Assembly: GCF_020740795.1 (NCBI RefSeq)
Contig: NC_067282.1
Location: 53,575,290-53,639,289, forward strand
Reading direction: 5' to 3'
DNA length: 64,000 nt
Source: Apus apus
Taxonomy: Eukaryota > Chordata > Aves > Apodiformes > Apodidae
Below the pieces are notes generated by a model that saw nothing but the letters and a program-made list of their open reading frames with translations, did not search any database and had not been told where the DNA came from. The position numbers were made by a program, and so were the translations under genes. This document shows positions 1 to 64,000 of the stretch, piece by piece (the first letter of the stretch is position 1; every line of letters starts with the position of its first letter).

Positions 1-3000
1 TGCTAGTATGTTGGAGAATCTGTGTTTGAGTTTTGTTTGTGCCCAGTGTTTGTTAGCTCAGCTGGTGCACAGGAGTTGAATGAGGAATTATCTGTCTAAT
101 CATCATGCTTTAATAACAGCCCATTGTCACCAGTCAGCACCCGAAGAGCCATGTAGTAAGGATTAGAACTGTTGCCATTTTGTGTAAAATGTCTAAAATG
201 AAGCTAACATTTCCTCGAGCACAGACTCAGTGTTCATGCCAGTGGACCTGGCTTCTTCAGCGTTTGGCATGCTGGACCCCCTGATTATCTCGCTCAGCAG
301 GTGTTGAATGCCCAACATAAAAACAGCTTCACCTCTCAGAAGGCACTCACCAAGGTTCATTTTTAATAATGGGAACTTCCTTTTCAATATATACCTGAGA
401 TGTTTGTGGGGAAAATGTGGCAAACCCTACTGCAAATAGCATGACATTGATGCACGTTTTCAACTGATGTAGCCATGACCATATCTGTGATGTTACAGTG
501 CCAGCAAGAGCCCCATATGGATGAAGAGCAAGAGTGAAGTTTGGAAGGAAGTTTGGAAAAGGAAGTGCTTCGAAAAGGTGGTTGAAGGCCTGTCTCTACT
601 ATCTAGGGAAGATCCAAATTCCCATTTATTAGTGCAGACAAAGTCTGAGAATCCTGATTCACACTTCCCCAGTGTTAGATGAATGAGTAGCATCAGTTTT
701 AAAAAATACCATCTTTCAGCTTCTGCTTGATGTGAAATACCTTCTTTCTTCTTGGCATAGGCATCCATCACTTTCTGGCTGAATTACTGCATCATGGCAG
801 TACTGAAAAGTGAATGTTACCATGATGCACAGTTTGATACAGAATAGGTATTTACCCTTACTGTAACAGGTTACATTCAGAGTATTCTGACTCTTTCAGT
901 GTTCTGAGCTAACCACCAATTTTTGGGAACCCCTCTGCAGCCTTTCACTTACTGCCAGCTAGTTGTGTGTGTCAGTCAAGTAATGGCACCCCTTCCTTTC
1001 TTGTGTGACAAGGCCAAGTGCTTGGGCCTGCACAAATACACAGGGAACCAACCGTTCACAACTCTCTGCAGCTCCCTTGAATGCAGGAGCAGAAGCAGCC
1101 ATTCCCACCTCCAAGGAGCAGACATGGCTGTCCATTGGCCTTTCTGGCTTCTACTAAGCTATGCTGAAATCCCTTCCATTGTCTCTCGGGCAGCTTCAGA
1201 AGCCAGATTAAGGTGTGTTCCTCCTGGGTTTCAAAGGAAATAGTAGATCAGGCTTCAGAAAAGACCACATGTGGATTTCTGAACTTCTGTGACACATGAG
1301 CTCCTCTGAGACAATTCAGGCATCAAAGTTCAGGATGCAGCAACTGAGAGTTGGAGACAGAGCCTCTTGGCTAAAGCCACTTGTCTGTAGGACAAATTTC
1401 CAGCGGAAATTGGAATATCATTAGAAATTGCTGGAGTGCTTTCCTTGATGAAAAGTTCTTTACATTATTAAGAACAATGTTCAGAATGCTAAAACCCCCT
1501 TTCAAAAGAAGGAAGTTATTAAAGTGAAAAAAAAAAACAACAAACCAAAACTAAAAAATCAGGAGAGTTTTGTCTGTACAAAATGTGCCAGGCTAGACTT
1601 TTGAAGAAGTCTACTGGAAATTTGAACATTGCCATTATCTTTCTTATGCGGTGTTCAGGGCAGCAGGTATTGTTATGTCATTCATGGCTATGCTGCTTCT
1701 TTGTTTATATAATCAGTGTGTGTACTTCAGAGTCAATAATTTTTAGAAAACTGTATAACTGAAAAGCAGGTGTTTCTTACTTCCACTACACTTTTATAAG
1801 ATGAAGCTTTATATGAAAGAAGACAATATTGATGTCTGTACCAAGTAACATCTCCATTGCAGAGTAGCAAACTTTAAAAATGTTACTTTAAAAGATGAAA
1901 TGTAAAGCAATTTCCTTTTTTTTTTTTTTTCTTTCACTGTGGTTGTTATGTTAAGAAAAGGTGAACAGGACAGATATCAGGAGGTGCTTCCTGTTTGTGC
2001 AAACAGATGGTGAGTTGGCATTAACCATATACATAAGATAACGTTATCAAAACATCTTAACCACATGCATCACTTTCAAGAGAACTTTCATAAAGCATTT
2101 TCTTTATTTTGAAATTAATCTAATTAAAATATGTGCAGATGTGACAGCTACTTAACTGAATATTTGTTAATTGCCCACAGTACAACATTTTACATTGTCA
2201 AGCTTTGGCTAAGAAGTGGTTTTACAAAATATGCCATGGCAGCTTATGTGTGTGGGAAACAGGTAGAGCTGCTTTTCAAAAACAGAGGAAGGAGGTTACG
2301 TGAAAAGAAATAGCATAACTAGGGTTTTAGCAGGTCAGAGACATTCACTAGCTCTAGATATCTCTTCCTTATTCTGTAAGAAAGGAGGATACTGCTTTCC
2401 TTGTAAACAGTATTGTCCCAGACACCATAAAAAAACCCCAACAACCCAAACCAAAAAAAGACATCAAGGATGTGACCTCATAAGGCACAACGTCAGTACG
2501 TAAAAGTCTGGCAGGTATCCAAGAATATGTCATCAATGTGGCATTTCCTTACAACTTTTTCTGGAATGAGGAGCTGCTGTTTTCCCATTCCCTTAATCCA
2601 GTCTTAAATCTCATTCTTTGGTCTTCTAAATTTGTGACCAGTTTGTTGTCTTTCTGTAACAGAAGTTACAACATCACCACTGTTCTCCTAATCTACTTCT
2701 AGTAGTGATTAATCAGAGATCAATAAAATGGTCTCCTTGGTATGTTTCTCTCCTATTGGGCAGTAACAAAGAATTTACAGTCAACCAATTCACCCAGTTT
2801 TTGCACTGCTAAACCAAATGAAACTGATTTTTCTTTAGTTAAGTATTACTACCTAGGAGTAAGGGAGGGGGAAAGGCTTTTAGGCCTTTCTTAGATGTGT
2901 CTGTCACCCTTCTAGTCAAATAATTAATGAAGCAGTCTTTTTTCCAAGTGCCCTTCCTGATGACATGTAGAAGACCATGTTGCAGACAGAAATTAGGAGC

Positions 3001-6000
3001 CAGTCACCAATTTGTAGAAATAGTTTTTATAAATTATAATCTGTGGGTTGATTTTTCAGTGCTTGTCTTTCTCTAGTAGCACAGCAGTCAGGATTTCCAA
3101 AGCAGTTTCAGATTAACACCATGAAAACAGGTATGACTGCTGGCAATGGAGACTTGGAAGTTTTTCATAGCATCCTACTGCAGGGACCAGTGCCTGCAAG
3201 CTGATGAGAACCTTTTGCCTCTTGACTACAGTGAGCTTGATGCTGTTTTCCTGTCATAAGCAGAGAATGCCTCCTTGAGCCTCTCATTCTGCAGCACAAA
3301 GTAATGGAGAATTTTATTTATATATATGTGTGTGTGTGTATATATATGTATATTTTAAAATCCCGTTGCTGTAGTAAGTCTTGCAACATTAAAACAATTG
3401 GGTATGGAAGATTTGGACTAAGGAAGCAGATGTGAGCAAGAAATCTAACCTTTGTGTACATAATGTAACAAATGGCTACCATCCAGAGCACTGAATGGGG
3501 GAAGGAGTTGATTTATGTCATGTCCCCAAAAGCACCAACAGGCTGTCTGTGCTGAGGGCCACTCTGGTATGGTACAGCTCTTCAGCCTTGGAGCAGACTT
3601 GGGTGAGAAAGAGCTGTAGTTAGAAATAGCTGTGAAAAGCCTTGTTGGGGCCACAGTTCAGGTCCTTGCTGAACTTCTTTGTGGATACCTATGTGTCAAG
3701 TTGTCAAGTCGTGTATCACCCTCCCTGGTCCTGACTCACCAACTTAACTTCTAGGCTACATCTTAATGCCTGCCCAATGACTGTGGCTTTGCCTGGCAAT
3801 CTGGACTTTTGACTGACCAAAGACCTGCTGGTCCTGCTCAGTGGACCTGCTTTTCTCACTCTGATCCTGTGGAAACATACCACTGCCTCTGCTTGCCTTG
3901 TTGTCACCCCTGGCTCTCAGCTCACTTTTCCTCTCAGAGCAGTACCTGCAATTACTACTCCTTGACACTTAAGGTACAGGACAAAGAAAAATGTCACCTG
4001 AGATAGTCTCAGTGCAAGATAGCTTGAGTCTGTCATCATTAAAACTGGCTCTGGACATAAGGGATTTAATGCTTCTTTCTTAGCTAGTCCAGAGTGAGGT
4101 TAAGTCCCAGCCCACAAACCATTTAGTATTAAAAGTCATTCTTTTTATAACAAGCCAACAAACCAGAACCACAGAAGACTGCCTGAATTTCACGTAATGC
4201 ATTAGGCTGGCAGACACTTGTCACTGAAGGTGTTTTGCAGGAAAGGAGCTTGCCTACTGGGCCCTTGGATCATCCTCACTGCTGAATTATTGGCTTCTTT
4301 TTTGCCTGTATTGTATACCACTCCAGAGAGCTCTGAGACAAGGCTCCTGTGGAGGCAAAAGGGATGGGAATGAGCTCACCTGTGCTCATCTGTTGAGTGC
4401 CTACTGCCAGGGGTCAAGTATATTGTGAAATGCATAAATATTGTTTGCTGATTCCCCAGTAGGTTTAGAAGAATCACTTAAATAAAATAATCAGATTGGA
4501 CATCTTAATGTGAAATCTCCCTGACTTGTCACAGAGTAAGCGTGTTAGCATGGTCAAAAACTACTGTAGGGGAGGTCTGCAAAATAATTTTGGTGAAGCA
4601 AGGTGGAGTATTGGTCTGGAAATCTCCTTCTGCACATTTTTTAACTGGAATTTGTGATGTTCACTTAATTTAAGATGTTTTTTGCTGTTTGTGTTGGGTT
4701 AAATTAAAATTTGCGTCTTCATGTATTTCTGCTGTGACAGCTGTGATTGTCTGAAAGTCTTCACTCAGTCACCATCCACACTGCAAATCTGTGGCCTTGA
4801 TCTCAGTCTTCTATGAATCCAAGAAATTAGCTGCACTTATTACTGTTTTCCTCACCTTTACTCTACGGAATTGGTGCCTGTCGCATAGTTCTTCCTGCAG
4901 TTCTTCCTGCTCTTTTCTCCCTCTGCTCTTGTGAGCTGGACTTTGTGCATGTCCATCATGTAATTAGAGGCAAGTCTGGGAGGGAAAATAATTTTCTTGC
5001 AGTTAAAGATCAAGAAGCATAACGTGCCTGGTTTTGTTGCAGTATGTAAAGCAATACGCAGATGAGAAGTGTTGGGATTAATCCTAAACATCAGTGTTCA
5101 CATACCATTAAGAGTTTCAGCCTTTAATATCTCTTGTCATTGCATGTTGGATGTTCTTACCTTGATAATACATTTGTCACAGTTTTCAAAGGTAGTTGAA
5201 ATATTCTGAGGGCAACAAAAGGTTATTTCACAGCTATTTTGATTTAATTTGTCTGTGTTATTTCTGGGAAAGGTTTGGTCTTCACATGGAATTCCTCTGA
5301 ATACATCAGTCTATATTTTTGTCAAGGTATCTGCTGTAAACCTTCAAAACGAAGTAGTTAACTTAGTAAGGAATCAGCATTTTTTTTACTGAAAGTAACA
5401 AATTCTGTATGCATCAATTCAAAATGCATCATAAGTTTAGGATAAGAAGGTAGATAAATCTCTTTGTAGTGTTTATGTGACCGCACAGGACAGAAAAGAT
5501 GCAAAACCAAACTAGAATAGGCAGCTCAGTAGTAAAGCTGAGGGCACAGCTGGAAAGGTGTGTTTCTTTCAGTCCTGAGATACACTGGAATATTGCCAAA
5601 TTGATGCATTTATTGTAGATTTTACATTTCATGCGCATTATTCTGTATTACTTTTGACATAGATGAGTCATAGTCCTGTTTGTAGGATTTTTCATTTAAT
5701 CAATTTAATATGAATGACCCTTGGATGAAAGCATTATTTTCTCCCTGTCAGGTCTTTTCAAAAGAATAAAAAAAAGCAGAGCAGCATTAGTGCAGGCTTC
5801 TTGCTGAGCTATAGTACTTAGTAGACTTTTGGAAATACAAAATTAATGAATTAAAACTCAAAATAATTCTGAGTTGAAGGAAATTATAGATGGGGAAGTA
5901 TAGGATGTGATTTTCCAAGACCGGAGAGTAGTCCACTGATGTCATTAGAAGGTCTGAGATCCCTCTCTGGTTTTAAGCTACAAACCAGTTATCCTTTTTA

Positions 6001-7609
6001 CCACACTGTGCTGTTTGGCTAACACAAGGCTTACATAAAATCCTTTGGTAAAAACCCCATAACCTTTAAGCAAACATTTTATGCAGTATGCAAAATATAA
6101 ATGTAGATATATAGTTGTTCTTTTAAATTCAAAACCACTAACAGTGGAAACTATGTCTTGAAAACTGGTGATGACTCCTAGCACAACTTCACAGGGAAAA
6201 AGGCACTATAGTATAAAAAGGACTGGAACACTTCAGAAGCAAGCATTTCAAAACTCCTGACTTCCCAAATGCTTTTAAAAGTGTGCTATTGCACTGCCCC
6301 CTGCGGTGTCTGTGCTGATAGGGTCTCCTCTGGAGAGAAAGGAAGAAAACAAAGGAAAGGGCAAGAAAAGTAAATTACTGGATTTTTTTCTGGTCTAGCA
6401 GCAGGTTTAGCTGCTGATCGTTTGATTGACCAGAGAGCATGGAATGCTCCAGGGGTACATAAAGGCAGGAAGGGCCCTTTCTGAGAGGGGAAAAGAAAAA
6501 AAACTCTCTTAAGAGGAAGGTCTTCTGAGAAATGACAGTATAGAACTAAAATGGAGCAACTAGAGGAAGGAAGTTTATGTCCTATATAAACAGAAAGGGA
6601 GGGGGATCTTCTCCATAGTAACGGAGGGAGCAGGGGAGGAGGAGGTGAAGGACAACAGAAACTGCAAAAGGTGTTTGAACAAATCATTTAGACAAGAGAG
6701 ATTTGGGGTTTCCTCTTCTTACCCGCTTGCTGGGCCTACGGTTTTGATGTGATACAAAATCCCTTAAAAATGTTTAAGCTAATAAAATGAAGTTGGATTC
6801 TTTCTGGACAATTCTAAAGCTTGTATTTTGCTATTTGTACTTATTACTACAAGACTTGAAGCTCACTTGTTAGAAGAAAGTTTCAGTTATGTGATTTACA
6901 TCATACACATTCCTGCTGTATAGTAATATTATTACTATGTAGTTACAAAATGTTTTGGCACTGGAATAGGGCCAGATTTTGCAATGGTATTTAATACACA
7001 GAAGTTGGGGTAGGTGGTCTGTGTGTCTCAAACAGTCACATTGGTGTCACAGAAGTAATCACTTGCATGGAAATCACAGGATCCTGAAGGCTAGGATTGT
7101 TCTTCACCATGAGGGTTGTAAGGCACTGGAATAAGTTGCCCAGGGAGGTTGTGGAAGCCCCTCCCTGGAGGTGTTTAAGGCCAGGCTGGATGAGGCTTGT
7201 GCAGCCTGGTCTGCTGTGAGGTGTCCTGGCTCATGGCAGGGAGGTTGGAACCTGATGATCTTTAAGGTCCCTTCCAGCCCTAACCACTCTGTGATTCCTG
7301 ATGTGATTTTGAAGATACACTGAGAATACATTTTGGGGTTTTGCGCCCCATTTACTTCTTGCACTTTTTTTCCCTGGGTAGCTCCAGTCACAGTCTTGGA
7401 AAGCACTTGCAGGACCTGCTGTTGCATTTCTTGCCAGACAAACCCCTGTTGGCAAAGGGAACAGGGCCTTCAGCCTTAGAAATCTAACTCTGTTGTAAAA
7501 CAAATCTTTCACAAGATTTATTATGTGTATTACGTGGAGTGGATGATCTTTTTGTTTAAAAATATCTGTTGTTCTTTTTGCAAAGACTGACAGCAGTGTC
7601 TGCTTTCAG
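1..7609 (+). other. UBAC2: UBAC2 intron (3' part), upstream of penultimate coding exon
   Basis: No coding exon is recognisable here. I looked for the preceding UBAC2 exon (a glutamine/arginine-rich stretch in the vertebrate protein) and did not find it, so it probably lies left of the window. The stretch holds AT-rich intronic DNA, a T-run (about 1914-1932), a short TATATG/TGTG repeat (about 3317-3353), two A-rich tracts interrupted by C (1527-1558, 2428-2459) and a CR1 fragment near its 3' end. The short open frames show no protein family likeness and are not called as genes. Confidence 0.75.
7085..7300 (+). mobile_element. CR1 LINE 3'-end fragment
   Basis: The segment reads like the conserved CR1 3' end. 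It has the 'one-sided' phrases for a terminal ORF2 relic (ACTGGAATAAGTTGCCCAGG, then AGGCCAGGCTGGATG), followed by the 3' UTR and the tail CACTCTGTGATTCCTG. It is in sense orientation inside a UBAC2 intron and severely 5' truncated, as most avian CR1 copies are. Confidence 0.9.
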
Positions 7610-7732
7610 GGTGGCATGATAAACTGGAATAGACTGTTTCCTCCTTTACGTCATAGACATAATGCGAATTATCAAGATCATCGCCCGTCTGAACAAGACA
7701 TACCTCCACCTACTGAGGTTTCTGAAGAGCAG
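7610..7732 (+). CDS. UBAC2: UBAC2 penultimate coding exon (linker before the UBA domain)
   Basis: UBAC2 is an endoplasmic-reticulum membrane protein with a rhomboid-pseudoprotease-like core and a cytosolic C-terminal ubiquitin-associated domain. It works with FAF2/UBXD8 in ER-associated degradation and lipid-droplet control. This 123-bp exon encodes 41 residues, beginning GGMINWNRLFPPLR and ending TEVSEEQ, which matches the linker of vertebrate UBAC2 just before its UBA domain. It is bounded by a good acceptor (TGCTTTCAG before 7610) and donor (CAG then GTAAAC after 7732). Both junctions are phase 0, so it joins directly to the exon at 12198. The middle part, rich in H, N, Q and P, is the variable section of the family. 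The exon is too short to appear as an ATG-started open frame and was recognised from its translation and splice sites. Confidence 0.93.
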
Positions 7733-8083
7733 GTAAACATTTTTCTGTTTTAAAATGGTATTTAAAAACTGGTTAGGAATTACCTCTAATAATTCTTTGT
7801 AATCTGTTGACACTGTTTCTTAAGCATTCTCTATAGCAACACAAGTAAGAATATCAGATAACAGTCACAATGCAGAGATAACAGATGATCGTTACCATCC
7901 ATACCAGACTTACAGATCAACTTGGGAGTTTCTGCTGTTATGTGTTTATGTGTAACTGTGTTATGTGTTATAAGTTTATGTGTAACTGTTTGGGTTTTGT
8001 ATGGAAAGAACAGATAGTTTCAGTAGTGGAGTCTCTTCAAATCTGATAAAATAAATGTTTCAAAGAAGGAAAAATGTCAAATA

Positions 8084-8493
8084 GATCACGGAGTCACGAA
8101 ACTGTCAGAGTTGGAAGGACCTCTAGAGATCATGGAGTCCAACTCCCCTGCTAAAGCAGGATCCCCTAGAGCACATTACTCAGGGCTGCATCCAGAAGGG
8201 TTTTGAGTGTCTCCAGAGAAGGAAACTCCACAACCTCCCTGGGCAGCCTGTTAAGGGCTCTGTCACCCTCATAGTAAAGAAGTTTTTCCTCATATTTAAG
8301 TGGAATTTCCTATGTTCCAGCTCGTGCCCGTTGCCCCTCGTCCTGTCACTGGGAACTACTGAAAAGAGTCTGGCTCCATCCTCCTTGCACACACCCTTTA
8401 GATACTTGTAGGCATTAGTAAGATCTCCCCTCAGGAGATCTTCTCTTCTGCAGGCTAAAGAGTCCCAGCTCTCTCAGCCTTTCCTTATAAGAG
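8084..8493 (-). mobile_element. CR1 LINE fragment
   Basis: This is a reverse-oriented CR1 3' region. Reading the + strand, it opens with the complement of the 3' tail and the phrase GTTGGAAGGACCTCTAGAGA. It continues through CCTCCCTGGGCAGCCTGTT and ends in the region complementary to the last part of ORF2 (CAGCTCTCTCAGCCTTTCC). It is about 400 bp and 5' truncated. Confidence 0.92.
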
Positions 8494-9160
8494 TGATTTC
8501 ATTAATTGTAGATGTGCAGGTTTTCCTTCATTGCTGTCTCCAGCTGAAGTTTCCAATTCTGTCATGTAGGGAAAGAAGAATGTTGTGCCACCTGTGGTCT
8601 TCAACACACACTTGGCCTTAAGCTTGGATGTTTCCCTCAGTAATGAGATTGTCTGATTTCACATATTGATGCCACAGAGAAGTTTGTGTCTTTTCTATCA
8701 AGTATAGATTTAGACTTAATTTGTAGATTTAGGCTTTCAGGCTTTTGTTGATAGCTTTATTCTCAGAAGAGAGGAGGATTTACAAGGAAATTAAAGAATT
8801 TAATAATAGTCTTGGTTTTGTACTCAAGATTTATTGCATGCAATTAAGTTCTCTAGGTTGTAACCTGTCTGCAGTTAGCTGCATTGGCCTTTTTATAGTC
8901 TAAGCTATCTGCTACCCTTGAACAAGAGTAGGTTTCAAGGGTGAGTTTTTCTTTCCCTTTTTCCTTTTTTTTTTTTTAGAGAGATAAATCAACACTTGCT
9001 CAGACCATGCTGTCATTTCAAATTAGTTTAAAATGAGATTGTCATGATGATCTTTGCTATGATCTGATTTCTAGTTTTGATTCAGTGTTAGATAACGTTC
9101 AAAACTTTAACTGCACTGCTGGTTTTAACTGCAAACCTCCCAGGCTACATCCAAAAAGGC

Positions 9161-9239
9161 AAAAAAACCCCAACTGAGAAAAAACCAAACAAAAAAAAAC
9201 ACAACAGAAAAAAAGGAAAGGAAAACCCCCACACCAAAT
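9161..9239 (+). repeat. A-rich tract interrupted by C runs
   Basis: The tract is almost entirely A and C, with runs such as AAAAAAACCCC and AAACAAAAAAAAACACAACAG. It lies directly 5' of a CR1 fragment but in the wrong place to be that element's tail. It belongs to a set of similar tracts scattered through the window on both strands. Confidence 0.8.
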
Positions 9240-9305
9240 AACACCTTCTGAGACAAAACCTAGAAAATTAGTCTTGGTTGGCCTGGAAGTTCCAGGTATA
9301 GGATG

Positions 9306-9893
9306 GACCAAAAGATTGTGATCAGCAGGAGTAGGGATGTAATTCTCCCCCTCTGCTCAGCACTGGTGAGGCCTCACCCTGAGTACTGTGAACAGTTCTG
9401 GGCCCCTCACCTCAAGAAGGATATTGAGGTGCTGGAGCAGGTCCAGAGGAGAGCAACAAGGCTGATGAAAGGACTAGAAGGAAAATCTTACAGGGATAGA
9501 CTGAGGGAGCTGGGGTTGTTTAGCCTGGAGAAGAGAAGGCACGGGGGGGACCTTATCACTCTCTTCAACTACCTGAAGGGAGGTTGTAGTCAGGTAGGGG
9601 CTGGGCTCTCTTTCCCAGCAACTAGCAACAAGACAAGAGGGCACAGCCTCAAGCTGCTCCAGGGAGGTTTAGGTTGGATATTAGGAAGTACTTCCTCATG
9701 GAGAGGGTGATCAGACATTGGAATGGACTGCCCAGGGAAGTGGTGGAGGCACTGTCCATGAATGTGTTCAAGGAAAGACTGGATGTGGCACTTAGTGCCA
9801 TGGTCTAGCTGATGTGGTGGTGTTAGGTCATAGGCTGGACTTGATCTCAGAGGTCTTTTCCAGCCTCAGTAATTCTGTGATCTGTGATTTTCC
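9306..9893 (+). mobile_element. CR1 LINE fragment with open ORF2 C-terminus
   Basis: About 590 bp of sense-oriented CR1. The frame 9303-9710 is open for 135 codons and reads as the C-terminal end of CR1 ORF2, with recognisable pieces such as [22 protein letters not shown] and [14 protein letters not shown]. It then passes into the 3' UTR and ends AGTAATTCTGTGATCTGTGAT. The polymerase core is missing because of 5' truncation, so the open frame is a relic and not a gene. Confidence 0.92.
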
Positions 9894-11156
9894 CTGCTGG
9901 GTTTGTTTGTTTATTTGCGTTATTGATAAATTCTGCTTATGGGAGCTTTTATGGTTGGGCTGGAATTAATGAAATAGTTGTTAGTCTGACTTAGGCTGGT
10001 TCGTCCCCAAAGCCCTTATGTCCAGATTTATTTTCTCATGCATTGAAATTGTAAAGCTCACCTGATGTCTGTCATTTGCAATGCTGTCTAGTTACCCTGC
10101 AGAAAAGAAAAAAAAGGAATCTAAGTACCTTGGATTTCTTAGGACTGTGCTAATGACTCTACAGGTTGTCTCAGAGTGGCGGAAAAGCAAGATTTTCTTC
10201 TGTTCTTCAGATTAAAATTTGCAAGCATTTGCAATGCATTTGGTACAAAAATCTCAGCATTTCTCATGGGTTTTTTAGCACCTTATGTTACTCTTACTGG
10301 TATACATCTCTGTTTCCTGGAGCTGGATTCAGTTCCTGTGCTTAAAATATGCTCAGATGCAAGTAGGTTTTTGTTGTTACAACCTATTCCCCACGATGCT
10401 CACTGGATATTTCTGTAAATGGGGAAAACTGCAGTTCCATCCACCACTTCTTAAGGTCAGAATTCATGGCAACTGCGGTAAAAACTTTTCTTCTGAAATG
10501 TGTTTCAGTGGTTAGCTTTTATTCAGCTGCCTGCCCTTTTTCTCATAAAAAACACAATCAGATGAAAAATCAGGCAGAGGAAACGTGAGAAAGTTGCAGC
10601 TTCTGAAATCCAGTTTGAAGTTGCACTGTTGTTGCAGAGCTGTGGAAAGTAACAATTAGTTTCTGTCTCTACAGGAAGGTGAGAAACCAGTGTTGGGTTC
10701 TAAGAGGGGGGGAAAGAGGGAAATGTAGAAAAAGGATCGATAAGGTATTTGATACTGTGACAGGCAAGGCAGCCGTTTTCAAACATCTTGAAACCGTGTA
10801 TTTAGATTAAGAGAATGAGGCTCCCCCACCTCTGGGCATACTTGGCAGTAGCTGTTTCTCAGTAAGCCGACAAAGCAGCAAAGATTAAAAATACTGAAAG
10901 TTCTGGAGGTGTCTTAGAGGAAGGGGAGGTTGTTTTAATGGCACCTTTCCTTTAAAAGGCATTTAAAGTACTTTCACTACTAGTTCACATTGCTTTTGTA
11001 CCCTGGGAAGAATCCTCCTGAAATGTAAATGGCCTCTGCTGTCTCCCTGCTCAGCTTCATTCTGCTGCTGCTGCTGCTATGGGCTCTGTATGAGCAGAGG
11101 AGGAGCAGTGGTAGCTCCCAGACAGCTCCTGTAGCCCAGAACTTCAGGTTCAGGAG

Positions 11157-11228
11157 CTGTGATGTCTGGTTGGACTCGATGATCTTAAAGGTCTTTTCTA
11201 ACTGGCACAATTCTGTGATTCTATCACA
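11157..11228 (+). mobile_element. CR1 LINE 3'-tail fragment (very short)
   Basis: Only the last ~70 bp of a CR1 are present: GGTTGGACTCGATGATCTTAA, then AGGTCTTTTCTAACTGG, then the tail AATTCTGTGATTCTATCACA. The rest of the element is absent, either from extreme 5' truncation or from decay of the upstream part. Confidence 0.85.
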
Positions 11229-12197
11229 GGCCATTTGGAGCAGGGTAGGGAATACTTTATGCTGCCAATGGCCACAGTTATTTTTATGTGCAGCTGCATG
11301 CCCTCCCCCAGCCCTTTCTCTCCCCTCTAGAAGATTAAATATAAAAATGAATGAGTTATATTGTGATTTTTAGTCATCCCTAATTGATAATCTTAGATTT
11401 AAAATCTGCTTTAGATTGGCATTTAGCAACAAATTAAATCTGGATATACCTACATTCCTTTTTACATGTGGTAATTTGAGTATCTGTTAACACAGAGCAA
11501 AATGGTTAGCTGTTGAGTACATGATATTATCAAGAGGGACAGTCAAGTGGTTATTGATTACCAAAGTCAGTAGCTTAATATGCCCTTTCCCAGATAATCC
11601 TTCCAGGTCATTGATTTATGTTGTTTGTTTTGACAATGTCTAGAATTTTTCCAATAATTTTACTGTGAACTCGTTAAAATATTGTGGTGCCTCTGTTCTA
11701 GGTTTAGATAAATAATTTTTGGTTTTTTAATGCCCTCTGGATAAGAATGTCTTTTCAAGGAAAGCAGAGCTAAGGATGTCTGGACAGGTTCTCGCATCTG
11801 CTATATAGTTCCGTATTTTGCTCAGTGATGGGTTCTTGAGGTCTTGTCAAGAGCAGCAAGCCCCAGGGTCAGACCACAGTTTTCGTGTGTAGTGCCACAC
11901 TTCCTGTTTTATTCTTCTTTCAAAGCTGGACCAGCTAGGGAAATAGAGGTGTGCCATTTTCAGCCAACGGTTGGTTTTGAATTAAGTATCGGAAAGCAGT
12001 CATCTCTGTGGCAGTGTTTTCAGGTGTGCTGTCCCAGCTATGCGTTTTTGGCAGTATGTAGCCACACTTGCTTGCTCTCTGGAAAGGTGAGCTTTTGAAC
12101 AGTCTGATCCGTGGAAAAGAGCTCTCTGACCCTGTTAACATGTGCACACAGTGTGAATACAACTCTGGGTTTAAACTGGTGTTATTTCTTTTTCCAG

Positions 12198-12305
12198 GTT
12201 GCGCGGCTTATGGAAATGGGATTTTCCAGGGGAGATGCTCTAGAAGCTCTGAGGGCTTCAAATAATGACTTAAATGTAGCCACTAATTTTCTACTGCAGC
12301 ACTGA
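12198..12305 (+). CDS. UBAC2: UBAC2 last coding exon: C-terminal UBA domain and stop
   Basis: This exon carries 35 codons plus TGA (12303-12305) and encodes the whole ubiquitin-associated domain that ends UBAC2. The translation begins VARLMEMGFSRGDALEAL and ends NVATNFLLQH. The diagnostic MGF loop between helices 1 and 2 and the LL of helix 3 are visible; UBA domains of this type bind ubiquitin. The acceptor is TTTCTTTTTCCAG just before 12198. It is phase 0 and so continues the exon ending at 7732 without change of frame. The sequence is close to the human C-terminus as I remember it, which is strong evidence for a functional conserved gene. It ends at the usual family C-terminus. Confidence 0.96.
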   Translation, partial: VARLMEMGFSRGDALEALRASNNDLNVATNFLLQH

Positions 12306-12600
12306 TGGTTTTCTGTGTGAAGGAACTTCACATGATGGGTTTGTATGCGTCTGGAAGAGGATCAAAGCCACCTGCTGGACAGACTGACGAACGTCGTTCC
12401 CCCGAGAGCGTCAGAAAGGAGAAACTAGCTTCTCGTGACTGGTGATTCAAAATGATGTTAATGAATGATGTGAACTTTTCCCAGGCCTTCAGATCACTTG
12501 GTGATTTCTACTCTGGTTATCCTTTTCAAAGTAACTTTTTCTTCTCGTTACTGGGTATCACCTAAATTTATTTTAAAAATAAAGTAGGTGGGGTTTTTTC
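12306..12600 (+). other. UBAC2: UBAC2 3' UTR (proximal)
   Basis: Non-coding sequence directly after the UBAC2 stop, ending near the first canonical polyadenylation signal. A GT-rich stretch (GTAGGTGGGGTTTTTTCTTG) follows the signal, as expected for the downstream element of a cleavage site. Longer 3' UTR forms cannot be excluded, because other AATAAA hexamers occur downstream (for example near 13040). Confidence 0.6.
12578..12583 (+). terminator. UBAC2: Polyadenylation signal AATAAA of UBAC2
   Basis: Canonical AATAAA about 275 bp after the stop codon, followed within 20 bp by a G/T-rich stretch. Position and context fit the proximal polyadenylation site. Confidence 0.6.
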
Positions 12601-14698
12601 TTGTAAATCCTTGTTAGAGATGTTATCACACGTAATGACTAGGAAAAGAAGCTCCAACAACCAAAACAACTAGATTCACCTATGAAGAAAAATAATATTT
12701 TCTTCATTTACCACTCTAATTTCTCTAGCTTACATGTTATTTTACAGTACTTGATTTTTGATTACAGTAATAAGAGATTTGAAGATAATTTTCAACTCAG
12801 TAAAGGCTTATGGGACTACTGTGATATTCTCCAGAAAGTTTTATTAATGCCTGTAATATTTTCTCTCTTGAATTCCTTTTTGAACAAAAGTTGTCATTCA
12901 GAACATAGAACACAGGTAGGATGTGAGAAAATTCATGTGCAGATTGGAAACTATGGTAAGTGACCACTGTAAATTTAAGTTTTACCAACTGAGTAAATTG
13001 CTATTCAGATACAGGTCATGAAGATGCTCAGTGAAAGCAATAAAGGTGAATTGAATGATACAGTAAGATAAAAAGTGACATTTTTTTAATGACTTCCGTG
13101 TCTGATTCAGACAGACTGAAACGATGTGTGTATGCTCAGTGTCCCATGTGCTGGTTTCATTTTTTGACCTGGCTACATACTGTCTTAAAAGAAAATTATA
13201 AAAAGCTAACTTTTTCTATGTATAGTTCTAGTTTTCTACTGTCAAAGATGTGGATGACCTTGCATTTGCTGAATCCTTACTGTCTGAAGGAACTTACTGT
13301 TGGTCATAGACCAAAATATTAACCTGAAGGGTGATTCAGGATAACACAGGAGGTAAAAGGATGCTAATGCTAAGGTAGTGTTGGTTTTGAAGTTTAGACT
13401 GATAAATAAACTTTCTTGGCTTGGGGCTTAGAAGTGCTCAGTATTAACACCGTAGGAGTTTCAGGAGGTGGGGTGGAGAGATCTCTATAAAACCAGGCTG
13501 AAGTAATTAGGAGATTCCAAACTGCAACTCCATGAAACCAATCTACTCATGTATCTCAAGCATTTAATGTATATTTCTGTGTGTACTCTTTTTTTATATG
13601 TTGTGTGTATGTATGTGTCCCTTTATAAACACACAGGCATTTTAAATACGTACATACCTTAAGACTAAGAGGACATCAGAAGCATGACAAAGGCAATAGC
13701 AGCTGCAAAGGGGAGGAGGTGAAAATGCAGGAGACAGAAGGATGTTTTGAACATCCAGATGGAAATGTGTGTACCGAAGTACAGATCTGCGCAGTCTCAC
13801 TTGGCCTGGAAAATACACTGGGAAATTACAGGACAAGTTTAGGGAGAGACAGATACCTTTCTTTTGTTTAATGTACCGATAAAACTGAAAAAAGTCATGC
13901 AGGCATACAAGTCCTTTTCCAGAAATGACATCAAATTTGTGCAGTTTTCAGCACATGAATGTCCTGTATCTATTTTTTAGTATTTTCCAGAGGGTAAAAT
14001 AAGGGGTTTTTTTTAGTGACTGTGTGTTTTCCTGGCGTTAGATCAACCTCCTTCAGGGTCTGGGCTTGCTGTTATGATGACACCATTTGGGCAGGGTCTG
14101 ATTTTTATTTGAAAGGTTTTGTTTGTGTGAAGCTGAGTACCTTGAGTGTACCCAGAGAACTCTGGAAACCTACTGTCTTATAAAGGAAAGGGCAAATGTA
14201 AGAAGAAAAGCCTACAATACTTTGTATATGTAAACTAGTTGAGTGTTTTGAAACAAGTATAGGTTTTAATTTTGAAACACAGATTCTTCCTTCACAAATA
14301 TTTTATCAAAAGTAGCAATAAAGACCAGTGAATTACTATTAGAAGTAAAATTTTGTCTCTAGGAAACCAAGGTCCACTTAGCCCAGGGTAAATTAAATAT
14401 GACCTGTGCCCTTTCAGACATTGCCATGCTCTAGGGACGAGCACAAAGAGCATTTATTCTTTGGAATTTAAAAACATGTCAAGTGGCACTTGGGACATGT
14501 AAGAGGATATTCTCCAAGTCTAAATACTTTCTTACTATTATCTATACAAGGGGTATCCAAATGTCACAGTTTGGAAAACCCTGTTTTGCTGGGCATTTTA
14601 CAAATATCAAACATAAGGGGTCATTGTGATGTCAGTTGAAAACTCCCCTGTGACAAGTGTTCATGCTCAAAATGCTTCCAGGATTGTGATTTCCAATT

Positions 14699-14719
14699 AA
14701 AAAAAAAAAAAAAAAAAAG
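14699..14719 (+). repeat. Poly-A run
   Basis: About 20 consecutive A residues followed by GAAGAAG. There is no recognisable retroposed sequence upstream, so it is listed as a simple repeat only. Confidence 0.85.
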
Positions 14720-15522
14720 AAGAAGTGGTAAAAGGAGGGGTCTTGGGTGCCATTGAGCACATTTCCTGTTTCGTACAAGAACCGTAGAATAAAGATTCAC
14801 ACGTTAAAGCTGGAAAACAACTTGGTTGCCAAATGATGGTGAAACTTTCATGGACCATTTCTGGGAATGCAAGGAACATGTTCCTCACAGCCTACACGGA
14901 GTTTGCCCAATACATTTTGAATAATCTCATCAGGTTCTGTTTTGTGTCTGACCCAAGATTATTTTTTTAGACAGCAAGAGGATGCGAAGTAGTTTTTTTT
15001 ATGGAGAGGATTTTAAGTCCCTAGGAAATTCACACTGGTTTTAGTAAAGCCAAGGTTTGGTATTTTGCAATAAAAGTAGTTGCTGCTGTTAAAATTTCTC
15101 TACTAGACTAGGAAAGTTGTCTTTTGAGACAACACCAGAATAATTTACTGGGGACTTTCCCAGACAGTTATGTAATACTTCAAAATACACCCACAGGGAA
15201 GTTTGCATTTGTGGATATCTGCCTGATAAGCTACCAGGTTCTCAAGCCTTAACTTTTTGCTAAGATGCAGAATGGTTGGACTCCGTACCTTCCAAAACCA
15301 TTCTCTTCTCCCCCAGACAAGTGTTAAAGGTTGCCTGCTACTCAGGTGAGCACGTGGACTGGCACAGCTGGTTCATGCACCATCCTATGCATGTTGGTGC
15401 CTTTGTGAACCTGTGATGGAGAAGAGGTCTCCTTGGTTTTGTCTGAAACAGAAGAACACGCAAGTAAAACATATTGCAAGATACTGAGCAGAGGGCAATG
15501 TTTTTGGCTCGCCTGTTTGTGT

Positions 15523-15585
15523 ATATATATACATGTATGTGTATATGCATATATATGTGTGTATATATATATATGTATATATACA
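15523..15585. repeat. TA/TG dinucleotide microsatellite
   Basis: Alternating purine-pyrimidine repeat, mainly TATATA with GTGTAT and ATGTAT variants. Length polymorphism would be expected. Confidence 0.85.
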
Positions 15586-15974
15586 GAGTGAGTATGTATT
15601 GATTTGATTAATTTAACTGGAGCTAAAAGTTTGTTGAAGAAAATTAAAAGTCTGTATTCAAAGACTCCCATCTCTCACACGTGTGTCTTTGGAGTATATA
15701 TGTAGTTTTCAAGGCACCCAAATTTGAAAGCACTCAGAACTACAACTCCAATGGGGAACTGCATCTGTTTGAGAGTAAGTAAATGGACAGTATTAATTTG
15801 AACTAATAGGAGGTTTTGATACAGAAGTGCAATTAATGTATTTTGTGTGTTCTTCTACAATGAAAACCAAAATGAAATTAGCTTAAACTGGGTAGCCATA
15901 GTAATAAGTAATTTATGTAAATGTGTATACATACTCTTTTATTGGGAGAGTGACATGAGCACACAAACACTGTA

Positions 15975-16030
15975 TCTGTTCATATATATGCACACATATG
16001 CATACATGCATATTTATATATATATGTGCT
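15975..16030. repeat. TA/CA/TG imperfect microsatellite
   Basis: Imperfect alternating repeat (ATATATGCACACATATGCAT, then TATATATATATG). It is about 400 bp from the similar tract at 15523. Confidence 0.75.
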
Positions 16031-18689
16031 TAAAACATACTGGGTTTGGTTTAATTTTTAGTAGGATTACATTCCTCCTATTTCCATATATTAAGGGATG
16101 CTTTGACATAGGAAGTCAACTCTTAATTGAAACTCTAAGAGGTAGGTGCTACCAATATTTTTCAGTCCAAATATAAGACAAGAAATGGATGATGGGAGCA
16201 GAGGAATGGTACTGCCTGATGAATGGGTGCAACTGGGGAGAATCTCAACAATTTGGTAGTTCAGCTGCTGTCACTGATATTTTCCAAAGGAGAGTTTTAA
16301 GAGGAATCAAGAAGTTAGCTGGAGCTACGCATGGTTGTATGGCCCTGTCTCCAAACCTAAGCAGTAGCACTGGAGCCAGCAGGAATATATATACTTGAAA
16401 AGTGGGTGAAAAATTCTGGGATCGTGACTGAACTGAAAAGCAGGACTTGGCCTTTTGACTGGAGATAAGTAAGGAGCATAAATGTCAGCAAAGGAGAGGA
16501 CTTGGGCAAGTTGAGGGAGTTGGAACGGAGCAAAGCCAGAGTTTAGAGAAAAGGAGCAAAACAGAAGACAGACTGCAGAGGACAAAAAGAAAATCCCTGC
16601 TGAGAGGAGATGGACAGGATGTCACATTGCACTTAGTTCAGTTTTTTTTCATTTGAAAGAATTCATAAAGATTCTGTGTGGAAAATGCAAATACACTGTA
16701 TGGTAGCTAATCTACTGAGAATCACCTGTTTTTTCAGGGCTGTCTGGTAGGGGAATCCTTCCATTTTTTCTGGGCTGTTTTGCATGAGATGGTACATGTA
16801 AGCAAGACAGAAAACAGTGTAATCCCAGCAACTCGGCAGTGAAGCAAACCGTGGAGTCACCACAGCATGCGAGAAAGCAGATGTTTCTGGACTTCAAAGC
16901 ACAGCCAGCCCTGCCAGCCTGACTCTTCTCCCAGCACCCCATCCCAACTACAGAGAGACCTGCTCCAGACCTGCTTGCAGGACCCCCATTTCTTCCCATA
17001 CAAGATTCCTGGTAAATCTCTGTGCCATGAGAGCACGTGACCTTCCTGGGGAAACAAGTGTCCTGCATAAAGGAGGTGGATCGAGAGCTTGTGCTTGTCC
17101 CTCAGAGCTTTGCTGGCAGGGAGGAGAGGCATGTGTGCACCTCCAAGCAGCCAACAGTTGCCCACATCACCAGGCCCAAACAATCACACTGGGGCTTACT
17201 ACTTAGTGGCAAGAAGCTTTTATTTTAAGTAGATGTGTGCATTTTTACTTGACAATATTTTACTGGCTTACAAAGATGGATGTAGCGACATGCGGTAGCT
17301 TCAGTTCAGAACCATATGAAGCACAGGCTGAGGATGTGTGTTGTACAGCTCAGGGATGTGTAACTGCAGCCAGGAGCTGCTGTACCCCAACGTGAAGTTT
17401 GGGACTGCTGTTGAGGAAAGAAGGGCAGCACTGTCTGAGCCCCATGTGTTTGCTTCTTTGCCAGCAAGATACAGCTTGTCAAACAAGCAGGTCGTCTGCA
17501 GAGATCCTGTCTAGCAGAGATCCTGTCTACTGTCTGACCTCCGTTCAGTTGCCCTTTTGAGCTAATTGCCCTTTTGAAGAAGTTGAGGAGGAACCTGAAA
17601 TACACTGTGTTGGGAGGATTTTGGCTCACCGAGGGATTTTGAGCTACAAAGGTCACAGCCTGAGTTTGCTAACAAAATCTCATTCTGCACCACGCAGGGA
17701 TATGGTCTGTACGACCATACCAGGCACGGCAGTAGTGTGTGACCACGAAAAGTGTCCTCGCTGCCCTTAGATAAAAATGCAACTTTCCCTTCTCAAAAGA
17801 CAGTGCAGCAACAGGCTGCGGTCCAGGGTGGAGCCAGAAACAGCTGCGGACGATGCAGCAGTAACTCTCTACATAGAAAACCACGGGAGATCCTCATGTG
17901 CTGGTCTGCGCTCGCCGTTCCCTTCTCAGCCGTCCTCCTCAAATGCTCCACATTCCTGCAGTAGACGCGTGGGGGGAGCATCAGCCGCATCTTTTGTTTT
18001 GTTGGTTGTTTTTTTTTCAGATTCGTGGGTGTATTTTTAACCCTGAGTAAAGGTTTCAGCTCCCTCTTTCGTCAGGAACCGGCGTTGCTTCCCCTCTGCC
18101 TGCGGGCATGCCCCCTGCCCGGGCAGCAGCCAGGGGGGCTCCCTAGGCTCCTTTGCCCAGGCTTCTTCTGACGTGTTCTGCCCAAGTTCCTTTCCTCTCT
18201 GTCCCTTGGGTGTCCCCTTGGCTCCAGCTGATTGCCTGCCATCCCCAGGTGGGTATTTCCAAAACTGAAGAGCCCCGACCGCACCAGAGCAGGAGGGGGA
18301 GGCTGGAGCCCTCCTGTGTGCTGCCGTTTTGCAGCACTAACAGGCAACTATTCCCTTAATTCCTTCTCCAAAGGCTCTTACTGGTGGATGAAAGGTGGGA
18401 AGACCTTCATCAGTAAAGTACTTTGGAGAAAAATAGAGCCCAATGAAGAACAAACAAGGCTGTGTTCATACTCCGCCTTTTCCTGAGAAGGCTTTGCCAG
18501 ATTTGCCTTTGCCTCTGCCATAGGCTCCAACCTGTTAGAACATCTCTATGCCTTGGCCTTGAGAAGAAGGGTCAGCCACCACTGCAGACCTGTACCCCAG
18601 TGCTCATGTGGAGGCTTGCTGGGACTGATAGCTACTGTTCTGGCAGCTTCCCCCAAAGGCATATGGGAATCTGAGTTAGAAAGATGGCA

Positions 18690-18985
18690 GAGCCAAGCTT
18701 CTCATAGTACAAGAAAGTGATGTTAGGGGTGACAGTCACCACCTGTGGATCGGGAGATTCAGGCAGGACAGTGGGGAAAATGTTTTTATCCAGAGGGTGC
18801 TGTGGCAGGGGAACCATCACCTCAGTGGGAGGAGCCTCCTTGCCTGGAGTTTCCAAGTCTTGACTAAACACAGCCATGGCCAGCCTGACATTGTGCCAGC
18901 CATGATCCTGCTTGTGAGCAGGCTGTTGGATGAGGTGATGCAGAGAGGTCCATTCCAGCCAACACTTCTTTGATAAATTAACAGA
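18690..18985 (+). mobile_element. Old, diverged CR1 LINE fragment
   Basis: The order of CR1 landmarks is kept: a GGGAGATTCAGGC block, an AGAGGGTGCTGTGGCAGG block, a GGAGTTTCCAAGTCTTGAC block, a CATGGCCAGCCTGACATTGTG block and AGGTCCATTCCAGCC at the end. Many substitutions separate it from younger CR1 copies in this window, so it is an older insertion in sense orientation. Confidence 0.75.
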
Positions 18986-19515
18986 ACTGTACAGCACCTG
19001 TCAGCCTAGTCAGGATCCTTTAGGGTGTTCAGACCATTGATATGTTGCTGCATGTCAGCTCTTCCTTGTCCACTGTAACAAAGCTCTCTTTGGGCCAGCA
19101 CTGAGGTTAGACCTGCCTTGAGGGGGACTCAGATAACTTCCTGAAACAGCCTCCTGGAGTCCCTTTCCCACCTGCATTATTTTAGGCATCCCTCTTAGTC
19201 AGCCTTCAGGATGCTACAGTTATCTGTACCATAAGTAAAACCATCACCATGCAAAAGCTCATTCATACACATTTAAGCAACTAAGGGCTGCACATGATAC
19301 TATTATTAACTTTCTAGCCATGAAGAAATGTTATTACCTTGAAGAATGATTCGTAATAGTCAAAAGTGTTCGCTCATGAAACTTCTTAAGTTTTACTTTT
19401 CAGCAAAATAAAGCTGCCATTTTCCACTCTCCATGTCTCTGTGCATGTCCCTGTCCCTTCCAGCCTCAAACAGAAGGTCAGCCGTCCCACGAGCTGTGAA
19501 ATTTCACGTGTTTTT

Positions 19516-19521
19516 TTAATC
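19516..19521 (-). terminator. Possible polyadenylation signal ATTAAA for the GPCR gene
   Basis: On the - strand the hexamer ATTAAA occurs about 950 bp past the receptor's stop codon. It is the first common polyadenylation variant I noticed there; a canonical AATAAA on this strand is near 17220. Which one is used cannot be told from sequence. Confidence 0.25.
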
Positions 19522-20472
19522 ATAGCCCAGCGACTTCTGAAAAGAGCTAAGGAGTTCCTTGCTCCTCCTGACTTTCTTGTTGCACGGGCCAAACATCAAC
19601 AGGAACCTGATGTGTCGGGGTCCTCCTCTCCCTCTGGCAATAGTCACACATAACCTGCCCTCAGAAAGGCTCTCGCACTTGTCAGGGCACCAGGTTCAAG
19701 CAAAGGTCAGTCAAGGTCACGGAAGGCCACCCTCAATCCTCATGCCCTTCTGCCCTTTCTCCCAGTCCTTTCAAGTTAAGGAAGGGTGGGAAGGTTTCCC
19801 AGGCAAGTGCCCTCAGGATGCGTTTGCAGCCTTTCAGCTGAGCCCCAGCATCCCCTTCCTGGCCGCGGGTCCCGGGGTGACCACAGCATGGTCAGCTGCG
19901 AGGAAGGGCACCCCAGGCAAGGAGCAGCCGCCTGAGCTGCTGCTGCAGCACTCCGGGCAGCTCTGCAAATTCACATTCTCATTCCTCTCACTTGCAGAAG
20001 GGCTTTTCTGTCAGCTCCCACACGCCCAATGCTTGCTTCTCACCCCATGGGTGCAAGATGCTGGGCAGAGGGAGAGCGGAGCTGCCATTTTTCAGGACGG
20101 GGAAAGCTGCAGGCGGCTTTCTGCGCAGAAGGAACACCCTAGCCTTTTCCTGAAATGCCTGGAGTCTGTGTGCTGTGTGCTGGCTGCCCTGAGCCCTCCA
20201 GGGGTGCTGGCCCAGCGCTGCAGGGCAGTGCAGGGGAAGGGGGCAGAGGGGCAGGGACAGCCCTGGTGGTTACCAGCAGCCACCAGCCCCACAGGGGATG
20301 CAGGACAGGCGTGGGAGGGTGACACGGTGCAGTGCTGGGAAACCTCCAGCTGTGTTTGCCAGCTGGAGCAGTTGCATGAGCTGCCTCCTCTAAGGTTGTG
20401 ATTGAAACGGTTCCTGCCATCGGGGATGGTCCACAAGCCAAAGGCCAGAGCAAAAGGGAAGGGGTTGCACCA

Positions 20473-21519
20473 CTAGACAGAGACGGAGCCGGGTGGCTGG
20501 TTGTTGCTGTTGCTCTCAGAGGGGGTCTTCGAGGTAGTGGTCACTGAGCCACTGTTCCTGAAGATGAGGAGCAGCCTCCGCTTGTAGCCCCGGAAGGCAA
20601 AGAAGTAGATGATGGGGTCTATGCAGCAGTTGAGGTTCATGAATGCCACAGTGACTTGAAGGGACATCTTGAAGGCTTGCTGCTCGCGGCAGGATGGCTG
20701 GTAGAGGATCTTCCTAACCATAAACTGAACGATGTTGATGTGGTAGGGGCTGAAGCAGAGCAGGACAGCCAGCAGCACCACCAGGATGATGGTGAAGGCC
20801 CGGCGGTGGTGCCCGTTCTTCACCGTCAGCGGGTTCTCCTTGGCAGTCTGGCAGAGCTTGAGGTTGATCCTCACGTAACACACCAAGATGATGCCCACGG
20901 GTAGGAAGAACCCGAGCACGCAAGCCCCCAGGAGCAGGTAAGGCAGTCTGGGAATCTCCTCGAAGTTGAAGTACTCCATGCACGTCAGCTTGTCCCCCAC
21001 CCTGCGCGTCATGGGCCGCAGCAGCAGCGGCGCCGTCTGCAGGAACACCAAGCACCAGATGAGGGCGCAGACGCCCCTGGCACGGCTCATCTTCCGAATC
21101 CTGCCGGGGTGCCTGGAGCGCACCACCGCGACGTAGCGGTCCACGCTCACGCAGGTCATGAAGTAGATGCCCACATAGGTGTTCATGTAGAAAACGAAGG
21201 CTGTGGCTCGGCAGAACCAGTCCCCAAAGGGCCAGTCGGACTCCAGGATGTAGTAGGCGATCCTGCCTGGCAGCGCCAGGGTGAAGAGGGCGTCAGAGAG
21301 CGCCAGGTTCACCAGGTAGAGGTCGGTGGAGTTGAGTTTCTTCTTCCTGCGCTGGAAGGTGATGCAGAGAGCCAGGATGTTGCCACAGGCACCGAACACC
21401 AGCAGGCCGGTGTAGAAAAGGGAGAACGTGACTTTGGAGGAGAAGTAGTGGTTGTGCACGTTGCAGCTGCTCTGGTTGGTGAGGTTGGCGGGCGGGAAGA
21501 GGGTCTCTGCAGCAGCCAT
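20473..21519 (-). CDS. GPR183-like: GPR183/EBI2-like class A GPCR (complete)
   Basis: A 348-residue seven-helix receptor in one coding exon. Hallmarks: N-glycosylation sites N12 and N15; helices near 31-56, 67-90, 103-133, 148-168, 195-219, 238-266 and 284-308; D76 in helix 2; disulfide pair C103-C180; DRY at 127-129; DPIIY at 301-305. The closest family I recognise is GPR183 (EBI2), the receptor for 7-alpha,25-dihydroxycholesterol that positions B cells, T cells and dendritic cells. Shared blocks include ALPGRIAYY, MEYFNFEE and CFSPYH. The residues reported to hold the oxysterol in human GPR183 have counterparts: R86 (2.60), Y111 (3.33), Y115 (3.37), Y259 (6.51). The N- and C-terminal tails are unlike GPR183, and identity looks like roughly half, so I read it as a paralogue, not the canonical orthologue. 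The start ATG has G at -3 and +4. The serine/threonine-rich C-tail could be phosphorylated for arrestin binding. Confidence 0.9.
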   Translation of the reverse strand: MAAAETLFPPANLTNQSSCNVHNHYFSSKVTFSLFYTGLLVFGACGNILALCITFQRRKKKLNSTDLYLVNLALSDALFTLALPGRIAYYILESDWPFGDWFCRATAFVFYMNTYVGIYFMTCVSVDRYVAVVRSRHPGRIRKMSRARGVCALIWCLVFLQTAPLLLRPMTRRVGDKLTCMEYFNFEEIPRLPYLLLGACVLGFFLPVGIILVCYVRINLKLCQTAKENPLTVKNGHHRRAFTIILVVLLAVLLCFSPYHINIVQFMVRKILYQPSCREQQAFKMSLQVTVAFMNLNCCIDPIIYFFAFRGYKRRLLLIFRNSGSVTTTSKTPSESNSNNQPPGSVSV

Positions 21520-21552
21520 TTCTGTGGTGCCTCCCGAGCTCTTGCCCTCTCC
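21520..21552 (-). other. 5' UTR part of the GPCR coding exon
   Basis: On the - strand a good splice acceptor (GTTCTTATTCCCAG) ends at 21553, leaving about 33 bp of 5' UTR before the start codon. This implies a separate upstream noncoding exon, a structure common among single-coding-exon GPCR genes, including GPR183. Confidence 0.55.
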
Positions 21553-22314
21553 CTGGGAATAAGAACAAACACGAAACTTGCAGTTTATTGATAACGGGAG
21601 CGGCGCCCGCAGAGCCGGTCCTGGTCAAGAAGGGAAAGGTCTGTCCTCTGCTCCCTGCCACCCCCCTGGCAGCAGACAGCTCGACTCATTTGGAAAAATG
21701 CATCTCTTGTGATTTCGGTGGTGAGCTTCTCACCAAAGGCTGTGACTCATTTTCATCTTCTTGTTACCAGCTCCTCTTATATTTTTTAATTTTTTTTAGG
21801 GGTTTTTTTTTTGTTTTTTTTTTTTTTTTTGCAGGTCCAATCAATACCAGAAAAGATGAGGAGCTGAGAGGGGAGATCATCTGTCACACAAACAAGATCC
21901 TAAACTCATCTGGTGACGGCGATGTCATTTATTCATCACCACGGGCAGGATAGGGGGCTTCATTGAGAAAATGCCCAGAAAGTGGTAGGAGTGGGGAGAG
22001 AGGAGGACTTGTGCAGCTGGGGAGGGGGTAAAGGCTGGAGGTGACAAGGAGGAACCTTCGCATCCCTCTGTCTGGGACCAGCGAGGCAAGAAAACCGAAG
22101 AAATTCGAAGAGAGGAAAAATCCCAGCCTTCCCCAAAAACCCCGTGCCCCGTGCCCGCCCGAAGCGGGGAGCACCCCGGCACCGAACCCCCGCTCCCCGC
22201 AAGTCCTCTCGCCCCGCCGGGCAGGGGCCAGCGGGACCCCCCCTCCATCCCTGGGGCTGCAGCAGCTCCTGGGACGCCCCGTCCCGGCCGCCGCCCCCCG
22301 GCCCCGCCGCTCAC
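21553..22314 (-). other. Putative 5'-UTR intron of the GPCR gene
   Basis: The sequence is bounded on the - strand by a strong donor (GTGAGCGGCG at 22314 downward) and the acceptor at 21553, a span of 762 bp. It includes a long T-rich stretch on the + strand (21782-21830), which is A-rich on the gene's strand. The intron is inferred from splice-site quality and CpG-island position only. Confidence 0.5.
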
Positions 22315-22550
22315 CTCACGGCACCGCCGCCGGGCTCCGCTGGACGGGACGGGACGGGACGGGCACCGCGCTGCCCCTCGCCCCGGCAGCGGGAACCCTG
22401 GAGGTGCTCACACGACCGCGCACGAAAGAGAAATCAGGCGCTCCAAGCTGGGAGCGGCAGTGCCGCCTCCTCCTCCTCCTCTTCTTCCTCCGCCTCCTCC
22501 CGCCTGGTGATGTTGGGGGGGGGGGAGCGGTGGCGGAGCCTCCCGGGTCT
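22315..22550 (-). promoter_or_regulatory. CpG-island promoter and putative noncoding exon 1 of the GPCR gene
   Basis: A GC- and CpG-rich block spans about 22140-22600, strongest at 22190-22400. It contains a splice donor at its receptor-proximal edge, so the first exon should lie in it. It also holds a small GGGAC pentamer repeat (22340-22361), CCTCCTCCTC runs and an 11-G run (22515-22525). No TATA box is evident on the - strand. Confidence 0.5.
22424..22433. promoter_or_regulatory. IRF/ISRE-like element
   Basis: GAAAGAGAAA matches the GAAANNGAAA core bound by interferon regulatory factors. It lies about 110 bp upstream of the inferred exon-1 donor of the GPCR gene. A ten-base match can arise by chance; the location in the promoter of an immune-type receptor makes it worth listing. 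Confidence 0.35.
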
Positions 22551-22600
22551 CGGGCTCCCCGGCCGTGTGAGCGCCTCTTGCGATTCGCTTACACTATAAA

Positions 22601-25600
22601 ATCACCCCGAAGTCTGGGGGGTTGGGATTTATCTTTTTTTCTTTTTCTCTCTCTCTTTTTTTTTTTTTCTTTTCCTTAGAGTTAGTAAAAACACGTCTTT
22701 TTTCTGGGTGGTTTTCTTTCTTTTTTTCGGTGTGTGAGAGGCATTTTGCTGCAGCAGGGTTCATTCTCAGTAGTGACTGTGCTGGAGAAGATAAAAATGA
22801 CTGTACCTGCGCGGCAATCACTCCTGACATCTCAGCCGACTTTGGGTTTTACTCTGAAAATTTCTACAAGGATGCAGACTGCAACTGAGCAGTGCAGGCA
22901 GCCTCAGCTCTGCTTCACATGCAGCCCAGAGGGTTCACCCGAATGGCACACACGTGTATGGCCACAGCAGCACCATCAGCCTGTGGCACCTTTGCTAATA
23001 AAGCTGGAAAAAATCTCCCGTGGAGCTAATTGTGCCTGTGCCCAGTGCAAGCTACCCTGTGCATGCCCCCCCCGCCCCCCCCCCAGGATGTGGGGAAGCC
23101 CAGATTTGCCCTTCATACACACATGAAGAGACCACCAGGCATGGCTCCTTGAGGCAGAGGCTAACCCGAGTGGACTGAGGCAATTTGCCCTTAGTAGGAA
23201 AATATTTTCATTATTAGGAGGATATATTGTGTGGTGGTGGATGTAGGGCAAAGCCACTTGTCCCAGCGGGAGCTCTTGGGGCAGGTTCTGTCCCTGCAGA
23301 GTGCTGGGCAGTGGAGAGCTCTGATTTCCTCCATGAGGTGGCTAGAAACCCATCATGAGCACAGCAGCCCTGACAGTGGCATGGTGCTGCTGGAGATGAG
23401 GAGTGGGGTGTGGGCAACCTGCCATGGGGGGAGACTACTTTACTTTCCTCCCAGCACTTCCCAAAATGTTTGCAGAAGCGCAGCCTGCCTTGTGGCTGGC
23501 AGGACGGCCTTCCCCACAGCAGCTATTTACTGGAGAACACTGGGGTTTTGAAATCCCAAGAGGTTTATGGGGGTTTTTGGTGGTGGTGGGGACAGTCTTT
23601 CTTGCTTGCTTTATTTTTTTTTTTTCCCCTCCTAAAAACTCCTAATAAACTAGGAAATTCCCATTACGGGACATCCAGGCTGCTATTGAAAAATACTAAG
23701 GCAAAGAAATCCCAAAGTTAAGTTTACAGTTAAGCCAAACTTGCGTTTCCCTCCAAGCTAGTAAAGCTCAACAAATTCTTTAATTGCATAATGTTCATTG
23801 TGTTTTACAAACCAGTGGCATTGAACTCAGTACTAATCTGTGTACTCCTGTACGGTGAGTCACTTGTATAGAAATTACATAATGAATGATATTGCCATGA
23901 ATTACAAGTTGGAGGTACCTAGCAAGAGTAATAGTGAAAATTTTCTAACAACCATCAGCTAATGGAGATACTTTTCTGGCTCGGGGGATTTATATCACAT
24001 GAAAGGAGAGGTCTGCTAATAAGAGAATAGCTGCTCAGTAAGTTATTAAGGATATTCCTTACTAAGATGGGGTTTTTCTATGTACACATCCATCAGGAGT
24101 AAAGCCTATCAAATGCCTGAGGCTCAGATGTTCATCAACTGTTTCATCATGATGATGGAAACACCTGATGGATCTAACATGAAAGAAGTGTCATCCCAAC
24201 AGAAACCCTGTGCCCACACCAGCGAGCGGATCCAGGACTATCCTTTCATCTGCCTAGTGCCCTGCACCCCATCCAGCGATGGCTGAAGCAAACACCGCCC
24301 ATCCTGCAGCCCAGGGTCAAAGTAGTAGCACGGATGTTGGAAAAGCTGACCCTTTGCCCACAAAAGGCTTCTGCCCACCCTTGTTACTCTCCCTTGCATG
24401 AGACTTTTACCTCTGCAGGTTAACACCATCGAGGCAATAAATCTGGGATGAAGCTGGGCAAAATGCCACTGCCTAGCAGCCCGGTGCCTGCAGCGCCTCG
24501 GGCCAGTTGCCATCACCAGCGCCCGGCTATGATGGGCGGGGTGGGTTTTGGTGTGAATTCACACCCGGGACTTTCTCAGCAGAGTCAAACACCCCCCGTA
24601 CAATCCCCTCTGTCCCTTGGGCTCTGCGCTCACCCTGGTGCTAAAAACAGAGCTGCAGACCCCGGAAGGGGAATTACGTGTGGATAACCCAGCAGTGCCG
24701 GCCCCGCTGCAAATGTGAATCCCGGGAGCTTCCCATGGGAGCTGGTGGGAGTGGGAAGGCATCGCCATGCTGGAGGGAGGACTGGATGAAGAGGGGTCTG
24801 GGGGGGCTCAGCCCCTAAAAGGAGGGTGAGGTCCTTCCCCGGGGGCAGGCACAGAGCGTGTCCAGGGGAACCAGAGGAAGGAGATGCCCCAAGTGGCATC
24901 ACCAACCTCAGAAACAGGCAGAGGAGCCCAAAGGTCCAGGTGACAACCGCGCCCAGGGACTTGGGAATAAGGAGGAGGGAAAACAATGCTCGCTGCCTGA
25001 TTTTATTTTTCTTTTTGCAGTGCAGAAGAAAGGAAGTGGGTTCTTCTTTTGTGCAAAACATGCTCCTGCCCTGCGTGCAGCAGGTGCTGTGCTACAGGAG
25101 TGCAACCCAGCTCCACCCGGTTGCAGGGCCCTGGTGGCCCCACCAAGCCCGGCAGTGCTGCACGGCGCCGCACCCCAGGCAATGGTCCCTTTTGGATGGG
25201 GGTGCAGGGCTGGGGGCATCCCCTTCCCAGCTGGTGGGACCCTGCTTTCTACTGCTGCAACACTGGGATAGCTGAAAAGGGACCCCATCCAGGCAGGGTA
25301 GAGAAGCCCTGTCCACCCCAGTTTGCAGCCATCGCGTTTAGGAGATGTTGGCCTTCAGTGAACCCAGCAGCTGGATGAAGCGTGCTGTGGGCTTTGGGGT
25401 GTGTGACTTCAACTTCAAAGCTGGGTCCTTGGGCCCAGGAGGGAGCAAGGGGAGGGTCCTGCAGCCCAAGTACCCACCTCAGGGCCAGCAAGAGCTGCTG
25501 CACCACGGTGTCCCTGCTGCCAGGGTCGCAGCCAGGACACAGAGCACACCTCCTGGGGGTGGATCCTGAGCAAATGTGGAAGGTCTCTTGCCTGACACAT

Positions 25601-27519
25601 GCATCATGGCTGTCAGCCACAGCAGGTGTCTGCCGGGCGGCCACCAAAGACTATTTGCCTGGGGGGTCTGTGCCACCCTTCCCAGAGCCAGCTGTTGTGT
25701 ATTTTGGGGTAGATGTGCACCTCCAAGCCACCGCGGCTCTCTCTCACAGCATTCTCACAGAGGACATCACTGTCTGTCCCCCTGTGAAGGCTCCCAGCAG
25801 GCCCCTCTCCTTCCTGGAGGCCTTTGCATGGACCTTTCATTCCAGCCTAGCAGAAGAGCCAGACCACAGCTCCTTTGGGGTCAAGTCCTTCAGGCCATCC
25901 AGCCATGAGCACAAGTGGGTATGACAGGTGAGGAAAGCTTGCCAAGAGCTGTCTGCTGAGACAGCTGGCACCAGGCTTGCTCCAGAGCTTTGTCTTCAAG
26001 AGCAAAGCCACACTCAGCGATGCTGAAGCTGTTGTTTACACCTGGTGGGGTTTCCCAGAGTTGAGACATGATTTGGAGCTGGACTTTCTGAAGGCAGGGA
26101 CAGCATAACAAATGAGGTAACAGCCCCTGCTCGGGGAGACAGCAGGAAGTTTGCACCTCCTCTTTCCATTGTATCATCTCTCCCTCTTTCCTTTCCCCTA
26201 TCGACTTTGGTTACCTTTTCTGTCTTTTGGTGCAAAATATTTTCAGTAAGCTTTGTTTTTAGGCACAAAGATCTCAAATCCAGGTGCTTTCAGTTTCAAT
26301 GCAAGAGGCAGGGATTTTCCACAGCTCAGGTCCTGGGTTTCAAGCCAGCACTAGGTCACCTGGTGGCAGAGCAGAAATTAGGAGAGCATCTGATTTTGTC
26401 ATCCACCCCTCCATTCAAGAGCAGCAGCTATGTGAGAAGGACATAGATGATGGAAATTGTAAAGAAAGCAAAAAACTGTACTGAGATTCCTGTCAATTTG
26501 TGACAAAAATCTCAAGAAACAAGTGCTGGGGTTTTGGTATGCTTGAAACCTAATCTGACCCTAAATCTAAGTGGGAAATACTGAATAACCAAGCGGCTAA
26601 AATCCACTTCTGTATTACAGGACCCAGCTTATTCTGCAGATGCAGTACTAGCTCTGGAAATGATGTCCCAGCACCAAGTCATGACACAATCAGAGGAGTG
26701 GCACAACTTGCTTCAATGTCCTGACACAACATGGTCATGCCAGGAGCTGCTTCTTTCCATGTCCCCTTGCCTTCAGTCCTGAAATGTGGCATGAGGCCTC
26801 ATGCGTAGGCCAAGCATGTGCTTGGTGGTTTCACTGAGCCCGGCTGCAGAGAGCAGGTAGGTGTGCAAACAGGGGTAACTCTTAGTCATGAAGGTCTGGA
26901 CACCTTGGCAGGAGAAACACCAATGAAATTCACATTATGAAATAACTTCCTCCAGCGAGCATGAAAGGCACTTGTTCCCACGCTGCGCTGTGACTTAGAA
27001 GCTCCATTTTGATTTTGCAGGAATAAGATGAAAGTTTTCTTGGTATCTGATTTCTGTGGTTAAAAACAACATTTAAACTCTTCTTAAAAAAAACACAATC
27101 ATAAGGCAAGTTTGGAGAACTGAGGTCCTATTTTTATCTGGTTTTTCTTATGCCAGGGCCACATATGCTATATGTGCACACACAGCTGTAACGTGCAGCT
27201 ATGACATGAACAAAAGCAGCCAGTGTAGAAGATGTGTTTGTGATAAAGTGCAAAAAATGCATCTTAATTCAGTCTGGATTTAACTGATCCTGTACAACAA
27301 TTTCTTTTGACAGATCACCTGCTTTGCTGGTGCCTCATTAGTCTTTTGGGTTTTTTCAATTTCCATTTATTGTTCCCGTTCAGTTTTTAGACCATGTTAT
27401 GACCAGGTTGGAGCCATGCTTAACCCATGCCAGCCAAATCCTATGCCAAGTGGAAAATTTAGTATCCTCATGAGCATTTCAGTGGGGCCCTCAGCACACT
27501 GCACCAATGCCTCACAGGT
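22601..27519. other. Intergenic DNA downstream of the CpG island
   Basis: No gene is recognised. Notable contents are T-rich tracts (22628-22675), a near-pure C tract (about 23066-23085), a GC-rich block at 24.4-26.0 kb with many overlapping open frames on both strands but no family likeness, and A/T-rich unique sequence at 23.6-24.2 kb and 26.2-27.5 kb. Confidence 0.55.
23066..23085 (+). repeat. C-homopolymer tract with one G
   Basis: Two runs of C separated by a single G. Such tracts are prone to sequencing error and slippage, so the exact length should not be trusted. Confidence 0.8.
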
Positions 27520-28372
27520 ATAGTTGAAGTCGGAAGGGAACTCTGGAGGTCATCTGGTCCAACCCCTTTGTTCAAGCAGGGCCACGCAGAGCCAGTTGCC
27601 CAAGACCTCTTTGCACCTCCCTGCAGGTATTTACAAACACTGATGAGATCCTCCTGAGCCTCCTCTTCTCCAGGCTGAACAGTCCCAGCTCTCTCACACA
27701 TTCCTCTTAAGAGGGATGCTCCACACTTCATCATCTTTGTGGCCCTTCACTGGACTCTCCAATATGTCCATGTCTCTGTTGTCCTGGAGGGCACAGAACT
27801 GGACACAGCACTCCAGGGGTGGCATCACCAGTGCTGAATAGAAGGACCACCCCCCTTCAGCCTGCTGACAATGCACATCCTAATGCAGCCCAGGATACCA
27901 TTAGCCCCCTTGGCCTCAAGGTCACATCGCTGGTTCATGTTCAACCTGGGGTCCATCAGGACCCACAAGTCCTTTCCTGCCAAGATGCTGTCCAGCTGGC
28001 TGGCCCAGCACATACTGGTGTATGGGGTTGTTCCTTTCCAGCTGCAGGATTTTACACTTCCTCTTGTTGAACCATATGAGGTTCCTACCAGCCCATTTCT
28101 CCAGCCTGTCAAGGTGCCTCTCAATGGCATCATGACCCTCTGGCACATCAGCCACTCTTCCCAGTTTTCTATCATCTCCAAGCTTGCTGAGGAGGCACTC
28201 TGTCCTGTCATCCAGATCATTAATGAAGGTGTTGAACAGGACTGGACCCAGTATGGACCTCTGAGGTACACCACTGGTCTCCATCTAGGCTTTGTGCTGC
28301 TGATCACCACCTTGTGGGCCTGGCCTTTCATCCAGTTTTCAACCCACCTCAATGCCTCAGCATCTTGTGCTG
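27520..28372 (-). mobile_element. CR1 LINE fragment including reverse-transcriptase relic
   Basis: About 850 bp in reverse orientation. On the - strand it encodes the C-terminal half of the CR1 reverse transcriptase, recognisable as GVPQRSILGPVLFNTFINDLD followed by a decayed catalytic box reading LGDD where the family has FADD. It continues through the DRLEKWAGRN and HQYVLGQ regions, then stops and frameshifts before the 3' UTR. It is 5' truncated at about 28372. The FADD change and frame breaks make it inactive. Confidence 0.93.
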
Positions 28373-31300
28373 ATTTACCCACCCCAGACTTGCGTGCATG
28401 CAAGGGGGGTGCTCTCTGCTTTGTTGTGGGAAAGGAAACCTCAGAGAAGTGATGGTGAACCAGTGAATAGCTGGAGGCCTTGAAACCTGATTTTTTTTTT
28501 TTTTTTTTTCAGAGTGGTTCCTTGTTTCTTGCTCAAAGGGTGGCTGTAACCAGATGTAGCACCAGCCTTGAGCACTGTGCACCTCTGTGCATTTCCTCTT
28601 CTCCACCTCCAGATCCTGCAGCGTCCTCGTGGCTTTTGGGAGGAGCTGACTGTGAAATGAAAAACTTCCTTAGCAAAAACCTTCCTTAATGAAAGCCTCC
28701 CCAGCTGATGGTGGTCAGGGCGAGCTCTAGGTTTTTGTGGATATTGCTGCCTAGAGGTGGTGTGGGCAGAGCAAAGGCAGCGATGGGTTCCCACCGCAGC
28801 AGTGATTCACCTGCAGAGCGCTGCCCACACACGGCCCCGTGGCAGGCAGGGAGCAGCTGGTGATCACCCAGCAAAGGGCCCTGGCACACCTCTGCATGTG
28901 CTGCCTGTGCTTACGGGACCTGCCCAGCTCACAAACGTGTGTATATGTGCAGCTACACATCTCCCCATATGCCAGAGGATTTCACCGGGAGCTGGGAACC
29001 TGGGAATAGAGAGCAAGCACTTCTGGGGCTGAATGACAAGTGAATCCCCTGTTTTGCATTGTGGTTTCCTGATGAAGGGCTATGTTCATGCAAGCAAGAT
29101 TTTCTAAATGGCTGCAAGAAAAAAAACGGCTGTTAGAGAATAAGACCCTAAAAAATGTTGCAAGTCGCTGGGGACAGGGGAGGTGTTCTTGCACCGTCCA
29201 GTCACATGGTGCAATTCTGGAAAGGGTCTAGGTATTCTCTCCCAGCAAAATGGCACCATATCCCCACACAGGTCCTGTGTGGGGCCTGGCTCTGCATTTC
29301 TCTGCAGCTTCTTTCCCCGGTGGAGCTTTTCTCCAGGGGAGTCTTTCCTCTGAAGTCCACCTGCAGCAGGTGATGGTCGTTGCCTCATCCCCCATGACTT
29401 CTGCCCCTTCTCTCAGTAAGGGCTGCGTTGCAGTTCGTGTGTCTACGTAAGAAAATGTGCTGCTTAAACCCTCTAACCCCAAACATTTCATCAGGTTGAT
29501 TTCTGATGATGCTTTAAATGTTGGGATTATATTGAAGGATTTATTTTTCAGTCTTCAAATTCTGCATCTTAGGATTTACAATTAAGATTAGCCAGATACA
29601 GCTTAAACAAAACCACCTAAAATGTCCATAGTTTTCAGGTTTTATTGGCTAAATAATGTTTTAATGCATTTATTACATGCCTTTGCTTCTGCACTCTGCT
29701 CTCCTGAATCCAAGTTGTGGTTGCTCTCCTCCTTTACATGCCTGGGAATATAGGTACCAAATTATTCCTTTTTAGTGGAAATTTTGCTTCCTGGGGTTTC
29801 ACTGACTCTTAACATGCTCATGGAGACTGCAACGTTTTAGCTGCTAGTACTTACTGAAAACACTTGAGTCTCTGGGCTCTAATATAGCTCCATTTAATGC
29901 TTAATGCTTTGAATGATTTGTGATTACAAAGAGGTTGGTCTGACAGCCTGATTGTGCGTGGAGAGACTTGCGAGCATTCCATAAAAACTAGAAAAAAACG
30001 GTACAATCTTTTGCATCTGTGGGAGAGTCTTCTATGTACATGGTAGGTACAGAAAATGGATACTAAAATGAAGCTTATTTTTGGAAAAAAGCAGAATTGG
30101 ATGCTAGCATAAGGGAAGACCCTTCCAAGAAACAAAAGACTTCTCTGTACACATAAAAACAGAGCCTGCTCAGCATCGCACTTGGCCACCCAAAAAAGCC
30201 ATGGGCCACAGCTTAACCAAGCCAACAGATCCTACTTCAGCAGGGAGGAAAGAAAATCAGCTTTTAGCACCCCAAAGTGAGAGCCCTGGCCATGGCTTTC
30301 TACAAGTCCCTTCTTGCTGGGAAGGCTTTGCACAAGTGGGAAGAGCCAACACTTCCAGTGGGGTGACTGGAGAAGGCAGGGATAATTCCCCTCCATCTGC
30401 CCCTGTAGCTACCCACAGCTCACCACATGGTGAGCTCTGCATGGACCACCAGCTCTGCATGGATTGTACCTCTGCCATGTGACATGGAGGGATGAATTTG
30501 CATCTCTCAGATAGGGATCAGAGGCAGAGAATGAGGTGGTCTAGATTACTTCCTCCATGAGTAGCTGTGGTATGGGTTAGCATCACAGAGCTAGAAATCT
30601 TAAAGCAGGATGTTGCCTGTGAGCCATGCTGGAAACTTTTAGAAGCTGTTAAAATCACAAATTCGTAATTTGGTGAATATTTTGCTTGTAACAAAAAACC
30701 CTGAGGCTTAGTGTGTTGTGGAAGTGAGTTTCTGATTCTTTTTTTTTTTTTTCAATTTTTTGGGGGTCTGGCTCCCTGCCAGCTGTAATTGTCTGCAGCA
30801 ACCCATGCAGTTCCGAGCTGTTAAAATGTGTCATCTCGAAACGTGCTGTCACAGAAAGAAGTGTTTAGATCTTCACACCCCCTGATCAAAGTCTGACTTC
30901 GAAGCTGTCTAAAAATCTCTATCACTCTGAAATGGTTTTCAAATACAGGAGCTGGTCCCCAGCCAGACCCAGCTACAACACCATGCTGCTGGTTCCTTAG
31001 TACCATGGCATGCAGCACTCGTGGGAATTACATCATTTACCACCGATGACCCTCAAGTGAGTGTGAATTTAGTTCCATTGCTAAATGTGTCTTTAATCAC
31101 CACCTCCCTCTTAACTGTGTGAATGTCCCTGCTTAGGGGGAATGTGACCACTAGGCTTGCAAATGGTTGGTGTCAGAATGAGTCAAGGCTTGGCTGATAA
31201 AAAATGGGAATAACAAAGAATATTTCTAAAAGGGCAAGAAACAAAGGGTATTTCTTTTCAAGAGCTGAGGGAAATTTGAGGGAAGCCAGTAATTTCCCTT

Positions 31301-31496
31301 ATCTACAGCACTGTAGTAGTCTGATGACCTCAGCTGGCCTTGACCATTGATTACTAAACACACAATTTCACATGAGATGACCTGTTTGCCACGGTCTTAC
31401 TAGTTTTTTCTTAAAAAAGCATAAATGCATCCTAGTAGTCTGGGACAACAGTCTCATCATCCTAACCTGATTTAAATGTCAGCCCCTAAGAAGGGT
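28373..31496. other. Intergenic DNA
   Basis: Mixed sequence with two T-runs (28490-28510 and about 30738-30752). There are many short open frames but no recognisable protein, RNA gene or CR1 copy. Confidence 0.55.
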
Positions 31497-31580
31497 AAAA
31501 TAATTATTTACTAGAAATGAAGATGCAGTCGTTTCATTAAAATAATTATTTACTAGAAATGAAGATGCAGTAGTTTCATT
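31497..31580 (+). repeat. 42-bp tandem duplication
   Basis: Two adjacent copies of a 42-bp unit beginning AAAATAATTATTTACTAGAA, at 31497-31538 and 31539-31580. They differ at one position (TCG versus TAG). The near identity marks a recent local duplication. Confidence 0.95.
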
Positions 31581-34041
31581 AGCTAAACTTCGGTACTCCT
31601 CAGAAGCTGTAGATAAGTATTTGCACCATCTCCCCACCCACACTTGGTTCACAAATTCATAGCCTGGCTACAGCTGGCTGCCCAAATGCCTCTTGTTGTG
31701 AAAAAGCAGTTTCCACTTTTAGCATTTTCTGGTAACAGGGAACAAAAAGTCTTGACCACCTCCACGTCCTCCTGGCCACCACTGCCAGGATGATGTCCAC
31801 AGGTGGCCTGTCATACCACCCTCCCAAAGGTGCCCGGAGCTTGAAGCAGGAGCCTCCTGGTGCTTCCCACCATCTGCCTCCTGCCACCTCTCCACGTGCC
31901 ACCAACCCAGAGCCATGTTTCACTGTCTGGCTCCATACACACAGGCAGCCTGGAAAACCCTCTCTGGCTGGACCCAAAGCCAGACCTGCCCACAGGGATG
32001 GACTTTTGCCTCCTGGCTTTGTGGTGCTGCATTTGGCTCCTGCACCAAATTATTTAATTTCAGTGCTTGCACGGTTCTTACTTTGCAGGCAGTTGCTCCC
32101 AATATTTTTTTAGCACAGTTAAAAATGGAAACCCTTTTTCTGGTGCCCTGCATGTTGACAGTGGGATTAATGCTTGTAATTGGGTGCAGAGTGGGGTGAG
32201 GATGGGGGTGAAGGTGGTTTCATACTCAGAAGCATGTTTTCTTCTTGAGGTGTGGACATCTTCATCCTACTCTCTGAGGTAGACTCCCTCTGTGGGTGAA
32301 CTCTCCACGGCTCGCTGGGTCCAAGGGCTTGTGCACCATCACACAGGACTTCTGTGAAAGGAAAAGGTCTCATAAAATGTGCCAGGCTTAACAGTGAAAG
32401 GTATTTACCACTTGGATGACCCAGTTTTTAATCAGAAACCAGTCTGAGGTAAAAAGAAAGGTACCGCATTGAGGCACTTTTGTAAGGTCCACTGAGCAAA
32501 TGCTAATTAGATTCAAATTCATGCATGAGGTGTGGGCTTTTGTGGGAAGAAGTATCCCTGGGCAGAGAGACCATGCTCTGCGCAGGACAAGTGGAGACTG
32601 GGTCCAGCGGGGGACCCTCCAAGAAACCATTTGCTAATGTGCCTCCATGCTGCCAGGGGCAGCGTGCTGCCTGCCAGAGAGGAGCAGGGTGGCATGGGGC
32701 AATGCCACAGTGGGGTGGGACAGTCCCACCAGAGGAAGGGAGCATGCTGGGGTGCAAACTCACCCCTCACCAGCAGTATTGGACTTCCTCTGCCCTCCTG
32801 AGCTTGTCGGGTGTCTGCAGGGACCTGGTGCTCAGCCCTGAGCAGGGCGATGCCAGGGACAAGCCCTGGTACAGTAGGTGTGGCATGTTAACATCTCTGG
32901 GGCTTTCAGGAGGAGTGGGAAGGGACCCACCAAAGCCATGGTGATGTTGGTCCCATTATAAGATGCTCCAGCATCTATGGGGGAAAGTCACCCTGCTGTC
33001 ACACCCACTAGTGCACGGTGCAGCAGGGAAGAAGTGCGGAGCAGCTTCTGCGTTTCTGGTGGTGGGCATTTCTCTAGGCTTGGGCTGAGGAGGGTGGTGT
33101 AGGGTGTCAACAGGTCCTGGAGCAGATTCACAAAGGTGCTGGAGGGAGGAAGTGGTTGCTCTCATCTCCGGATGATCTGCTGCTGCACACCAATTGCAAA
33201 GATTTGTATGAGACCCATAAGAGAACTTGCCCTGAGCAGGCACGGAGTGATGGGGAGTTTGTGGGAAAAAAAAAAATGAAGGGAAGAAAATTTTTGTAAG
33301 GGGGGAAGAAAGCCATCCCATGTCACCTGTGGGCTTGAGACAAGTTGGCACAGCCCTGCTGAGTGCAGACCAAGCATGATGAAGGCCATCTCAGGCACTT
33401 CTCCACCAGCAGCCATAGCCCTGGGATCACAGAGGCTGCTGAGGTGCCAGGGAGCTGGCCTGGGCAGCAGGAGCCCTCCTTGTCCCGTGGGGAAGCAGCT
33501 GATGGGCCAGGGGCTGAAGGGGCTGATGCGCAGCAGGGCTGGCTCCACGCAGCAGGATGTGCAGACAGCAGATGGGCTGATGTGGCCAAGTACAGCAGCC
33601 TGTGTTGGCCCAGGGACTTGGTTTTGTGTAGGGGTCTGGTCTTGTGTGAGAGAGTCAGTGTTGTGCTGGAAGGAAGTAGGTAGAAGCGTGGGAGAAGGAG
33701 AGGATTCCCTGCTCTTTCTGAGCCCATCCTGAGCAGGGAGGGGGGACACAAGCTCTGGGCCCCAATCCATGTCCTCTCCGTAGTTGGAGATGCCAAAGAA
33801 ATGTTGATTTACAGCAAGAAACTAGGAAAAGGAAGAGAGAGCAAAATTAGGTTGCGATCCTCAGATGCTATTTTTAGGATACCTAGTGGTGAAATCTGCC
33901 CCTCCCCAGCATCCCTTGGAAGCAGGCTTGCCTTCCCATGCCCGCGAGAGACATCAGCTTGGGATTATGCACTAACAGTGATTAAAGCTACTGCAATAAT
34001 TGCCACTTATTAAAAGAATTAGATTGTATAATAGGAAAGAT
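31581..34041. other. Intergenic DNA
   Basis: No gene or CR1 copy is recognised. GC content is moderately high at 31.7-33.8 kb, with overlapping open frames on both strands that look like chance products of GC-rich DNA. Confidence 0.55.
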
Positions 34042-34055
34042 GGGGGGGGGGGGGG
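34042..34055 (+). repeat. G homopolymer run
   Basis: Fourteen consecutive G residues, about 200 bp before a CpG-rich block. Length is likely to be polymorphic or inexact. Confidence 0.85.
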
Positions 34056-34246
34056 AATATGCATGAACCACCTACCACAGATTGCAGGTAACTTGTGTCT
34101 GCACATCTGGAGGCGAGAAGTCGAGACCCAGAGTCCCTCTTGCTTAAATACATTTTCTTAGCTCGCAGGGAGGGGACGGCAGCTGCCTTCAGCAGCTTTT
34201 GGGGTTGGGGCCTGGAGCCGGAGCGCGGAGAGCCGGCTCCCCGGTG

Positions 34247-34260
34247 CCACTAGAGGTCAC
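34247..34260 (+). promoter_or_regulatory. CTCF-like motif
   Basis: CCACTAGAGGTCAC resembles the CTCF core CCACYAGRKGGC with one substitution (T for G at the tenth position). It sits directly next to the CpG-rich minisatellite. Confidence 0.35.
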
Positions 34261-34271
34261 CGTCTCAACGA

Positions 34272-34337
34272 GGCACCGGCACCGAGGGCACCGGCAGCGG
34301 CACCGGCAGCGGCACCGGCAGCGGCACCGGCACCGAG
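34272..34337 (+). repeat. 12-bp GC minisatellite
   Basis: Three exact copies of GGCACCGGCAGC (34287-34322) are followed by one variant ending in CACC. The array is framed on both sides by GGCACCGGCACCGAG-type units. It is CpG rich and strand asymmetric. Confidence 0.9.
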
Positions 34338-34450
34338 GGCGCGGGTAATCCCGTAAAACAGGGGTTTCACTGGTGTTTGCAGGAGGGCATTTTGTGGAGC
34401 AGGCACGTACCTCCGGCCTCTGCAGACGCTGCGGGAAAGGTTCGTTGAAG

Positions 34451-37400
34451 GGGAAGGGGTTAAAATAGCTTGTTCATGTGCAGGAGGGAGGGGAAAAAAA
34501 AAAAATCAAAGGTTTGTGCTTTGAGAGTGAGGACTTCTTGAGTCATTTTGCTATACTTGACACACTACTATTAGTCATTAGTATAATAATTATGTATACT
34601 TAGAAAGATCCGATTCTACTTACTTGGTTAGAGATTTTTAAAGCATTCCAATGGCAAAGGGTTTTTCTAGAGCTTCTGAAACTCAAGGCAACTCTTGGAG
34701 GGCACTTCCACAGTGTCCTGTGCATAACCCTGCCTGCCACAGTGCTTGGAAGCTGGATTTTTTTTTTCTGAGTGCTTCTGTGCCAAGTCTCCCACACTGA
34801 CATCTCCATCAAATGCATCTTCACATTTCCTTACCTCCAACAGGCAGCAAGGGAACTGAAGTCTTGGCAACCGTGGGGCTTTACAGGAGCCACTACATCG
34901 AAATATTTGCTTTTAAATCTTTGCTCCTTTCCTGTGTACAGATTAAAGCTGTGTAAGTAAGAGAGCTGTTGAACTTGCCCAAGGGAAATACCTAGGATCA
35001 GGTGGTTGTTTGTCCTTCTCCTAAAGCTTTCCCCATCATTGGATGCTTCTGCTCATGCCTGAAGTTCAGGTCTCAGCCTCTTTGAGGATGGAGGCCCTCA
35101 TTTACGTTCCTCAAATGTTTCTGGGTAGGGTAAAATTTAAAAGTAACCATCAGGGTTTTAGCCAGGTTTCACTTTGAATAGCTGGCTCACCTCAAAGCAA
35201 AACTGAGAAAAAGCCTTGAGCTGAGTCTGCTGCCTTTCAACCTTGGACTCGCGCACATCTTTGCTTGTTGTTGGAGTGAAATTATTCAGAGCCAATGCCC
35301 GCAGCCCTTGCTCCCGTTTGAAACCAGATGAAACAGCCTCGATTTCAGGGGTGAAACTGAGAGCAGGATTTGTGTCTGGTGGCTACCCCCACGTTTAGCT
35401 GGGGGAAATGCCGGCAGCGATCACCACTGACACTGAGCAAACCCGCTCTCACTTTCCATGCCCGCTCCCTCTGCCAAGCCACCGCTCTCGGGACACCGAT
35501 TTTTGGGGAGGGTTGGGCCTGGAGCCCTGGATCAGGCTGGGAAGTGCCAGACAGTGGGATTTTGGGGCTGGCGGAAGGTAATGGGTGTGCTGCATCAGGG
35601 AGCAAAACCCTCCCAGCGTGGTGTGGCTAAGGCTGGCACCCTCAATATTCTTCCCTGCGAAAGGCAAGAGGCAGTGGGGCTGTGAAAGGGGGGCTCACCC
35701 TCAAGAGCTCTTTCCCATGAAATTTCCCTTAGAAAAAATGTGGTTTTCTCATCCTGCAAATGCTTGGCAGCACCGTTTTGCCTCAGTGCTGTCACCACTT
35801 TGCAGATCTCGTAACACTGGTGGGCAGGTTTGGGACAGGCAAATCCTTTCCCTTTGCAGCTCATAAACCAGCGCTGCTTCTTCCCAACTGCTTTTATTTC
35901 ACTAGGGAAAGTTAATGCACCTGCAGCACCAGGTTAGTCACCAAGCCCCTGGTTTCCAACCACTTTCTCAGTTGCCAGGGCTTGCAGGAGGAAAGGCAGG
36001 AGGAGGTCCAGGGCTCTGCAGCGCAGGGGCCTTGGCCAGGAGGATGCTGCTGTACAGAGTATTTCTCAACCTTTATGTCCCCCTATTCTGCCAGTATAAA
36101 ACCCTGGGGCCCAGCAGGCTTTTCTGTCTCCCTGAGCGTTACCTGCATGTTCACAAGCTTGCAGGAGCATCATAACAATCTGTGTTTGTACACCCAGCCC
36201 CAGGCACTTCTGCAGCCATCCAGATTCCTGGCACCTCCCAGGATGTGGCAGGAGGTGAGGAAGTTAATATTGCTTCCTGGTAAACAAAAAGGCGCTGATA
36301 TATATGCTTTGTTTTAATTTATTGTCAGAGACAGTCTTTGTTTTTCAAGGTGAGGCGTGGGGGCTGGGAGAAGGAGGGAGGAAAGATGTCACTAGGAGGA
36401 AGCACAACATCCTGAGGACAGCAGAACCCTGATTTGTGGAGAACACCCCTGGGTGTTATGGCATTTGAAGGTGTCACTTGGTGCTAGGGCCCATGTGGTG
36501 TGGGAGAGCCCCAGACCTCACAGCCAGGGTCAACATGGATGCCTGTCCCAAGGGGTGGAGGAGATCTTCTTGGCAAGTGGGGAACATAAAGCCAAGGGAG
36601 GTGAAGGTCCCACAAGGCTCAGCTGGAGCGGGTGCCATCTCCAGTGTGCCTGCACTTCCTTCCCCTTGTAAGGAAATCTCCTAGAGAGGCTGCAGAGAAT
36701 AAATAAGAAAACCTCCATAATAAACACTTCGGTTCATTGGACTGAAACTATCAAAAGCCAGTGCAGCTTTACTGTGGTTTGTGTACATTTAATAAAATCT
36801 GCTTTTCATCTCCCTCTGAAGGCACGTGATCACAGTGATTGAAAGCAGGCCAGGAGAAGCATGAATGAAAACCCCACTGTAAGTGTGGGATAAACTCCAG
36901 TACAGGCAAGTTAGCTGCTGATTAGAGACTATAAACACTTGGACAGAAATAACAGGGCAAAAAAGGCATTGCTCATAGGAGCCACAGGAGAAGGTGGGCT
37001 GCAAACTGATACAAGGCTCCCTCTGGCACAAAACAGCCACAGCAGGGTCCTTCATTTGACATACAGGGAGGTCTGGGGACTAGTTCTTAAAGAACAAGCA
37101 AGAATCTCAAAGCATTTACCTTTGTATCACTTTTGACTGCTTTGCTGACAACTGGTGTGGTGAGATCAAAGCCAGGCAGAGAGAGGAGAAGGTGGCCCAG
37201 ATCTTCATTTTTATTTTTCAGGTATTCAGTCAAAATCTGGATGACCCACTTGTAGCCAGAAAGTGGTTTTTTTCAAGAAACGCAAATGACAGGCTTATTA
37301 AAGGCAATATGTATAGCAAGATTATTATCCAAGGAAAAAACTGGTTCCCACACAAGTGCTGTCTTTACAGATTACATACTAAATCCAAGTAATAAAATCA

Positions 37401-37694
37401 ATGGATCCATATTATGTTTTAATTTGGTGACCAAATGATCAGGCTTTATGAATAATATCAGTGGCATGTTGGGAAGGGGATGCTGGTGAGATCTATTCCA
37501 ACCCTTGCCTGACTTCTGAGTTAGCAAACAATGTTGCTTGCTAGAATTCAATGAGTTAGAGGCAAGTTTTAAGTATTACAGACTTGCCTTTCACAGGGAA
37601 TTAAACTAATCTTAGTTAATGCCTTAATCAACTGTAAAAATAAACTGTCAGAAAGAAATAAATGCTCCTCCCATAAATCCCCAAACACTTTAAG
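34451..37694. other. Intergenic DNA
   Basis: Unique-looking sequence with an A-run near 34494-34505. Numerous short open frames occur, none recognisable. No CR1 copy was seen. Confidence 0.55.
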
Positions 37695-38358
37695 TTCTAT
37701 GCACTGATATAGGTTAGGGGTTGACCTGCTAGAAAGCAGCCCTGTGGAGAAGGACCTTGGGGTCAAGAAAGCCAATAGTATCTCAGGATTAAGAACAGTG
37801 TGGCCTTCAGGTCAAGGGAGGTTCTCCTCCCCGTCTACTCTTCTCCTGTAAGACCACATCTGGAGTATTGTGTCCAATTCTGGGCTCCCCAGTTCTAGAG
37901 GGACAGGGATATAATGGAAAGAGTCCAGTGGAGAGCTAGGAGGATGATTAAGGGACAAACATCTGTCATACGAGGAAAGGCTAAGACATCTGGGTCTGTT
38001 TAGTCTTGAGAAGACTGAGAGGGGACCTTATTAATGTCTATGAATATCTGAAGGGGGGATGTCAAGAATGGGCCAGTCTCTTTTCAGTGGTGCCCTGTGA
38101 TAAGACAAGGGGAAATGGCACCAAGTTGCAACACAAGAAGTTCCACCTCAACATGAGGTCACTGTGAGAGTGACAGAGCACTGGAACAGGCTGCCCAGGG
38201 AGGTTGTGGAGTCTCCTTCACTGGAGACATTCAAGACCCGCCTGGACGCCTTCCTGTGTGATGTGCTCTGGGTGACCCTGCTCTGGCAGGGGGGTTGGAC
38301 TAGATGATCTTTCGAGGTCACTTCCAATGCCTAAGATTCTGTGATTCTACAATTCTAT
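37695..38358 (+). mobile_element. CR1 LINE fragment
   Basis: About 660 bp in sense orientation. It starts inside the ORF2 region encoding the C-terminus (GGGGTTGACCTGCTAGAAAG, then CTGGAGTATTGTGTCCAATT). It runs through AACAGGCTGCCCAGGGAGGT and ends with the 3' tail AGATTCTGTGATTCTACAAT. Frameshifts break the reading frame. Confidence 0.94.
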
Positions 38359-40204
38359 GCTGCTTGTGGCAATGTAAATGGCCTCAGCATTTAGGGCTTT
38401 TGAATCTATCCAGTAAAATTAAATTTATGACATTTTGACACTGTGGATATTTTGTTTCCTGAATTAAAATCTGTTTCTTGAACTGTATTTGTGTGAGTGA
38501 GATTCAGGATCTCTGGTTTCACCCACCACCACTAAGATATCTACAAAACAGGTGTCTTCATGGAGAAAAAAACAAACCACAAAACTCTAATATTGAGACC
38601 CAACCAGAGGAGCTGAGGAAAGACAAACCTCTGGAATTTCAGGTGGACAATAAAGTAGGGAAAAATTACAATCTGGGAGGCTGGACAGTGAGTTTAAAAA
38701 GAGCACAGCTCCATTTGCTGTTATTTCTCAGATTTGGGACATAATCCTGCTCTAATTTAAATCAACAGGAGTTTTGCTATTGACTTCAGAGGGACTAGAA
38801 TCAGGCACTTTGTCTGCTCCAGACCTGTTTTATTTGGAAATCTAACTTTTTAAAACACACACTTTTCTCTTAAAATGCACAAAGTAGAGCAAGTAATTAC
38901 ATTAGGCTCTACCTGAAGCTCCAGAGAATTAATACAAAGGCTGCTTGGCTCTTGCCAACTTTCACTATTACAGTTTTACTAGCACCATATGTAGCACTGC
39001 TTTACCTGCTTGTTTCACTTAGGGAAGTCATCAGGGGGTTAGTTGTTGGGGTTTTTTTGTTTGTTTTTGTTTTGTCTTGTGTTTTGTTTTTAAAGGAACA
39101 TGCAATATACACCAAAAAAATCTCCAGGGAGTGGGGGCCAGCTTGGTGGCCCGTATGTTCCTAGTATCAAAGAAATCAGAGTTGGAGCATGTCTGTTTGC
39201 TCAGCAGCCCCATCCTTTTTGCAAACGTGCAAGAGTTGGCTCAGGATAAAAAAAAGCTCTTTTGGGTGGTTTCTGTTGCTTGCAGTCATGCAAGAAACTG
39301 TGAAGGGAGATTTCTGTTCTTACTTTGAGCACGTCTGGGGCCAAAAAGGAAAGGAGCTGTGGGGTAGGGAGAGAACTGGCTGTGTCAGCTTTGAGACAGT
39401 GGAAATGCTGGGGGTGGTTTTCTGAGAACAGCCGGGAAAGGGGTTCTGCAGAAGAGAGTTTTCACCAGAAAAAGCAAATTCTGTGATTCTCATGCAACTA
39501 ATTCCAATGCAGGAGAAGAAGAAAATGCACAAGGTTTCACAGGAAGACCAAGGCGGGGATTATGCTCAGACAGACAGCTTTGCTAAGGCAGAGCTGCCAT
39601 CCACAGTGCTGCTGAAGCAGACCTCTGACAACCAGGAAATACAGAGGTGAGGTCTGAAGCAGAAAATGATGAGGGATTTGTCACCACTGAACTTGAAAAT
39701 AAGGTGACATCTTGCTGGAAGATGAGTTTTGAAGACTGAAGATTCTTGCAGATCCCTTGAACTTACCCAGAAGAGAATTTCTATTGCTCTGGGCTGAGGC
39801 AAGTAAGCAGTCACACTCGTGACAAGCTTCTTCTGGTTTCATCCCAGTTAAAACACCCTGTGTTCAAGCCAACAAGGCATTGGGCTCTGCCAATGTCCTT
39901 TAAGACCTTTGCACTTCACTGCAAAGTGGCCTATGATAGATATTCTGGTTGAGCTGGGTCATCCTCTACACAGTAAACAGACAAGGATCTGGTGTGCCTC
40001 ACTTGAGGTCCAAGTTGTGGAGGTTACATCAAGGGCAGCCTGTGAGGTTTTTTTTTAGCCCTGAGGATTGTCAGGCATGAGGTGGGCTATAAGAAGGTCT
40101 GGAAGTCCAATAGGTATCAGGAGGAAGCAGTGTTAGATGGAGGAGGGAGGGAAGGGGCAGAAAAAGGAAGAAAGGGCTGGGAAAAGGCGGGAAAGGTTGT
40201 AAAC
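38359..40204. other. Intergenic DNA
   Basis: Unique-looking, moderately A/T-rich sequence with a T/G-rich tract at 39042-39092. No gene is recognised. Confidence 0.55.
39042..39092 (-). repeat. T-rich tract with G runs (A/C-rich on - strand)
   Basis: GGGGTTTTTTTGTTTGTTTTTG and similar units. On the - strand this is the same A-rich, C-interrupted pattern seen at 2428, 9161, 47975 and 50268. Confidence 0.75.
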
Positions 40205-40762
40205 TCAATGAGAGTTCCTTACCCTCTGCTTTTGTGAGACCCCACCTGGAGTACTGTGTCCAATTCTGGAGCCCCCAACACAGGAAGGATGTGAAGCTGT
40301 TGGAGCGAGTCCAGAGAAGGGCGCCTTGAAGATGATCAGAGGGCTTAAGCACCTCTCCTGTGCAGACAGGCTGAGGGAGTTGAGGTTGTTCAGCCTGCAG
40401 AAGAGAAGGCTTTGGGGTGACCTTCCAGTGACCTTCCAGAACCTGAAGGGCCTACAGGAAAGCTGGGGAGGGACTTTTTACAAGAGCATTTAGTGATAGG
40501 ACAAGAGGTAATGCTTTTAAACTGGAAAAGAGGAGATTTAGGTTAGACATTAGGAAGAAATTCTTTAGTGTGAGGGTGGTGAGACACTGGAACAGGTTGC
40601 CCCGGGAAGCTGTGGCTGCTTCCTCCCTGGAAGTGTTACGGGCCAGGCTGGATGGGGCTTTGAGCAACCTGGTCTAGTGGGAGGTGCCTATACTTGGGGC
40701 AAGGGAGTTAGAACTGGATGACCTTTAAGGTCCCTTCCAACCCAAACCATTCTATGTTTTTA
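40205..40762 (+). mobile_element. CR1 LINE fragment
   Basis: About 550 bp in sense orientation with all CR1 3' landmarks: ACCTGGAGTACTGTGTCCAA, TTGTTCAGCCTGCAGAAGAG, TTAGGTTAGACATTAGGAAG, then GGTCCCTTCCAACCCAAACC and ATTCTATG. It is among the least diverged copies in the window. Confidence 0.95.
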
Positions 40763-41367
40763 TTAAGGTTCAAGTTGTTTCTCAAAGATGAGTTTGATGA
40801 TTGACTACAGCGTATGGATAGCTTCTGCTAACTAAACAGAAGATTCACCAGATCAAAAACTCCATCAGTGGGCTCCAACTTATTTCAGGCAGTCACAAAA
40901 CAAGGTTTTGTCTTCAGAAGATAACTGGTATTGGCTACTCCTGGAGTCACAGAGAAAAATAAAAGTATTTGAGTGGAAAGGTTAAAGGTTGAAGACACAG
41001 CTTTCACTCTCCTTTGAAGTCTCCTATGTCATAGTCCACAAGGTGTGTATGGTTTTCAGGGGGGTTACTGCCAGTACACTACTCTGCAATTCACAAGAAC
41101 ATTGAGCCATGATCACCATAAAGCACCATGGTTTGGAAGTCGGATATTGGTGGCTTTAAGACACTGGCTACCAAAGGCTGACAGGTTTTGTTGCAAACTT
41201 GTTTCTGAACCCCAGTATAGCCTCATACAAACCTATGAGGAAGAGCTAGGCTGGGCCCAGCCCTCAGGAGCCAGGATCTGGCAGATCTGCGCTCTCTCTC
41301 TGACCAAGGTGAACTGACTGATGGTTTGGGACATGCTTCCCTCTTGCTCCAGGGAAAGGACCAGAGA
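40763..41367. other. Intergenic DNA
   Basis: About 600 bp of unique-looking sequence between two CR1 fragments of opposite orientation. Nothing recognisable. Confidence 0.5.
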
Positions 41368-41866
41368 ATCACAGAAACGATGATTGGATGGGACTGTTGG
41401 AGGTCATCCAGTCCAATCCCCCATTGCAGCAGGTCTACCACCAACATTTTACTATTAAGTCAGCCTTCATTTAGCTAAGTCATAAAAAGTCTCCAAGGAA
41501 GGAGCCTCCACCACCTCTCTGGAGCACCTGGTGGAGAATGTTTCCCTAATGGCCAACTTGAACTTACCCATCTGACTTGAGTGGCTGTTGCCCCTTGTTG
41601 TGTCCTCGGGCACCACCAAGAAGAGTTTGGCTCTGTTGTTTTTGTACCTGCTCTCCAGGCAGCCACAAGCTGCTGTTCGGTCACCCTTTGGGGCTTCTCT
41701 TCACTAGGCAAAACAAGCCCAGCTCCCTCCACCTCCCTCACGCTGCACGTGCGCTCCAGACCCCTGGCCATGGTGGCAACCCTCAGCCAGACCTGTCCAG
41801 GTTTTCCACATCCCCCTGAAGCAGAAGTCCCAAAGTGGGTGCAGTACTCCAGGTGCAGTCCCACCA
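41368..41866 (-). mobile_element. CR1-derived fragment, inverted-repeat arm A
   Basis: Reverse-oriented CR1 3' region. Its 3' part (41368-41477) is diverged from the related element at 46255-47303. From 41478 to 41866 it is nearly identical to the reverse complement of that element. Positions 41565-41866 match without a single difference. The match stops sharply at 41866, after TGCAGTCCCACCA. Confidence 0.85.
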
Positions 41867-44800
41867 CTACTGGGAAGGGAAAGTGCATGGTGCCAGCTCT
41901 TGCAGCCACAGCCTTATTTTGTGGGCCAATGCATGGTGTGGGCACCACCATGTCTCCATTCACGTTCCCACCACTGGCTTTTGGTCAAAGGAGGTCAAAA
42001 GGGTTGATGTAAACTAGGAGAAATGGGGCACTTTCAGTTACAGCTGAAGCTCTGGTGACAAAGCACCAGAACCCTCTCCTCAGGATCTGCATGTAATTAG
42101 CCATGCTTATTCAGTAAATCAGAGCAGCACCCAACTTGTGTCCTCCTGTTCCTTGAGTTCGTGTTTCTGTCTAAGGCTTTACCAAAACATACTTTTATAT
42201 CCTAATTTCCTTATAGTAAACCCCTCACTCTGTCGTTCATCGATACCAAGTGGTGTACATGTAAGAGCAGGCTAATATTATGTATATATTACCAGCTTTA
42301 TGAGCTCAAGAATTACAATGTGCTTGCTTTATTTAGGTGGTAAACTTTTTTAATGAGTCTGGAGGGTCCTTTATATAAAAGTAGTGACTTGCTTGGAATC
42401 TCTTTCCATGTTTATTAGAAATGTGTTTTATTTTACCATGAAAAAAAGCCAAGGAAACATGCAGCCTTAAAGTCTAATGAAGTAGTTACCCATGCAGTCA
42501 AAGTTCATAAATTTTAAATACATTTAATTTATAAATTGAAAACATAGCTTGCACTGGCTTTTTCAAGATTATTGCTTGCCACAGGGGTTTGAAGATAGTT
42601 GCTGGGCTGTGTTTTTCTTTCAAGGCCGAGACTGAATCTTCACTGTTTGATCACAGGCATTCTTATGTTTTTAAGGGAAAAAAAAAAGTATTTCTCTTTA
42701 AAATATTAAAAATCACAACCCAGCTTGCAGCCTCTTTGTTCTCAACTCAGATAAGACTTGCTTTCGAGCTGCCACTTAATAGAGAGCTCTTTCTCATGGT
42801 GAGAAACCCTTTGTCCCTCTGGAGACCTTTTTTCCAAGCTAATTGCAGAGTGCAGTCCCTGCAGTGGCACTCAGAGCCAGATTTCAGTCTCACACCAATA
42901 AAACCTCAGTGCCAGCCTGGCTTAGGAGCCCAGCCCCTAGGAAAAGGGAATTCAGGGAAGGGTGGGAAGGAAGATGCCAGTTCCCCACTTTTGCCCTCTG
43001 CAGTCCTCAGGCTGCTCATCCGTCCCTCATGAGCAGCTCTGATGGCAAAAGCTCTGTCATAAATTATCCTACTTGCAAAGCAGTCTTGGGTGCAAAACAT
43101 GCCATAGGGATGGCTGGCATTTGGCAGGGCTCTGCCTGCATTGGGAGGAGGCAAGAGGAGGGCACCAGCCTTATGCCTGCTGGGATTTCCACCAGACACC
43201 CCACTGCCTTGCACCAGTGCCACCACAAAGTGAGCCAGCAGCTAGATGACAACTGCAGGATTGCTGCTTGTTGATTCAGAGTCAGTTCTGGAGCTTCAAA
43301 TAATTTTAGATGGATGTTACAGAAACAGGAATGTGCCTGTGACAAGGGAAAGCATCAAGCCCACAGGATTTTATATGGACAATCTCCCCAGGCTTCTTTC
43401 AGCAATGCACCAGTATAGGTGAATGAAACAGGGTAGCAGGGCTCATCTTCCCCAGTTCCATGCCTCCAAACTGGTCAGTTATACCTAAGCCAGTTCAGAA
43501 AGATATTTCTCTCACCTAGCCTCCAGTGATGGACTGGCCACAGCATCCCTCACCCTGTGGGTCCCTGTCCTAACATTTAAAAATATTTTTCCTACACGGA
43601 TCTCACGTAAGGGCCATTTCTGCATGTCTCATCCAGACAACTCCATCCTTATCTGCACAGGCACCTCCAAGGATTTCTGCCCCACCACTTCTCCCCTCTC
43701 CTCCCTCCCTGGCCCCACAGCCCCCACCTCGCTGCCGAGCCAGCGTCACACGCCAGGCCCAGACAGCGCAGGGAGCGGGGCTGGTAATTGGAAAGGGGAG
43801 TAGCCAAGCACCAAAGCTTATCAACCAGCAGCAGGGGAGAGCTTAGCAGGCATCCTCAGGAACCTGGCCCCAGGTCTGGAGTGGGCTGGCAGCCTGTTGC
43901 TCAGTGGCACAGGGGGAGACATGCGTGGCTGCTCCACTCGAAGCAGGGACTGCCATGATGAAGGGAGGGGATGGCTGGTCGGCCTGTGCAGCCTCCTCTT
44001 TTTGCCAGGGCTGCTGAGAGAGAGCAGGGTGGGAGGGGGAAACCAGCCCAGCTCAGGGCACCCGTGCTCCCCAGGTGCTTTCAGGGTAGCCATAGGTATG
44101 AGGTATGGCTTCTTGGCCACTGAAGTGCCACCAAGAGCTGTCGCTATGCACGCAGAAGTAGCAGCTGTTTCCTCATATATCTTTTATTCATTAAACAAGG
44201 AGTCTAAATATAGCCCTGACCAGCGCCAGCAAGAGCTGGTGGGTGCCCTCTGTGGTTGGGTCTATGCTGCCTGCCTACCTGCAGCCCTGGTTTTCTGCAC
44301 CAGAGCCTTCATTTTGCCAGTGCCCTCTGCTCTCAACCCTGGGGCAGAGGGATAATTTGCATTACAGGTTGTTACCCCGCACACAGGAAAAGCTTGCAGC
44401 CTCAGGAACAGAGCCAGAACAGTCCTCCCATGCTTCTGCTAGCCTGCAGTACCCTGTGCAGTCCTCCCCTCCATCCTTACACTACCAGGTCATATCACTC
44501 CTGTCTGGATGTTGGGACACACCAGGCTCTTGCTGTGGCCAACATGGGTAAAACACAGGAGTTCAAAGCACAGCTCCTTTTGCAGGAGTTGTTCTCACTC
44601 ATTACCCCAGATGGGTCCATCGGAAGCCCCCCGGTCCCAACAGGGGACTATTTTATCTTTCCAAGGAGGTAAAGTAGGAAATTATTATCTTTGCTGAAGG
44701 CTGGGAAACATTCAGAGTGTATCAGAAATATCTGATATTTTCATAGTCTGTGTCCCTTGGCTTCAGTTGAGGCTTGATGCTGGGTAGCAGTGTCTACACA

Positions 44801-46254
44801 CCTATCAACCACTCACTGCCAGCCAACACTCCCCCCTTCACACAGAAATTTATTAAAAATAGTGGGCAAGAAGAGGGAAGACACCTCGTGTCCCTCTGTG
44901 GATTTTAGGCTACACCCCAGATGTAGCTTCTGTAGGAGTCACATGTGTCCATCCCTTTTCCCAGAGCTGTAATAAATGAAAAAGTTAGTCAAGGGAGAAA
45001 ATTGAATGCATATTTGCACTTTGTCTGACAAAGAAAAAGGTTATGGATGTTTAAAAGTTTGTTCTCATATTCTAGGTAAAGGAATATAGTTGCAACTTCC
45101 TACATCTTGAAATATGATGTCATTTATCAGCTTAATATTGATTTCATGTTTTGTCAGTTCCTACCAAAACAGACTTTCCAATGCAGTAAAAATTCTACAT
45201 AGACTCCAAAGCTCCTTGGAGGAGCAGTCCACAATGAGCTTTTGTCATCTCTCAGTGCATCTGTCTTGGAGTGCATCTTTCCTTGGAGTCAATGGAAGAA
45301 CACACTTTCCTATGCCTTGCATTCCTTCTACTACAATACTTGAGGGAGCACAGCGTTTTATGGAGATAAAAGCTTGTAAGTGGCATGATAGTCTCATCAG
45401 ATGTAATCTGCCTTTTAGTGAACGGCCTCACATCCATCCTCCCTTGCCCACAGATAATTTTTCTCGGTAGCTGGAAATCTAACTCTCCATTTCTCAATTC
45501 TTCTCTTGGGATAACAGTATATAATAAAAAAAAAGTCAGTGAGCAAATATGTGGTGGTGAAGCCAAAGGAATTGTGTTCTTTTGAGACAAAACTCTCTTT
45601 ACTTACAGCTGAGTAGACAGAGATTAAGTTATAAGGATTCTGGGCTCCTTGCCAATTCATCCCCATCTGCTTGTCAGGAACAAAGGCTTCGTTATTTGGC
45701 TCGGTAAGAGACAGGGCAGTGGGCCATGGCTGTGCCCTCCCACAGGTGTTTCCCCACCCAAAGGAGCTGCTTTTGCCTGGGACTGCCAGCACTCATGCTC
45801 CGTGTCAGTGACAGAGGGAGGGCCAGGGCTGGCTTGCTAGTAGAGGTGGGCACTACTCAAGAAAAAAACCACCTGGATAGAAGAGAAATGAATGAAGATG
45901 GGTATGTGAGGCTTACGGAAATAATAATAATAAAAAGGTAGGTGTGGGAAATGAAGAAAGTCAAGAAAATGGGTTTTTCAGTGTGCCTGTGAGATCAAAG
46001 CTCATGGAGTCACAGAGATACAGGCTGACAGACCATGGGGACTATGAGCAACTGGAAGAGTTGGTTGTTCCTGGAGCTATGTGACTGTTTAACCAGCATA
46101 CTGTGAAACATGTGAGAAGTTACAAGTGCAAGCCCAAGAACCACATACCCTTCCCACAGCCTCAACATCAGCCTCTTTCTGGATCTTGTCCTGTGTATGA
46201 GAAAGCAAGCTGAAATGAGAAGGAGCCTTGACTGAGTGCCAGGCATGACACTTA
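41867..46254. other. Intergenic DNA between the inverted CR1 arms
   Basis: No gene is recognised. The stretch holds A/T-rich unique sequence at 42.0-42.6 kb and more GC-rich sequence at 42.8-44.7 kb with overlapping meaningless frames. A short ATA trinucleotide run lies near 45921. Confidence 0.55.
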
Positions 46255-47303
46255 GGTTTGGAATCTCAGGAAGCCTGGGATGAGTATGTGTTGAATGGTC
46301 CAATGCCTGTTTTACTGTCAGGTGGTTTGAAAACTGCTTGGACCATTGGGATAAAAAGGCAGTGAACATCATCTTGATGACCATTTGGTAGCTAGTAACA
46401 AGCAGAGTGCCCCAAGGGTTGATATTGGTGCCAGTATCATTCCTATTCTCATCAAAGTCCTAAATGAGGAGGCACAATGCACATCTGTAAATATATAATG
46501 CTCAGATGGATCTGTGGATCATGCAAAACTAAGAGAATGGCTGACAAACTGAATAGTAGATTGTCAATAGATAGACCTCAAAAACCTGAGGACTGCACCA
46601 GCAGAAATCCCATGAAGTCAAAGATGTGAAAAGTTCTGCAGCTGGAACAGAATAACCCCAAGCTGGGAAGTAACAGCTCTGTTGAAACAGACCTGGGGAT
46701 TGTGGTTGGTGACAAGAGGAATATGAGTGCAAATAACTGCAAATTGAATGCTCAGCAGTGCTGGAAGGAGGGTGGCCAACAGATTGAACTGAACATCTGC
46801 CTGGCACTGGTGGGACTGCACCTGGAGTACTGCACCCACTTTGGGACTTCTGCTTCAGGGGGATGTGGAAAACCTGGACAGGTCTGGCTGAGGGTTGCCA
46901 CCATGGCCAGGGGTCTGGAGCGCACGTGCAGCGTGAGGGAGGTGGAGGGAGCTGGGCTTGTTTTGCCTAGTGAAGAGAAGCCCCAAAGGGTGACCGAACA
47001 GCAGCTTGTGGCTGCCTGGAGAGCAGGTACAAAAACAACAGAGCCAAACTCTTCTTGGTGGTGCCCGAGGACACAACAAGGGGCAACAGCCACTCAAGTC
47101 AGATGGGTAGGTTCAAGTTGGCCATTAGGGAAACGTTCTCCACCAGGTGCTCCAGAGAGGTGGTGGAGGCTCCTTTCTTGGAGGCTTTTTATGACTCGGC
47201 TGGATAAAGGCACGACTGACCTAACAGTGTATTACTGGTGGTAGTCCTGTTTTGATTGGTGTGATCTTTAGTGTCCCATCCAACCACCATTTCTGTGATT
47301 CTG
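46255..47303 (+). mobile_element. Long, old CR1 LINE fragment, contains inverted-repeat arm B
   Basis: About 1.05 kb in sense orientation. The 5' part is a heavily decayed reverse-transcriptase region (GTGGTTTGAAAACTGCTTGG, GTGCCCCAAGGGTTGATATT, GCAAAACTAAGAGAATGGCT). The middle (46808-about 47195) is the arm shared with 41478-41866. The 3' end decays again and finishes CATTTCTGTGATTCTG. The 5' boundary is approximate because divergence is high. Confidence 0.8.
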
Positions 47304-49885
47304 TTACCTCATTTCTTTATGTAAAATTTATCAGTGTAGGTACTGGCCTACTTCACTAGCATGAATGAAACTTCAGAGGAGTTGCAAATGATCATTGCAA
47401 CACTGTGTGCATCAGGAGACACATAACTTGCTGCAATCCAAATGTGTCACCCAGCTCAGAGCAATGAATGCCTAAGTTGAACACTCAGCTGCATGTATTT
47501 TCCATTCAGCCAGATCATACAAATGTAACAATGTCCTTTATGAAGCCTTTCCTCCTGCACCAGAGGTGCTGAGGCAGTACCAAGGCTCAGATGTTGATTT
47601 TTTTTTTTTTTGTCTTGCAAAACTCCTGGAGCACACAACATGCAACAATCACAAATCCAGCACAAAGAGGCACTATGGTCCATGTGAATCCATAGGTTGC
47701 ACTGCGTTGCCAGCCCATCAGACTATCACTCTGCACTCACTCATCTACATGAAGGGGGAACAGTACATGAACCCATCCATGCTGAAACAGCTTTTTCAAA
47801 CATTCACATACCATACACTGGCCAGTGCACCCAGTCTGAGTATCTGTGAGTACAGCCTCAGCATCATGTAACATCAGAATAGTAATCACACCTAAAATTG
47901 ATATTATTTCAACTTAGGACTACAAGTGTTCTGCACATTGCAAAGTCATACTATTTAGAAGATCACCCAATCTGAAAAAAAAAACCCCAACAATACAACC
48001 AAACAACTGTTGCAAAAATCTTGGCCCTGGTTGTGGTCTGTGTTACTTTTCATTTTCTCTGTGGCACTGCACTGCATTCCTGCTCATCCAAATATGAGGG
48101 GCAAACAAATGCCTCTTCCTGAGCAGTGCAAAGTAACCTCTGCAGATCTACCCACCATGTAGGAGTGTTTATAGATGATTTTCATTAAAGTATCCTGAGA
48201 TTTGCCTTGTTAACAAACTAACATGCCAGGTGAGATTCTTTTTCACTACAGCCCTCCTTTTCTGCTCCTGCTTGTCTGTGCAGTGATCAGGTACATACAA
48301 CATGGCAAGTGATCCTCCCAGGGAATGCACTGTAATTTCCAGAGAGAAAAGGTCACTGAGAGCACCATCATCTTTTCACCAGAACTTCCCAAGCATTTCT
48401 GTCTCTTGTCTATGTAAATAATATGCAGGCTTTTTTTTTTCTTTTTCTCATATCTGATCAACTTTTCTCCCACCAAAGATGCAATTTTGTCTTTATCTGT
48501 GATCTGCATGATCTCATTCTATTTGGTGGGATGTAGAAGACATAAATCAGAATGTAATTTGAAATGTCTAAAATCTCTTTAGTTTACAATTAATTTATAT
48601 CACAGAATAACAGAGATAATAATTCTCCTAGCTGATGTTTTATATCAATTTTTGACATCCTCATCCCATTAATTTTTATTTTAATTAAGTTTTAAGGTAA
48701 CCTCCATCCTGTAACTTACTGGGACATATTGACAAAAACTTTTAGAGCATGTGAAATAATGGCTGGGACAAGTTCTCAACAGAAGGACCCCTTTCTCCTG
48801 TTGCAATCCTTCCCCTGAAGCGCTCCTTAAAAATCACTTTGCAGAAGGCAGCCTAAGAAAGAAGCTGCAAATTAGGGGAAATAACATTATTAAACCAGTT
48901 TGTGTGGGGGAACTGGCAAAACTACCAATTGCACTCTACCCATTAGAAATATGCGTCTCTATTTTTTGTTTATCATTCAAATTCGGGTATTTAGAGACCC
49001 CACCCTCTAGAATATGAAAGGGAACTTCATTACAGGAGAAGTTGCAGCAGGTTTGCTCACTTTTCTCCCTCATTCAAGAAAATAAAGAACTTAATGCAAA
49101 GGATCTTAATATTTGTGTCAGCATAGGTCAGGTTTGTATTTGCTGATCTGGCAAAGCAGGTTCCACGTACAGTCACACACCGTTGCTGTGAAGACAAACA
49201 TTTGTATGAAACTACAGCGCTAGTAAAAAAGTGACCCCATTTTGTTCCTTTCCTTCTCCACCCCACTTCCTTCCTCTTCTGTCTTCCAGGTGCCTGCTTT
49301 ATCCCTTGCCTCCTTTTTACCTCACTTTACAGCAGTCTGATGAAGACAGCGTGTCCCCAGTTTGCCTGTGAAATTGTTATATGGGAGAGTGTTAGATTTC
49401 CTTCTACTGCCTGCTTGCAAGCCACCTTTTTCACCACCTTTTTGACTATCAGGTCATCTTCCTAGGTGGCCACACTGGCCTCTCCCTGATTCTCGCTGTG
49501 GGCATCACGGGAGGTTTTCTTCTCACCCGCGGTGCCTCTTTCAGGAGCCGACAGTTCTCCCGGACTCCCTTTCCCATTAAAATTCCTTTCCACAAGACTG
49601 CATTTACCAATTCTTTGAGTGGGTTGAAGTCTTCTGGTTTAAGTTCATTATTCCGTTGCTTTCACTCCCTCCTCTCCTGAAACTCGAGAGCTCTGCTGAT
49701 GTGTGATCTTTCCCACCCAGACCGCCTTCCTCCAGCAGCAGCCTCTCAGTAAGTTTTCCCAGGTTAACCGAGAGCAAACGGCAAGCCACCAGGTACAGCT
49801 GCCTGCAAATCATCTCACTGAAATAAAAGTCTCCAGGACTTCAGAGATGGGCTACATGCTGCAGTTGTCTCCCAAACACATATCA
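47304..49885. other. Intergenic DNA
   Basis: Unique-looking, A/T-rich sequence with a T-run (about 47599-47611) and an A/C tract (47975-48008). No gene is recognised. Confidence 0.55.
47975..48008 (+). repeat. A-rich tract interrupted by C runs
   Basis: AAAAAAAAAACCCCAACAAT followed by ACAACCAAACAAC. Same pattern as 2428-2459 and 9161-9239, with no CR1 fragment attached. Confidence 0.75.
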
Positions 49886-50073
49886 CAGCACCACAGAATT
49901 GCAAACTGGTTTGGATTGGAAGGGAGTTTAAAGTTAGATCATCTAGTTCCAACCCCCCTGCATGGGCAGGGACGCCTCCCACTAGATTAGATTGCTCCAA
50001 ACCCCATCCAGCCTGGCCTTGAACACCTCCAGAGATGGGGCATCCACAACTTCCTTGGGCACCCTCTGCCTAT
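49886..50073 (-). mobile_element. CR1 LINE 3'-end fragment
   Basis: Reverse orientation, about 190 bp. It shows the complement of the CR1 tail and 3' UTR: GATCATCTAGTTCCAACCCC, then CATGGGCAGGGACGCCTCCC, CAGCCTGGCCTTGAACACCT and TCCTTGGGCACC. Confidence 0.93.
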
Positions 50074-52157
50074 GTGCACATAACACAACTTACATCTCTA
50101 CACTAATGCCGAACTACATAGCTGTACAGAAGCTCTGTGAATCACAGCTTAGGTTCTACTGTCACAGCTTTGGAAAGGATTAAAATACTTTAATATTAAA
50201 AGCATTTAAAACTTCCAAAGGCCACATATTCATTTCAGAAGTTGTATCCTAAATTAAAAAGGGGGGGAAAAAAAAACAAAAAAAAACCAAAAAAACCAAC
50301 CCCAGACTAAATAATTATTAGACTCCCATTTTTACCACACTTTTTAGGGCAGACATCAAGGATGTCATGAAGATACAAACCATCCCCCTCACCATTAAAT
50401 GTTATTCATCAGTGTACTGAAAACATGCACAGATCAGTCACAGAGCATGCAGTGAAGGGAAAGCAAGATGGCATTTCTGCTGCTGTTGGATGAACCCTAT
50501 GGGAGGTCTAAGTATCACTTCAAGTATCACTACCCCACGTCCCCCTGCTGCACACAGGGACCTGGTTCAAGGAATCAGCTCACTGCAGCTGAGGAGGGAT
50601 GCCTGCAGCTCTGCAATCAGGCTCCTGGTCTCCATGCAAGCAATTCCCTTGGGAGCCAGGAACCAGCTCAAAGGCTTTGGCTCTGTGCTGTCCCCCACTC
50701 CTGTAAGCCCTATGATATAACTGGCTGGAAAGAGAGAGGTCTGTGAACTTTAAAGCTGCATCAACATTCCCATTCCTGAATCAATGGGCTGCTTTCCCCA
50801 GTAACAGGCAGTCAGATGTTCAGATGTCGTTACTGATTTTGCATGGTTCTCATCATGGATGTTGAATTTCTCTCTGAAGTGAAGGGAAGCAGAATCAGGT
50901 GCCCAGCAACACTGAAAGTCACATGCAGGTTGTCTTAAGGAAGGGCAACAACAACAACAATAATCACGGCATAAAGATTCTGAGACATAGATTTAAAAAA
51001 AACAGGAAAATAAAAAGTTGCCTGGATTTGTCCCAGAAACAGCCACTGTAATTCTCTGTTAGACTGAAGATTAAGGAAATTATCTCAGCTTTTTCCACGT
51101 CATCTTACATAACATTTAAAATATAATACTTCAAAAATTCAAAAAAAAAATTCACTTCTAGTTGTGAAGGTCTTTTACTTCTTAGTGTAAAGTTTAAAAC
51201 AGCTAAATAAAGCTCTTTTTGGAGTCAACTTCCCCCAGAATTAGAGGGCCAGGTGCGCACTGAATTACCATTATCATTTAACACACATCCTACTTCTCAC
51301 CCCTCTGTCCTGCTTTTGCTTTTCTCTGGCCGTTTATTATCTTCTTTCTTTACCCACTTTCTATTTCAGGCTGTCAAGGGGGAGAGTGGACTCCATCTCC
51401 TTCAATGAAATGCTACACCTGGGGAGCCTGCTGAGAGTGAAATTGATAAAGGACAGCACCAGCCCAGGCAATTTCACTCACAGCAGGCACTTGCAGGTGA
51501 AGCACTACCATAAAATAGACTGAGGTTACTTGCCCACCACCTCCCAGTACAAGCTGCCAGCTGAGAGCTACTTCTTTCATGATCTTTTCACTCATCTCCT
51601 GCCAGGCACCTCTTGCACTAGCCCTGGTGCAAGAGGCAGGAATCAGCCACGTAGACTAGTGTTTGCTGGCAGGGGTTGGACCCAAGTAAGCGCTACAAAC
51701 ATTGAATGCTCAGCTGAAGCATGGCCTGGCCATGGGGCCACTGCAGGCCTTCCTCAGGCCACCTTCCCACTGGGGGCATCTGGGAAAGGTGCCCCATGGT
51801 CCTACCTGCCTCACTGCTACAACAGTCCCACAGAGCAGTGCCCACTGCAGTTGCCTGGCAGGACAAAGGTGACTTGTAGCTACTTCTGTGGCATCTGGTA
51901 AGGGTGTCAGCCTGATGCTTGGCATAAGTTAGGACAACTTATACATCATCTTAGCTGGCAGCTCCCACGGATCTGCTTCAGCACAGGCTGGATCCCAAGG
52001 GGTAGGGACACCATCACTCCCAGCATCGCTTTGCCCCAAACTTGCTTCCTCTGCTACTTGAAAACCGTGTCTATTAGAGGACACCTTTCCACCAGCTCAA
52101 TGTTTGCGTTTGGTTTTTGTGTGTGTGTGTGTTTTGTTTGTTTGTTAATAGGAATAT
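50074..52157. other. Intergenic DNA
   Basis: Contains a G-run and A/C-rich tract (50261-50304) and an AAC/AAT trinucleotide run (about 50947-50963). A TG microsatellite and TTTG repeat lie at about 52118-52147. No gene is recognised. Confidence 0.55.
50268..50304 (+). repeat. A-rich tract interrupted by C
   Basis: AAAAAAAAACAAAAAAAAACC and AAAAAAACCAACCCC follow a run of seven G. Confidence 0.75.
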
Positions 52158-52292
52158 TCATAGAATGCTTTGTGTTGAAAGTGACCTCAAAGACCATCTA
52201 GTTCCAATCCCCATGCCATGGGCAGGGACACATCCCACTAGACCAGGTTTCTCAAAGCCCCATTCCTCAGAGCTTGATTGACACTAGGGCTG
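52158..52292 (-). mobile_element. CR1 LINE 3'-end fragment
   Basis: Reverse orientation, about 135 bp: TCATAGAATGCTTTGTGTTG, AAAGACCATCTAGTTCCAAT, CATGGGCAGGGACACATCCC. Severely 5' truncated. Confidence 0.92.
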
Positions 52293-53833
52293 AAATATAT
52301 CCCTCAGATGGGTTAGCAGAAGGAATAGTCATGACAGAAGCCTGGTGATGCAGAGTAGGGAATCTGGGGTCTGCCATCTACTGCTTCTGCTATACTGGGA
52401 GTAGAGGATAAAACTTAAAAGCTCCATATTGGAAATAAATAAGGAGATTTTTCGTAAATAATTCATCATTTATTTGTCAAGCAAAGATATACTGTGTCAT
52501 ACCTGAGACCAAAATGGTCTGAAATCTGAAAAAGCTTAAGCCCTTAAGGAGAACAGTCATGGTTGCAGTTAGATCATGTTGATAAAGCAGGTTAAGAAGT
52601 TACGACAGATAACCTTTCTCATACTTCAGGGCATAAAATTCAAGGAACTGAAAGGATCACTCAGAAACTCCCTTTCTAAACAGTGCTTCTTATAGGAGCA
52701 TGCTATTGTCCTTGTTAGAGACTTAAATTCCGGGCAGTGCTAGACATCTGGTAGAGCAATCCCTGCAGTATTTGGGGGAGCAGGGAGTGGCAGATACATT
52801 ACAGCACTCTCTCATGAGTCAAAAAATACACATAGTACCATTTACAAAATGCAAGGACTGAAATTAAGACCTAAGAAGCTCAGTGCAACCTCAATGTACC
52901 TAAAAACATAGCTCCTAATTTGGCGTATAAATCCCAATTGAAATTAGTGGAAAAATATGAGTCTCAAAAGGATTTAACCACCTAAATACCTTCACAGTTC
53001 TCACCTAGATTATCAGCAGCCACATCCCAAATCACCTCTGCAGCCTTTGCCCCCAGAAGGCTTCCAATACCTGAATGCTGTAAACGTATTTTGCTTTACA
53101 ACAGCATAAAATCAACATCAGGAACTGGACTCAGTCAAGGTCTTTGTCAATGAGTGTGGCTGATTGCATGTGTTATGTGCCACTGAAGGATACAGGGTGA
53201 GGACAGAATACTTGAGAAATGTGACCACAGATCACCTGCTAATAACCAGATGTTGTCTGTGTGTGCACCTCTGTGTCCTTACTTACAGGCTAGAATAATT
53301 TTGGTATAGGTTATTGCATTATTTTTATTTTTTTAAACATTTTTTTTAAAACAATCTAGTGACTCAAAAATCATGAACAGTCCCTTCTTGAAGGAAAAAA
53401 AAAATAATATAGATTGTTTCCCAGGCAAGAGAAAACATTGATCATGATGAATGATATTTAAGCTTGGAAACTTGGATAAGCTTGGATATTTAAGCTTACA
53501 GTAAATCTATTAATTACTTGCCACACTGACTACTGAACAGGTAACCAGCTCAACTGATTTGGAGCACACAGAGCTATAAAAAGAAAGCATTCCCCTTTGT
53601 TTTATACACAAATGTAATCATCTATAAAGGTTTGTTTCTTCCCAGTCCCTATAATTGGTACTAATATGAACAGCAATTATTTCATTACACACTGAGGGCT
53701 GAACAAACTAATTGGTACAGCCTGAACCAGACCCACTCCAAACATGGGAGACGTGGCCCAGGCAGGCAGCAATCTTCCCACACTTTGTTTTGGGCTGGTT
53801 TAAAATTCCTCAGGGACCTCACAGAAACCTTAC

Positions 53834-53990
53834 CTTTAGCAGCTGCTGAAAAGTCAGAATTGCAGGAGCTCCCAAGGCTGTCAGTGCTCAGACTGCAGCA
53901 GCTGGTGCCACGGGCCCCCTCACCCTCTTTGGAGGAATCTGGTCTGTGCTGCAAGGCACACTCATTTCTCTGAAGGTTCTGCCCCATCTC
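53834..53990 (-). other. Candidate exon of an unidentified - strand transcript
   Basis: A 157-bp segment bounded on the - strand by an acceptor (GCTGTGTCTTTCGTGTAG) and a good donor (AAAG then GTAAGG). It is open in one frame from the acceptor to the donor. The translation is serine rich with pairs of cysteines (SSKEGEG, then TSCCSLSTDSLGSSCNSDFS). I do not recognise the protein. No partner exon can be assigned with confidence; a separate strong donor (GGGAAG then GTAAGT) on the same strand near 55896 could belong to an upstream exon. It may be a noncoding RNA exon or a chance arrangement. Confidence 0.22.
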
Positions 53991-55486
53991 CTACACGAAA
54001 GACACAGCTGAGCTGAATTTAGCCTTAAATACACAGGGACGGCTGTATAATTGTCTCAGCATTTTCTTTTTAGACTTAATTCAGTAGGGTTTGGTGGGTT
54101 TTTTTACCTGACGCAGCTCTCCTTTGCCTGTATTATTATTCAGTCAGTCCCTTCTCTTCTTAATTTGGCAAGTCAGGTAGAAGAATGATTGCATATTTCT
54201 AGCACCATATGAAAAAGTGGGGAAAAGGACCCAGGCCTCTACAGTATATCAAAGGCTTAAGGGATTTGTGTTAAATACTAATTTGAAGCTGGTTATAAAG
54301 TCACAGGAGGTGCTGCAGCTAATTAATGAACAAAGAAAAATTACAAATACATTTTTAAAAAGCTCTCCAGAACCAAACAGACTTGCAAGTCGTAAAACCA
54401 AACAAAGATAGCAGTGGCACAACCAGATTAGTTTCTTCAAGCTTCCAGGCCAGTCCCAACGCTGCACTGTTTACTTATGTAGTGAACTGGCTGCTGTTCA
54501 AGAGGATATGCTTTTTGTGGAGCCCTGTGGCTGTACTTTGACACGAAGGAGACGCACACCTCACATGCCACCAGGCCCTGCATAGTTGCAGCACAGCTGC
54601 TGCAATGGTCCTGAGCTGCAGGAGGCCAACACATACGCACTGTAGGAGTATGCCTCGGGAAAGAGGGAAACACTAGGATCCCTGCTTTGGTGCCTCACAG
54701 ATGATGCTGCTGTGCACCTGTGTGGGCCAGGGGGTGCTCATGCCATGCCTCTGCTCCCGCCTGTCCCCCAGGTAACATGGTCAGCGACACATTGCTCTTG
54801 CCAAGAAAGATTTGGATCCACAAGAGGTCTAGAGCACTTGATATACTCGACTGCCCCTTCAGACACGGAGACACGGTCCTGCTGTAACCTTGCTCTGCTG
54901 TCACCCCACTGAGAAGGCATGCAGCTCCCTCCACTTTCAGGCTCCAAGCTCCTTGAAAGTTCTCTTCCCATCACTTGCAGAAGAACCTTATGCTTAGAAT
55001 TGCAATGCTCAAATCTCCTCAGGCCAAAGTAGTACCAGTCTTCACAAACCATAACCTTTCATCTGCTTCATCTGTGAGAAGTTCTCAGGCCTGATACACC
55101 TGCTGGGAGGAAACTGCTACCAAGAATTGTAATTTGTACAGGTATCTGGGGCTTTAATTCAACTTCCACCTCCACCTGATGAAGTCCTCACCCGTATTTT
55201 CCACTTTCTAGAAAACTGACCAAACTACCATTCTAAGGCCCATCTAACAGCAGGTAATTTCCCCCAGATTTGAAATTTGTCATGAAGTTACTAGTGCCAA
55301 ATGTCTTGGGAGTGAAAAACAGCACTCTCGTTTACAAAACTCTGTATATTAGTTGTTAGGGGAACTCATCTGCATCATGCTTTATATTAAACGTTTTTTT
55401 TTAATTATGTTGAAAAGACTATTAGCAGTAAAGCAGATGGTAGTTGTAACCGGTTAGCACCCTAAATTTGCAGCAGCCCATTATTC

Positions 55487-55562
55487 TGCTCTCCTGGTAC
55501 TAAAAACACACCCACTGAATTGTCACCTATGGCTGTAAAACCCATAGCAGAGGAATCTTAAA
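55487..55562 (+). repeat. Diverged direct repeat, copy 1
   Basis: This segment, with GAATTGTCACCTATGGCTGT and AAAACCCAT, is repeated in diverged form about 640 bp downstream. The family is not recognised. Confidence 0.6.
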
Positions 55563-56127
55563 CTGTATGTATTCACCTGTTCCAGCGCAAGGGGAGCAGC
55601 CCCACAGGTGGACTCTGAGGCTCTAGAGTGGGAAAAACGTGGTTTGGGTGCCCTTGGGCAAAGGACGGGATATGCTGGGAGAGGGCAGGCTGGGGTGTCG
55701 GACACAAGGGTTTCTTAAGAGTTTGTTTCTGAAATGAAGAACTAAACTACGAGAACTCCCCCAAAGAAGGAGGCACCCCACCACAGCCCAGGCATCAGCA
55801 GCCAACAGAGAGAACCACCACAGCAATAGCAAAAGTTATTTGCAGCAGTTTCTGATAACAAAAAGAGCGGTTGCGCTTTTCAAGGAGTGACACTTACCTT
55901 CCCAGCAGTTTCTGACCCCTTTATATTCTTATCTTTGTATTTTCTTATCACAAGAACTTCTCAGGAAATAACCCAGTCTCTTTTGCTTTAGCTTCTCCTG
56001 GTTCATTAATCTCTGAAACTGTAATTTTTTCAGTGTTTTTTTTTTTTTTGGGGGGGTTGTTGTTTGGTTTTTTTCCACGGTCTTTTGCTTGTCCTTGGCA
56101 TTTCTCGTTATAAAACCCGTGATACTT

Positions 56128-56203
56128 GCTCTTCTGGTACTAAGGCCATGCCCCCTGAATTGTAACCTATGGCTGTAAAACCCGCAGGGAGGGAGGGAAT
56201 CTA
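56128..56203 (+). repeat. Diverged direct repeat, copy 2
   Basis: GAATTGTAACCTATGGCTGT and AAAACCCGC correspond to copy 1 at 55487. The two are alike over about 75 bp, with the best match over the central 30 bp. Confidence 0.6.
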
Positions 56204-57540
56204 AAAGGAGAAATGATCAAGCAAATTCTCACTGTAGTTATGGTTACATTAGAGAAGAGGGGGGTTTGCCCAGGCTGAAATTGGATCTCAAGGACCATGG
56301 CCATTCCTGGGATTATAACCCATGGTTATTGGCAGCTCCCAAAAGAGTTGTTACATTGAATTGATACCACAGCCTACAAACAGGTTTTCCTCCTCATCTT
56401 TGTAGAGCACCCACTGAAATGCTCTTTGGACCACCTGGCAGAGCACCCCCTTAAAATCACTCTGAGTCGGCAGGTTTTGTAGCCAAGGCAGCAGAGGAAG
56501 AGGAGGGATGTCAGAGATCACAAAGCACACTGCAGCTCCTACTCATCATGCAGCTTCTGGAGAGTTCTCAAGGAAGATGAAGACTAAATGGGCAAAGGCT
56601 TTTAAATATTCTCTCATGCAAAGGAATGGAATGAGGACTGCAAAAGTAATTTGCCTGGAATATTAGCCTGGGAAGTGAGAGACACATCTGAACTCCCTTG
56701 TGGCAGAAAAGAAGCTGAACTTGGGTCATTTACAATCTGATTACCCTAACCATGAGTAATTTTAAATAAAAAGAGGGAACTGGGATTTCTTCTCCAACTG
56801 CACTTGTCACAGGGCTTGATCTTATAATTGTGCTCTTAGGAGATTTCCAGGATGAGACAAGTAGGAATTAGATCTAGGAACGAGAAAGATGAGTAGATGA
56901 GTATCTTAAAGTTTAAATATATAAAGTGTTCAAAAATATCTAATGTAGATAGTGTTATAAATTAGCATGTGTTCACCTAAATCTAAGAATGGCTTATGTC
57001 ATGTGGAAAATACCTATAAATATATTCAAATGACCTGAGCTATGGACAACATTATGCTGCCCAGGTGCTTAGGTGCTCAACCCTGTAGCTGGTCAGGTGC
57101 TGTGTGGCTTAACCCCCTTGGAGCTCCACTCTCCCATAGTCAGGCCAGGTATCTCACCACTTTCTCAGGCGCCAACACATCACAATGTTGCAGGACACGG
57201 AACAAAACCCCTTGGACAGCTCTGCTCATTCCTGACCGACTTTACTCATTCCTGACCGACTTAACGAGCGATACCTTAGCTGCCTGAAGACCTTGGCTGT
57301 ATTCTGGATTGTGTGAGCAACAGCTGCGTCCTCTGAACGCTGCTATAAACCGAAGAAAGGAAGTAAAAGATGTCACCAGCCTCTAGGAAACTAGGGGAAA
57401 CGCTGCAACATTTTCTACGGTTTCAGTTTGGAGTTTCTGGAGCTGCACAAACCCATGCTGGTGGGAAGTATTAGGGATAAGGTAAAACGAGAATCTGAGC
57501 AATGTCCTCTCTGGCACTATCAAAACAACAGACTTCTATC

Positions 57541-57600
57541 GGTTTGGGTTTTGGTGTGGTTTGGGTTTGTGGTGGGGTTCTTTTTGGGGGGTGGGGGGTG
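57541..57600 (+). repeat. T/G-rich tract with G runs
   Basis: Sixty bases almost free of A and C, with many runs of three to six G (GGGTTTTGG, GGGTTTG, GGGG, GGGGGG, GGGGGG). It could form a G-quadruplex on the + strand. Confidence 0.75.
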
Positions 57601-57717
57601 TTCGGTAGATTGTGCTACACGATGGCAGGCACCAGCCACACGGAGGGAACGCGGGCGCGGCTTGTTCTGAGTCCTGATCTGGCGCGGATGTCCAGCGGGG
57701 CCAACACCTGCCTGCCC

Positions 57718-57741
57718 GTCTGTCCGTCTGTCCGTCTGTCC
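57718..57741 (+). repeat. 8-bp tandem repeat GTCTGTCC
   Basis: Three perfect copies of GTCTGTCC followed by a partial variant, at the left edge of the TM9SF2 CpG island. Confidence 0.9.
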
Positions 57742-57937
57742 GTCCGCCTCCTGCCCAGCTCGGTGCAGCCGGCGGCACTTGTAGCCCCGCGTTTAGCTGG
57801 AAATCCGCTGGAGTTACCCACAGCGAAAGCCCCGGGAATTAAAACACACGTTTCAAAGCGCAAGGGCAGCCGCGACGGCAGCGCAGCCTGACGGGGAGCG
57901 CGGCCTGGCCTGGCTGGGAGCCCCCGGGTGGGAACCC

Positions 57938-58290
57938 TGAAGGGGGAAGGGAGAAGGGGGAAGGGGGAAGGGAGTGGAGGGAAGAGGGAAGGGAAGGGAA
58001 GGGGGAAGGAAAGGGAAGGGAAGGGGGAAGGAAAGGGAAGGGGGAAGGAAAGGGAAGGGGGAAGGAAGGGGAAGGAAAGGGAAGGGAAGGGGGAAGGAAA
58101 GGGAAGGGAAGGGGGAAAGAAAGGGAAGGGAAGGGGGAAGGAAAGGGAAGGGAAGAGAAAGGAAGGGAAAGGAAGGGAAGGGGGAAGGAGGGAGGGAAGG
58201 AGAGAGGGAGGGAACGGAGGGGGAAGAAGTGGAAGGAAGGGAGGGGAGGAGGAAGGGAGGGAGGATGGAAGGGAGGGAGGGAGGCAGAGG
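57938..58290 (+). repeat. TM9SF2: Long polypurine tract (GGGAAGG/GGAAA)n
   Basis: About 350 bp composed almost wholly of G and A on the + strand, with only a few isolated pyrimidines. It is built from GGGAAGGGGGAAGGAAAGGG-like units. The tract ends about 325 bp before the TM9SF2 start codon. Such homopurine mirror-like sequence can form triplex (H-DNA) or G-quadruplex structures, and it explains the long low-complexity open frames in this area. Confidence 0.93.
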
Positions 58291-58292
58291 CC

Positions 58293-58615
58293 CGGGCCCC
58301 GCCACCTCCCCGCGCCGCCGCCGGGCTCCGCGCTGCCATGGCAACCGGGGCGCTACCCCGGAAGCGAACGCGCGGGGCCCCGCCCCGCCCCCCTCCCATC
58401 GCGCGCGCGCAGGGGGGGCCCCGCCCCCTCCCGCCCGTCAGGCGGCCCGCGCGGGCTGACGTGTCGCGCGCGCGAGAAGCCGGAAGCGGCGGCCGTCGGG
58501 GCGAGGGGAGACGGAGCCGCCGCCGCCGCCGGGACCCCCGCCCGGCCCTCCCGCCGCCCCGCCCCGCCCGGCCCGGCCTGTCCCGCCCCGACCCGCCCCG
58601 CCCGGCCCGCCCGCC
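58293..58615 (+). promoter_or_regulatory. TM9SF2: CpG-island promoter and 5' UTR of TM9SF2
   Basis: Extremely GC- and CpG-rich, with no TATA box, as expected for a housekeeping gene. Visible motifs are an RFX X-box (58332-58345), two ETS-type CCGGAAGCG sites (58358-58366 and 58480-58488), a TGACGTG element (58457-58463) and alternating CGCGCG runs. The ETS site at 58480 lies 130 bp before the ATG and may mark the start-site region. The transcription start itself cannot be fixed by sequence. Confidence 0.75.
58332..58345 (+). promoter_or_regulatory. TM9SF2: RFX X-box
   Basis: GCTGCCATGGCAAC matches the palindromic RFX consensus GTNRCC-(0-3)-RGYAAC with one mismatch: C for T at position 2, spacer AT, and a perfect right half GGCAAC. 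RFX factors activate both ciliary and housekeeping promoters. Confidence 0.5.
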
Positions 58616-58750
58616 ATGGCCCTGCGGCGGCTTCTCCTCGTCGCCGCGGCGCTGGCGGCCGCCGCGCTTCCCCCCGCCGCCGCCTTCTACCTGCCGGGCC
58701 TGGCGCCCGTCAACTTCTGCGAGGCCGGCAAGGAGAACCCCGAGTGCAGG
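58616..58750 (+). CDS. TM9SF2: TM9SF2 coding exon 1 (signal peptide and mature N-terminus)
   Basis: TM9SF2 is a nonaspanin of endosomes and Golgi with a long luminal N-terminal domain and nine membrane spans. It is needed for glycosphingolipid and heparan-sulfate synthesis through control of Golgi enzyme location. This exon encodes 45 residues: a signal peptide (MALRRLLLVAAALAAAALPP and following alanines to about residue 23), then FYLPGLAPVNFC, the invariant start of the mature protein in this family. The ATG has a strong Kozak context (CCGCCATGG). The exon ends in ECR at a GTGAGC donor in phase 0 and continues in the exon at 62852. The signal peptide is alanine rich and differs from the human one, as is usual. 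Only the first 67 or so of about 660 residues lie within the window. Confidence 0.97.
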
Positions 58751-59647
58751 GTGAGCCCGAGGGGCCCGGCCCGGCCCGGCCCGGCGCGCCGGCAGCAGGC
58801 CTGGGCGGGCCGCGGGACCCGGGCCGCGGGTCTGTGGGGATGGGGGGGGTGTGAGGGCGGGGGTTTGGTTGTTTTCCCGGGGGGTTTGTAGCTGCCGCGT
58901 CGGAGCGCGCGGAGCGTCCCCGGGGGGTTTTGCTGAAGGGGCTCGGGGTGTGTTCGGGCTCCCGCTGGCGTGGCCGGCGGCGAAGCGCCCGCCGTCCCTC
59001 CCCGCGAAGGGGAGAGGTGCCCGCTGGTCTCCTGAGCCGGGGTCACGCTGCGGGAGCGGGAAGCCCTGGCCGCCTCGCTCTCGGGCCTCTCTCTTTCACT
59101 GCGCGCTGGGAAGCTGCGGGAAGTCGGGATGGCAGCGACAGGCCGTGCCGGGGTGTGTGAGTCCGGGCAGGAGCAAGCAGCTGATGGCTGCAAGCAGCTA
59201 CGAAATCAAGGCAGGCGTGCAGTGACGCTCCTTGCTGTCTCTTCCTGCCTGCACGAATCTGAAGTGGGGGGGGGGCTTCTAGTCCCCAGAGTCTCAAATG
59301 AAGGTTAAATGCCTGCGTAAGTGAGAAGCACATTTCACATAACCAAGTTACTTGTAAGCATGCTGGCTGGCAGGGTGTCTGTACTTAGGATAGCCTTTGC
59401 TACTCTGAGTGAGCTTTACAAGTTGTTTCTTGCTGCAGTGTTGGAAATTGCTCCAGACCGTGCTTTCAGACTTGAATGAGAAAGCTCAAGTCCAGTTGCT
59501 TTTCTTTGTCTTCCTGCTGCTGAAAGTGGCTCTCGCACTATCTTATCTCTTGGCTTCTGTATGAGGTGAAACACTAGTCCGTGACTCTTCAGAATAAGAG
59601 TCCATTCAAACTGTATGCTTTGGGTGAATACCTTGCATTGACTTCAT

Positions 59648-59885
59648 TGTAGAATCAGAATCATTTTGGTTGGAAAACACCTGTAAGGTCGTCATATCCA
59701 ACCATTAACCTTGCACACTGCCAAGTGCACCACTGAACCATGTCCCTAAGTACCACATCTACACACCTTTTAAATACCTCCAGGGGTTATGAATTCATCA
59801 CTTCCCTGGGCAGCCTGTTCCAGTGCCTGAGAACCCTCTCAGTGAAGAAATTTTTCTTAGTATCCAATCTAAGCCTCCTCTGGCA
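59648..59885 (-). mobile_element. CR1 LINE fragment
   Basis: Reverse orientation, about 240 bp: TAGAATCAGAATCATTTTGG, GTGCACCACTGAACCATGTC, CTTCCCTGGGCAGCCTGTTC, TCAGTGAAGAAATTTTTCTT. The 'ACCATGTCCCTAAGTACCAC' section marks the CR1 subfamily with a long 3' UTR. Confidence 0.93.
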
Positions 59886-60072
59886 CATTTGCTGTCATGA
59901 ATCAGCAGGTAATATGCAAAACATGTTGTTATAAAGTATTTTCCCTTAAGTATATTGTTCCGTTCAGACCAGCCAAATCTTGCACCTAATGCATAACTGT
60001 GTGGATTTTTTTCACTTTTGTTTCTGTACTGCTTCTGTTGCAATAGTAAATTATTATGTGGACATTCTTTTA

Positions 60073-60322
60073 TAGGATCATAGAAATGGGTGTTTGGAAG
60101 TGACCTTAGGAGGTCACATAGTCCAGCCTCGTGCTTGAAGCACAACTGTTGCCTAGACTAGATCAGCTCGGCTCTACCTTTGTTTAAGCAAGCCTTGAAA
60201 ACATCCAAGCATGGACCATCCATCACCTCCCTGCGTGACCTGTTACAGTACTGTACTACCTTCTTAAGGAACTTCTTTTCTTCAAGTACAGGCTGACTTT
60301 CATGCTGCAGTTTGCAGTTTTT
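60073..60322 (-). mobile_element. CR1 LINE fragment (old)
   Basis: Reverse orientation, about 250 bp, from AGGATCATAGAAATGGGTGT through CATCACCTCCCTGCG to CATGCTGCAGTTTGCAG. It is more diverged than the copy 190 bp upstream and belongs to a different subfamily, so two separate insertions are likely. Confidence 0.8.
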
Positions 60323-62851
60323 TTCACAGTATCTGTGAAAAAAACATTTACAGATTTGCATGATTCCTGTTTTAAGCTAGGATTGTGGCTGAAATACTTT
60401 TTTTTTTTTTTTTTAATCAAGTAAACCAGGTTGGCTACTGTCTTTTGTAACCAACCTGAGACATTTATGGGGTGATCCTTCTCAGATGTCTCTGTTTTTT
60501 TTCCCCTTATATAATGTGTACAAAACATTTTTTTCCTTATCTTAAGAATTTATTATTTTGTAAAAGTGAAATGAGATGCTTAGGTAGTATAAATCTACCA
60601 CCACTGGGTAGTTGAACGTTTCAGGATAACCTCAGCAGGTGTATTACTGCAAGAATCTCTTTCTGCAATTAGCCACCTCTTGTATTCCTCTGCCTCATGC
60701 CAGCCACTTTATGTACTGAGGCAAAGCATATGGAGAAGTCTAACTCACTCTTCACATCTAATTCTCTCCATGTAGTTTGCAACTGAATGTGGTCTGGTGA
60801 GGAGAGACAGTATGTGATCAGATAATGGCTATATGATAATATTTATGTGAGTGGGTAAAACTAAGCTTCCCTGGACAACGTTAGTTTTTTAATATGTTCT
60901 TGTGGAGTTTTTTGGTTGTCACAGTTGATTATGATGTAAGCAACAATACTGAATTTTCCACTGCCTTGAGAATTTAGATGCACAGACCAGATCTCTGGTG
61001 ATACTTGTCTGTTATAACCTCTGTGGACCTCCCATCCTCTGTTTGGTGAGATGGAATGGGATGTATTTAGTGGGACATGTAGCTAGCAGCACAGGAATGA
61101 TGCGACTTTTAACTTTCCTGCTTCCTCCAAACTACCTGCAAATCTGCTTGGACAAACTCAGTTTGGCTACTTTTTCTGTTTCTGGCTTGAGTGCCATCAG
61201 AAATTTAGTGTGATCTGTGCAGACTTAAATAGTAACTCTTTAAGAATCCTTACTCAAAAAAAATACTGATGGCTCCAAAGGGGATTTGCAGTTCTATGGG
61301 AAATTGTTTACTTTTTATGGAAAATTTGAGCCTTCAGATAAAACTCCTTCTCCAATGAAAAACAGCTAATTTAAGGCTGTGGTTCTGCAACCAGTCTATT
61401 TCCTTACTGCTGGAAGTGAGAGATTTCATTCTTGTCTTTGGGCAACGTGTTCCTGTCCTCTGCGTTGTCCCGTCTGGATTACTTGTTAAAACCTTTTTTC
61501 AGCTTATGAACGTGGCCGGAAACTATCCAACTTTTTGCCAGACTGGTTTTTTTGTTGTGTTAGTGAGTTGGAGTGGCTTACAGGATTATGGCAAGTGTGC
61601 AGGTTTGCATAGTTTAGGGCACAGGTAGGAAGAGCAGGAAGGTGTGTCTTCACTTGTGAGTGACCTGCACAGCTCACAGCTGCCTGTCTCATGGAACTGC
61701 ATCCTGACATGCACAGCTACTAGATGCCAGTAAAACAAAGTACCCAAGTGAAGTAGCTGAGGTAGAGATACATGTAAACAAGTAAATTTTTTTTTTTTTC
61801 CATAACTTCTTGGTTTGGTTACATTTGGGTGTATTTTTGTAGGGAGGAAAAGCTCTCCTGTTGGTCCATGGTGAGAAAATAGATGGCTTGCCGTTGAAAG
61901 GGAGAGGTTTTGGTCCTGAAAGCACTCACCTTCCTTTTGCTGTCTCCTGCTCTTGTCTGATTGCACAGTAAGACAGTTCAACTTGGTAGGCTGCTGAAAA
62001 CTGCTCTTTCAGATTTATTTTGGTGTAAGTCTTTTTCTGGTTTAGCCAATTGAATTGGTTTAATGTGCAAGCAGATAACTGCCAAAACAGTGTAAGGTAA
62101 ACAGTAGAAAGGTATTAGGACTGTGTGAGTAGAATAAGGGAAGAGAGTTTGAGACTAAGAGGAAAGACAGAGTTCTCCTTTTCCACAGCAGCAGGCAATC
62201 CCAACTGTAATTAATGTATGTAGACCTAACTAGTCTGAAACCGCAGCAGACTGAATTTTGCATTCTCACTCAAGAGTTACTGGTAGACTTCTATAAAAAA
62301 GTAAGTGTGGATATCCTTACCTTCTCTCTGAGAAGAGCTTCTGTTCCAACTTAAAATAGTGTATGAGTCTGAATACATTGTTTAAATACTCATAGTTAAA
62401 TTTTCAGTTGCTACATGGATAAAATTGTGGAGCAGTTGAACTATGGGGAGAAGTACGGATCTCATCCATACTTCTATTCATGTTTTTTAAAGATTTTTAT
62501 TGTGCAAAAGTTGTGGTGGTGACTACTGTGGCTCTAACTTGGTACGTTAAACTAAAGCACTGGCAACTGTGGTAATTGTATTATTCTTGTGCATGATTGC
62601 TTGCTGATGGTTACATTAGCCTTAAAGTGGTTTTGTCACGTGCTCACTATTTTTCTGACGGTTAGATAGCGTTTTACTTATGCTCTCAGTAGGTACAGTT
62701 CATTACACAAGATTCTACATTTCAAGATGTGTAATTACTCAAATCTTCTATTTTCAGTTATCCTGTCTCTTTCATATAAATTTATTTTCATATATCTGTC
62801 AGAGTTGAAGAAATGCTTTAATATAACTACCGCTTATCTCATCTCTTTCAG

Positions 62852-62919
62852 TCTGCAATCAAGCTGTTTGTGAACAGGCTTGACTCTGTAGAGTCTGTCC
62901 TTCCCTATGAATATACTGC
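62852..62919 (+). CDS. TM9SF2: TM9SF2 coding exon 2 (luminal domain)
   Basis: A 68-bp exon encoding SAIKLFVNRLDSVESVLPYE, then YT and the first two bases of an alanine codon. This matches the luminal domain of TM9SF2 directly after the mature N-terminus. Acceptor CTCTTTCAG ends at 62851; donor GTAAGT starts at 62920. It joins exon 1 in phase 0 and leaves phase 2, so the next exon should start with one base completing the alanine codon. This exon is too short to be found as an open frame and was recognised from translation and splice sites. Confidence 0.96.
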
Positions 62920-64000
62920 GTAAGTATATTATACTGTTTATGTCATTTTAGTTGTCAGCTCTTCCAAAAAGATGCATTTAATTTATCTTGAAGTATTATC
63001 CACATCTTGGTACAGCAGTTTGCCAGTGAGAAATGCCTGTTTTGCTAATGTAAATTTACAAATACAGAATTTTCAGCCAATAGATGGATGCATACTTTGC
63101 TTCCTTCTTCTCAGTAGTCCTTGCTTGTACCTTAAAACTAGTGCATGGACTCAAAGGCCCTCATGTAGGTCAAATCACTGCTTTAGAGTAAATCAAGGTT
63201 AAAGTGTGTGTGTGTGTATAATATTTACTCTTCTGCCGTTGGTTGTCATTTTATAGATCAAAGTATTACTGCTGTCTTCAGTAGCCTATAGCCAGATGAG
63301 TTAAAGTGGTAATGAGGTGTGAACTTCACATCAATTTTCTTAATGAGGTGTTAAATGTTTTCTTGGCACACTGCATAAGAGTCCACAACATTTATCAGTG
63401 CCTGGTACAGCTATGTAAAGTTGTTACTTCAAAGAATATTTTGACTGTTAATACTGAAGAGGTTAAGCACTAGTTCTGTCTACAGTTTAATGAACACAAA
63501 TGTGATATACTTAGGCTGCAGAAACTTGGAGGATGTGATGTTAAATGTGTTGGTGAATAAAACTGCAATAATCTGTTTATTGAATGGTGCTTGTTTTAAA
63601 GGAGCTGTCTGTATATATATGTGTGTATTTTTATTTTTTTATTATTATTCTTCACCACCCAAGAATCTGTCCTGCTTGCTTTTCTTTCAGAATTGTCATG
63701 AAACTATGTGACGGTTTCTTGGCTAAAATCCTTGTTCGAATAGGAAACTTCTAATTACTGAAGGAAACTTTTATGCTACTATGCTTAATATAAACTGAGT
63801 TCTGAAATAGCTGATGAAGATATTCGATTATTGGGTTGGTTTTGTTTTATTAAAAATGAGGCAGTGATTTTCACACTTGCTCTGCAGGATCAAGGAAGAA
63901 ACTTGTCTACAGGGAAAGCTGTATAGTTTCTTGTGATGAAGGTGTTGATTTGGGAGTACTATTTGAGATCTAATATTTGCAGCTGGGACTATTTTATTAA
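62920..64000 (+). other. TM9SF2: TM9SF2 intron 2 (5' part)
   Basis: Starts at the GTAAGT donor and runs off the window. I looked for the next coding exon (expected to begin with residues FDFCQ) and did not find it. It contains a short TG repeat (about 63204-63219). A TTTCTTTCAG acceptor-like site near 63689 is not followed by TM9SF2 coding sequence. Confidence 0.85.

Follow-up and report, generated by a model that had tools for sequence, protein, structure and literature searches.

The window analysed here is a stretch of 64,000 nucleotides of Apus apus, located at C1:53575290-53639289 of a 1.10-Gb assembly, and it contains two inverted repeat arms lying between GPR183 and the putative first exon of TM9SF2. 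The receptor gene is represented by a long reading frame on the minus strand (20476-21624), which matches PF00001 and has GPR183 as its closest solved structure (PDB 7tuz, E = 1.3e-106). A terminal exon with a UBA domain (12198-12305, plus strand; PF00627, E = 8.7e-12), which we take to be probably the end of UBAC2, stops a long way short of GPR183. Since the human GPR183 gene is nested within UBAC2, the gene layout may differ here. The putative first exon near 58.6 kb presumably belongs to TM9SF2, which it resembles; a Pfam scan of its frame and a PDB search with part of that frame returned no match. Just upstream of it there is a GGGAA-type minisatellite array (57939-58282). Elsewhere in the window, a 42-bp unit is duplicated in tandem (31496-31581, 97% match), probably by a recent local duplication. 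No exon was recognised over the arms in a non-systematic look.

Both arms belong to a repeat family that we take to be CR1. The features used below are as follows (W>S, AT-to-GC changes; S>W, GC-to-AT changes).

41365-41866, minus strand: left arm (L), putative 5'-truncated CR1 fragment of about 500 bp with its 3' terminus at about 41365; matches the CR1 3' profile to position 549 of 550, and its likeness to R ends at 41866
46320-47303, plus strand: right arm (R), longer putative CR1 fragment of at least 980 bp, from the upstream (575-column) and 3' (550-column) CR1 profiles
41565-41866, minus strand: identical core in L, 302 bp, from exact match and alignment
46808-47109, plus strand: the 302-bp identical core as found in R; relative to the CR1 consensus it has 53 W>S and 39 S>W changes, and its GC is 57.9%
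41478-41564, minus strand: near-identical zone in L, from alignment
47110-47196, plus strand: near-identical zone in R, from alignment
41365-41477, minus strand: 3' tail of L, diverged and presumed unconverted, from alignment with R
47197-47303, plus strand: 3' tail of R, diverged and presumed unconverted, from alignment with L
46320-46807, plus strand: stretch of R with no counterpart in L, used as internal control; 45 W>S and 102 S>W changes, GC 43.5%
41867-46807, no strand: 4,941 bp of spacer separating the identical cores, including the unshared 5' part of R

A base-by-base alignment of the arms, proposed as a check in an earlier sequence-only reading of this DNA, divides them into three zones with 0 differences in 302 columns, 4 in 87 and 29 in 106. 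The central claim of that reading, that 41565-41866 and 46808-47109 are exact reverse complements of each other, holds at 302 of 302 positions. The adjoining 41478-41564, said to differ from its partner at about four sites, indeed differs from 47110-47196 in 4 of 87 columns, and the clear divergence noted outside the core is seen as 29 differences in the last 106 aligned columns (41365-41477 versus 47197-47302), namely 24 mismatches and 5 gap runs, each gap run being counted once. On the opposite side the likeness stops as abruptly as described, with 5 of 11 columns mismatched just past 41866/46808 and none of the likeness left thereafter. Only the outer limit of the pair has to be shifted, because the likeness does not end at 41478/47195 but runs on to 41365/47302, the CR1 3' end. 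When the 38 differences were shuffled 20,000 times over 506 positions, a perfect run of 302 never occurred, the longest being 159. In the alignment, paralogous sequences thus pass abruptly from being diverged to being identical, the pattern by which a tract of nonallelic gene conversion is recognised. A distinction between the 87-bp zone and the core is suggestive: giving it a boundary of its own costs two additional parameters for a gain of 4.6 in lnL and is not favoured by BIC. The 4 differences in this zone are split into two derived in L and two derived in R, and a 24-column deletion within it is common to both arms.

The nature of the arms was assessed with a 550-column CR1 3' profile of 95 copies, from which the arms were masked; the copies come from the window, 18 sampled stretches and 28 loci fetched for their resemblance to the arms, and constitute a non-random sample. 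Both arms match the profile at about 204 bits each, reaching positions 548-549 of 550, and share the features of a CR1 copy, namely membership of a numerous family whose copies are truncated at the 5' end and share one 3' terminus. The arm-to-arm likeness spans the distance from the 5' truncation point of L to the CR1 3' terminus, which argues for two separate retroposition events and against duplication of a block. Judging by these profile matches, each arm appears to be a 5'-truncated CR1 fragment with an insertion event of its own. An inverted segmental duplication, which had been offered as an alternative to gene conversion, is at odds with likeness that ends at the CR1 3' terminus on one side and at the 5' truncation of L on the other; with no likeness beyond the repeat's own ends, duplication of an inverted block was rejected.

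The arms are also old. They were said to carry many changes relative to other CR1 copies in the window, and they are in fact only 58-63% alike to the other copies found there by BLAST. The core differs from the CR1 consensus in 118 of 299 columns, the non-consensus states being common to both arms; this divergence of 39%, together with the finding that in heuristic genome-wide searches only the arms match each other at high identity, agrees with the earlier view that they are not two young insertions from one source. The same non-consensus states of the core are found to a considerable extent in L016 (41 of 100), L005 (39 of 103) and L022 (21 of 61), versus about 10-25% in the remaining 38 of the 41 copies that cover 120 core columns or more, which places the arms in a CR1 lineage that is old; their likeness to L016 and L005 is about 61%. 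For the tails, 12 states are common to both arms, 10 are found only in L, 9 only in R, and 12 differ in both arms. Evidence for a LINE-type reverse transcriptase is modest: a reading frame of the related copy L015 matches RVT_1 (E = 3.1e-5, below the Pfam curated cut-off), RVT_1 was not detected in the reading frame of the related copy L048, and the arm frames 46630-47241 and 41478-41984 yielded no Pfam families. Stops are present in the upstream stretch of R at 46300-46629. An RNA gene was rejected on finding no Rfam family at the gathering threshold and no tRNA. Selective constraint on the core was likewise unsupported, the core being off-consensus in 118 of 299 columns versus 186 of 485 in the unshared upstream part.

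Searches of the bird's own 1.10-Gb assembly were performed with a heuristic that skips very common words, so that match counts are lower bounds. A 404-bp query (41463-41866) gave at least 32 scored matches, two of which are the arms themselves; the others are 28 short matches (35-57 bp, 84-95%) and two of 149-177 bp at 69%. A longer left-arm query gave at least 38 matches, with high identity over any length only in the two arms. Many further copies of the 302 bp, which according to the sequence-only reading would have turned the arms into members of a young repeat subfamily, did not appear in either heuristic search, and the young-subfamily explanation was rejected. Repeat pairs of at least 60 bp with a 28-bp exact seed were found in none of 18 further 10-kb samples from this assembly, with simple repeats filtered and two fetched stretches overlapping the window left out. 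The window does contain another inverted CR1 pair (8091-8497 and 37961-38347, about 74% alike, 29 kb apart). It has no identity step: its 90 differences are spread over 393 columns with a longest run of 28, a value reached in 240 of 5000 shuffles, and this pair is an unconverted comparison.

The search results also bear on a scenario in which L arose by recent chimeric retroposition, the reverse transcriptase having begun on another CR1 RNA and then switched to the sequence of R. Such an event would account for the 5' truncation of L, which resembles that of a retroposed copy, and for its end at the CR1 3' terminus. We nevertheless regard it as extremely improbable, because the tail of L looks old and no young donor was seen in the heuristic genome search. 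Besides R, this tail has matches of 79-81% over 63-75 bp, 88% over 43 bp and about 70% over 157-173 bp.

Gene conversion is usually GC-biased. If the shared block has been converted repeatedly with such a bias, G/C-favouring changes are expected inside it and not outside. R serves as its own control, since its upstream 488 bp are absent from L. At like divergence from the consensus, the off-consensus columns of R comprise 45 W>S and 102 S>W changes in the upstream part (186 of 485 columns; GC 43.5%) versus 53 W>S and 39 S>W changes in the core (118 of 299 columns; GC 57.9%), a significant contrast (Fisher p = 4.7e-5) in which polarity is read against a consensus dominated by CR1 lineages other than that of the arms. 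The corresponding log odds ratio is 1.12 in R versus -0.51 to +0.40 in 10 other CR1 copies, none of them significant, and the raw GC difference, core minus upstream, is +0.145 versus -0.063 to +0.012; these control copies, which span both parts, are less diverged than R and come from other lineages. A blind two-changepoint split of the 289 directional changes of R singles out a block at 46760-47149 (74:51) between flanks with 34:92 and 13:25. Its gain was matched in 2 of 2000 full-grid shuffles, and each of its edges lies about 48 bp away from the corresponding edge of the shared block.

Relative to the tail the signal is weaker. GC content of the core exceeds that of the tail by 0.132 in L and 0.122 in R, compared with a maximum of +0.104 in the 32 of 95 copies spanning both. 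Over all columns, however, the whole-tail W>S:S>W counts do not differ significantly from the core, either in R (12:18, p = 0.14) or in L (10:17, p = 0.08). The three closest sister copies have no match to the upstream profile and are therefore unusable as upstream controls. Since the sister L016 itself has a core-tail GC step of +0.104, part of the core GC may be inherited, i.e. predate the insertion. Core changes that the sisters have in common with the arms are unbiased (28:30), whereas those remaining after removal of sister-shared changes give W>S:S>W counts of 23:8 in the core, 7:3 in the 87-bp zone and 3:9 in the tail (core plus 87-bp zone versus tail, p = 0.005); against the three sisters alone the core excess is weak (p = 0.04). 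Taken together, the AT-to-GC excess is confined to the converted stretch, strongly so when compared with the upstream part and more weakly when compared with the tail. The shared block bears the mark of GC-biased gene conversion, a point that goes beyond the earlier reading.

These observations can be set against a single recent conversion, in which one of the old CR1 arms received some 302-390 bp from its partner, with no long history behind it. The sharp identity step fits one tract, but the W>S excess among the old changes of the core is left unexplained. Moreover, the starting point of the event would have been a pair of arms differing as much as the tails now do (29 of 106). According to part of PMC3966225, efficient conversion needs about 92% likeness and uninterrupted identity estimated at more than 200 bp (mouse) or 337-456 bp (human), and such arms would fall below these needs. 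The 4 differences in 87 columns, two derived in each arm, further suggest an older tract, although its boundary is not favoured by BIC. We consider a single event unlikely.

Replication template switching, by which a piece of R would have been copied in inverted orientation to the left site, could produce the abrupt end at 41866. The core, however, runs in register into a CR1 tail and on to the 3' terminus, which is not expected of a random landing, and the GC step is again left without explanation; we rate such a templated insertion as very improbable. Very little probability attaches also to an artefact of assembly or polishing that made two similar arms identical, given that the window contains no N, that the 1.10-Gb assembly is contiguous, at 110 contigs, that the whole arm pair spans only about 5.9 kb and that the GC footprint is independent of the final identity.

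We therefore come back to conversion between the inverted CR1 copies, which had been proposed from the outset and is the best reading; "recent" covers only part of it, because the GC footprint points to repeated events over a long time. The probable history is one of two old CR1 insertions, 4.9 kb apart, between which GC-biased ectopic conversion has acted again and again to homogenise their sequences. A single old CR1 lineage would have given rise to both copies, each retroposed independently, in opposite orientation and about 5 kb apart; since then, recurrent nonallelic gene conversion would have prevented their shared 5' portion of about 390 bp from diverging, probably by way of inverted arms pairing within a chromatid or between sister chromatids. 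On one side, conversion would be limited by the 5' truncation of L, where the likeness ends; on the other it would fade toward the 3' tail, which presumably escaped and diverged. With conversion favouring G/C, the converted block would have become GC-richer than both flanks, and the last event may be recent enough for no difference to have arisen yet in the 302 bp. As the tails lie far below the likeness of about 92% cited in part of PMC3966225, we infer that the core never drifted that far, i.e. that conversion began early and recurred.

An approximate time scale may be attached to this history. All dates rest on substitution rates of 1.2-3e-9 per site per year. At these rates, the last conversion of the core would have occurred less than 1.7-4.1 My ago (95%), and the tails would be 48-119 My apart (24 mismatches in 101 columns), or 69-173 My apart when aligned through the profile (31 of 97). 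The last homogenisation thus probably took place within a few million years. More speculatively, and with somewhat less than even confidence, the locus might be regarded as a miniature autosomal palindrome born of two chance LINE insertions, in which about 390 bp stayed homogeneous from soon after insertion, over tens of My, as a self-sustaining two-copy unit of concerted evolution and a local hotspot of GC-biased conversion, possibly with recurrent flips of the 4.9-kb spacer.

If repeated conversion is indeed the history of this locus, separately retroposed copies can stay conversion partners long after the other copies of their lineage have drifted to about 60% likeness, and an element's own unconverted parts can serve as a built-in reference against which GC-biased conversion at a single site is measured. 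Converted pairs of this kind would mislead the dating of transposable elements and could seed inversions. As the earlier reading proposed, these arms might favour inversion of the segment that separates them and might yield double-stranded RNA if both were transcribed together.

The process itself is already known. Nonallelic gene conversion between neighbouring Alu elements of primates was reportedly described by Aleshin and Zhi in 2010. Conversion among Alus within about 10 kb, with an optimum at 89-100% likeness, is stated in part of PMC8230782, and elevated conversion rates within 10 kb in part of PMC6598467. As in those partial accounts, neighbouring retroposed copies within about 10 kb appear to have been homogenised by conversion, but here the partners are an old, diverged and inverted pair of CR1 LINEs in a bird, with a GC footprint, and their unconverted ends are well below the 89-100% optimum given there for Alus. 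Among CR1 elements of birds, both arms are ordinary insofar as they match the CR1-type profile of 95 copies, but the lineage they represent is old and has diverged strongly, few relatives having been seen (L005, L016 and L022). Reports of conversion between CR1 pairs were not found among the open-licence papers surveyed, as judged by titles and the openings of abstracts. The inverted arrangement is paralleled by palindrome P6 of the human Y chromosome, for which part of PMC3723533 describes GC-biased conversion between the inverted arms and much rarer inversions. The likeness lies in inverted arms homogenised by GC-biased conversion; P6, however, is on the Y, with inferred tracts of about 2 kb on average according to the same partial source, whereas the CR1 arms measure 0.5 kb, derive from two retroposition events and lie on a 206-Mb contig. 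An inverted LINE pair that carries its own internal GC control is a good specimen of this known process.
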